Of a stretch of DNA of 36,874 nt, positions 1-36,874 are shown piece by piece (position 1 is the first letter of the stretch; every line of letters begins with the position of its first letter). Below the pieces are notes generated by a model that was given only the letters and a program-made list of their open reading frames with translations, had not been told where the DNA came from and ran no database searches. The position numbers and the translations under genes were made by a program. The DNA lies in the IMG/VR virus record IMGVR_UViG_3300028392_000153, positions 1 to 36,874 of that record. One strand, 5' to 3'. Source of the stretch: a virus.

Positions 1-345
1 GTGGGAGTTGTTCGTATCCACCCAATGCCAATCAATCAACTTATTAAGATTGGCGCAGCGGGAATGGGATTTGTCCTAATGCACCGCAGTGTAGTGGATA
101 CTATACGCAAGGTTGTGCCAGACGCTCCATTGTTTTCAGATATTGGGCACGGCAAGAGTTTCCTAGGTGAAGACATTTACTTTTTTGCACTATGCGATAA
201 AGCAGATGTACCAGTCTATGCACATACAGGAGCCACTGCTCCACACATAAAAAGATTCTCTTTTGACGAACACTATTACAATGCATTCTTTGGTGGAGTT
301 AAAGAAGAGAAAAAGAAATCAAATTTAATTGTACCAAAACGCTAA
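1..345 (+). CDS. Glycosyltransferase, C-terminal part (5' truncated by window edge)
   Basis: The frame is open from the first base, so the visible GTG is probably internal and the gene starts outside the window. The remaining 114 residues contain GEDIYFFALCDKADVPVYAH followed by PHIKRF. This resembles the acidic D/E-D motif and C-terminal end of family 2 (GT-A fold) glycosyltransferases found in phages, where an ED-x-x-F/Y motif helps bind metal and sugar nucleotide. Likely role: glycosylating a virion or host-surface component, or an unrelated sugar modification. It lies directly upstream of tail genes on the same strand, with a 13-base gap. The family call rests on this short motif only. 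Confidence 0.55.
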   Translation: MGVVRIHPMPINQLIKIGAAGMGFVLMHRSVVDTIRKVVPDAPLFSDIGHGKSFLGEDIYFFALCDKADVPVYAHTGATAPHIKRFSFDEHYYNAFFGGVKEEKKKSNLIVPKR

Positions 346-358
346 GGAAGGTTAACTA

Positions 359-625
359 ATGGCACTAGGCAGAGCAGGTAGCAGTCTTACTGCAGAACTT
401 AACAGGCTATCAGGCATTACTGATATTACTAAATATCTTGATGCACAGGGCGCTGCCAATAAATGGGCTGGTACTACCGGTCTTGCAACCGTTGGTGCTT
501 TGAATATCAAAGTATCTTCTTCACGTACTAGAGATAACTTCAAAGATATTGATGGAGTCTGTAATGAACTTGCCGGAACAACTGGGCTTGCTGCCCCTGC
601 AGCCTTAAGGAGCATCAACTACTAA
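359..625 (+). CDS. Small hypothetical virion-region protein
   Basis: 88 residues with no recognised domain. It contains the near-repeat WAGTTGLATVGAL / LAGTTGLAAPAAL, two copies about 43 residues apart, which suggests an internally duplicated structural peptide. An AAGGAAGG-type ribosome site precedes the ATG by a few bases, and the stop overlaps the next start (TAATG), so translation is probably coupled to the adaptor-like gene. Position at the start of the tail module suggests a minor virion component; this is inference. Confidence 0.6.
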   Translation: MALGRAGSSLTAELNRLSGITDITKYLDAQGAANKWAGTTGLATVGALNIKVSSSRTRDNFKDIDGVCNELAGTTGLAAPAALRSINY

Positions 626-1581
626 TGACAACATTTGCAGATATGACCAATGAGGTACTCATTAATCTTGCAGGGTACACATTCCAACAGGACCGCAGTA
701 CATACCTAAAGACTGCAGTTACAACAACTACATCAACCATTGCATCACCTACAACCCTGAGCCTTGGCTCTACAGATTCAGTAGGTAAAGGCATTCTTGA
801 AATTGACGAAGAACTTGTTTGGGTAGATTCTTTTGACCGCGTATCAAATACTGCAACTATCTCACCATATGGACGTGGTTATCTTGGGACAACAGCAGCC
901 ACCCACGCTGCTGAAGCAAAGGTAGCAATCTCACCAACTTTTCCTAAATACGTAGTCAAGCGTGCAATCAATGACACAATTCGTTCAATTGGTTCTAGCA
1001 TCTATGCTGTGCAAAACTACAACTTTACATTTAATGCAGCGGTATCTACTTATGCTCTTGCTAATAAATCAATTAAAAATATTTTAAGTATTGCCTGGCA
1101 ATCAATTGGTCCATCTAAAGAATGGGTACCAATACGACGTTATGACTTTGATGCATCTGCATATCCTGAAGCATTTGGGTATGTAACTGGAACAGATACG
1201 GTTCAAACAATTACATTAGGCGAAGCCCCAATTGCTGGTCGTACAGTCAAGGTTATGTATGCAACTACACCCAGCGCCTTTAGTGAATTATCAACAATAA
1301 CTCTTACTGGAAATCAAGTATATACAACAACAACAGGACTTCCTGAATCAACAAAAGATGTTGTCATCTTGGGCGCAGCCTATCGTCTGCTTTCATTCCT
1401 TGACCCAGCACGTGCAGCACAAGTCAGCCCTCAGGCGGATGAGACTGACTCCAAGCGTCCATTTGGTGCATCACAGACAGCAACAAAGCAACTGTATGCA
1501 CTTTACAACCAACGTCTTAAGGAAGAAATTGATGCTCAGCAAAACAACTTTCCACCCCGCGTTCACTACTCCCGCCGATAA
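625..1581 (+). CDS. Head-tail adaptor/connector-like structural protein
   Basis: 318 residues. The start MTTFADMTNEVLINLAGYTF matches the look of phage adaptor proteins that open with a helical 'F.dm...v...l' segment. A beta-rich middle (EIDEELVWVDSFD, ISPYGRGYLGT) and a later helical part (KRAINDTIRSI, ILGAAYRLLSFLDPARA) follow. Such proteins sit between portal and tail nozzle in short-tailed phages, comparable to T7 gp11 in role. A fibre gene and a 719-residue nozzle-like protein downstream fit this. Start overlaps the preceding stop by one base. Family assignment is by pattern, not by strong motif; it could also be a generic minor tail protein. Confidence 0.5.
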   Translation: MTTFADMTNEVLINLAGYTFQQDRSTYLKTAVTTTTSTIASPTTLSLGSTDSVGKGILEIDEELVWVDSFDRVSNTATISPYGRGYLGTTAATHAAEAKVAISPTFPKYVVKRAINDTIRSIGSSIYAVQNYNFTFNAAVSTYALANKSIKNILSIAWQSIGPSKEWVPIRRYDFDASAYPEAFGYVTGTDTVQTITLGEAPIAGRTVKVMYATTPSAFSELSTITLTGNQVYTTTTGLPESTKDVVILGAAYRLLSFLDPARAAQVSPQADETDSKRPFGASQTATKQLYALYNQRLKEEIDAQQNNFPPRVHYSRR

Positions 1582-1590
1582 GGACCAGCA

Positions 1591-3612
1591 ATGACAACTA
1601 GAAAATATTCATCTCGCTCACAACAGTCAACGCTATCCGCAGCATTGACATCATCAGCCACAACGATGTCTGTTGTATCTGGTTCATCGTTGATGGGTGG
1701 TAAGACACTTACTGGAACCCAGACATATACGGTAGTCATTGACCCAGATACAGCCCTTGAAGAAATTGTAGATGTTACGGTTTACTCATCTGGTAACACG
1801 CTTACCATTACTCGCAACATTGATGGCTCTACCGGACAGGCTCACTCAGCAGGTGCAGTAGTACGCCATATGGCAATTGGTAGAGATTATCAAGAAGCCA
1901 ATGACCATATTGAAGCAGCCTCTGCAGTACACGGATTGACAGGAACTGTTGTAGGAACAACAGATACTCAGACGCTTACCAATAAGACACTTACAAGTCC
2001 TACTCTTACAACTCCAGCACTTGGAACTCCATCTGCTGCAGTACTAACCAATGCAACTGGACTCCCACTTACAACTGGCGTAACTGGTACATTGCCAGTA
2101 GCCAATGGTGGTACTGGTATTACTGCACTAGGAACTGGCATTGCAACATTCCTTGGAACTCCATCGAGTGCAAACCTTGCAGCAGCATTAACAGATGAGA
2201 CCGGAACGGGTGCAAATGTATTTGCTACTAGCCCTACACTGGTAACTCCAACACTTGGTGTAGCAACAGCAACTAGCATCAACGGAACGACAATTCCATC
2301 AAGTGCTACTCTGATTAAGGCTAGTGATACTGGCACAGTAACAAGCACAATGATTCTTGATGGCACGATTGTTGATGCCGATATTAATGCCTCGGCTGCT
2401 ATTGCTAAAACAAAGTTGGCTCTTACTGGAACCATTACATCAACTGATATTGCCAACGATACAATTGTAGATGCAGATATTAATACTGCTGCAGCAATTG
2501 CAAAGACTAAAATTTCTGGAACTGCTGTAACACTAGCAGATACAGGTACCGTAACAAGTACTATGATTGCAGACGGAACTATTGTTAATGCTGATATTAA
2601 CGCATCTGCTGCTATTGACTGGACTAAACTTGCTGTATCTTCAACTGTCTCATCAACTGAACTTGGTTATGTAGATGGTGTAACTTCTGCTATTCAGACT
2701 CAGATTGATTCTAAATTGGCTACAGCCACAGCATCAAGTACCTATGCACCTCTTGCCTCACCAGCATTGACTGGCACACCTACTGCTCCAACAGCAACTG
2801 CTGGTACTAATACTACTCAAGTAGCAACTACAGCCTTTGTTGGAACTGCAGTATCTAACCTTGTAGCATCAGCACCATCTACTCTTGATACTCTTAATGA
2901 GTTAGCAACGGCACTTGGCAATGACGCAGCATTTTCTACAACAGTAACCAACTCTATTGCTACCAAGTTGCCACTAGCGGGTGGAACAATGTCTGGTGCT
3001 ATTGCAATGGGTACTAACAAGATTACTGGTCTTGGAACTCCTACTGTATCAACTGATGCAGCAACTAAGGCTTATGCTGACACAATGTTACCGCTTGCTG
3101 GCGGTACTATGTCAGGCGCAATTGCAATGGGAACCAACAAAATTACAGGTGTAGGAAATCCAACCAATGCTCAAGATGTTGTTACTAAAAATTATCTTGA
3201 TACAACAGTACTTGCTCCTAGCAATTTGACTGGAGTTATTACTTCATCTGGTGCTGCTACTTCTATTGCATCTCAAACTGGCACTGGAACTAAGTTTGTA
3301 GTAGATACTAGCCCTACTTTGATAACTCCTGTACTTGGTGTGGCTACTGCCACATCTATCAATGGAACAACAATTCCATCAACTAAGACTTTGGTAGTGA
3401 CAACAGATAAATTATCTACTCTTGCTGCTACAACCTCAGCAGAACTAGCCGGTGTTATTTCTGATGAAACAGGTACTGGTGCTCTTGTATTTGCTGCGGC
3501 GCCAACTTTAACTGGAACAGTAACAGCATCAGGAGACATTACATTATCTGCTTCTGGAGCATTTGGCAGCATTGTAGATTATCAAACACTCAATCTTATG
3601 GGTGCCCTCTAA
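1591..3612 (+). CDS. Repeat-rich tail fibre protein
   Basis: 673 residues, very rich in Thr, Ala, Ser and Gly, with short tandem modules typical of trimeric phage fibres. Visible modules include [29 protein letters not shown], two copies of [15 protein letters not shown] (about residues 225 and 595), three 'DGTIV(D/N)ADIN' units (about 255-345) and two [20 protein letters not shown] units (about 460-510). Near the middle, [20 protein letters not shown] and QVATTAFV are common in fibre shafts. The N-terminal ~110 residues, with an [16 protein letters not shown] segment, probably form the particle-attachment domain. No C-terminal chaperone is visible. Role: host recognition or shaft of the adsorption apparatus. 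Confidence 0.85.
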
Positions 3613-3630
3613 CACGAAAGGTAGTAACTA

Positions 3631-3933
3631 ATGGCTACAACAACTAAGGCGCTGGCTAGAACAGCAGCAGCCACAACAAGCACAACTCTATATACAGTAC
3701 CGGCATCAACTACAACAGTAGTAACAAACATTGTTGTATCTAATAACAGTGCTGCTGCAGTAACGGCAACTATGACACTAGATGGAATTAACATTCTTCC
3801 AGCAGTTAGCATTGCAGCCAACTCTGTATTTAGTTTTGACCTTAAACAAGTACTAGCAACAACTAAAATTATTGCTGGTTTTTCTTCAGTAACTACAACT
3901 ACATTTCATATCAGCGGAGTGGAGATTTCCTAA
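3631..3933 (+). CDS. Small beta-rich tail-associated protein
   Basis: 100 residues beginning MATTTKALARTAAATTSTTL. Alternating hydrophobic stretches (TTVVTNIVVSNNSAAAVTAT, MTLDGINILPAVSIAANSVF) suggest a single beta-sandwich, as in small fibre or decoration proteins. The stop overlaps the next ATG (TAATGG), and a GAAAGGTAG ribosome site precedes the start. It lies between a fibre and a glycine-rich adhesin, so a decoration or fibre-tip role is likely. No catalytic motif is seen. Confidence 0.65.
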   Translation: MATTTKALARTAAATTSTTLYTVPASTTTVVTNIVVSNNSAAAVTATMTLDGINILPAVSIAANSVFSFDLKQVLATTKIIAGFSSVTTTTFHISGVEIS

Positions 3934-4949
3934 TGGCAACAACTATATTTCCTGTAGCATCAACTGCTGCCGCTTCAAGTGCAAATGCTTTTGTACCTAC
4001 AGATGCAAATACTAAATATTCAACTACAACAACATTTGATGCTGGTATTTATACAGTAACAAGTTCACCATCAGTCGATATTGCTACTGTATCATTTTAT
4101 AATAGTTCATCAATTATTACTACAGTGGTAACATCTTCTGGAACTGTTTCCTTAAATCTTGCTAGTGCTGCAACTGGTGCTTATATTTCAAGTAACGCTG
4201 CTAGTACCGTTATTACTATTACAAAAACTGCTGCCTCTATAAGTGCAAGCGGCATATCTGGAACACTCGATACAGTTACTACTACATCAACTTACAACAC
4301 AACGGGTAAACTTTATGTTATGGCTGTTGGTGGCGGTGGCGGTGGCGGTGGCGGTTGTGGGGCTGATGCTCTTAATGGTGGAGGAGGCGGGGGTGGCGCA
4401 ACCCCTACAACATATTTAGGATATGTAAATACTGCAACTTCTATTACTATTGGTGCCGCAGGAAATGGCGGTACTAGTTCAAATAGTTCCGGCGCAACTA
4501 ACGGTAACGCTGGAGGAGCAACTAGTTTTGGTGCCCTTGCAACAAGTAATGGTGGTAATGGTGGTGGTTCTACTAATTATTCTAACGGTACTAATACTGG
4601 TGCCGGTGGTGGTTCAACAGGTGGTGGAGCGGGTGGCGCTACTAATAATGGTTCAGGTTCTGCAGGAAGTGCGGTAACAAATCCTGGACTTTCTATTAAA
4701 AGTGGAACCAATGGCGGCGGCGGCGGTGGAGGAATGGGTGTATCGTCTTTTTCAAATGGTGGCAATGGAGGAGGTTCTGGCATTGGTACTGGTGGTAAAG
4801 GCGCAGGTGCACCTAGCGGCGTGACTGCAAACGCAGTGGCTGGAACAGGTTATGGTGCAGGTGGTGGCGGTGGTGGCGGTCCAAGATATTCTCAAGTTGA
4901 TGGTGCAGCCGGTTCTCCAGGTGTTGTTTATATTTTGAGAGGATTTTAA
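3933..4949 (+). CDS. Glycine-rich adhesin-like tail protein
   Basis: 338 residues. Residues 1-125 are Ser/Thr-rich and beta-like. From about 126 (LYVMAVGGGGGGGGGCG) to 330 the chain is dominated by glycine runs separated by short Asn/Ser/Thr segments, ending GVVYILRGF. This matches the poly-glycine 'glycine-rich domain' in phage adhesins and fibre tips, where polyglycine helices pack together and loops contact the receptor. The gene directly follows the small beta protein, overlapping by one base. Role as a distal receptor-binding protein is inferred from composition and position. Confidence 0.7.
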   Translation: MATTIFPVASTAAASSANAFVPTDANTKYSTTTTFDAGIYTVTSSPSVDIATVSFYNSSSIITTVVTSSGTVSLNLASAATGAYISSNAASTVITITKTAASISASGISGTLDTVTTTSTYNTTGKLYVMAVGGGGGGGGGCGADALNGGGGGGGATPTTYLGYVNTATSITIGAAGNGGTSSNSSGATNGNAGGATSFGALATSNGGNGGGSTNYSNGTNTGAGGGSTGGGAGGATNNGSGSAGSAVTNPGLSIKSGTNGGGGGGGMGVSSFSNGGNGGGSGIGTGGKGAGAPSGVTANAVAGTGYGAGGGGGGGPRYSQVDGAAGSPGVVYILRGF

Positions 4950-4952
4950 TAA

Positions 4953-5144
4953 ATGCCAAATTTTGCAATTATTGAAGATGGAAAAGTAATAAATACAATT
5001 CTTGCTGACTCTAAATTTATTGCTGATGAAGTTACAGGAAAAAGTTGTGTTGAATATACAAATGAAAATCCTGCTTCTATTGGTTTAGGATACGATGGAA
5101 TTACATTTGAACAACCTATTCCGATAGAACAACCAACCGAATAA
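4953..5144 (+). CDS. Small conserved phage protein of unknown function
   Basis: 63 residues starting MPNFAIIEDGKVINTILADS. This 'faiIedgkVvN.I.Ad' opening recurs in short proteins beside tail fibres in environmental phages, usually annotated as hypothetical or fibre-associated. The rest is acidic and short (FEQPIPIEQPTE end). It starts four bases after the adhesin stop. It may cap or help assemble the fibre; function is unproven. Confidence 0.6.
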   Translation: MPNFAIIEDGKVINTILADSKFIADEVTGKSCVEYTNENPASIGLGYDGITFEQPIPIEQPTE

Positions 5145-5161
5145 TCATTTAAGGGGACAAA

Positions 5162-5845
5162 ATGAATATTACATTTACAAATATATCTGGATTCAATGAC
5201 TTGGAGCAGCCACAACCTGCTTCCAAGTTTATTCCAGATTGGTATAAAAATATGGAATCATACATTGGTGGGGATAAAAAACCTACAGGAGATGGTGCAA
5301 CTAAGGCTACAGTTAAACGCTGTATGCCAGTCTTTGATGCTATTAACGTTGGTTATATTATAACATCTCCTGCTGACATTTATGTAAGCATTAAAGATGG
5401 AGAACAATTCTTTGAGTGGTCTAGTCTAGGGTTAATATCATTTCATCCTATTGAACAAGCACCAAATCATCCAGCAAAAAATAGACACGCTTACCCTAAA
5501 TGGAATAACTACTGGGCTATTCGCACCCCCAAAGGGTACTCAACAATGTTTGTAGAACCTATGCACCGTGAGTCAGTTTTTGCAATCCTTCCAGGAATTG
5601 TAGATACAGATGAATATTATGCTCCAGTTAACTTTCCGTTTACAATCAAAGACCCAGAGTTTGAAGGTTTGATTCCTAAGGGAACACCCATTGCTCAAGT
5701 CATACCATTTAAGCGTGAGTCTTGGACTATGCAATTTGGTGGAGAAAAAGAAATCAAAGAACAAGCAAATTTAACCAGTAAATTGTCTACTAAATTTTTT
5801 GACAGATACAAGACTATGTTTAGAGCAAATAAAGAATACAAATAG
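5162..5845 (+). CDS. Conserved phage protein (DUF6065-like?), function unknown
   Basis: 227 residues, with a good ribosome site (AAGGGGACAA) before ATG. Features are SKFIPDWYKNM near residue 20, KRCMPVFDAINVGYIITSPA near 56, FHPIEQAPNHPAKNRHAYPK near 97 and a Trp/Pro-rich C-terminal half. It resembles the uncharacterised DUF6065-type proteins that occur in marine and freshwater phage genomes. Several His, Asp and Glu residues could form a metal site, but no defined catalytic motif is recognised. It sits in the tail module, yet the globular composition looks unlike its repetitive neighbours. The family name is from memory of the pattern and uncertain. Confidence 0.6.
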   Translation: MNITFTNISGFNDLEQPQPASKFIPDWYKNMESYIGGDKKPTGDGATKATVKRCMPVFDAINVGYIITSPADIYVSIKDGEQFFEWSSLGLISFHPIEQAPNHPAKNRHAYPKWNNYWAIRTPKGYSTMFVEPMHRESVFAILPGIVDTDEYYAPVNFPFTIKDPEFEGLIPKGTPIAQVIPFKRESWTMQFGGEKEIKEQANLTSKLSTKFFDRYKTMFRANKEYK

Positions 5846-5857
5846 TGGAGGTGTACC

Positions 5858-8017
5858 TTGGCGGGTAGAGATATAACCGAAGGTAGAGCCACGCGCTCTA
5901 TCGCAGTTGACGTAGGTGTAGTTTCATCTACAGCAATCTGGCAGAACACCGATATGTCTTATGACGTAGCCATAGGTGGACTCCCATTCTTCTATGCAAT
6001 CAATGACACACGCCCTTATATCCGTCAGACTGCACCTTTCAAGAAAGACCAGTTTGACAATGGTTCTGAACCAGGAGAGCAATCTCTAACTGGCTGGTGG
6101 ATTCGTTCTCAATCATCTTTCCACTCTGGTACAGGTATTAAGTTTTTTGATACACAGCGTTCTTTTAGTGCAGCCGATACAAGATATACCCGTTTTGCAG
6201 ATAGCAGCAATGTAGATGTATGGACACAGGGGCAAGTTACCTTGCTTAAGCAGACATCAAATATGTCTGGTGTAACTAGCGGCATCTATAAACTTATCTC
6301 TGGGGTATCCGGTAGTACTGATGTGGTAATTGGATATATTCCTGGAAGTTCAACAATAAAATCTTTTCAAGCAGATGGCACAGTAGTAACAACTTATGCC
6401 CCAACTAACCTTGGCAACATACTTGAAGGCACAGTAGTAACAGATGGAACACGTTTGTTTGTTGCAGACAATGACCATATATATGTTGGTCCAATTAATG
6501 CAGCCTCTTCTGGTTGGACTGAATACTATGTAACTGGAACACGTGCAACCCTTGGTTGGGTTAAGCAACGTCTTGTTGGTGCTATAAATAATTCTCTTTA
6601 TGAATTAACTGGTTCACCAACTTATGCAACTACAATTAATAATGCTGCAGTAGTAACCGGTACTGTTACCCTTACAACTAGCGCAGCACATAATTTAATT
6701 GTTGGTGATACTGTAACTGTTACCGATTTGCCTTCACCTTTTGCAGCATATAATACATCTGCAACCGTTACTGCTGTTGGCTCTACTACTACATTTTCTT
6801 ATGTTGTAGGTTCTGCTACTGTAACTACAGCAGGAACTACTGGTAAGTTTCTTAAGACAACATTGCCTACACCTATATACACACACCCTAATACTTCTTG
6901 GGTTTGGACATCTATCTCAGAGGGTGGCTCTGCTATCTATGCTGCCGGATATGCTGGTGCAACTTCAGCAATCTACAAGTTTGTACTATCAACTGCAGGT
7001 GTAATGCCAACCCTAACATCGGGAATCATTGCAGCACAACTACCTATCGGTGAGTATGTTAACAAGATTGAATCATACTTAGGATATCTAGTGATTGGAA
7101 CAAACAAAGGTATAAGAGTAGCAGCAATATCAGATACCAATGGAGACCTAACCTATGGTCCACTTGTTATTGAATCAAGTAATATTGGATATGACTTTGC
7201 TTTTAGGGATTCATTTGTATGGGCAACAGGAAGCGTTAATGGATATGCTGGTCTATATAGAATTAACCTTGATGTTGAAATAGATACCTTGCGCTTTGCC
7301 TATGCTACAGATACATACCTTGATGGTGTTACTGGCTATGCAACAAGTGTTGATTTTGTTGGAACTTCAAATCAAATAGCATTTACAACATCTGGCAGTA
7401 ATGGCATTGCAATCCAATCAACCACGAATTTAGCAACAAGTGGATACTTAACTACAGGTAACATTCGTTATGGAACTCTTGAGCCTAAAAACTTTAAGCG
7501 CCTACTGGGACGTGGTGACTTTACCTATGGCTCTATGACACTGGAAACTGTAGACAAAGATGGTGTTGAGTATGACCATATCTCCTACGATGTATCGGTT
7601 CCATCTATTGAGGTAGGTACTTCATCTCCCGCTACAGCACAAGAATATGTAGCCTATAAATTTATTCTGTATCGTGATGGAACAGATAGCACAAAGGGTC
7701 CTACGTTCAAGGGATACCAGGCTAAAGCAACCATTGCTACTCCACGTCAACGTGTCATCCAGTTCCCTGTTTATTGTTTTGATTTAGAAACAGATAGGTA
7801 CAACTCAATGATTGGATATGAAGGCAAAGCCTTTGAAAAAGTTTTAGCATTAGAAGAAATTGAACAGACAGGTGACGTACTTACCTGGCAAGACCTTACC
7901 ACTGGTGAATCTCGTCAAGCAGTTATTGAACAGATTCAGTTCACACGTGGAACACCACCCGATAAACGCTTCAGCGGATTCGGTGGGGTAATTCAAGTAA
8001 CGATTAGGACAGTATAA
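5858..8017 (+). CDS. Large tail protein, nozzle/beta-propeller-like
   Basis: 719 residues, read from a TTG start chosen because GGAGGTG lies five bases upstream and no ATG fits. It opens AGRDITEGRATRSIAVDVGV and continues with many short beta-strands and repeated aromatic/glycine turns (GWVKQRLVGAINNSLYEL, GSAIYAAGYAGATSAIYKF, YLGYLVIGTNKGIRVAAISD) like blades of a propeller. A C-terminal domain (VIQFPVYCFDLETDRYNSMI) follows. Size, position after the adaptor and fibre genes and propeller look fit the tail nozzle of podoviruses (role comparable to T7 gp12). No sequence motif proves this; a large baseplate or hub protein is the alternative. Confidence 0.6.
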   Translation: MAGRDITEGRATRSIAVDVGVVSSTAIWQNTDMSYDVAIGGLPFFYAINDTRPYIRQTAPFKKDQFDNGSEPGEQSLTGWWIRSQSSFHSGTGIKFFDTQRSFSAADTRYTRFADSSNVDVWTQGQVTLLKQTSNMSGVTSGIYKLISGVSGSTDVVIGYIPGSSTIKSFQADGTVVTTYAPTNLGNILEGTVVTDGTRLFVADNDHIYVGPINAASSGWTEYYVTGTRATLGWVKQRLVGAINNSLYELTGSPTYATTINNAAVVTGTVTLTTSAAHNLIVGDTVTVTDLPSPFAAYNTSATVTAVGSTTTFSYVVGSATVTTAGTTGKFLKTTLPTPIYTHPNTSWVWTSISEGGSAIYAAGYAGATSAIYKFVLSTAGVMPTLTSGIIAAQLPIGEYVNKIESYLGYLVIGTNKGIRVAAISDTNGDLTYGPLVIESSNIGYDFAFRDSFVWATGSVNGYAGLYRINLDVEIDTLRFAYATDTYLDGVTGYATSVDFVGTSNQIAFTTSGSNGIAIQSTTNLATSGYLTTGNIRYGTLEPKNFKRLLGRGDFTYGSMTLETVDKDGVEYDHISYDVSVPSIEVGTSSPATAQEYVAYKFILYRDGTDSTKGPTFKGYQAKATIATPRQRVIQFPVYCFDLETDRYNSMIGYEGKAFEKVLALEEIEQTGDVLTWQDLTTGESRQAVIEQIQFTRGTPPDKRFSGFGGVIQVTIRTV

Positions 8018-8221
8018 ATGACAGCGCAGGATTATGCAGCGTTATGCGTAGCAATAATGACAATACTTGCAGGCTTTGCTGCATTTGTTAGATGGCTAGT
8101 AAAGCATTACTTGTACGAATTAAAACCAAATGGGGGCGGTTCCGTGAAAGACCAAGTGAACCGATTGGAAGAACGCGTTGACCAAATCTATATCTTACTC
8201 TGTGAGAACAAGAGCAAGTAA
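8018..8221 (+). CDS. Small membrane protein, holin-like (DUF2746-like)
   Basis: 67 residues. One hydrophobic helix (about residues 7-30, AALCVAIMTILAGFAAFVRW) is followed by a basic patch and a C-terminal amphipathic coiled coil (VKDQVNRLEERVDQIYILLCE). This 'N-terminal helix plus coiled coil' architecture is common next to actinophage lysis genes. It starts at the stop of the tail protein (TAAATG) and overlaps the next gene by 44 bases. Probably inner-membrane; holin, antiholin or spanin-like partner are all possible. Confidence 0.65.
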   Translation: MTAQDYAALCVAIMTILAGFAAFVRWLVKHYLYELKPNGGGSVKDQVNRLEERVDQIYILLCENKSK

Positions 8222-9374
8222 GTACGCAGTATTTTTTATTCTATTAGGAACATCATTCTTTTGGAGTCCATCTGCTAGTGCAGAATCAACGGGTCAGACA
8301 GTATTAGTTGATTATAAAACTTTTATTAATACTAACAACCCTGAAAAAATTTGGTATTACGATGGCGTAGTACCCATTACTGTAGGTCCCAGTCCAAAAC
8401 CCTTGCCCTCTCTAAGTCCGATATTAGTCGAGACTGTGACAATGCAAGATACTCAGACTGTGATTGTTGATACTTCAACCTCATTTGGTAATATAGATAC
8501 ATCCACGTTAGTGTCTGAGACAGTGACAGTAATAGACACAGGTACGGCAACATCTATTCCTGTTCCTGAACCTGTACTTGTAGTACCGTCAACCCCACCT
8601 GCGGTGGAACCTCAGCCAACTCCAGCTCCTGTGCAACCAACTCTACAGCCCGAGCCTTCTCCGCAGCCAACGCCCGTCGCTGAACCTGCTCCTGAACCTG
8701 CTCCTGTAGAAGTTGCTCCTCTTCCAGAAGAAATACCTCTACCGCCAGAGCCTGTCGCTGAACCCGCTCCAGTTCCTGAACCAGAATCTCCGCCCGTAGT
8801 TGAGACTGAGGTAGCCCCTGAGGAACCGCCTGCAGTAGAGCCCGAGCCTGCGCCAGAACCTTCTCCAGAGCCTGAGATAGAACCTGTAATTGATATTGCA
8901 CCTGAACCTCCTATGGTTGAACCAAGTGTACAACCAGAAGAACCACCTCTCAAGGTAAGCGAGAACGCTACCGAAGAGGAAAAGCAAATTGTAGCACAAG
9001 CAATCATTGAGCAAGCACACGGGGAACCCGTGACAGCACAAGCTATCCAGGAAGCTGGACTTACCTATGCTGACTTGCCACCTGAAACACCAGTTGAAGT
9101 CCGTCAAGACAAGGATGGAAACGAAGTTGTTATCACAGCAGAAGTTGCTGTTGCGCTAGAGGTTCTTGCGAACCCAGCAGAATTAATCAATGCAATTTTT
9201 ACTGACCCAGCACAGGCACTCTTAGCACTAGGTTCAATTGGTGCTGATATGAGTACTGAAGAAAGAGCACAGTCTCAGAAGACTGTTGTCGCTGCGGTTA
9301 TCGTAGGCCAAATTGCTGGACAGGCTGCAGTAACCGCTGCTGCTGGCGCTGCAGCTTATCGGAGGAAACCATGA
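8178..9374 (+). CDS. Secreted Pro/Glu-rich surface protein with C-terminal hydrophobic tail
   Basis: 398 residues from TTG 8178 (GGAAG six bases upstream); GTG 8202 is an alternative start. A signal peptide is visible: basic VRTRASK, hydrophobic YAVFFILLGTSFFW, cleavage-like SPSASA-E near residue 35. Residues ~130-255 are a long Pro-Glu-Pro/Pro-Ala-Pro linker (PEPAPVEVAP, PEPEPAPEPSPEPEIEP) like wall-spanning rods. The C-terminal ~140 residues form a helical domain and end in an Ala/Val/Gly-rich hydrophobic segment plus YRRKP, resembling a membrane anchor or sorting tail without an LPxTG motif. It lies inside the lysis cassette, so a role across the thick wall or outer envelope at lysis, or in superinfection exclusion, is plausible. 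No catalytic motif. Confidence 0.7.
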   Translation: MTKSISYSVRTRASKYAVFFILLGTSFFWSPSASAESTGQTVLVDYKTFINTNNPEKIWYYDGVVPITVGPSPKPLPSLSPILVETVTMQDTQTVIVDTSTSFGNIDTSTLVSETVTVIDTGTATSIPVPEPVLVVPSTPPAVEPQPTPAPVQPTLQPEPSPQPTPVAEPAPEPAPVEVAPLPEEIPLPPEPVAEPAPVPEPESPPVVETEVAPEEPPAVEPEPAPEPSPEPEIEPVIDIAPEPPMVEPSVQPEEPPLKVSENATEEEKQIVAQAIIEQAHGEPVTAQAIQEAGLTYADLPPETPVEVRQDKDGNEVVITAEVAVALEVLANPAELINAIFTDPAQALLALGSIGADMSTEERAQSQKTVVAAVIVGQIAGQAAVTAAAGAAAYRRKP

Positions 9375-9541
9375 AGAAGTTCTTTTCAGACATAGCAAAT
9401 CAATTGTGGACTCTCCTCGGCATGTTCATTGCCTGGGTAGTCCTTGACGGTTCTGCCAAGACGGTTGTTGGGTATGCAATTGCTGCATCGACAATCATCT
9501 GGGGAGTTACATATAAACTAAGAAACTCAGAGGACGAATAA
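9371..9541 (+). CDS. Two-helix membrane protein of the lysis cassette
   Basis: 56 residues beginning MKKFFSDIANQLWTLLGMFI and ending LRNSEDE. Two hydrophobic segments are visible (about residues 12-26 and 31-47: WTLLGMFIAWVVLDG, TVVGYAIAASTIIWGVTY). A perfect GGAGGAAACC ribosome site precedes the ATG, which overlaps the upstream stop (ATGA). Its stop overlaps the next ATG by one base. Similar short 'LW...G.F.AW.VL.GsAkt.VG' membrane proteins flank endolysins in actinophages. Holin or holin accessory role inferred. Confidence 0.75.
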   Translation: MKKFFSDIANQLWTLLGMFIAWVVLDGSAKTVVGYAIAASTIIWGVTYKLRNSEDE

Positions 9542-9783
9542 TGGATACATTTAAAAATGTAATGATGAGAATCGTTGCGGTAATCGCAGCTGAATCTCTT
9601 GGTGTCATCGGTGCTGGTTCTCTAGTCGGTATCGAAGTATGGCAAGCAGCCGTACTAGCTGGTGCACTAGGTGCAGCCACAGTAATCGAAGCGTTAGCTC
9701 GCTTCTTTCTTGCTGATGGAAAGCTAGATGCAGATGAAATCAACGCTGCCTTTGCTAAAGTAGACTCAAAGAAGGCGGACTAA
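9541..9783 (+). CDS. Holin-like membrane protein
   Basis: 80 residues. Two hydrophobic, glycine/alanine-rich helices are visible (about residues 8-30, MRIVAVIAAESLGVIGAGSL, and 33-56, AAVLAGALGAATVIEALARF), followed by an acidic helix DGKLDADEINAAFAKVD. Two membrane helices plus a charged tail directly before the endolysin is the classical holin arrangement. Translation is coupled to the upstream gene (TAATG) and the endolysin starts two bases after its stop. Confidence 0.7.
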   Translation: MDTFKNVMMRIVAVIAAESLGVIGAGSLVGIEVWQAAVLAGALGAATVIEALARFFLADGKLDADEINAAFAKVDSKKAD

Positions 9784-9784
9784 T

Positions 9785-10294
9785 ATGGGTCAGCGTAATG
9801 ACTTTATTAAGGTGGCACGTGAGGAAGTCGGTGTCATTGAAGGACCTAAAGATAACGAGACTAAGTACGGTGCTTTCACTAATGCTAACTTCCTACCTTG
9901 GTGTGGCTCGTTCGTAATGTGGTGTGCAAATGAAGTGGGACTTAAGATTCCTAATGTGGTTGGCACGTTGGCGGGAGCTCAAGCGTTCATTAAAAAGAAT
10001 GCTTGGGAAAAAGTAGATGAAGCAACTCCTCTTCCTGGGGATATTGTTTTCTTTGACTTTCCCAATGATGGCATTGACCGCATTAGTCATGTTGGAATCG
10101 TGGTCCGAGATAACGGTGACGGAACAGTCATCTGTATCGAAGGCAACACAAGCCCAGATAAGAAGGGCGACCAGCGCAACGGAGGAGAAGTCTGCCTCAA
10201 GAAGCGTGCTTACAAAGTAAAGAACGGCCCAGCTCTCAAGAAGTCACTACCTGTGTACGTCGTGGGATTTGGTAAACCTGTCTTTAAATCCTAA
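9785..10294 (+). CDS. CHAP-domain endolysin
   Basis: 169 residues, essentially one CHAP (NlpC/P60-like) cysteine hydrolase domain that cuts peptide bonds in peptidoglycan. The catalytic Cys40 is in FLPWCGSFVMWC, the His102 in DRISHVGIVV, and the third position is probably Glu119 or Asn121 in CIEGNTS. The preceding GDIVFFDF stretch is typical of CHAP. There is no signal peptide and no separate cell-wall-binding domain, so export depends on the holin(s). Short length is usual for a single-domain amidase/endopeptidase. It lies between two membrane-protein genes. Confidence 0.88.
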   Translation: MGQRNDFIKVAREEVGVIEGPKDNETKYGAFTNANFLPWCGSFVMWCANEVGLKIPNVVGTLAGAQAFIKKNAWEKVDEATPLPGDIVFFDFPNDGIDRISHVGIVVRDNGDGTVICIEGNTSPDKKGDQRNGGEVCLKKRAYKVKNGPALKKSLPVYVVGFGKPVFKS

Positions 10295-10302
10295 GGAGAT
10301 AC

Positions 10303-10497
10303 ATGAATACCGAAAAAATCGCAGCAATTGTAACAACCTATGCACGTGCAGCAGTACCTACAGTGGTAGCTCTATATGCATCAGGAACTACAGACCCTAA
10401 AGCTTTGGTTTATGCTTTCCTATCAGCGTTCATCGCGCCAATTTGGAAGGCTCTCGACCCTAAGGCCAAGGAATTTGGCATCGGAAGCAAGAAGTAA
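10303..10497 (+). CDS. Small membrane protein, holin family of actinophages
   Basis: 64 residues. Two hydrophobic segments (TYARAAVPTVVALYASG and ALVYAFLSAFIAPIWKAL) are followed by LDPKAKEFGIGSKK. The 'TDPKAL...A.l...i.P..KaLDPK...FGi' pattern recurs in actinobacteriophage lysis cassettes. An ideal AAGGAG site lies six bases before ATG. It is the last gene before a terminator, so probably the final lysis gene; holin or pinholin role inferred. Confidence 0.75.
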   Translation: MNTEKIAAIVTTYARAAVPTVVALYASGTTDPKALVYAFLSAFIAPIWKALDPKAKEFGIGSKK

Positions 10498-10539
10498 ACC
10501 ACCTCATATAGGCCCTTAGCTGGGCCATAGAGACAAGAA

Positions 10540-10588
10540 GACCCCCAACCCTAGCATCACTGCTATGGAAGGGGGTCCTTTTGTGTTT
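10540..10588 (+). terminator. Rho-independent terminator after the lysis cassette
   Basis: GACCCCC (10540-10546) pairs with GGGGGTC (10571-10577). An inner stem TAGCA/TGCTA (10552-10556, 10561-10565) makes a compound hairpin. The T-rich run CCTTTTGTGTTTT follows. A smaller GGCCC/GGGCC hairpin lies just upstream (10511-10526). It ends the plus-strand late transcript; the weaker T-run on the other strand could also stop the opposing gene. Confidence 0.8.
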
Positions 10589-10676
10589 TCAGCGATAGGA
10601 ATCGTACGCCTTCTACAGAGATATATTCGCCTCACCGTTCAGCCGACCACAGGCTTATATTCCAGGCAAATATTAT

Positions 10677-10826
10677 TTAATTTTCGTCAGCGTCAATGTC
10701 TTCAAGCAGGTCAACGAATACTTCGAAGTCCCTGTGTCGTCGGTAGTGGTTGTATCGTTCAACTGCTTCGTACACGATGTCACGAATTGCTAGCGCAGCT
10801 AGCGAGCCTACAATTACTTCAGTCAT
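10677..10826 (-). CDS. Lone 49-residue hypothetical protein
   Basis: Reads MTEVIVGSLAALAIRDIVYE and ends LLEDIDADEN. An AGGGGATAAA ribosome site lies directly upstream of the ATG on the minus strand. The N-terminal third is a possible amphipathic or membrane helix, followed by a basic segment (RYNHYRRHRD) and an acidic tail. It is the only minus-strand gene between two plus-strand modules. AT-rich TATAAT-like sequences upstream may be its promoter. Coding character is plausible but the gene is short. Confidence 0.6.
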   Translation of the reverse strand: MTEVIVGSLAALAIRDIVYEAVERYNHYRRHRDFEVFVDLLEDIDADEN

Positions 10827-10864
10827 TTTATCCCCTATTATAATATATATATTATAATATATAT

Positions 10865-10884
10865 AAGACCCCTTTGGGGTCTTT
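10865..10884. terminator. Bidirectional hairpin in AT-rich spacer
   Basis: AAGACCCC-TTT-GGGGTCTT is a perfect eight-base stem with a three-base loop, flanked on both sides by AT-rich sequence. It could terminate in either direction and insulates the replication promoter at 10963 from the minus-strand gene. Confidence 0.6.
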
Positions 10885-10962
10885 ATAATATATTATTATT
10901 TAATTATACAGATGAACCTGACCCGTGCAGGTAGGCTGCTTACCTACATAGACCCTGACCCA

Positions 10963-10971
10963 TGCTATACT
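10963..10971 (+). promoter_or_regulatory. Extended -10 promoter for the replication module (nearly leaderless)
   Basis: TGCTATACT is an extended -10 element. No TTGACA-like -35 box is seen. Instead GTAGG/CCTAC (10931-10947) forms an inverted repeat and CCTGACCC occurs twice (10917, 10953) at the place an activator or repressor might bind. Transcription would start about 10977-10979, within a few bases of the ATG at 10981, so the message would be leaderless or nearly so. The core matches that of the amidoligase promoter at 21430-21458 (ATGCTATACTACACC in both). Confidence 0.65.
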
Positions 10972-10980
10972 ACACCCACG

Positions 10981-11169
10981 ATGATACAACTTGGAGAATA
11001 TAAACTACCTGAGCATGTTTCATACTCAGCATTCTCGACTTATGTCGACTGTGGTTATCAGTACTACCTTGGTAGATTGATGATGATACCAGAGGAACCA
11101 TCTGTTTGGTCGGTAGGTGGTTCAGCATTCCACCGAGCAACCGAACTATGGGACTTGGAGAATGCATGA
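10981..11169 (+). CDS. PD-(D/E)XK Fe-S nuclease (Cas4/RecB-like), N-terminal half
   Basis: 62 residues from ATG 10981 (MIQLGEYKLPEHVSYSAFST); the upstream in-frame ATG at 10912 lies before the promoter and is discounted. It carries the helix with the first cluster cysteine (YVDCGYQYYLGR) and the nuclease motif GGSAFHRATE. These are the N-terminal hallmarks of RecB/Cas4-type exonucleases, but the D-x-K motif and three other cysteines are in the next ORF in the -1 frame. The stop TGA overlaps that ORF's ATG (ATGA). Either two chains assemble into one nuclease, a -1 frameshift joins them, or the sequence carries one indel. Confidence 0.75.
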   Translation: MIQLGEYKLPEHVSYSAFSTYVDCGYQYYLGRLMMIPEEPSVWSVGGSAFHRATELWDLENA

Positions 11170-11771
11170 TACAGGAACTATGGGCTAGAGCATGGGCCGA
11201 TGAGCTTGGTACAACTGACCTAACCAACGCACGTGTTGGTGGCAGGGCTACTAAAGCTAACCCCAATAAAGAGAACGAAGCTTTTTGGCACGAAGCTGGT
11301 CCTCGTTGGGTACAAGCCTACATTGAATGGCGACAAGCCAATACCGATTGGAAGATATGGAAGACACCGCAAGGTGTTCCAGCTATCGAACTCGAAATGA
11401 TTCCCGAGTTTGCTGGTGTACCAGTCAAGATGATTCTTGATAGGGTGTTTGAGGTTAATGGTGACTTAGTCATCGTAGACTTGAAGACATCACAGGCTAC
11501 GCCTTCCAATACACTACAGCTTGGTTTCTATAAGATTGGTTTGATGAAAACCTTTGGTATAGATATCAAGTGGGGAACATACTTCATGTCACGCCAACAC
11601 GGCGTGTCACCGTTGGTTAACCTTGAACAGTACACAGAGGAGAAGTTGGAGTATTTAGTATCAGGGTTTGACAAAGCACGTAAGGCAGGTATCTTCTTGC
11701 CGAACACAAACAATTGCCAATACAAGTGTGGACTGACCGCACATTGTCAGTTCTCAACTAAGATAGGATAA
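11166..11771 (+). CDS. PD-(D/E)XK Fe-S nuclease (Cas4/RecB-like), C-terminal half
   Basis: 201 residues from ATG 11166 (MIQELWARAWADELG). It holds the catalytic core: PVKMILDRVFEVNGDLVIVD followed by LKTSQ, giving the D...D-x-K signature, then a Q-rich helix (NTLQLGFYKIGLMK). The C-terminus NNCQYKCGLTAHC has the C-x3-C-x5-C spacing that, with one N-terminal Cys, binds a 4Fe-4S cluster in Cas4/AddB-type nucleases. The first cysteine and the GxxFHxxxE motif are encoded by the preceding overlapping ORF. Role: DNA end processing in replication or recombination. Alone it lacks part of the fold. Confidence 0.8.
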   Translation: MIQELWARAWADELGTTDLTNARVGGRATKANPNKENEAFWHEAGPRWVQAYIEWRQANTDWKIWKTPQGVPAIELEMIPEFAGVPVKMILDRVFEVNGDLVIVDLKTSQATPSNTLQLGFYKIGLMKTFGIDIKWGTYFMSRQHGVSPLVNLEQYTEEKLEYLVSGFDKARKAGIFLPNTNNCQYKCGLTAHCQFSTKIG

Positions 11772-11774
11772 CAG

Positions 11775-12194
11775 ATGAACGAAGACTGGAAACTACAAGT
11801 CTCCTATAAGACACCAGCAGGGGATATGATTAACGTGCGTGCCAATACGGCCGACGAACTAAGCGTATTGCTTGAAGGTGTTGGAGATTACTCAACACAG
11901 GTTGCATCAGTACAGCGATTGATTGTTGGTGCATACAACGCGGCCCCTTTGGGGACCACTGGTTCAACAGCAGGCACAACGCCATCGCAATTCTCCGCTC
12001 CAATCCAGCAGGCAGCAGCATCCGTTGGAGCTCCACCATCCGCGGTAACGCCAGCGGGGACAGCAAGTCCGACGTGCATTCACGGGGCACGAATCTTCCG
12101 ACAGGGAGTGAGCAAGACAAGTGGGAAGCCTTACGCTTTCTGGGCATGTCCAACACCACAGGGCACGCCTGACCAATGCAAGCCAGTTAACTAA
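11775..12194 (+). CDS. Zinc-finger DNA-binding protein, possible ssDNA-binding role
   Basis: 139 residues. The N-terminal part is a small alpha/beta domain (WKLQVSYKTPAGDMINVRAN). It is joined by an Ala/Pro/Thr-rich linker (about 55-98) to a C-terminal knuckle CIHGARIFRQGVSKTSGKPY ending FWACPTPQGTPDQC. The C-x-H...C...C pattern looks like the GRF-type or topoisomerase-like zinc finger seen in actinophage replication modules. Position between nuclease and ATPase suggests binding to single-stranded or recombination DNA. Starts four bases after the nuclease stop. Confidence 0.6.
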   Translation: MNEDWKLQVSYKTPAGDMINVRANTADELSVLLEGVGDYSTQVASVQRLIVGAYNAAPLGTTGSTAGTTPSQFSAPIQQAAASVGAPPSAVTPAGTASPTCIHGARIFRQGVSKTSGKPYAFWACPTPQGTPDQCKPVN

Positions 12195-12205
12195 GATATG
12201 ATTGG

Positions 12206-12242
12206 ACGTAGCCATCCTTACACACCGCAATGGTGGCTACGT
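12206..12242 (+). repeat. Inverted repeat in leader of the helicase-like gene
   Basis: ACGTAGCCA (12206-12214) pairs with TGGCTACGT (12234-12242), extendable by one G-U and one G-C pair, around a 15-base loop. It lies 26 bases before the ATPase ATG, in the only sizeable spacer of the replication operon. It may be an operator or an RNA hairpin controlling translation; there is no T-tract, so it is not a terminator. Confidence 0.6.
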
Positions 12243-12268
12243 TCTATCCTTACGGAAGGGAATGAACA

Positions 12269-13051
12269 ATGCGTACACTTGTCAGAAGCGTTGGCCGTGC
12301 CAGTATCGGTGGAGAACCGCTCCCTAGTTGTTTCAAAGCGTTCGAATCCAATAAGATTATCATACGGCGCTCTGAAGTTTCGATGTTTGCAGCAGCACCA
12401 GGAGTGGGCAAGTCAACCCTGGCATTAGCATTAGCTTTGAAGATGAGAGTGCCAACACTTTATATCTCAGCAGATACTAACGCACACACTATGGCTATGC
12501 GATTAGCCTCAATGATTTCAGGTAAGTCACAAGGTGATGTAGAGTCACTCATGAATACTGACCATGGTTGGACTAAGGCCACACTTGCCCGAGGCGCACA
12601 CATTGTATGGTCATTTGAATCAGCACCATCATTGCAAGACATTGATGAAGAAGTACAAGCATTTGAAGAACTATGGGGTTGTCCTCCAGTTCTTATTGTA
12701 GTAGATAACCTAATGGACGTAGCCACCGATGGTGGTGAAGAATTCGCATCTATGCGTGCGATTATGAAGGAGTTGAAATACCTTGCTAGAGCGACCAATG
12801 CAGCAGTTGTTGTCTTACATCACACATCGGAGGCTATCCAAGGCTCTCCGTGCCAACCTAGAAGTGCTATCCAAGGAAAGGTTGCACAACTTCCCGCACT
12901 CATCTGTACGCTTGGAGTTGTCGGGACAAGTATGGGAGTTGCGCCTGTCAAGAACAGATATGGTCGTGCCGATGCAGGCGGAGGACTAATGACTTGGGTT
13001 GCATTCAACCCTGAGTATATGTTCATCGATGATATTCCAGAGAACGCATGA
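12269..13051 (+). CDS. RecA/DnaB-like ATPase (replicative helicase or RepA-like)
   Basis: 260 residues. Walker A APGVGKST (about 43-50), a LYISADT strand, Walker B VLIVVDN (141-147) and a VVLHHTSE sensor-like motif (181-188) define a RecA-fold ATPase of the DnaB/RepA class. It lacks a DnaB N-terminal domain and is shorter than typical DnaB (about 450). It is therefore probably a single-domain hexameric helicase or loader, like the RepA-type ATPases of plasmids and phages. GGAAGGG lies eight bases upstream of ATG. It precedes the resolvase and primase genes. Confidence 0.8.
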   Translation: MRTLVRSVGRASIGGEPLPSCFKAFESNKIIIRRSEVSMFAAAPGVGKSTLALALALKMRVPTLYISADTNAHTMAMRLASMISGKSQGDVESLMNTDHGWTKATLARGAHIVWSFESAPSLQDIDEEVQAFEELWGCPPVLIVVDNLMDVATDGGEEFASMRAIMKELKYLARATNAAVVVLHHTSEAIQGSPCQPRSAIQGKVAQLPALICTLGVVGTSMGVAPVKNRYGRADAGGGLMTWVAFNPEYMFIDDIPENA

Positions 13052-13620
13052 CACAGTTTCCTAATTGGTTTGCTGGTCAACAGTATAACTTCGAGGCCCA
13101 GCTTGCTCACCTTAATGGCAAACCTGACCTTAGGTTCCTACAGATTGGTGCATACACAGGTGATGCAAGTGTTTGGTTATGTGAGAATGTTTTAACACAT
13201 CCAACGTGTGTGCTAATTGATGTTGATACATGGGCTGGTTCAGATGAACGCGAGCATCAGGCTATCGATTTCGAGAGAGTGCTGAAGTATTATGAAGCAC
13301 GCATCACTAAGTATCAAAAGGTTATTAGACTGAAGATGACTAGTGACAAGTACTTCACTGGAGAAATTGCAGGGAAGTTTGACTTCATCTACATTGATGG
13401 AGACCATACATCTGCTCAGGTAGAACGAGATGCATATAGTGCATGGAAGTTATTGAAGGACGGTGGCATACTTGCATTTGATGATTATCTGTGGGGCCAG
13501 GACTTACCACCCGACACTACACCCAAGCCAGCGATTGATAATTTCTTACGCACACATACTGGTGAATACACTCAGCTAGTCGATAGCTATCAAGTTTGGA
13601 TAAAGAAGAATGACAACTAG
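13048..13620 (+). CDS. Class I SAM-dependent methyltransferase
   Basis: 190 residues. Motif I FLQIGAYTGDAS (30-41), the acidic strand end LIDVDTW (56-62), and FDFIYIDGDHTSAQV (111-125) followed by LLKDGGILAFDDY are the pattern of the Methyltransf_24 type class I methyltransferase. Substrate is unknown; members act on sugars, small molecules or proteins, and no DNA-methylase (D/N)PPY motif is seen. Its ATG overlaps the helicase stop (ATGA), so it is translated with the replication genes. Confidence 0.8.
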   Translation: MTQFPNWFAGQQYNFEAQLAHLNGKPDLRFLQIGAYTGDASVWLCENVLTHPTCVLIDVDTWAGSDEREHQAIDFERVLKYYEARITKYQKVIRLKMTSDKYFTGEIAGKFDFIYIDGDHTSAQVERDAYSAWKLLKDGGILAFDDYLWGQDLPPDTTPKPAIDNFLRTHTGEYTQLVDSYQVWIKKNDN

Positions 13621-13981
13621 AAAATCACACAAGGCAAGAGGGGCAACATATGAAACAGACATCACGAAATACTTTAGAGGACTTGGATACGACGCTGAAC
13701 GCCTTGCAAGGAGAGGTAGCAAAGATGAAGGGGATGTTGTTATCCGCAAAGATTTCATTGGAGGAACCATTGGCATCCTTGAATGTAAAGCACCAGGAGC
13801 AGGTAACGCAATCAGCCTTAGTGGATGGACAAAAGAAGCGCAGACAGAAGCGAAAAATTATGCGGATGCAAGAGCGCTCGAACAAGAAGTGGTTCTACCT
13901 GCACTGGTTATCAAGGCAAGAGGTAAGTCGATAGCAGATTCATATTTAGTACTGAGGTTAGGAGATATCTTTGGTGAGTGA
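13610..13981 (+). CDS. Holliday-junction resolvase, Hjc-like (PD-(D/E)XK)
   Basis: 123 residues, the usual length of Hjc-like enzymes. RGATYETDITKYFRGLGYDA (10-29) contains the helix-1 Glu15. ARRGSKDEGDVVI carries Asp42, and GILECKAPG carries the E-x-K pair Glu58/Lys60. Together these make a PD-(D/E)XK site that cuts four-way junctions. Overlaps the methyltransferase by 11 bases and the primase gene downstream. Expected to resolve recombination intermediates before packaging. Confidence 0.82.
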   Translation: MTTRKSHKARGATYETDITKYFRGLGYDAERLARRGSKDEGDVVIRKDFIGGTIGILECKAPGAGNAISLSGWTKEAQTEAKNYADARALEQEVVLPALVIKARGKSIADSYLVLRLGDIFGE

Positions 13982-14339
13982 CTTGCCTTCAATCAAGGCT
14001 GTGCTTGAGCACTACGGTGCAACGCTACGGCGTGACCATGGCCAAGCTAACCTAAGGTGTCCGTTCCATGGTGATAGTCATCAGTCAGGAACAGTTAACC
14101 TAGATAAGAATATCTTTATATGTTTTGCATGTGGAGTACAAGGAAATAGTTTACAAATCGTAGCTATGCAGGAAGGAGTTGACATACGTGAGGCAGCTAG
14201 AATCGCAGAAGGATTTGCTGGGACAAGCAACACGCAAGTACCAGGAAAGCATTTATCAGGCCGAAGATTACCTAGCAAGCAGGGGTATTCCAATAGAGGT
14301 AGCACGGCTGGCTCGATTAGGCGTAGTCGCGGAGCCTGA
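13971..14339 (+). CDS. DNA primase zinc-binding (CHC2) protein
   Basis: 122 residues from TTG 13971; GTG 13974 is equally possible, with AGGAG at 13960-13964 serving either. The zinc ribbon is CPFHGD (Cys30, His33) and CFACG (Cys51, Cys54), with SLQIVAMQEGVDIREAARIA following as in DnaG-type primases. After GFAG (about residue 84) the chain turns Arg/Ser-rich and unlike a primase, while the real continuation is readable in the +1 frame in the next, overlapping ORF. The N-terminal zinc domain recognises template; the catalytic part is separate. Confidence 0.78.
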   Translation: MVSDLPSIKAVLEHYGATLRRDHGQANLRCPFHGDSHQSGTVNLDKNIFICFACGVQGNSLQIVAMQEGVDIREAARIAEGFAGTSNTQVPGKHLSGRRLPSKQGYSNRGSTAGSIRRSRGA

Positions 14340-14820
14340 GATAGGACATGAAGCATACCTTGGACGCTTAGCTATACCATATGTAACTAAGACTGGTGTA
14401 GTTGATATTAGATTTAGAAGTTTGAACCCAGCAGTTGAGCCCAAGTACATGGGCATGACTGGTAGTGACACTAAGATGTACAACGTACTAGATATTGAAA
14501 GGGCGGGTGATTGGATTGGCGTATGTGAAGGAGAGCTTGATACAATCACGCTCAGTAGATGCGTCGGTATCCCTTGTGTTGGAGTTCCAGGTTCGAACTC
14601 ATGGAAGAAACACTACACAAGATTACTCGCAGATTTTGAAAGAGTATTTGTATTCGCTGATGGCGACCAGCCTGGAAAAGAATTTGCAGCAGGGCTTGCC
14701 CGAGAACTTCCAGTTACTATCGTCTCCATGCCAGACGGCGAAGATGTTAATTCTATCTACGTCAAGTTCGGTGCAGACTATATCCGAGAGAAAGCAGGGC
14801 TAACTAATGAAGCCGATTAA
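14188..14820 (+). CDS. DNA primase catalytic (TOPRIM) protein
   Basis: About 210 residues. I prefer GTG 14188, because GGAAGGAG (14171-14178) lies nine bases upstream; TTG 14179 abuts that site. The core has an RNA-polymerase-basal-like strand set (YLGRLAIPYVTKTGVVDIRF), then TOPRIM motifs VCEGELD (catalytic Glu) and VFVFADGDQPGKEFA (D-x-D). It should make RNA primers together with the zinc protein encoded by the overlapping upstream ORF (about 150 bases shared, +1 frame). The reading frame continues the homology lost there, so a frameshift product is also possible. Confidence 0.82.
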   Translation: MRQLESQKDLLGQATRKYQESIYQAEDYLASRGIPIEVARLARLGVVAEPEIGHEAYLGRLAIPYVTKTGVVDIRFRSLNPAVEPKYMGMTGSDTKMYNVLDIERAGDWIGVCEGELDTITLSRCVGIPCVGVPGSNSWKKHYTRLLADFERVFVFADGDQPGKEFAAGLARELPVTIVSMPDGEDVNSIYVKFGADYIREKAGLTNEAD

Positions 14821-15142
14821 ACCATGCCCCGAATGTGGCGAGCAGTTTGATAATGTGTTTGATGCAACAGACCATCTGCTTGAGGAAGATGAAGAGTTCG
14901 ACCCAGCACTTATCCTACCTAATGGCTATCGCCTGATGATTGGTTCATTGTTGCGTTGCTTCTATCGTTATGCTGATGAACCCGAGAAAATTAAAAATGT
15001 AGCACAAGATACGTACATGACTCTCTTTACTGTTGAGATGGAACCATCGACAGTTGTTGAAGTCATCGAAGATATGATTGTAGGTTCCAGCATGGCGGAA
15101 ATAGATGATGAACTTAAACAGTTACTCGAAGGTGGAGAGTGA
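14807..15142 (+). CDS. Hypothetical zinc-finger protein
   Basis: 111 residues. The start MKPIKPCPECGEQFDNVFDA with a later H (DATDHLLEEDEEF) suggests a single C2H-type knuckle. The rest is acidic and helical. It overlaps the primase by 14 bases, so it is expressed with replication genes. It may bind DNA or a replication partner; no family recognised. Confidence 0.65.
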   Translation: MKPIKPCPECGEQFDNVFDATDHLLEEDEEFDPALILPNGYRLMIGSLLRCFYRYADEPEKIKNVAQDTYMTLFTVEMEPSTVVEVIEDMIVGSSMAEIDDELKQLLEGGE

Positions 15143-15148
15143 ATTGAT

Positions 15149-15511
15149 ATGGCAGATTACACAGCACCTGGCGAATCAAGGTTTTACGGTGACGCAAGTA
15201 CGCATGGAGAACCAGCAGTTAGTACTAGAGATTCGGATTTCGCATGCGATGTAGCAGCTACCTTTCAAGAACTAGAAAGCTTATTGCTTACTAAGCATAA
15301 TGATTATGGTCCAACTAACATTTCGCGTAGCCCAGGTGGGCCAGTTAATGGCCTACGTGTGCGCATGTGGGATAAGTTTGCACGTATTAATAACCTAGTA
15401 GATAATGGCAAAGACCCACAGCACGAAAGCCTTGAGGATTCTTTCAAGGACATGGCAAACTACGCAATCATCGGGTTGCTAGTACTGAGAGGTAAGTGGC
15501 CTAATGACTAA
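15149..15511 (+). CDS. DUF1599 (nucleotide modification associated domain 1) protein
   Basis: 120 residues. KHNDYGPTNI, then GLRVRMWDKFARINNLVDNG and ESLEDSFKDMANYAIIGLLV are the signature of DUF1599/Nmad1, an all-alpha MazG-like fold found in phages. Such proteins occur near DNA or nucleotide modification enzymes, and some family annotations propose a nucleotide-pool role. No companion hypermodification genes are visible here. Starts six bases after the zinc-finger gene. Confidence 0.8.
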   Translation: MADYTAPGESRFYGDASTHGEPAVSTRDSDFACDVAATFQELESLLLTKHNDYGPTNISRSPGGPVNGLRVRMWDKFARINNLVDNGKDPQHESLEDSFKDMANYAIIGLLVLRGKWPND

Positions 15512-15917
15512 TAAGTCATCGTTTGATTTGGACTTCGGCTATGGCCGTAAGGGTGAGAAGCTAGTAGAAGAACTACTTACTGGTGGTAAAACTGTCGAAG
15601 TAAAGCGTGATAGAAAATGGTGGATTACTAACAACCTTTACATTGAGGTTGAGTGTTGGTTCATGAAGTCTAAATCATGGGAGCCGTCAGGCTTATCAGT
15701 TACCGAGGCTGCATACTGGGCGTTCGTATTGGAACAAACGGTTATCATTGTACCAACCCATATCCTTAAGAAAGGTGTACTTGAATTAGGTAGAGAAATC
15801 TCGTGCGAGATACCACCTAACAAGAGCAAGGGCTATCTAATTACAGTAGAAGATTTACTAACCATGAGTCGCAAGTATAAGAATGAGAAAGTTGATGATG
15901 GACTGGAAGCTAATTGA
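15504..15917 (+). CDS. PD-(D/E)XK-like phage nuclease
   Basis: 137 residues. FDLDFGYGRKGEKLVEELLT followed by TVEVKRDRKWWITNNLYIEV is the pattern of a small restriction-endonuclease-fold protein: an N-terminal Glu/Asp helix, D/E then the E-x-K in VEVK. It is common in phage replication modules as an endonuclease or recombination nuclease. Overlaps DUF1599 by eight bases and the sigma-like gene by about 23. Exact substrate unknown. Confidence 0.65.
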   Translation: MTNKSSFDLDFGYGRKGEKLVEELLTGGKTVEVKRDRKWWITNNLYIEVECWFMKSKSWEPSGLSVTEAAYWAFVLEQTVIIVPTHILKKGVLELGREISCEIPPNKSKGYLITVEDLLTMSRKYKNEKVDDGLEAN

Positions 15918-16611
15918 ACCCTGGGAATACATAGTAGTACATGTAGCCAGCGAGTATCACAGAAAATTTAAGTTTCTTGAACTTGAAGATATACGTCAGA
16001 CACTATATGAATGGTTTCCTGGACATATAAATAAGTTTATGGAATGGAATGAAATGGGTGGTAAGGAAGCAAAGAACCTTATCTACCGCAGCCTTCGTAA
16101 CTATGCACTAGATTATTGTCAGTATCAAAAGGCCAAGTCTCTTGGCTATGATGTATCTGATTTATATTACTATGACCCAGTAATTGTAGAAGCCTTACTT
16201 CCTGCTGTGTTGCGTGATGAGTGGGGAGTAACTCATAAACTTAATCTTGGTAGGCCCGGACGTCCCAGCGCACCTAGTGAGGGTGGGAATCTGCAAGCTA
16301 TGATGATAGAAGTAGACTCCGCATACCATAAGTTAAGTACTGAAGACAAACAGTTACTCTTCTTACGATATGCAGAGTCTATGGAGTATGCTGACATTGC
16401 CAAAGAGCTTGAGCTCATTAGCCCTGACGCTACTCGCATGCGTACAACGAGAGTAATACGCAAACTTGTTAAGCTAATGGGTGGTATGAAACCATGGATT
16501 GACTTAGACGCCGCCGATAAAACCAGCGATGAACCAAGTGAATTGGTAGATGCCAACGACACCGAAGAACAATATACTAGCGCCCATGAGGGCGAAGAAG
16601 AAGTTCTTTAG
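15895..16611 (+). CDS. Sigma-70-like factor / HTH regulator
   Basis: About 238 residues; ATG 15895 or 15898 is preferred to ATG 15883 because DWKLIEPWEYIVVHVA looks like the natural N-terminus and the overlap is shorter. It has an N-terminal helical region (KFLELEDIRQTLYEWFP) like sigma region 2 and a C-terminal region-4-like HTH (LSTEDKQLLFLRYAESMEYA, then DIAKEL, TRVIRKLVKLMG). An acidic tail follows. It probably redirects host RNA polymerase to phage promoters. It ends one base before the convergent minus-strand gene. Confidence 0.65.
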   Translation: MMDWKLIEPWEYIVVHVASEYHRKFKFLELEDIRQTLYEWFPGHINKFMEWNEMGGKEAKNLIYRSLRNYALDYCQYQKAKSLGYDVSDLYYYDPVIVEALLPAVLRDEWGVTHKLNLGRPGRPSAPSEGGNLQAMMIEVDSAYHKLSTEDKQLLFLRYAESMEYADIAKELELISPDATRMRTTRVIRKLVKLMGGMKPWIDLDAADKTSDEPSELVDANDTEEQYTSAHEGEEEVL

Positions 16612-16612
16612 A

Positions 16613-16810
16613 CTATTCATCTATAAGTTCTTCATCAAACTCATACTCTTCTAGTGGTTCATCATCTAGTTCATCTTCCCATAGGTGTTCAAAAAGAACA
16701 TCCATGTTATCCGAGATACAATCATCCTCAGTTTCATAATCTTCCCAGTTTAATACATACTTCTTAACTATAGTAGTTACTTCTTCTGCTGTCAAGTCTT
16801 GCATTCCCAT
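16613..16810 (-). CDS. Small acidic hypothetical protein
   Basis: 65 residues from ATG 16810 (MGMQDLTAEEVTTIVKKYVL), chosen because CAGGAGGATAGC sits directly upstream. The C-terminus is extremely acidic (EDELDDEPLEEYEFDEELID), resembling DNA-mimic or charge-masking phage peptides, though nothing proves that. Last gene of the minus-strand operon, abutting the convergent sigma-like gene. Confidence 0.65.
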   Translation of the reverse strand: MGMQDLTAEEVTTIVKKYVLNWEDYETEDDCISDNMDVLFEHLWEDELDDEPLEEYEFDEELIDE

Positions 16811-16811
16811 G

Positions 16812-16988
16812 CTATCCTCCTGTTGAATAGAATCCTGTACCATTAAACTTAACTGGTGTCGCATGGATTATTCTGCGCATCAGTCGTGTGCAATACTGAC
16901 AAGTAGGACAGTTGTCTCTGTCGTCTATACTGCGATAGTGTTCCTCTGATGTATCACAATCGTCACACTTGTACTCATAGTTGGGCAT
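16812..16988 (-). CDS. FmdB-type zinc-ribbon protein
   Basis: 58 residues from ATG 16988 (MPNYEYKCDDCDTSEEHYRS), preceded by an overlapping stop (TAATG). Two CxxC pairs (CDDC, CPTC plus CTRL-region Cys) and the 'YEYkC..C' opening are the FmdB putative regulatory/zinc-ribbon family. ATPVKFNGTGFYSTGG matches its usual tail. Probably a nucleic-acid or protein binding adaptor; the family's function is poorly known. Confidence 0.82.
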   Translation of the reverse strand: MPNYEYKCDDCDTSEEHYRSIDDRDNCPTCQYCTRLMRRIIHATPVKFNGTGFYSTGG

Positions 16989-17149
16989 TAGCGTGACCAT
17001 TGTCCCGTGTCTCGTTGTTCCTGCATGTTAATGTTACCAGTGAATGGTGGTGGTGGTTCTGAGTATTGCCACGGGTCTGACTCAAGAAGTTCCTGTACAT
17101 GTGCATGCCATTCTTGCTTCTTGATTAGTTCGTGTAAGAACTCGGTCAT
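16988..17149 (-). CDS. Small hypothetical protein, 53 residues
   Basis: Begins MTEFLHELIKKQEWHAHVQE; ends RDTGQWSR. It starts inside the stop of the upstream zinc protein (ATGA) and its stop overlaps the next ATG (TAATG), so three genes are coupled. GGGGTGAC lies upstream as ribosome site. A Pro-run (EPPPP) separates a helical N-terminus from a polar tail. Its opening resembles the protein at 18489-18821 (MPEFLHEVVRKRE), a probable relative. Confidence 0.65.
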   Translation of the reverse strand: MTEFLHELIKKQEWHAHVQELLESDPWQYSEPPPPFTGNINMQEQRDTGQWSR

Positions 17150-17466
17150 AAGTCACCCCAACATATCTCACATACAAGCCAGTCACCCATTGTCATTAGA
17201 GTTTCTGTCTCATACATTGCCTCGCACCTTGTGCATGCCGACATATCTTTATCAGGTTCTAAGTCCACAGGTGTAGGTGCAGTAGCTAGTGTGCCACACT
17301 CAGCACATTCCATATCTAAGAAGTACATGTCAATCTCACCGTCGTCGTCGAACTTGCATTTAACATTCCATATCTCACACCCACATGGGCACACAGCGGT
17401 TGGCTTACCGCGTATGTCCATAGCCTGAGTGTAATCAGGCTTCATCTCCGTAATATGTTTAGCCAT
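17146..17466 (-). CDS. Zinc-ribbon protein
   Basis: 106 residues with three CxxC-type knuckles: VCPCGCEIW (about 25-33), ECAECGT (53-59) and CTRCEA/CEICWGD (78-84, 99-105). Acidic overall. The CAACGAGAGGATA leader precedes the ATG. It may bind RNA polymerase, nucleic acid or a host protein. No specific family recognised. Confidence 0.7.
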   Translation of the reverse strand: MAKHITEMKPDYTQAMDIRGKPTAVCPCGCEIWNVKCKFDDDGEIDMYFLDMECAECGTLATAPTPVDLEPDKDMSACTRCEAMYETETLMTMGDWLVCEICWGDL

Positions 17467-17487
17467 TAGTTATCCTCTCGTTGTTCA

Positions 17488-17877
17488 TTAGTGCCAACTA
17501 TGCTTCTTAAAGAATTGCCATGCTTCACATGGCGTACCATATCTGTAGTAAATATAAGCCAAGCCTCGGTCTATCTGAAGCGTGGCTGGTGTAGTAGGGT
17601 CAAGCCCCAGTAACTGTGGTATACCGCCAGCGTTCTTCCCCATAACTCTGACGCTATTGTAGGCTCTAGGATTCCATGCGGATTCCTTGCCCCACAGATT
17701 ACTAAGGCATGACCATTGTTCTTCTTGCCATGTACTTAACTGGTCTCTTGCATATGCCTTGCTGTCTGCCTTACTCCAAGAAGCCTGCATAGTATATGTT
17801 TTAGTTGGTGCTTCTGATGTAGGTGTGAACAAGAATATGCTGACCATTACGAACAGCAAGAAGAATATTGATTTCAT
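17488..17877 (-). CDS. Secreted transglycosylase (actinobacterial lysozyme-like family)
   Basis: 129 residues. Signal peptide: MKSIFFLLFVMVSIFLFTPT then SEA. The mature part ends in a lysozyme-like domain of the aggregation-promoting-factor/transglycosylase type: WSCLSNLWGKESAWNPRAYN (catalytic Glu in KESAWN), AGGIPQLLG, and TPATLQIDRGLAYIYYRYGT followed by PCEAWQFF, with a conserved Cys pair. Exported by Sec and active on peptidoglycan glycan strands. It is far from the lysis cassette and in the minus operon with WhiB, so an early or entry/host-modulation role is more likely than final lysis. Confidence 0.8.
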   Translation of the reverse strand: MKSIFFLLFVMVSIFLFTPTSEAPTKTYTMQASWSKADSKAYARDQLSTWQEEQWSCLSNLWGKESAWNPRAYNSVRVMGKNAGGIPQLLGLDPTTPATLQIDRGLAYIYYRYGTPCEAWQFFKKHSWH

Positions 17878-18218
17878 TTAACGAGACTCCTAATGTTACG
17901 GGCTACGACCATACGATACTTCCTGTCTGTCGAAGCCTTGGTTGTATCGGCAAGTGCAATGCGCTCACCTGGTAGTAAGCCACCCCATATGCCGTAGTCT
18001 AGGTTCTCTTCCTTCATACCTTCGGATAGACAATTGGTACGAATCGGACATTTAGTACATAGTTCCATGGCTATGAGCATGTTGGCCCGTCGCTCCTCGA
18101 ACTTCTTGTTAGGGCTAGTGCTACCTAAACGCTTCTCGAACAAGTCACCCGAGTCCTCGAACCATAGGTCGGGGTTAGGGTGTGTCATACATATCCCTTG
18201 CATGCTACTCATTTCCAT
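17874..18218 (-). CDS. whiB: WhiB-family Fe-S transcription regulator
   Basis: 114 residues from ATG 18218 (MEMSSMQ). A slightly later ATG at 18212 would give an ATGA overlap; the upstream in-frame ATG is discounted. Four cluster cysteines are Cys10, and Cys54/57/63 in LCTKCPIRTNC. The GIWGG turn (76-80) binding sigma-A region 4 is present, with a basic C-terminal tail. WhiB proteins bind a 4Fe-4S cluster and act with host sigma-A, so the phage could reprogramme host transcription; WhiB-like phage proteins have been linked to superinfection control in mycobacteriophage. Overlaps the transglycosylase start (ATGA). Confidence 0.88.
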   Translation of the reverse strand: MEMSSMQGICMTHPNPDLWFEDSGDLFEKRLGSTSPNKKFEERRANMLIAMELCTKCPIRTNCLSEGMKEENLDYGIWGGLLPGERIALADTTKASTDRKYRMVVARNIRSLVK

Positions 18219-18349
18219 GGTGAATGCACCACCTCGTTGTCCCAGCCACATGTCGAGCATGTGAACCAGTATGTTGAACCGTCATCTTCCCAGTCCTCGT
18301 TCTCTGCTTCGCAGTTCTCTGCCTCACATATAACTACATACTTAGCCAT
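18209..18349 (-). CDS. Small zinc-ribbon protein, 46 residues
   Basis: Begins MAKYVVICEAENCEAENEDW and ends CGWDNEVVHSPWK. CEAENC and CSTCGWD form a zinc knuckle. The stop overlaps the WhiB start (ten bases), and the start overlaps the upstream stop (TAATG), so it is coupled to WhiB. No family known. Confidence 0.7.
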   Translation of the reverse strand: MAKYVVICEAENCEAENEDWEDDGSTYWFTCSTCGWDNEVVHSPWK

Positions 18350-18492
18350 TAGTTGTGCACTCCATACTTCCAGCAGATATCATAGACAGCTCTGCTTAGT
18401 TCTAATCTTAATTCTTTAATCTTATCCTCACTCATGTTGGCTACATCTTTATCATAGATTGTAGTCTGCCATAGTACAATGCGTTCTGTCAT
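18349..18492 (-). CDS. Small hypothetical protein, 47 residues
   Basis: Begins MTERIVLWQTTIYDKDVANM and ends CWKYGVHN. GAGAGGATTAGT lies just upstream as ribosome site. The start overlaps the upstream stop (ATGA). A central amphipathic helix (MSEDKIKELRLELSRAVYDI) is the main feature. Confidence 0.62.
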   Translation of the reverse strand: MTERIVLWQTTIYDKDVANMSEDKIKELRLELSRAVYDICWKYGVHN

Positions 18493-18821
18493 ACTAATCC
18501 TCTCGTTTCTTGTGCGTGTCTTGACTCACAGTTAATGCAAGCGTATCTGAACCTAGACATGCTTGAATCTGACACATCTAGTATCCACCTATGCTCATCA
18601 CAACTTATGTCTGAGAATACATTTCTCATAACATTCCATGATGGTTCATCAACCCAGTATCTAATGTTGGACATGAATCTTTCGTCGCGCACTAGTATAC
18701 CAGCTATTGCCGTGTCTGCATATACATTACCATAGACCCAAACATATTGTCCACTAAGTCTTGATTGATTTGATGAACTGCGCTCGCGCTTGCGAACAAC
18801 TTCATGTAAGAATTCTGGCAT
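18489..18821 (-). CDS. Hypothetical protein
   Basis: About 110 residues from ATG 18821 (MPEFLHEVVRKRERSSSNQS), preferred to ATG 18866 because AAAGGATATACC lies directly upstream. C-terminal cysteines (ISCDEHRW, YACINCESRHAQE) suggest a zinc knuckle. Middle part (YVWVYGNVYADTAIAGILV) is beta-like. The stop overlaps the next start (ATGA). Opening resembles the 16988-17149 protein. Confidence 0.62.
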   Translation of the reverse strand: MPEFLHEVVRKRERSSSNQSRLSGQYVWVYGNVYADTAIAGILVRDERFMSNIRYWVDEPSWNVMRNVFSDISCDEHRWILDVSDSSMSRFRYACINCESRHAQETRGLV

Positions 18822-18881
18822 GGTATATCCTTTCTTTGATAATAAAGATGAGCAGTTTGATGACATGCTCAGGTCAGTTGG

Positions 18882-19151
18882 TTACGCCTCGAATACAGTC
18901 GAGACATACCCGTCAAGGCGAGCATGGGTTGTGATGAGACCCTTGCCACCAGTCAAGTGCTTGTATGTACCGTCGCCCAATGATACCCACATTGACTTAG
19001 CCTTAAAGCGATTCTGTGTAGGCAGAGCCTTCACAATTGTACCCCGTGTAGGGTAATCTGATGATGTGTCTACTGACATAGCAAGGTATGCTACTTCGCT
19101 TGCTAGTGCAGAGATTTCATCTGCGATATTCTGAATTGCTGTTGCTGACAT
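18882..19151 (-). CDS. Hypothetical protein
   Basis: 89 residues. An N-terminal helical stretch (AIQNIADEISALASEVAYLA) precedes a beta-rich SH3-like segment (RGTIVKALPTQNRFKAKSMW then VSLGDGTYKHL). The CGAGAGGC leader precedes the ATG. Could be a small nucleic-acid or protein-binding module; no family recognised. Confidence 0.6.
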   Translation of the reverse strand: MSATAIQNIADEISALASEVAYLAMSVDTSSDYPTRGTIVKALPTQNRFKAKSMWVSLGDGTYKHLTGGKGLITTHARLDGYVSTVFEA

Positions 19152-19183
19152 GATTGTATTGCCTCTCGTTAGTTGGTGTTACC

Positions 19184-19204
19184 CCACATAGACTATCCAT
19201 GTGG
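19184..19204. repeat. Short inverted repeat between minus genes
   Basis: CCACAT (19184-19189) and ATGTGG (19199-19204) form a six-base stem in the 61-base spacer after the glutamine amidotransferase. No T-tract follows on the minus strand, so termination is uncertain; RNA processing or a weak operator are alternatives. Confidence 0.35.
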
Positions 19205-19212
19205 AATTATAG

Positions 19213-20061
19213 TTAGCTGAACAGGTCATAGTCCTTCTTGCTTGACCATTGTCTATCGGGTGTGTAGCATAGGCAGTCTATGATACTGGTATCACAGTCG
19301 AAGCATATCTCACACATGTTGCAGTAGTATGGATTCTCATGCATATCTACGAGTGTCTCGCAGTTAGGGCAGAGGTCTATTACTTCTTCCCCTTCTTCTT
19401 GATAGTAGTGCTTGAGTGCATAGTCATAGGCTAGTTGCTCTGCCTTGTCTAAGTCCCTTGCTGGTGCTTTCCATACTGTAGAGGGAGTGGTATATGTGGT
19501 GCGCTTATGCGACTGATTACTCCACCATATACCAGCATTATCCCATGTACCTAAGTTCTCATTGACTAGGTAGATTTGGTGCTTGGCACTAGGGTCTAAG
19601 GTAAGGATACATATCTTGCTACCGCTTGCCCACTTGCTAACCATAGTCCATACTGTGTCATTGTCAAGTACCGACACGCCACCCATAAGTGGCAAGGTAT
19701 CCTCTGCGAATACTCTGGTGTCGCTACGCTTGTCTGACTTCTCTATCGTTACATCTAGTATACCATTGTGTGCTAGGTATGTCAAGTCTGAATCACCAAC
19801 CTTAAAGGGGTGGCAATTAGCCTCGTTCTTGACACCATGTGTAGCGTATCGTGCGTGCCACATGGCGTAGCCGTTAGGATATTGCTTACGCAATTCCAAG
19901 AATCTTGCAATAGATTTTTTAGCAGACATGCTACGCTCTGATATGATAGTATCTCCAGCGATAATGGCAAAGCCATATCCGTGAGGATTACTACACGCAC
20001 CATTTTGTAGGTCTGTCTTAGTGGGTGTGCTGTCAGGCTCACACACTACAAGTATACACAT
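19213..20061 (-). CDS. Class II glutamine amidotransferase (Ntn hydrolase)
   Basis: 282 residues. Cys2 becomes the N-terminal nucleophile after Met removal (MCILVVCE). HGYGFA (27-32), WHARYATHG (68-76, substrate-binding Arg), NCHPF (82-86) and LAHNGIL (96-102) are the class II GATase motifs that hydrolyse glutamine and release ammonia. A C-terminal zinc ribbon (CPNC, CNMCEICFDC, CLC) is an extra module. GAGGTGATGT precedes ATG and overlaps the end of the upstream amidoligase gene, eight bases away, so the two are co-translated. Likely supplies ammonia or acts on the same substrate as that ligase. Confidence 0.85.
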   Translation of the reverse strand: MCILVVCEPDSTPTKTDLQNGACSNPHGYGFAIIAGDTIISERSMSAKKSIARFLELRKQYPNGYAMWHARYATHGVKNEANCHPFKVGDSDLTYLAHNGILDVTIEKSDKRSDTRVFAEDTLPLMGGVSVLDNDTVWTMVSKWASGSKICILTLDPSAKHQIYLVNENLGTWDNAGIWWSNQSHKRTTYTTPSTVWKAPARDLDKAEQLAYDYALKHYYQEEGEEVIDLCPNCETLVDMHENPYYCNMCEICFDCDTSIIDCLCYTPDRQWSSKKDYDLFS

Positions 20062-20069
20062 ACATCACC

Positions 20070-21395
20070 TCATGCATTCTCTAGTGTTGGGTTGGTTATA
20101 TCTACGCCCGATACTTTATAGAGTCGGGAGTACAGGTCGGGATACAGTCCGTTGTTGTCTCGTACATAATCAACGAACCATGTCCAGTCTAGCGCACCTA
20201 GCTTGACTTCATCAAGTCGTAGTGTCCTAGTGTATTCTATCATGGCTTGCGCTAAGTCAAGTGCCGATAGAATAGTGCTGGTATTCATAGTGCCACGAAA
20301 GAACCTAAGTTCTAGCGTGTCTCGATTCTGCGTATTGACGGCAGAATATCTTTCCGTATTGTTACGGCTTGGGTCTCCAACCTTATGCTTAAAGGACTTT
20401 ACTGGTTGGTCATACTGGTTAAAGGTATAGACATCATTAAACCTAGCATAGTCGGACTTGCGCCCACCAAACTTCATCATATATTCTGCATTAGAATACA
20501 CGAATGATATGAAGCGGTGCATGTGCGCACCACTTGAGAAGCCAGCGCGAGAGACATGGATATGTATGCCACAGGTCTTAGTATCCCATGACCTAGCACC
20601 ATAGTCTAGGCGTAGCGTGTTGATTATATTCCATAGTGTATCACTATGCTCCCTATATTGCAAGTGAGTATGTGGTTGTGTCACTATCTCAAAGCCGTCA
20701 TATCCGTCACGACCTATACTGCCGTCATGCTTGATGATACCGACTTTATTTTCTAGTAAAGCGTTGGTTGCGTATTCGGCAGCCCCGTCTAGGCTACCAC
20801 CACGAATCTGTGTCTCCAACTCTAACCCCATGTAGAGCCCACTCTTGGACTCGCCATGGAATACTAGCGGTGGCTTGCAGTTGTATTCGTGTATAACCTT
20901 ACGGCAATTACAGTCACGACCAACGATAGATGGAGTGCCACCCTGCGTATTATCACAGTTGTAACACTCATCACCTTCACGATTATACTGGTCACAATCG
21001 TCACAGTACCATGCGTGACGACTAGTGCAGTCATCACACCAAGTATTATCCCCTACGGAATAGTAATCGTTGCGGTCACTATAACTAGTGCCACAAGGCT
21101 CACAATAGAATGTGTTATTCTCGTAGCAATACTCGCACCATGACTCATTATCAACGAAGTAATCGTCGCCTGAGAAGGCACTATTACAACGCTCACAATT
21201 CTTACCACAGTCCGAGCAATAGTAACTACTGCCGTCATTAATCGAGTCGTCTATAGATGATAGGTCGCTACAAGATTCGCACCATATAGTGCAATTCTCA
21301 CAAGCAATAGAGCCGTCATTAAAGGCGCGCTCTGTCTCATCATCTATGATTTGGTCGCATAGACTACATATAATATCTTCTACTTCTTCTGCCAT
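20070..21395 (-). CDS. Zinc-knuckle amidoligase-like protein
   Basis: 441 residues. Residues 1-170 hold about ten CxxC-type pairs (CSLC, CENC, CESC, CSDC, CERC, CEYC, CEPC, CDDC, CYNC, CNC), each probably binding zinc. Residues ~187-385 match the glutamine-synthetase-fold amidoligase family: GLELE (190-194, metal Glu), KHDGSI (222-227), GFEIVT (234-239), CGIHIHVSR (275-283) and RYSAVNTQNRDTLELRFFRG (349-368). Known members form amide bonds by ATP-dependent ligation. TTGACA-N17-TATACT (21430-21458) drives it and GGAAGGGGGTGAG is its ribosome site. It lies beside a class II glutamine amidotransferase, an association noted for this family. Substrate is unknown. Confidence 0.8.
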   Translation of the reverse strand: MAEEVEDIICSLCDQIIDDETERAFNDGSIACENCTIWCESCSDLSSIDDSINDGSSYYCSDCGKNCERCNSAFSGDDYFVDNESWCEYCYENNTFYCEPCGTSYSDRNDYYSVGDNTWCDDCTSRHAWYCDDCDQYNREGDECYNCDNTQGGTPSIVGRDCNCRKVIHEYNCKPPLVFHGESKSGLYMGLELETQIRGGSLDGAAEYATNALLENKVGIIKHDGSIGRDGYDGFEIVTQPHTHLQYREHSDTLWNIINTLRLDYGARSWDTKTCGIHIHVSRAGFSSGAHMHRFISFVYSNAEYMMKFGGRKSDYARFNDVYTFNQYDQPVKSFKHKVGDPSRNNTERYSAVNTQNRDTLELRFFRGTMNTSTILSALDLAQAMIEYTRTLRLDEVKLGALDWTWFVDYVRDNNGLYPDLYSRLYKVSGVDITNPTLENA

Positions 21396-21429
21396 ATCTA
21401 CTCACCCCCTTCCTGTATGTTGTAGGTGT

Positions 21430-21458
21430 AGTATAGCATAATCTTATTTAGTTGTCAA
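21430..21458 (-). promoter_or_regulatory. Strong minus-strand promoter P1 (amidoligase operon)
   Basis: On the minus strand, TTGACA (21453-21458), a 17-base spacer ending TGC, and TATACT (21430-21435). The start of transcription is about 28 bases before the amidoligase ATG. The -35 overlaps the end of the upstream small gene (21448). Confidence 0.8.
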
Positions 21459-21597
21459 ATTGTCCATGCTTGCGCAGTTGCAATTTGAGGTACTCGACCT
21501 TGCGAGTAAGTCTAGCGTTGGCTAGGGTGGTAGTCACTATTAGTGTCATAGACACCGATAGGGCTATGATTACTGCAAGCATATCTGTATTAGTCAT
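21448..21597 (-). CDS. Small membrane protein, 49 residues
   Basis: Begins MTNTDMLAVIIALSVSMTLI and ends LKLQLRKHGQFDN. One hydrophobic helix (about residues 5-27) is followed by a basic amphipathic coil (RLTRKVEYLKLQLRKH). The start overlaps the upstream stop (ATGA). Its 3' end contains the amidoligase -35 box. Type Nin membrane orientation likely; function unknown. Confidence 0.68.
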   Translation of the reverse strand: MTNTDMLAVIIALSVSMTLIVTTTLANARLTRKVEYLKLQLRKHGQFDN

Positions 21598-21749
21598 GCT
21601 TCCTGTAATCCTTTAAGGCGTGTCCGCTTGGTAGCGGTCTGCCATGGTGTAGCGAGTAGGTTCGCTTGGAATAGTGCCTTGGCACTCTCCCTAGATTCGA
21701 GCCACTCACTAGCACGCAATTCCGCAGTAATGCGTTGCGTTGCCGTCAT
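21594..21749 (-). CDS. Small hypothetical protein, 51 residues
   Basis: Starts at ATG 21749 (MTATQRITAELRASEWLESR), not the upstream in-frame ATG, which lies before the promoter at 21778. CAACGAGAGGATA is its ribosome leader. Entirely helical and basic (AKALFQANLLATPWQTATKR). May bind nucleic acid; no family recognised. Confidence 0.65.
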   Translation of the reverse strand: MTATQRITAELRASEWLESRESAKALFQANLLATPWQTATKRTRLKGLQEA

Positions 21750-21777
21750 GTGCCATATCCTCTCGTTGATATGCCAT

Positions 21778-21806
21778 AGTATAGCATAGACTTGACACCT
21801 TGTCAA
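21778..21806 (-). promoter_or_regulatory. Strong minus-strand promoter P2 with palindromic -35
   Basis: TTGACA (21801-21806), a 17-base spacer ending TGC, and TATACT (21778-21783) on the minus strand. The -35 lies inside the perfect palindrome TTGACA-CCT-TGTCAA (21792-21806, plus-strand reading), a possible operator. Drives the 51-residue and membrane genes. Confidence 0.8.
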
Positions 21807-21811
21807 ATCGT

Positions 21812-21856
21812 GCCACGCTAGGTCGTGAACCTATGTAGCCTATCGCTAGGCGTGGC
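21812..21856. repeat. Hairpin between the 21862 gene and promoter P2
   Basis: GCCACGCTAG (21812-21821) pairs with CTAG-G-CGTGGC (21846-21856) with one bulged base. It lies just after the end of the minus-strand gene at 21862 and before P2, so it may end the upstream transcript despite lacking a T-run, or insulate P2. Confidence 0.5.
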
Positions 21857-21861
21857 GTATC

Positions 21862-22137
21862 CTACTTATTGTGGATATTAAGGTTAAGGGTAGTGGTTTC
21901 GGCGGTTGCCAACTTAGCCACTAGTGCTAGTGCTGTTGCTTCATCAAGGGTAGGTAGTTCGCGTGTCACCTTGGGGCGATTACTTGTCACCTTACCATTA
22001 CGAGTGCGCTTAAAGGCGCGCCCGTTAGGGGTGTCGTGTAGTCTCCACCCTGTAGAGCCTAGTCTGCGACTAGTTACTATAGGGTGACTAGGTGTCACTA
22101 CGATACTACCTAACCCCCCATAAGGGTTATAGGTCAT
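21862..22137 (-). CDS. Hypothetical basic protein
   Basis: 91 residues from ATG 22137 (MTYNPYGGLGSIVVTPSHPI), with GGAAGGAT upstream; the ATG at 22152 lies inside the leader hairpin. Basic middle (LGSTGWRLHDTPNGRAFKRT, RNGKVTSNRPKVTREL) could bind DNA or RNA. C-terminal helix ALALVAKLATAETTTL. First gene below the tandem promoter array, so probably very early and highly expressed. No family recognised. Confidence 0.65.
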   Translation of the reverse strand: MTYNPYGGLGSIVVTPSHPIVTSRRLGSTGWRLHDTPNGRAFKRTRNGKVTSNRPKVTRELPTLDEATALALVAKLATAETTTLNLNIHNK

Positions 22138-22151
22138 GTCGTATCCTTCCA

Positions 22152-22168
22152 CCTTGCACCATGCAAGG
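22152..22168 (-). promoter_or_regulatory. 5' UTR stem-loop before the 22137 gene
   Basis: CCTTGCA-CCA-TGCAAGG (plus-strand reading) is a seven-base perfect stem with a three-base loop, immediately 5' of the GGAAGGAT ribosome site on the minus-strand message. It could stabilise the RNA or serve as a protein-binding site. Confidence 0.5.
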
Positions 22169-22196
22169 CTAGTGCGCTAATAGGTAGCGAGCCTAT

Positions 22197-22225
22197 AAGA
22201 TACCATAGTATCTAGCGCGTGTCAA
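22197..22225 (-). promoter_or_regulatory. Minus-strand promoter P3
   Basis: TTGACA (22220-22225), 17-base spacer, TATCTT (22197-22202). It lies nearest to the 22137 gene, with a leader of about 53 bases that contains the stem-loop. Confidence 0.7.
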
Positions 22226-22279
22226 GTTGTAATAAAGTGCGGTAGTGTTACCATAGGCGACCTACTGTTACTAGTAACT

Positions 22280-22309
22280 AGTCTAGCACACTCTATATTC
22301 ACTTGTCAA
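22280..22309 (-). promoter_or_regulatory. Minus-strand promoter P4
   Basis: TTGACA (22304-22309), 18-base spacer ending TGC, TAGACT (22280-22285). The perfect palindrome GTTACTAGTAAC (22267-22278) lies just beyond the -10, at the start site, and could be an operator. Confidence 0.65.
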
Positions 22310-22338
22310 GTCTAACAGTACCAACCCCGTTAGCGGTT

Positions 22339-22356
22339 GCACCCTTGGGGGGGTGC
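22339..22356. repeat. GC-rich hairpin between promoters P4 and P5
   Basis: GCACCC (22339-22344) pairs with GGGTGC (22351-22356), loop TTGGGG. It is in the early transcribed region of P5 on the minus strand. Terminator-like without a T-run. Confidence 0.45.
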
Positions 22357-22366
22357 TAGTGGGGTA

Positions 22367-22395
22367 AGTGTAGCACACTTGCCCTACCTTGTCAA
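22367..22395 (-). promoter_or_regulatory. Minus-strand promoter P5
   Basis: TTGACA (22390-22395), a 17-base spacer ending TGC, and TACACT (22367-22372): near-consensus with extended -10. Confidence 0.75.
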
Positions 22396-22451
22396 GTCTA
22401 GCGTGTCGGGCGTGTCGTTAAACTTGCCTAGTGCTTAACTTGATAGGGGGT

Positions 22452-22480
22452 ACTTTACCCTACCTTGCCACGCTTGTCAA
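22452..22480 (-). promoter_or_regulatory. Minus-strand promoter P6 (most upstream)
   Basis: TTGACA (22475-22480), 17-base spacer, TAAAGT (22452-22457). No gene lies between P6 and P3, so P6, P5 and P4 either stack on the same message or make short noncoding RNAs. Confidence 0.6.
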
Positions 22481-23025
22481 GAGGACAATTCGGACATGTC
22501 GGACATAGGGTGTGTGAGATAGGTCACACCCCATACATAGGGACAATAGGTACATATCCGACATAGTGGGCATCATGGTACAAGGTATATTAAAATATAC
22601 TAAGCCCCCCAAAACGGACATTTAAGACATGGCATGGATAGTCGATATGTCCATATATCTATCTACCGCTATATCTCTTTATTTATTTGTCGATAAATCT
22701 ATAAATCTATATGTCGATAAATCGATAATGACCCCACATGCTTAAAAATGCGCCCGAGGGGCGTATATAGTATCCCATAATAAATTTCTGTTATATTATA
22801 TAGGGGGCAATATATAGACCTGACCAGGCCTTTTAAAAATACTTTAGTCAGATGTGTTCGTTTTAGCACTTTGAACAGGTTATCTATTATGTAATGTATT
22901 ACATACGGAGTCGCTCCGTTAAGACTCCGCGACTCCTATATATTATATATATAATTATATATAATGGGAGAGTTATATCGCTATACAGGGACCGTTATAC
23001 AAGCGATTAACAAGGGGATTAACTG
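22481..23025. other. Noncoding divergent control region, candidate origin or packaging site
   Basis: No convincing gene in 545 bases. It contains CGGACAT three times (22491, 22500, 22615) and CCGACAT once (22558). There is a GGGTGTG/CACACCC hairpin (22508-22531), and a CGCCC/GGGCG hairpin at 22751-22763. Two 11-base repeats GTCGATAAATC lie 24 bases apart (22689, 22713) with a relative at 22641. Further on are a perfect 8-base palindrome around 22888-22905, an 8-base inverted repeat GGAGTCGC/GCGACTCC (22907-22936) and an AT-only tract (about 22937-22964). It lies between minus-strand early genes and the terminase. No clear plus-strand promoter was found. Confidence 0.55.
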
Positions 23026-24894
23026 ATGGGTAGAAAGCCAGGAAAACAAGACATTCCTAAAGGCGAGGCCCAGGAGCGCGTCCTGATGGCACTAGCCCAG
23101 GGAGCGACTGTGATAGCCGCTATGGCGACCGTGGGGCGCAATGACGTAACTTTCCGCCAGTGGTGCGCCTCAGATGTATCCTTCAAGGAACGTTCCGACA
23201 AAGCTCGCCTAGAAGGTAAAGGCATCAAGGCTGACTTAGCAGATTTAAAGGATATCGACTTCGTCTCTTTTTGCGAGCAGTTCCTAGACTCCAAGCTCTT
23301 TCCCCACCAGCTTAACTGGCTGGACATGATGGAGGGCCGCGAACCTAGCTGGATGCCAGCTGGTATAACTTACGAGCCAGGTGAACCTGATAGAGTACTT
23401 ATCAACGTACCACCTGAGCATGCTAAGTCAACCACCATTACCACAAACTATGTTACATACAAAATTGTGACTGACCCAAACACACGAGTTATTATTGTCT
23501 CTAAAACACAGGGTATGGCACGCAAGTTTCTTGGGGCAATCAAGACAAGACTTTCACATCCAGCATATATTAAGTTGCAGACGGCCTTCGGTCCTAACGG
23601 CGGATACAAGGCCGATGCAACACAATGGTCTGCTGATATGATTTACCTAGGTACGGGACGTGACTCAGGCGAGAAGGACCCAACCGTACAAGCCCTTGGT
23701 ATGGGCTCACAGATTTACGGTGCTCGTGCTGACCTGATTATCGTTGATGACGCCGTGATGGGAGCCAATGCCCATGAATGGGAAAAACAAATTGAATGGC
23801 TCCAAAAGGAAGTTATCACACGCCTGGGGCGGCACGGAAAACTAATAATTATAGGAACCCGTGTCGCGCCCGTGGACCTATACAAAATGCTCCGTGACCC
23901 AAAACAATGGTCTGGTGGAGTGGCACCTTTTACATATTGTGCAATGCCAGCAGTTTTAGAATTTGATGAGAAGCCAGACAAGTGGAAAACCCTATGGCCA
24001 GAATCTGACCAACAGGAAAATGCCAAAGATGACACACTACCCAATGGGAACTTTCCCAAATGGGATGGACCCTCGCTCTCTAAGCGTCGCTCTCAGGTCT
24101 CTGCCGCTGTATGGGCTATGGTCTACCAGCAAGAAGATGTCACCGAAGATTCAATCTTTTCCCCTACCTGCGTTGCAGGAAGCATCAATGGAATGCGAAA
24201 GCGTGGTCCATTAAAACCTGGTACTCCTGGACACCCTAGAGCAACCGATGGTACATACACTGTTATCGGACTAGACCCTGCTATGTCAGGAGCAACTGGT
24301 GCTGTTGTAGTTACATACAACAAAGCTGATGGTAAGATTTATGTTCTTGACTGCGTAAATATGACCGAGCCTTCACCAGATAAAATTCAACATTTAATTG
24401 AAGACTGGGTTGAAAAGTACAAGCCCCAAGAACTACGTATTGAAATTAATGCTCACCAAAAAGCTTACGCTCTGGATGAGAATTTAAGAAACTTTTTAGC
24501 CTCTTATGGCTGCCAGCTGAATTCACACTTTACTGGTAAAAATAAATGGGACACTTCTTTTGGTGTAGCATCTATGGCTATGCTGTTTGGCAATACCCGC
24601 GATGGCCGTTTCCAAGATAATAACATTATGGAGATACCAAGTAACGATGGCTCAGAGGGAATCAAGACCCTTGTACAGCAATTGATTACTTGGAAACCTG
24701 ATACAAAAAACCCCACAGACACTGTGATGGCTCTCTGGTTTGCAATCATCCGAGTGCGCGAGCTAATGCAAAATACATCAAGAGTAGGTCAGTACCAATC
24801 AAACCGATGGGCAACAAGACAACAGATGTCATCACGCGGTTCAATTAACCTCGACGAAGCCTTTGCTGAGCAATGGTCTCAAAACTACGGATAG
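23026..24894 (+). CDS. terL: Terminase large subunit with N-terminal small-subunit-like HTH
   Basis: 622 residues. Residues ~14-62 (GEAQERVLMALAQGATVIAA, then VTFRQWCASDVSFKERSDKA) look like the HTH of a small terminase subunit, which recognises phage DNA. The ATPase has a Walker A-like VPPEHAKSTT (128-137), Walker B LIIVDDA (237-243) and GTRV coupling motif (277-280). The RNase H-like nuclease has Asp417 (IGLDPAMSG), Glu473 (RIEINA) and Asp565 (NPTDTVMAL). It packages DNA into the prohead through the portal. No separate small subunit gene is seen beside it. AAGGGGATTAACTG precedes ATG. Confidence 0.9.
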   Translation: MGRKPGKQDIPKGEAQERVLMALAQGATVIAAMATVGRNDVTFRQWCASDVSFKERSDKARLEGKGIKADLADLKDIDFVSFCEQFLDSKLFPHQLNWLDMMEGREPSWMPAGITYEPGEPDRVLINVPPEHAKSTTITTNYVTYKIVTDPNTRVIIVSKTQGMARKFLGAIKTRLSHPAYIKLQTAFGPNGGYKADATQWSADMIYLGTGRDSGEKDPTVQALGMGSQIYGARADLIIVDDAVMGANAHEWEKQIEWLQKEVITRLGRHGKLIIIGTRVAPVDLYKMLRDPKQWSGGVAPFTYCAMPAVLEFDEKPDKWKTLWPESDQQENAKDDTLPNGNFPKWDGPSLSKRRSQVSAAVWAMVYQQEDVTEDSIFSPTCVAGSINGMRKRGPLKPGTPGHPRATDGTYTVIGLDPAMSGATGAVVVTYNKADGKIYVLDCVNMTEPSPDKIQHLIEDWVEKYKPQELRIEINAHQKAYALDENLRNFLASYGCQLNSHFTGKNKWDTSFGVASMAMLFGNTRDGRFQDNNIMEIPSNDGSEGIKTLVQQLITWKPDTKNPTDTVMALWFAIIRVRELMQNTSRVGQYQSNRWATRQQMSSRGSINLDEAFAEQWSQNYG

Positions 24895-24902
24895 GAAATA
24901 TC

Positions 24903-25142
24903 ATGGCAGATAGAACAAAAGCAACAGACCACTCAAAAGTCACTCCAATTTATAAACCAAGAAATTCACCAGCACCAGCCCCAAGCCCAACAGCACTAAA
25001 CCAATTAAAAAATACTATGGGAACAATGATGAATGTTGAACCAGGTAAAGAAGGAACTACAGCAGATAAGAATGTTTATCGTGGTTCATATGGCGGTAAA
25101 GACTGGGTTTGGCAAAACGGCAAAGCAACTCGTAGTAAGTAA
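24903..25142 (+). CDS. Small hypothetical protein between terminase and portal
   Basis: 79 residues from ATG 24903 (MADRTKATDHSKVTPIYKPR), with GGATAGGAAATATC upstream; the ATG at 24873 inside terminase is discounted. Pro/Ala-rich (NSPAPAPSPTALNQL) then GGKDWVWQNGKATRSK. Basic and low complexity; perhaps a minor head component. Function unknown. Confidence 0.6.
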   Translation: MADRTKATDHSKVTPIYKPRNSPAPAPSPTALNQLKNTMGTMMNVEPGKEGTTADKNVYRGSYGGKDWVWQNGKATRSK

Positions 25143-25172
25143 TTTTTTTCCCTTCAAATCGTTAGGATAACA

Positions 25173-25496
25173 ATGGCAGCAGGAGACAAAGATAGCAAAG
25201 GTCGTTACCTAGACCCAACTGCTGCAATTAATGCTGGTCTAATGAAAAAGAAAGTTGGGGAAGTTCCACTAGGTGGAGGAGTCCCACGTACAGTTGCTGG
25301 TATTGTAGGCAAAGGTGCAGCCAATGTTACTAAAGTATACCGTGAGCTTTCACCTGCAGCTCAAAAAGCTATTGACGAAGCAAGGGCAGTATTGAAAGCA
25401 AAGAAGCCTACAGCTGAAGAGATGGCTAACCGTGCTCGCGCCAACAAGGCCAACGAGATGGAAAAGATTAGAAACCAAGGACGTAATACACGATGA
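25173..25496 (+). CDS. Basic head-module protein
   Basis: 107 residues. Very basic, with glycine-rich N-terminal part (KKKVGEVPLGGGVPRTVAGI) and a Lys/Ala/Glu helix C-terminus (EEMANRARANKANEMEKIRN). The stop overlaps the portal ATG (ATGA, four bases). Probably binds DNA or portal during assembly; no family recognised. Confidence 0.65.
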   Translation: MAAGDKDSKGRYLDPTAAINAGLMKKKVGEVPLGGGVPRTVAGIVGKGAANVTKVYRELSPAAQKAIDEARAVLKAKKPTAEEMANRARANKANEMEKIRNQGRNTR

Positions 25497-27268
25497 CACT
25501 ATCTATGGAACAGGTTGCAGCCCGCGTTCAATCGCTACGCTATCGCAACACTGAGCGTGATGGACGCAACCTTGATGTTCTTGCAGTGCGTAAGGGAAAA
25601 ATTGCTGAAGTTTATCCTGACTTTTTTCCAGCAGGTGTAGACGCTAACGTAGTTGCAAACTTTATTGACATTGTAGCCCGTGACCTATCTGAGGTCATGG
25701 CACCGCTTCCAGCGGTTAACTGTTCAGCTGCAAACCAAACATCCGATAAAGCCCGTCAGTTTGCTGACAAGCGCACTCGTATTGCATCAAATTATTTTCA
25801 ACATTCAGACCTTTCTGTACAGATGTACTCAGGAGCTGACTGGTATATCACATTTGGTTTCGTCCCTTTCATTGTTGAATTAGACGAAGAAAGCAAATTG
25901 CCCCGTATCCGCATAGAAAACCCAGTGGGTGCTTACCCAGAGTTCGACCGCTATGGACGTTGCGTTGCATTTGTTAAACGTTATATGATGACACTTGGAG
26001 AACTGTGTTCACAGTTTCCAGAGTATGATAGCCAGCTTCTTGGACCTCAGGGTTACAAGCAAGATTTAAATGGGCAAGTTGAACTTGTTCGTTACTACGA
26101 TAAAGACCAATCAATTATCTTTATTCCATCTAAAAACAATTTAGTTCTTTCTAAAGCAATGAACCCACTTGGCAAGATGATGGTTATTGTTGCACGCAAA
26201 CCATCTATTGATGGTGAACTTCGTGGACAGTTTGATGATGTTCTTGGTATACAATTGCTTCGCAATCGTTTTGCATTGCTTGCTATGGAAGCTGCAGAAA
26301 AATCTGTACAAGCTCCTATCGTACTTCCACAAGATGTACAAGAACTTCAGCTCGGTGGCGATGCAGTTATTCGTACAGCTAACCCAGCTGGTGTGCGCCG
26401 TGTAGATTTGAATCTACCACAAGGTGCATTCACTGAGCAGACATTGCTCAACCAAGAACTTCGTGTTGGTGCTCGTTATCCTGAATCACGTACGGGAAAC
26501 ATTAATGCATCTGTTGTAACTGGCCAAGGTGTACAGGCTCTTATGGGAGCATTTGATACACAGGTCAAATCAGCTCAAGCTATTTTTGCTGCAGCACTTC
26601 GTGATGTAATCCGACTTTGTTTTGAAGTTGATGAAGTAATTTATCCAGAAGAAAAAACAATTCGTGGCGTAGACTCAGGTTCACCATACGAAGTTGTCTA
26701 CAAGCCTTCAAAGGATATTAAGCAGGACTACTCTGCTGATGTGCGTTACGGAATGCTTGCAGGACTCAACCCTGCACAAGGACTTATCTTTATGCTTCAA
26801 GCTCTTGGCGGAGGGCTTATTTCTAAAGATATGGCTATGCGTGAACTACCATTCACAGTTAACGTAACACAGGAACTAGAAAAAATTGAAATCGAAAAGA
26901 TGAGAGATTCACTTCTCGGTTCTATTACTGCACTCTCTCAAGCGATACCACAGATGGCAATGCAAGGCCAGGACGCTTCTGAAGTAGTGCGTCAGATTGC
27001 TGCTGTAATCAAGGCACGCCAAAAGGGACAGGCAATAGAAGAAGTCGTTAGCGAAATCTTCGCGCCACAGCAGCAACCAGTTCCTCCTGCTGGGGCACCA
27101 CAATCAGTTGAGCAACCGTCCCCTGCTCCTGAAGGCGTTCCAGCAGGAGGCACTTCTCCACTTCAACCGCCACAACAACCAACTCCTGATGTTATGAGTT
27201 TGTTATCTGGTTTAAATAGCAATGGTAATGAAACAGCAAGTATCCGTTCAAAACATCGAATTAGATAG
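25493..27268 (+). CDS. Portal protein
   Basis: 591 residues, the usual length of portals. It follows terminase and is followed by the protease and head genes. Features are helical stem segments (VVANFIDIVARDLSEVMAPL, then FADKRTRIASNYFQ), the sequence WYITFGFVPFIVELDE near 120, and a C-terminal Gln/Pro-rich tail (QQQPVPPAGAPQSVEQPSPA). The dodecameric portal ring is the DNA entry and exit channel. The basic gene upstream overlaps it. Assignment relies on size, order and fold-like pattern. Confidence 0.82.
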   Translation: MTLSMEQVAARVQSLRYRNTERDGRNLDVLAVRKGKIAEVYPDFFPAGVDANVVANFIDIVARDLSEVMAPLPAVNCSAANQTSDKARQFADKRTRIASNYFQHSDLSVQMYSGADWYITFGFVPFIVELDEESKLPRIRIENPVGAYPEFDRYGRCVAFVKRYMMTLGELCSQFPEYDSQLLGPQGYKQDLNGQVELVRYYDKDQSIIFIPSKNNLVLSKAMNPLGKMMVIVARKPSIDGELRGQFDDVLGIQLLRNRFALLAMEAAEKSVQAPIVLPQDVQELQLGGDAVIRTANPAGVRRVDLNLPQGAFTEQTLLNQELRVGARYPESRTGNINASVVTGQGVQALMGAFDTQVKSAQAIFAAALRDVIRLCFEVDEVIYPEEKTIRGVDSGSPYEVVYKPSKDIKQDYSADVRYGMLAGLNPAQGLIFMLQALGGGLISKDMAMRELPFTVNVTQELEKIEIEKMRDSLLGSITALSQAIPQMAMQGQDASEVVRQIAAVIKARQKGQAIEEVVSEIFAPQQQPVPPAGAPQSVEQPSPAPEGVPAGGTSPLQPPQQPTPDVMSLLSGLNSNGNETASIRSKHRIR

Positions 27269-27283
27269 CAAAGGTAGGGGACA

Positions 27284-27853
27284 ATGACAACGTTGGCTGC
27301 TATCCAGGGTAATGGATGGGTTGTAATGGGTTGCGATTCACGTAGCTCTGATGAAGAGGGCCGTCCAATGCAGATGGCCACACACAAAATTGTTGAAAAT
27401 AATGGAGCACTTATTGCTGGCTCTGGTGCAGGTAGAGGTTCAAACATATTACAGTTTGGTTGGAAAGCCCCAAAGCCTACAGCATTTGAAAACTTAGATA
27501 TTTTTATGACACAAAAATTTATACCATCAATGCGAAAAGCATTCATTGATGCGGGATATGACATGAAAGAAGACGGGGATGCAGCATCGCATGATTCGCA
27601 ATTTCTTATCAGCATTCGTGGAACTATTTATCCTATCTTTGAGGATTACTCTTGGGACCGCGATATACGTGGTATCTATTACTCTGGCTCTGGCAGCCCG
27701 ATTGCTCTTGGAGCTATGGCGGCCCTTGGTATTGATGATGTACAAAATGTTACTCAAGCTGAAAGGCTAGTACGCAAAGCAATCGAGATTGCAACAGAAT
27801 GGGACATTTATACAAGTGGCCCAATCATTACTAAAACACAATTTATTAAGTAG
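27284..27853 (+). CDS. Proteasome beta-like Ntn hydrolase, candidate prohead protease
   Basis: 189 residues. Removing Met would expose Thr1 of TTLAAIQGNGWVVMGCDSRS, with Asp17 and Arg19 in the proteasome positions. Lys34 (ATHKI) corresponds to Lys33, one residue shifted. GSGS (135-138) matches the Ser129 loop, and Asp174 with Ser178-Gly179 (EWDIYTSGP) match Asp166/Ser169. The fold is thus a catalytically complete 20S beta/HslV-like subunit. No other protease is seen between portal and capsid, so it may mature the capsid. Good ribosome site AGGTAGGGGACA. HslV versus 20S beta origin is open. Confidence 0.82.
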   Translation: MTTLAAIQGNGWVVMGCDSRSSDEEGRPMQMATHKIVENNGALIAGSGAGRGSNILQFGWKAPKPTAFENLDIFMTQKFIPSMRKAFIDAGYDMKEDGDAASHDSQFLISIRGTIYPIFEDYSWDRDIRGIYYSGSGSPIALGAMAALGIDDVQNVTQAERLVRKAIEIATEWDIYTSGPIITKTQFIK

Positions 27854-27861
27854 GAGGAACT

Positions 27862-28317
27862 ATGGCTGAAAATCGCGGAGGCGCTAACGGCGGACCACAG
27901 TACAATCCTGCTAATGTTTCAGGAACTGGTGGTGCTGGCCAATCTGGCAAGTACAAAGGTTTTGCTTATGGGCAGAACAAGCAGATTAATAATCAAATTA
28001 GTCAAGGTGATGCTGCGGTATCATCAGTTTCATCTAGTCAAGCAACTCAACGTAACCTTCCACCAATGGAATCTACTCCAGTTACCCCAGTAACTGCTAG
28101 CACAGCTAATCCAAATGAAAGCGTTATGGCTGGATTAACACCATATGGACAACCTAACAACCCAAATGAATTAGCACTTCCAGTCCAAGCAAAAGCTTCA
28201 GACCCCGAAGAAGCGATGATTCGTGATTACTTTCCAACCATTGAGTTTTGGGCAAACCAACCTGGCGTAAGTGATACCACAAAAGAATACGCTGCATATT
28301 TAAGGACTATTCTGTGA
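27862..28317 (+). CDS. Hypothetical head-module protein
   Basis: 151 residues. Low-complexity Gly/Asn/Ser/Gln N-terminal half (MAENRGGANGGPQYNPANVS, NKQINNQISQGDAAVSSVSS), Pro/Thr linker, and acidic C-terminus with DYFPTIEFWANQPGVSDTTK. AGGAGGAACT is its ribosome site. The stop overlaps the giant protein GTG (GTGA). May be an intrinsically disordered internal head protein. No family recognised. Confidence 0.6.
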   Translation: MAENRGGANGGPQYNPANVSGTGGAGQSGKYKGFAYGQNKQINNQISQGDAAVSSVSSSQATQRNLPPMESTPVTPVTASTANPNESVMAGLTPYGQPNNPNELALPVQAKASDPEEAMIRDYFPTIEFWANQPGVSDTTKEYAAYLRTIL

Positions 28318-31300
28318 CCCAATGGGATGCAATGGCGCGAGCCAATAAAATTTTTGGACCTCTTCCAAGTCTTTCTCCAAATGACACATCCCTTCAAAAG
28401 GGATTAAAATTTGGTGCTAATCTTGACATGACTGGCAGTCTTCCAACTAATCCTGGGGGATGGAATGATACCGTTGAAAGCGTTCGTAGTACTGTTGTTA
28501 ACATAGCTGGAGCCAATCCAGAAATCATGGCTGGTGTAATTGGTTTTAGGGTGGGTGGTCCCATAGGTGCTGCTGCTGGAGTAGCGGCTGGACTTACAGT
28601 TCGTGAAATTGATAATCAGACAAATGGTGGAGCAAGTAAATTACTTCAAGCTGGAGCAAGAGACGTACGCTCAAACTACGCATTTGTTCGTGACGTATCT
28701 AGCAAAAATGCTGGAATGGGTTTTTTAGCTGGCCTTAATATTGCACTCGGTGCAGTAGCTGGTGGTGTTGCAGGATTTGCAATTGCTGGCCCTCTTGGTG
28801 TATTGCCAGGAGCATCTCTTGGGGCTGCTGCCATTGGTGGAGCAGAACGTAGAGCTTTAGCATCTGACGTTGGAAAGCAAATTAGCAAGGACTTGAACAA
28901 GTCCGCTAAATATGCAGGTACGCAACAGGGACAAGAAAAATATAATTTTGGCAATGATGTAGTTCACCTTGCTAGTCATATTAAAGGTTGGGAAACTCTT
29001 GGAGATAATACTAAGGGTATCGGTGCAATCATATCGGGTTTTGCAAATTTTGGAGCCGAAGCAACTGTCGGACCAGATATGGCTGCTTTAAAAACTCTTG
29101 GTATTGCTCGTACAAAACTTATTACTAAACCAATCACTGAACCAATTCATGGTTTTTCTAAAGTGTTTGCTGGTGAAAGCGAAATTAGTCGAGTAGCAGA
29201 ACGCCAGGCTCAAGCCATTGATATGGTAAAACGCACAGTCGCTGGTGAAGAAACAGCAATGTCACCAGTATTTGATTTCTTGCAAAAATCAGACCCAGTA
29301 ACTGCTGCCCGTCGTCCAGAATTTGACAGTGAAATCGGACAAGCATCAGTTCATCTATTTGCAGGTGCTACAAGAGAAGACCTTGGTCTTCTTTATCGCA
29401 TAGGATATGGTGACCCAACCGCTCTAGCTGAGCTAGCTGATAAAAGTACATCTAAGTTTGCAGAACTTACGCGTCTTGAAGATACAATGACATACTTTGA
29501 AAGAGATGGAATTGCATCATTTAAATTTGATGGCAAAACTCTTTTAGCTTCTAAGAAATTTACTGATAATAAAAAGTTAGTTTCTGCTGAGATAGACTCA
29601 CTTCGTAAAGAAGTACGTTGGCTTGACCAAGCGCTTGAGGTAGATAGCCAATTTAAAGACAGAACAGTATCACGTTGGGCTTATGTCGAAAAAATTCGCA
29701 ATGATTTTGCTAAAGTTGCTACAACTCGTAAGCTAGCACAACCGATAACTGGAGCACTTGAAACTGGCGTTGGCAAAATTTACAATACATTCTACCAGAA
29801 AAGCCCGCTTTCTGTACCCATTCGTTTTATTGACCGAATTTCAGATGACGCCCCTAAACAACTTATTAACTTTAACGACCCAATTGTAGCAACTACACGT
29901 TTGCAGTCATCATTACGCCAGGCAGAAAAGTACGGGGCATCAATCCCTGAGCTCAACCTAAAAGTTGCTAATGAATACTCACGTGCCGTACTAGAAGTTG
30001 ACAAAATGAATGTAATTGATTCATATGCTGCAGAAGGCATGCGTCTTCTTGGTAAAAAGTATCAGCTTCCTGGTGTAATTGTAGAAGAAATTATTCAAAA
30101 ATACAATAACAACCATAGGTTTGCCAAAAATGAAGCAGCAATAGCTAAGGAAACTAAAAAAGGTTTTATGAATGACCCTCAGAATCCAGCTGGTCCTGTT
30201 ATTGCTGACCCACAACTTATTACCCAGCTTGCCAACGGTGGATTTGTACCTGATTGGAAGTTCGTAGACAAAGCATTTAAAGATTATAAAGAACGTCTTG
30301 GTTCAACTTCACAAGTTCCCGTTGTACGCAAAGCTATTGATGGTGTTGATATGGCTCAAGATGGTATAAGCTTACTTGCAAATGAAATCAACTCTATATG
30401 GCGCACAGGAACCTTGCTTCGTACTGGTTTTCCAATTAACGTAGTGCGCGATTCTTACATCCGTGGATGGGGAGACTTAGTACTATTTGACATGCTTAAA
30501 AATCTTGGACATGATACAGTAATGTCATTAAGTAAGGCCGAGCCTTCGGTTTCTCGTGTTCGCAAACTTACTGGTGCTATGGTTAACCCTGATAAAAACA
30601 TGAAGGTTATTACACAGGGCATTAAAGACCGTGAGATGTTAATTGAATCATTAGATAGGGAGCTAAAGCGCGCTAAATATGACCCAGCTAACCCACCTAA
30701 AAAGATTCCAGATAATATTTTAGATGCAGTTGAAGCAAGAAAATCAACAACACAAGAGCTTCTAAAGCTTCGTGCTACAGAAGCTAACCTTGTCTCAGGT
30801 ATCAAAGAACCTCGCGTGGGTAGCAAGAAGACTGTTGTTAATGGTGTTGAGTTTGAGGCAGCCCTTGAAGGACGCTTTGGATATATCTTCCGTCAGAAAA
30901 TAACAATGAATACCGACCTGCGCCGTGCACTAGCTAGTACTAAAGAACTCGCTATTGCTAACGAGAAGCGAATGCGTGGCAATAGCCGTTCAGTTATGCC
31001 ACAAGAAGAACAACTACACTTACAAGAGTGGGAGTCAATTCTTAATAATGAAATTCGTTTTGATGGTTTAGCTAGAGAAATTCTTGCTGGAAAATCAAAA
31101 AAAGAAGGAGTCGATTGGCTCCGTAAAAAAGAAAACTTTAACTACATAGATAGATTTACTGATTCAGTTCGCCATGCACCAGAAGTCTATGACAGAGTAA
31201 AAGCATATGTTGATATGTATGTTACTAACCCTGAGGTGGCAAAGCTAATACTCAATGACAAGCTGACAATTCTTCAGCTAAAGAAAATTTATCCAGACAT

Positions 31301-33116
31301 AGAAACTCGACCACCAGTATTTACTGATGCGCTTAAAGATGGTTTAGCTACAAGTGAATTTACTCGCAACGTACGAGGAATTACTAAAGATTTTGTGACT
31401 TCACTTGCTACAAAACCTACTTCATTTCTTGCTAACAATCCATACTTTGTTGCCAAGTATGAACAAGAGCTTCAGTCACAAGTATGGCTAGCCAATGCTA
31501 ACAATCGTACTTTAACTTTAGCTGATAAAGCACGCTTCGAGGGTAATGCACGTGCATATGCACTCCAACAATACCGCGAAAAGATTAACTCTTTTCACCG
31601 TGATATGAATTATAATGGTATTGTTAACTATCTAATGGCGTTTTTTCCTGCTATCATTGAACAGTTCCGTGCATATGGGCGTATCACTATGGAGAACCCA
31701 GAGTTCATCATGAAAAAGCTTAAGATAGCAGCTTTGCCTGAGCAGGTTTCTAGTGTACAAGAAGATGCATTTGGTAATAAAACTATCAGTGTAGGTTTAC
31801 CAATGCTTGGGCTTGATGCACGTCTGCCACTCCAATGGTTTAATCCAGATAACCCAACAGGTGGTAACATGGTATCACTTGGACCTATAGGTTCAGTGTT
31901 GTTCAATGAGTTTGCAAAACAAACTGGTATTGAGAATGCAGCAACACAAATGTTGCTACCATTTGGTGTTCAATCTAATAGTGCAAATGCTTTAACATTC
32001 AATACAGCTCGTAGGGCTGGTCAATTGTTTGCTGCTCAATTTAAAATTGCTGGACCAAACCAATTTAATAAAGATGTAGATATGTTTAATAAACAACTAC
32101 GTGTAGATTATACTGCAGAAAATGGTATTCAACCAAGTGCTAAGTATTTTTCAAATACTATTACACCAAATGCACAAAGAATGGCTTTTCAATTAGCAGT
32201 TTTGCGTTTTGCTTCATCATTGACTCTGCCTTTGCAACCTCGTTATACAACCGCAATATCTGCTTATGCAGATTTATTGAATAAGTATAATACTAAATTT
32301 GGAGACCAGGGAGAAGAAAAGTTTATTCAAGATTATCCTGAGTATTTTCTTCTTGCTGACAGACTATCTGACAATACATCTGGTGTGCACAGTGATGCTA
32401 CATCAGTTGAACTTGTAACAAAAAATGAAAATGTAGTTCAACAAATTGCAGCAGCAGTAGGAGAAAAAAATATTGCTGTACTCGGTGCTATATTTAATGA
32501 TGATAACTATGCATTCTCAAGCGCAGCACAGGCTTATTTGCAAACCAAGACAATTCCTGGAACTAATAAAAAGTATAAAGATGTATCAGATGCTTTTCAA
32601 TCTAGCCGTTCATCTATCGTATCTAAGGGTTGGGATGATTTCTTTGCCGTCGAAACAGTAGTAACTGAATCACTTAAGAAAGCTGGTATCAATCCGCTTG
32701 ATAAGTACGGTGCTACACTTATTTCACAATGGAAAGACAAGTATGTTGCTGCACAGAAGACTGCTAACCAGATGTGGTACAATGAATATGTGGCACAATC
32801 ATTCGGTGGTCCAGCTAGCCGTCAGGCAGCTACAGTCCGCGCCCTTACTATTGCTATCAATAATGACAATATGTGGAAAGATTTATCAAAGAATTCACGT
32901 TGGCATATAACTAGCGACTATCTTAACTATCGTTATGAAGTCAAAGCACAGCTTGATGCTATGGGAACAACCATTGATTCTAAACGTGCTGCATGGTTAC
33001 AAGAACAAGTGCGCTCAAAAGTAGCACAATTTAAATTACAGGATACAAACTTTGCAAAATTCTATGATAGATATTTTGCTAAAGATAAGTTCGATTATGT
33101 TTATGAGGGAGAATAA
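28314..33116 (+). CDS. Giant internal virion (DNA-ejection) protein
   Basis: 1600 residues, the largest gene here. GTG start overlaps the upstream stop; ATG 28332 (MARANKIFGP) is an alternative. N-terminal segments about 70-165 are Gly/Ala zipper-rich and membrane-active (GVIGFRVGGPIGAAAGVAAG, MGFLAGLNIALGAVAGGVAG). The rest is mainly helical, with a coiled stretch (DREMLIESLDRELKRAKYDP) and a Trp/Tyr-rich C-terminal region. This resembles large podoviral ejection proteins that line the tail channel and cross the cell envelope. No lysozyme or transglycosylase motif is visible. Fills the gene order position between protease and scaffold. Confidence 0.65.
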   Translation: MTQWDAMARANKIFGPLPSLSPNDTSLQKGLKFGANLDMTGSLPTNPGGWNDTVESVRSTVVNIAGANPEIMAGVIGFRVGGPIGAAAGVAAGLTVREIDNQTNGGASKLLQAGARDVRSNYAFVRDVSSKNAGMGFLAGLNIALGAVAGGVAGFAIAGPLGVLPGASLGAAAIGGAERRALASDVGKQISKDLNKSAKYAGTQQGQEKYNFGNDVVHLASHIKGWETLGDNTKGIGAIISGFANFGAEATVGPDMAALKTLGIARTKLITKPITEPIHGFSKVFAGESEISRVAERQAQAIDMVKRTVAGEETAMSPVFDFLQKSDPVTAARRPEFDSEIGQASVHLFAGATREDLGLLYRIGYGDPTALAELADKSTSKFAELTRLEDTMTYFERDGIASFKFDGKTLLASKKFTDNKKLVSAEIDSLRKEVRWLDQALEVDSQFKDRTVSRWAYVEKIRNDFAKVATTRKLAQPITGALETGVGKIYNTFYQKSPLSVPIRFIDRISDDAPKQLINFNDPIVATTRLQSSLRQAEKYGASIPELNLKVANEYSRAVLEVDKMNVIDSYAAEGMRLLGKKYQLPGVIVEEIIQKYNNNHRFAKNEAAIAKETKKGFMNDPQNPAGPVIADPQLITQLANGGFVPDWKFVDKAFKDYKERLGSTSQVPVVRKAIDGVDMAQDGISLLANEINSIWRTGTLLRTGFPINVVRDSYIRGWGDLVLFDMLKNLGHDTVMSLSKAEPSVSRVRKLTGAMVNPDKNMKVITQGIKDREMLIESLDRELKRAKYDPANPPKKIPDNILDAVEARKSTTQELLKLRATEANLVSGIKEPRVGSKKTVVNGVEFEAALEGRFGYIFRQKITMNTDLRRALASTKELAIANEKRMRGNSRSVMPQEEQLHLQEWESILNNEIRFDGLAREILAGKSKKEGVDWLRKKENFNYIDRFTDSVRHAPEVYDRVKAYVDMYVTNPEVAKLILNDKLTILQLKKIYPDIETRPPVFTDALKDGLATSEFTRNVRGITKDFVTSLATKPTSFLANNPYFVAKYEQELQSQVWLANANNRTLTLADKARFEGNARAYALQQYREKINSFHRDMNYNGIVNYLMAFFPAIIEQFRAYGRITMENPEFIMKKLKIAALPEQVSSVQEDAFGNKTISVGLPMLGLDARLPLQWFNPDNPTGGNMVSLGPIGSVLFNEFAKQTGIENAATQMLLPFGVQSNSANALTFNTARRAGQLFAAQFKIAGPNQFNKDVDMFNKQLRVDYTAENGIQPSAKYFSNTITPNAQRMAFQLAVLRFASSLTLPLQPRYTTAISAYADLLNKYNTKFGDQGEEKFIQDYPEYFLLADRLSDNTSGVHSDATSVELVTKNENVVQQIAAAVGEKNIAVLGAIFNDDNYAFSSAAQAYLQTKTIPGTNKKYKDVSDAFQSSRSSIVSKGWDDFFAVETVVTESLKKAGINPLDKYGATLISQWKDKYVAAQKTANQMWYNEYVAQSFGGPASRQAATVRALTIAINNDNMWKDLSKNSRWHITSDYLNYRYEVKAQLDAMGTTIDSKRAAWLQEQVRSKVAQFKLQDTNFAKFYDRYFAKDKFDYVYEGE

Positions 33117-33829
33117 TGACTGAGCGCGTAGGACCTAAGGGTGTACCAGCGTCTCCAACGGGAGCAAGCACAGTTCTTAAGCCAGGTACTGGTACCGATA
33201 AAACATATCAGCAAATGCTTGATGAGATTAAAGCAGGACTTGCAAAACGTGGTGTATCGGGTGCAGATATTATTATAGATGGGATTGTTCCTGGGGCTGG
33301 TACTGGTCTTTATGACCAACTATCCAGCTCAGAAAAAACTTCTCTTGCTAAACTAATGAAGAAGCTAGGCAAGTCAGTTAAGACTCAAACAGATTTAAAA
33401 ACAGTTTTAACTACCGATTACGGAACAATTTATAATACCGTAAAGACATATGCTGACCTATACAAAGGTATCTCAGCAGATGTAATCCCTGGTTTAGATG
33501 CTGCAACTGGTCCAAACAAGACGGTCCTTAAGCAGGACCCATTGGTAATTGATGCAAGCATTCGTGCTATCTATCAGTCAAAACTTAAGCGTGACCCAAG
33601 TGCGACTGAACTAGCCGATACTAGAGTGATTGCTCAGAAGCTTATAGATGCTGGACAGGTACAGAAAACAACTGGTAATACTTCTGAGTATACACCACAG
33701 TTTAGTGCAACACGCCTTGAAGCTGCCGTTAATAAGAAGATTGATACTGGCGACGCTGCAGTACAGACAGATATTCAACAGGCTAATAGCCTTAACTTTG
33801 CAGATACATTAATAAAGTGGGGTAAGTAA
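33116..33829 (+). CDS. Head-module virion protein
   Basis: 237 residues from ATG 33116, overlapping the upstream TAA. Helical: SSSEKTSLAKLMKKLGKSVK, SIRAIYQSKLKRDPSATELA. The 'iyqskLkRdPsatEladtrviAqkLiDaGqv' segment (about 155-180) recurs in form in the next two genes. The N-terminal ~35 residues are disordered-like (GPKGVPASPTGAST). Likely associated with the ejection protein; function unknown. Confidence 0.62.
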   Translation: MTERVGPKGVPASPTGASTVLKPGTGTDKTYQQMLDEIKAGLAKRGVSGADIIIDGIVPGAGTGLYDQLSSSEKTSLAKLMKKLGKSVKTQTDLKTVLTTDYGTIYNTVKTYADLYKGISADVIPGLDAATGPNKTVLKQDPLVIDASIRAIYQSKLKRDPSATELADTRVIAQKLIDAGQVQKTTGNTSEYTPQFSATRLEAAVNKKIDTGDAAVQTDIQQANSLNFADTLIKWGK

Positions 33830-34656
33830 TGGCTGACACAACTACATTCGGCCTATCAGCTTCCCTTATCAAAGCATACCCCGAGCTGCAAGAAGTATAT
33901 GATTTGCTCTATGGTCCCAACAAGGATGAAGCTGAAGCAAAACTTAAGTACTACCAAACAAATTATTATAAGTCAATCTCTTCAACATCTAGTGATAGAA
34001 CGTTACAGAAAGAATCACAACCTGGCATCTATGCTAACAGTTTAGAAAAATACAAACTTGCTCAACGCAAACGCTTAACTACTGCAGGCATCAGCACAAT
34101 AGATGACGCTACATTAGAAGCATCCTACCTTGGTGGTTGGGATGATAACCAACTTGATATTAAAGCACTAGCTACTAAGGGAACAAAGCAACTAGGCGGA
34201 GATGCGCTAGGAACAGCTGATGCTCTTAAGACATTTGCCAATTCATTTGGTATGACATACAGCCCATCACAGTATGACAAATGGTCAATTGATATCTTCA
34301 GTGGTAATACTACAATTGATGAACTAAAGAATAAGGTTAAAACGGATTCAGCATCTGCTTATCCAGCCTATTCTGAGCAGATTCTAAAAGGAACATCATT
34401 AGATTCCTTGGCTTCAGCCTACCGTACATCAATTGCTAACATTCTTGAAGTTGACCCAGACTCAGTAGATTACAATAACCCTTTCCTACGCCGCGCTTTA
34501 CAGAACGTAGGACCAGATGGTAAGGCTATCGTTAAGCCAATCTGGCAGTTCGAAAAGGAACTCCGTAGTTCCAAAGAGTGGGAATACACAAACAATGCAC
34601 GCGATACAATGGACACGCTATCGCTCAAAGTTCTTAGAGATTGGGGACTAGCGTAA
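33829..34656 (+). CDS. Virion protein, related to its neighbour
   Basis: 275 residues. YDLLYGPNKDEAEAKLKYYQ at the start, then a helical module (SPSQYDKWSIDIFSGNTTID, followed by YPAYSEQILKGTSLDSLASA and IANILEVDPDSVDYNNP). This module has the same order of motifs in the following gene (TDDYVQQFIANDVSAKELSD; LNQLQSYYGIGPKDAVAYIL; DPNQQ). Overlaps its neighbours by one base each. Probably an internal virion or scaffold-associated protein; function unknown. Confidence 0.65.
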   Translation: MADTTTFGLSASLIKAYPELQEVYDLLYGPNKDEAEAKLKYYQTNYYKSISSTSSDRTLQKESQPGIYANSLEKYKLAQRKRLTTAGISTIDDATLEASYLGGWDDNQLDIKALATKGTKQLGGDALGTADALKTFANSFGMTYSPSQYDKWSIDIFSGNTTIDELKNKVKTDSASAYPAYSEQILKGTSLDSLASAYRTSIANILEVDPDSVDYNNPFLRRALQNVGPDGKAIVKPIWQFEKELRSSKEWEYTNNARDTMDTLSLKVLRDWGLA

Positions 34657-35846
34657 TGGCAGATATATCACGTGGAACTAATTTTCGTCGCGCAGAAGAA
34701 GCATCTAATGCAGCTTATTATCTTGAACAAGCTGGAGCAGACCAACGCACAATTGACTCACTTAAGTATGCATCTTCTTCTGACATCCAAACAGCTTTAC
34801 AAGCAGCTCAAGCAAAACAAAATGCAGACGCAGCTCTCGCTGCAGACAATGCCGACAAGGCTGCTAAAGCAAAAGCAGCAGCAGAAGAGGCCGCACGCCT
34901 TGCGGCTGCAAAGGGAAATGTTTTAACTCAGAACCAAGGTTCTTCAACAAACGATGCGCTTTTACAGCAGATGATTGCTCAGCAACAGAGAGATGCAGCA
35001 GCAGCTGCACTTGCTAAACAGCAAGCACGTCAGTCAGCTATCGATGTTGTCACTGCTCGCTTCAATGCCTATGGCCTTGGCTCACTAGCTTCTAAGATTA
35101 AAGAACTTGCAGTTGATGGTGCTACAGAAGCAACCATTACACTAGGACTTCAAAGTACTGACGAATACAAGACACGCTTCAAGGCTAATGATGCTCGCCT
35201 CAAAGCAGGACTTCAAGTCCTTCAGCCAGCAGAGTACCTTAACTTAGAAGATGGATACCGTCAGGTACTTCGCAGTTATGGGTTAACACAGTTTTCAACT
35301 GATGACTACGTACAGCAGTTTATTGCTAACGATGTATCAGCAAAGGAACTCTCAGACAGAGTATCAATTGCTACACAACGTGTACAAAACGCAGACCCTG
35401 CTGTATTGAACCAGCTTCAGTCATACTATGGCATTGGTCCTAAAGATGCAGTTGCCTATATCCTTGACCCTAATCAGCAGATTACAAAGATTCAGCGTCA
35501 GGTTGCCGCAGCTGAAGTTGGAGTTGCTGCTGGAAAGCAGGGACTACAATCCAATGTTGGTGTATCTGAGCAGCTTGCTGCACAAGGTATCGACCAGGGC
35601 ATGGCACAGAAGGGTTACGCAACCATTGCTGACTATCTTCCAACAGCTGAAAAACTTAGCCAAATTTATGGACAGGTTGGTCAGTATGACCAGTCAACTG
35701 CAGAGCAAGATGTATTCAATCAACTAGCATCTGCACAACGTACACGTAAAAAACTTACTGATGCAGAAGCAGCTACATTCAATGCTTCTTCTGGCACAAT
35801 CAAGGGTTCTCCGCCACATACATTCTCACAATCTGGCGCGTACTAA
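34656..35846 (+). CDS. Ala/Gln-rich virion protein with coiled coils
   Basis: 396 residues from ATG 34656 (MADISRGTNFRRAEEASNAA), overlapping the upstream TAA; the earlier ATG at 34641 is discounted. Residues ~45-130 are a long Ala/Lys/Gln coiled coil (AAQAKQNADAALAADNADKA, MIAQQQRDAAAAALAKQQAR). The rest carries the module shared with the upstream gene. Could be a core or internal scaffold-like protein; no family recognised. Confidence 0.65.
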   Translation: MADISRGTNFRRAEEASNAAYYLEQAGADQRTIDSLKYASSSDIQTALQAAQAKQNADAALAADNADKAAKAKAAAEEAARLAAAKGNVLTQNQGSSTNDALLQQMIAQQQRDAAAAALAKQQARQSAIDVVTARFNAYGLGSLASKIKELAVDGATEATITLGLQSTDEYKTRFKANDARLKAGLQVLQPAEYLNLEDGYRQVLRSYGLTQFSTDDYVQQFIANDVSAKELSDRVSIATQRVQNADPAVLNQLQSYYGIGPKDAVAYILDPNQQITKIQRQVAAAEVGVAAGKQGLQSNVGVSEQLAAQGIDQGMAQKGYATIADYLPTAEKLSQIYGQVGQYDQSTAEQDVFNQLASAQRTRKKLTDAEAATFNASSGTIKGSPPHTFSQSGAY

Positions 35847-35858
35847 ATAAATAAATTC

Positions 35859-35883
35859 CTGATGGATATACCAGCCCCATCAG
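35859..35883. repeat. Inverted repeat after the coiled-coil gene
   Basis: CTGATGG (35859-35865) pairs with CCATCAG (35877-35883). No T-tract follows, so it is not a clear terminator; it might attenuate or process the message before the highly expressed scaffold and capsid genes. A 29-codon ORF at 35862-35951 overlaps it and is not called. Confidence 0.4.
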
Positions 35884-35972
35884 CGTATAAGACTGGTAGC
35901 AAGAGCCAGACTGATTCCCCGATTGGAACCTGTGGCTTGCGAACTAACTAATAGAGAAGGGTGGGAGTTGCT

Positions 35973-36458
35973 ATGAGCAACCAATACTGGGATGAAGAAG
36001 ACGATGAACTCGATACAGATATCGAAACAACAAGCGGAGATGGAAGCGACCTCTTAAAGAAGTTGCGGAAAGCAAAGCGTAGTGACGAGAAGCGTATCAA
36101 GGAACTCACTGAGCAACTTGAGGGATTATCCAAGGCGCAGCGTGAGCGAACTGTCAAAGAAGTCCTAGAAAAAAAGGGTGTAAATCCTAAAGCAGTACGA
36201 CTAATCCTCAAGGATATCGACGACGTGTCTGAAGAGTCAGTTAATACCTGGCTAGAAGATAACGGAGATTTGTTCGGGATTATGCCTACACAGCAGGATG
36301 CACCACGAGTAGATGGAGCAGACCTTGCGGCGCTACGCCAACAGGATGTTTTAACTCAGGGTGCAATAACACCTGATAGGGCAGAAGATATAAGTATGAG
36401 ACTCGACCAAGCACAAAGCACGGAAGAGATTTATCAGATATTAGGACGCCCGATTTAA
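35973..36458 (+). CDS. Scaffolding protein
   Basis: 161 residues from ATG 35973 (MSNQYWDEEDDELDTDIETT), with AGAAGGGTGGGAG upstream; the ATG at 35961 precedes that ribosome site. Highly acidic N-terminus, then a basic coiled coil (LLKKLRKAKRSDEKRIKELT, EQLEGLSKAQRERTVKEVLE), the normal scaffold layout. It directly precedes the capsid gene. It guides capsid shell assembly and is removed by proteolysis or exit. Confidence 0.78.
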   Translation: MSNQYWDEEDDELDTDIETTSGDGSDLLKKLRKAKRSDEKRIKELTEQLEGLSKAQRERTVKEVLEKKGVNPKAVRLILKDIDDVSEESVNTWLEDNGDLFGIMPTQQDAPRVDGADLAALRQQDVLTQGAITPDRAEDISMRLDQAQSTEEIYQILGRPI

Positions 36459-36497
36459 CCAATCATAGTTTCTAACTACAAAAGGAAAATACCTTAA

Positions 36498-36874
36498 ATG
36501 GCAAATGCATATACAACCACAGGCTCCTCCTCTCTTGGAGGAACAGTTGGTTCTGCAGGTTTAGTCCAGAAGGCATATGACCGACTTCTTGAGTTCGCAC
36601 TCCGTGCAGAACCACTTATTCGTTCAGTAGCCGACAAGACACCTACAAACCAATCAATCCCAGGCTCAACAGTAGTACTACAACGCTACGTTGACCTATC
36701 AGCAGCGACATCAGCATTGTCAGAAGCAACTGACCCAGATGCAGTAGCGCTATCAACACCTACAACTACAACAATTACACTTGCAGAATACGGTAACTCA
36801 GTTCTCGTAACACGCGCACTTGAATTGTTCTCACTTGCAGATGTTGACCCAGCAATCGCTAACATCATTGCATT
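36498..36874 (+). CDS. Major capsid protein, N-terminal part (3' truncated)
   Basis: Starts ATG 36498 after AAAGGAAAAT; the frame stays open to the window end (about 125 residues). It begins MANAYTTTGSSSLGGTVGSA and includes LLEFALRAEPLIRSVADKTP, TVVLQRYVDLSAATSALSEA, and TLAEYGNSVLVTRALELFSL. This is the N-arm and E-loop-like beginning of an HK97-fold capsid protein. A scaffold gene precedes it, and the proteasome-like enzyme upstream may process its N-arm. Confidence 0.85.
   Translation, partial: MANAYTTTGSSSLGGTVGSAGLVQKAYDRLLEFALRAEPLIRSVADKTPTNQSIPGSTVVLQRYVDLSAATSALSEATDPDAVALSTPTTTTITLAEYGNSVLVTRALELFSLADVDPAIANIIA

What the first reader, a model, noticed from the sequence alone, without database searches (positions are those of the whole stretch)
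19213..21395. Zinc-armed amidoligase paired with a class II glutamine amidotransferase in a phage
The two genes are adjacent, eight bases apart, and driven by a near-consensus promoter. The amidoligase has a complete GLELE/KHDGSI/CGIHIHVSR/NTQNRDTLELRFFRG motif set after about ten zinc knuckles; the amidotransferase has Cys2, HGYGFA, WHARYATHG and LAHNG plus its own C-terminal zinc ribbon. Amidoligases and GAT-II enzymes are known to co-occur and are proposed to build peptide or amide tags. Fusion of both to zinc modules suggests a shared target, such as host RNA polymerase, a ribosome or a cell-wall precursor. This looks like an uncharacterised conjugation system.
Basis: partly seen in the sequence, partly recalled or inferred. 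Interest (0 to 1): 0.85.

Follow-up and report, generated by a model that had tools for sequence, protein, structure and literature searches.

The report
Phage amidoligase–glutaminase pair in actinophages
A phage of freshwater actinobacteria carries two adjacent enzymes that look like a glutamine-powered machine for adding amide groups; the pair is of a known but apparently untested kind, and here it travels as an optional block with a third, unknown small protein.

Summary
ORF 20070-21395(-) is an Amidoligase_2 protein: a glutamine-synthetase-like core behind ten CxxC motifs, probably five LIM-like zinc sites. ORF 19213-20061(-), 8 bp downstream, is a class II glutamine amidotransferase with Cys2 and a C-terminal zinc ribbon. 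Active-site residues are invariant in relatives; a near-consensus promoter precedes the pair. The pairing itself is not new: it is in print for LUZ24-type and OM43 phages (and cited for Marvin and phiEco32); I saw no biochemical test. New here: (1) in this phage group the pair is all-or-none (present in 6 of 31 complete intervals, absent from 2 cultured relatives); (2) an 89-aa gene of no known family follows it (77 of 77 loci searched from that gene's side with room); (3) Nocardia genomes carry tandem copies, each amidoligase diverging with its own amidotransferase. Best reading: a two-subunit, glutamine-dependent amidation enzyme made to modify an unknown host target. Tag conjugation and a 'shared zinc-defined target' are not supported: zinc modules vary or vanish in relatives, and none of 56 distinct 89-aa proteins ends in a Pup-like acid. 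Pairing is strong but not absolute: 10 of 63 genome loci show an amidoligase without GAT-II.

The parts
20070..21395 (-). Amidoligase (ALI): LIM-like zinc array (residues about 10-147, 10 CxxC) plus glutamine-synthetase-like ligase core (about 183-430)
   Evidence: Pfam PF12224 above cut-off; AF2 pLDDT 83, VIA Z 12.1 to glutamine synthetase over 187 residues, 3.2 A; E192 E194 K222 D224 E236 H278 R283 R349 N354 E362 R364 invariant in 42 sequences
19213..20061 (-). Class II glutamine amidotransferase (Ntn hydrolase, Cys2) with C-terminal zinc ribbon C231 C234 C250 C253
   Evidence: phrog_25883 1.1e-37; AF2 pLDDT 81.6 (C-terminal part beyond residue 180 modelled at lower confidence); VIA Z 13.9 to EgtC and 13.7 to GlmS; C2 R71 T74 G76 N99 G100 D114 and the four ribbon Cys invariant in 38 sequences
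18882..19151 (-). 89-aa protein of no known family, linked third gene of the block in this phage group
   Evidence: GAT-II upstream in 77 of 77 loci with 300 bp or more, ALI in 69 of 69 with 1300 bp or more; no Pfam or PHROG hit
21862..22152 (-). 96-aa protein upstream of the pair, linked to the block
   Evidence: 6 of 6 pair-bearing and 0 of 27 pairless relatives; 56 of 62 GAT-II loci with room
21430..21458 (-). Near-consensus sigma-70-type promoter TTGACA-17-TATACT upstream of ALI
17874..18260 (-). WhiB-like regulator, backbone gene at one edge of the variable interval
   Evidence: PF02467 above cut-off; present with or without the pair, 31 of 31 loci
23026..24894 (+). Large terminase, backbone gene at the other edge of the variable interval
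   Evidence: phrog_38; 79% identical to that of the cultured Planktophila phages E7 and F5

Best explanation
The two proteins are the synthetase and glutaminase halves of one glutamine-dependent amidation enzyme. The GAT-II subunit uses Cys2 to split glutamine and release ammonia; the amidoligase activates a carboxylate of its target with ATP, as glutamine synthetase does, and joins the ammonia to give an amide. The LIM-like zinc array is the docking part for target or partner. The phage makes the pair from strong promoters of its own, beside the WhiB regulator, as an optional host-takeover or competitor-exclusion module; the target (peptidoglycan precursor or a host protein) is unknown and the 89-aa protein is a lineage-specific third component. 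Shown: folds, conserved active sites, close genetic pairing and co-divergence, all-or-none inheritance in this phage group. Inferred: catalysis, subunit contact, ammonia transfer, early timing, target and benefit.
For: Folds and conserved active sites. ALI next to GAT-II in 80 of 80 GAT-II viral loci kept (of 90 found). In Nocardia, 40 of 118 genomes have ALI; 39 of these 40 and 0 of the other 78 have a strong GAT-II (E below 1e-40) (Fisher p 1.6e-30 if genomes are taken as independent, which they are not). In tandem pairs each ALI has diverged with its own GAT-II: distance correlation 0.867, best of 500 partner swaps 0.456. Sporadic presence on phages (6 of 31), on mycobacterial plasmids and, in part of the Nocardia loci, near DprA-like, ParB-like and excisionase-like genes.
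Against: No activity is known to me for this family. GAT-II matches a gamma-glutamyl hydrolase (EgtC) as well as an ammonia-donating glutaminase (GlmS): Z 13.9 and 13.7, tied. No complex could be modelled. Pairing has exceptions: 10 of 63 genome loci have ALI without a detected GAT-II: seven Pseudonocardia loci with ALI inside very long frames, two Nocardia neocaledoniensis contigs (L170, L172) where tblastn also finds no GAT-II in the stretch held, and L179 with a split ALI; genome G043 has ALI only; the Bifidobacterium phage GAT-II (L112) has no detected ALI and the Clostridioides phage ALI (L116) no detected GAT-II. Co-divergence can also follow from joint inheritance, though the swap controls for species history.
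Confidence: 0.55

Rival explanations
1. Ligase plus gamma-glutamyl hydrolase. The amidoligase joins glutamate or a peptide to an amine, and the GAT-II protein later cuts a gamma-glutamyl amide, as EgtA/EgtC and PuuA/PuuD do (pathway logic recalled), so the pair makes or trims a gamma-glutamyl compound.
For: EgtC is the top structural match, tied with GlmS; YbdK, recalled as a carboxylate-amine ligase, is among the best matches of the amidoligase; phiEco32 and LUZ24 clusters add a COOH-NH2 ligase, a RimK-like ATP-grasp and a gamma-glutamyl cyclotransferase; amidoligases without a GAT-II exist.
Against: No such extra enzyme in the 42 window ORFs scanned; co-divergence of the two proteins suggests contact rather than two separate steps.
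Confidence: 0.22
2. Peptide or protein conjugation: the amidoligase links a tag to a target protein, as PafA does with Pup, with the 89-aa protein as tag or adaptor.
For: Foldseek matches to Dop and PafA (E 1.5e-4 to 1.2e-3); the 89-aa gene is closely linked.
Against: The same list is led by YbdK, GmaS, glutamine synthetase and glutamate-cysteine ligase; none of 56 distinct 89-aa proteins ends in an acidic or amide residue (A 27, P 26, C 2, L 1); the 89-aa profile finds nothing in loci L109-L179, the Mycobacterium, Nocardia and other relatives held then; a glutaminase is not needed for Pup-type ligation (recalled).
Confidence: 0.1
3. Nitrogen-metabolism helper gene: the pair moves nitrogen into amino acids for the host, as proposed for a Planctomycetes phage.
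For: Proposed in PMC10945688 for a phage with GAT, amidoligase, glutathione synthase and cyclotransferase genes (passages).
Against: Hosts generally have such enzymes already (recalled, not tested here); a zinc docking array, tandem co-diverged pairs and sporadic mobile-element distribution suggest a specific target (inference).
Confidence: 0.08

Closest known systems
ALI + GAT-II pair of Mycobacterium cluster S phages (Marvin, MosMoris gp108/gp109)
   Same: Same gene order and strand, both proteins homologous (MosMoris 31.5% and 35.4% identity); GAT-II zinc ribbon kept
   Different: Amidoligase has 4 rather than 10 CxxC before the core; no 89-aa gene detected; pair lies within 3.5 kb of the genome end
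phiEco32 / LUZ24 amidoligase clusters
   Same: Amidoligase directly followed by a GAT-II-type gene, as annotated
   Different: Extra COOH-NH2 ligase, RimK-like ATP-grasp and gamma-glutamyl cyclotransferase; neither amidoligase is found by the window's profile and only the LUZ24 GAT-II is (3e-8)
OM43 phage pair (MEP401, MEP402)
   Same: Adjacent amidoligase and GATase, in print as accessory genes
   Different: In MEP402, 2 CxxC only before the core and no aligned GAT-II ribbon cysteines
Tandem pairs of Nocardia genomes; single pairs on mycobacterial plasmids
   Same: In 95 genome amidoligases C120 and C123 are in all and the active-site set in 92-95; plasmid copies seen only as tblastn hits
   Different: Two or three pairs in tandem in 39 loci, the second often without the GAT-II ribbon; no 89-aa gene detected
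Glutamine synthetase / YbdK / Pup ligase superfamily
   Same: Core fold
   Different: 9-16% identity; substrate unknown; N-terminal zinc array

Membership tests
Amidoligase_2 (PF12224) | Profile match above curated cut-off | tested here: met
   30.8 bits against 22
Amidoligase_2 (PF12224) | Glutamine-synthetase-like fold | tested here: met
   VIA Z 12.1, 187 residues, 3.2 A to GS; Z 11.5, 214 residues, 3.8 A to YbdK (1r8g_B)
Amidoligase_2 (PF12224) | Conserved metal/ATP residues (Glu pair, Glu, His, Arg, Glu-x-Arg) | tested here: met
   Invariant in 42 phage sequences and in 92-95 of 95 genome ALI; the residue-by-residue role by analogy to GS is recalled, not computed
Amidoligase_2 (PF12224) | ATP-dependent amide formation | not testable with these tools
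   Needs assay
Class II glutamine amidotransferases | N-terminal nucleophile Cys after Met, R-x-x-T-x-G, N-G, D | tested here: met
   M1 C2 R71 T74 G76 N99 G100 D114 invariant in 38; C2, R71 and T74 in 94 of 96 genome GAT-II, the other two gapped there
Class II glutamine amidotransferases | Ntn hydrolase fold | tested here: met
   Z 13.9 EgtC (171 residues, 4.2 A), 13.7 GlmS (174 residues, 4.0 A)
Pfam GATase_6 / GATase_4 curated families | Score above curated cut-off | tested here: not met
   25.6 against 27 and 22.5 against 23; so filed in the superfamily, not in these Pfam families
phiEco32/LUZ24-type amidoligase module | COOH-NH2 ligase, RimK-like ATP-grasp and gamma-glutamyl cyclotransferase beside the pair | tested here: not met
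   None among 42 window ORFs scanned with Pfam and/or PHROGs, which include all 18 of 200 aa or more; 83 of the 125 listed ORFs were not scanned, and the window (36.9 kb) is shorter than E7 and F5 (38.9-39.1 kb), so a missing end is possible
Pup-type conjugation system (PafA) | Small tag with C-terminal Glu/Gln | tested here: not met
   0 of 56 distinct 89-aa proteins end in Glu, Gln, Asp or Asn
Known anti-phage defence systems (PADLOC) | Model match | tested here: inconclusive
   No match for the pair; one marginal hit (E 0.0099) for the 89-aa protein

The most novel reading that the evidence does not exclude
The block is a three-component protein-modifying system: amidoligase and glutaminase act on a host protein chosen by the LIM-like array, and the 89-aa protein is its acceptor, adaptor or immunity partner; related pairs are used by phages and plasmid-like elements of actinobacteria against the host or each other.
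Probability: 0.12. Interest if true: 0.85.

Novelty: new variant of a known kind. Interest (0 to 1): 0.5.

Why it matters
Phage amidoligase pairs have been listed for years with only guesses about function in the papers I saw. Here are handles that make it testable: cultured near relatives that lack the block, a linked third gene that may point to the substrate or partner, and a laboratory phage of Mycobacterium smegmatis with the same pair. Tandem, co-diverged pairs in Nocardia suggest that partner specificity matters, which argues for a real two-subunit enzyme.

Tried and rejected
Rejected: one shared zinc-defined target for both proteins (ribbon and array vary independently). Rejected: the 89-aa protein as a Pup-like tag by C-terminal acid; its only PDB sequence matches are weak ones, mostly designed coiled coils against its N-terminal part. 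Led nowhere: Rfam and tRNA scans of the window (none), PADLOC and NCBIfam, terminators near the operon (2 found, 3.5 expected). Families not seen in the VIA lists are not excluded. PF12224 was searched in E7 and F5 with no match, but that search rang in no control genome; the absence rests on the family profiles (89-aa gene), which find the pair in 6 relatives run the same way. The A2 profile hits all 118 Nocardia genomes, most of them weakly (probably GlmS, PurF and the like); only matches below 1e-40 were counted as the phage-type GAT-II, a threshold I set after seeing the list. Two small neighbours (49 and 51 aa) are linked in part only (4 of 6 pair loci, 0 of 27 pairless).

Full report
WHAT IS THERE. 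The window is a 36,874-base virus record with terminase, portal, tail, helicase and WhiB genes and a weak sigma-70 region 4 match below its cut-off. Its terminase is 79% identical to that of Planktophila phages E7 and F5, isolated on 'Ca. Planktophila' of the freshwater 'Ca. Nanopelagicales' (PMC10202952, part 1 of 2 of the text read), and many window genes have homologues in them in matching order. The host is therefore most likely a freshwater actinobacterium (inference).

THE PAIR. ORF 20070-21395(-) has 441 aa. Residues 234-385 match Amidoligase_2 above its cut-off. The AlphaFold2 model (pLDDT 83) aligns over 183-413 to glutamine synthetase (Z 12.1, 187 residues, 3.2 A) and over 184-433 to YbdK (Z 11.5); Foldseek also lists gamma-glutamylmethylamide synthetase, plant glutamate-cysteine ligase, Dop and PafA, and LIM-domain proteins at lower rank. 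The weak sequence hits in the PDB set are nearly all LIM proteins on the N-terminal part (22 hits, best E 0.009). The ten CxxC motifs can pair as five Cys4 sites (inferred). ORF 19213-20061(-) has 282 aa; its model (pLDDT 81.6) aligns to EgtC (Z 13.9) and GlmS (Z 13.7) over residues 2-189; the part beyond, with the zinc ribbon, is modelled with lower confidence. In 42 amidoligases and 38 amidotransferases of this group the expected active-site residues are invariant.

CO-OCCURRENCE. In the 116 loci held at that point (with duplicates, since two searches found the same contigs), 109 had both ORFs next to each other, 100 of them 8-15 bp apart. The seven others: L017, L025, L027 carry an amidoligase cut by the contig end; L111 is adjacent in the record but my ORF began earlier; L112 showed GAT-II only; L113 showed GAT-II, with an amidoligase annotated upstream; L116 showed amidoligase only. 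All 80 GAT-II viral loci kept (of 90) have the amidoligase. These loci were found with window peptides, so they are close relatives; but the pair is also adjacent in Mycobacterium, Methylophilales and Acinetobacter phages and a spring-water podovirus.

ALL-OR-NONE BLOCK. All 31 have WhiB. Six have amidoligase, GAT-II and the 89-aa gene together; 25 have none of the three; none has only part. Of 16 more with 1.6-4.7 kb upstream, one has both enzymes and 15 none, but these may be cut short. Two of the six (L262, L264) are near-copies of the window phage. E7 and F5 have none. On a terminase tree of 62 sequences, 29 of them added because they bear the pair, at least three changes of state are needed.

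THE THIRD GENE. The 89-aa protein (18882-19151) follows GAT-II in 72 of 75 loci with room (missing in L106-L108). Searched from its own side, 80 of 193 matches were kept; GAT-II lies upstream in 77 of 77 with 300 bp or more, and the amidoligase in 69 of 69 with 1300 bp or more. It has no Pfam or PHROG match and an invariant core with a variable N-terminal part (A3). Its profile finds nothing in loci L109-L179. A 96-aa gene upstream is linked too, less tightly.

CELLULAR RELATIVES. One genome scan gave 63 loci, mostly Nocardia; all 63 have an amidoligase match and 53 a GAT-II. The ten without are L122, L164, L169, L173, L174, L177, L178 (Pseudonocardia, amidoligase inside very long open frames), L170 and L172 (Nocardia neocaledoniensis contigs) and L179 (split amidoligase); tblastn with three GAT-II proteins finds none there either. 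Fifty loci gave 91 clean pairs; 39 loci, all Nocardia by title, have two or three pairs in tandem. Among tandem loci the nearest neighbour always shares position: 77 of 77 for the amidoligase, 76 of 76 for GAT-II; swapping partners within loci drops the distance correlation from 0.867 to at most 0.456 in 500 trials. Among 55 such genome loci, families conserved within the 6-kb flanks include a DprA-like protein (17 loci), a DUF2637/excisionase-like protein (12), a DUF3085 protein (12) and a ParB-like protein (10); one locus has genes that by eye resemble IstA/IstB transposition genes. In 118 Nocardia genomes the amidoligase is in 40; a strong GAT-II is in 39 of these and in none of the other 78 (G043 is the exception). 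Three mycobacterial plasmids carry both and a fourth a partial GAT-II.

REGULATION. A TTGACA-17-TATACT site ends 34 bp before the amidoligase start. Scanning 16400-23200 gave 33 promoter-like sites against 15.0 (sd 4.1) in shuffles, with strong minus-strand ones at 21806 and at 22225, 22309, 22395 and 22480. I read this as an early-type control region (inference).

WHAT IS IN PRINT. PMC10580990 (passages) reports amidoligase and GATase genes in MEP401, MEP402 and over 30 metagenomic genomes, and cites Iyer et al. 2009 for a cell-wall, superinfection role in phiEco32 and the 2012 Marvin paper. PMC3517423 and PMC3890496 (passages) list both in LUZ24-like phages. PMC11318856 and PMC10945688 (passages) repeat the superinfection idea or propose nitrogen metabolism. 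In PMC7824862, PMC12419801 and PMC4431377 the passages seen bear on this only by citing Iyer 2009. Iyer 2009 and the Marvin paper are not held; I know them only as cited and by recall. Searches listed no biochemical test of such a pair that I could see in titles, abstract starts or the passages read; I did not search for the 89-aa gene in print.

VERDICT. Real, intact and conserved; a known kind of phage gene pair in a zinc-rich actinobacterial form with a linked extra gene. The likely chemistry is glutamine-dependent amide formation on an unknown target; conjugation remains possible but unsupported.

Noticed in passing
window 22197-22480 (-): Four near-consensus promoter-like sites at about 85-bp steps on the minus strand, upstream of the 96-aa gene; a possible early promoter array.
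   Followed up: partly
L122 1-12681, L177 1-13770 (Pseudonocardia); also L164, L169, L173, L174: Very long open frames (over 4,200 aa within the stretch) with amidoligase domains, two each in L122 and L177 by tblastn, no GAT-II, and no other Pfam hit in the two scanned.
   Followed up: partly
window 27284-27853 (+): Match to the proteasome subunit family just above its cut-off (24.9 against 22.4 bits) between portal and later head-region genes, perhaps an HslV-like prohead protease.
   Followed up: no
L260 1-385 (-), L261 24788-25225 (+): In cultured phages E7 and F5 the same WhiB-terminase interval holds other small genes, including one that by eye resembles a staphylococcal-nuclease-like protein.
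   Followed up: no
window 17488-17877 (-): Transglycosylase-like protein with an aggregation-promoting-factor C-terminal domain (PHROGs, NCBIfam), conserved with or without the pair (6 of 6 and 27 of 27).
   Followed up: partly
window 13048-13620 (+) and 15149-15511 (+): A Methyltransf_24 protein and a DUF1599 'nucleotide modification associated' protein, both above cut-off.
   Followed up: no
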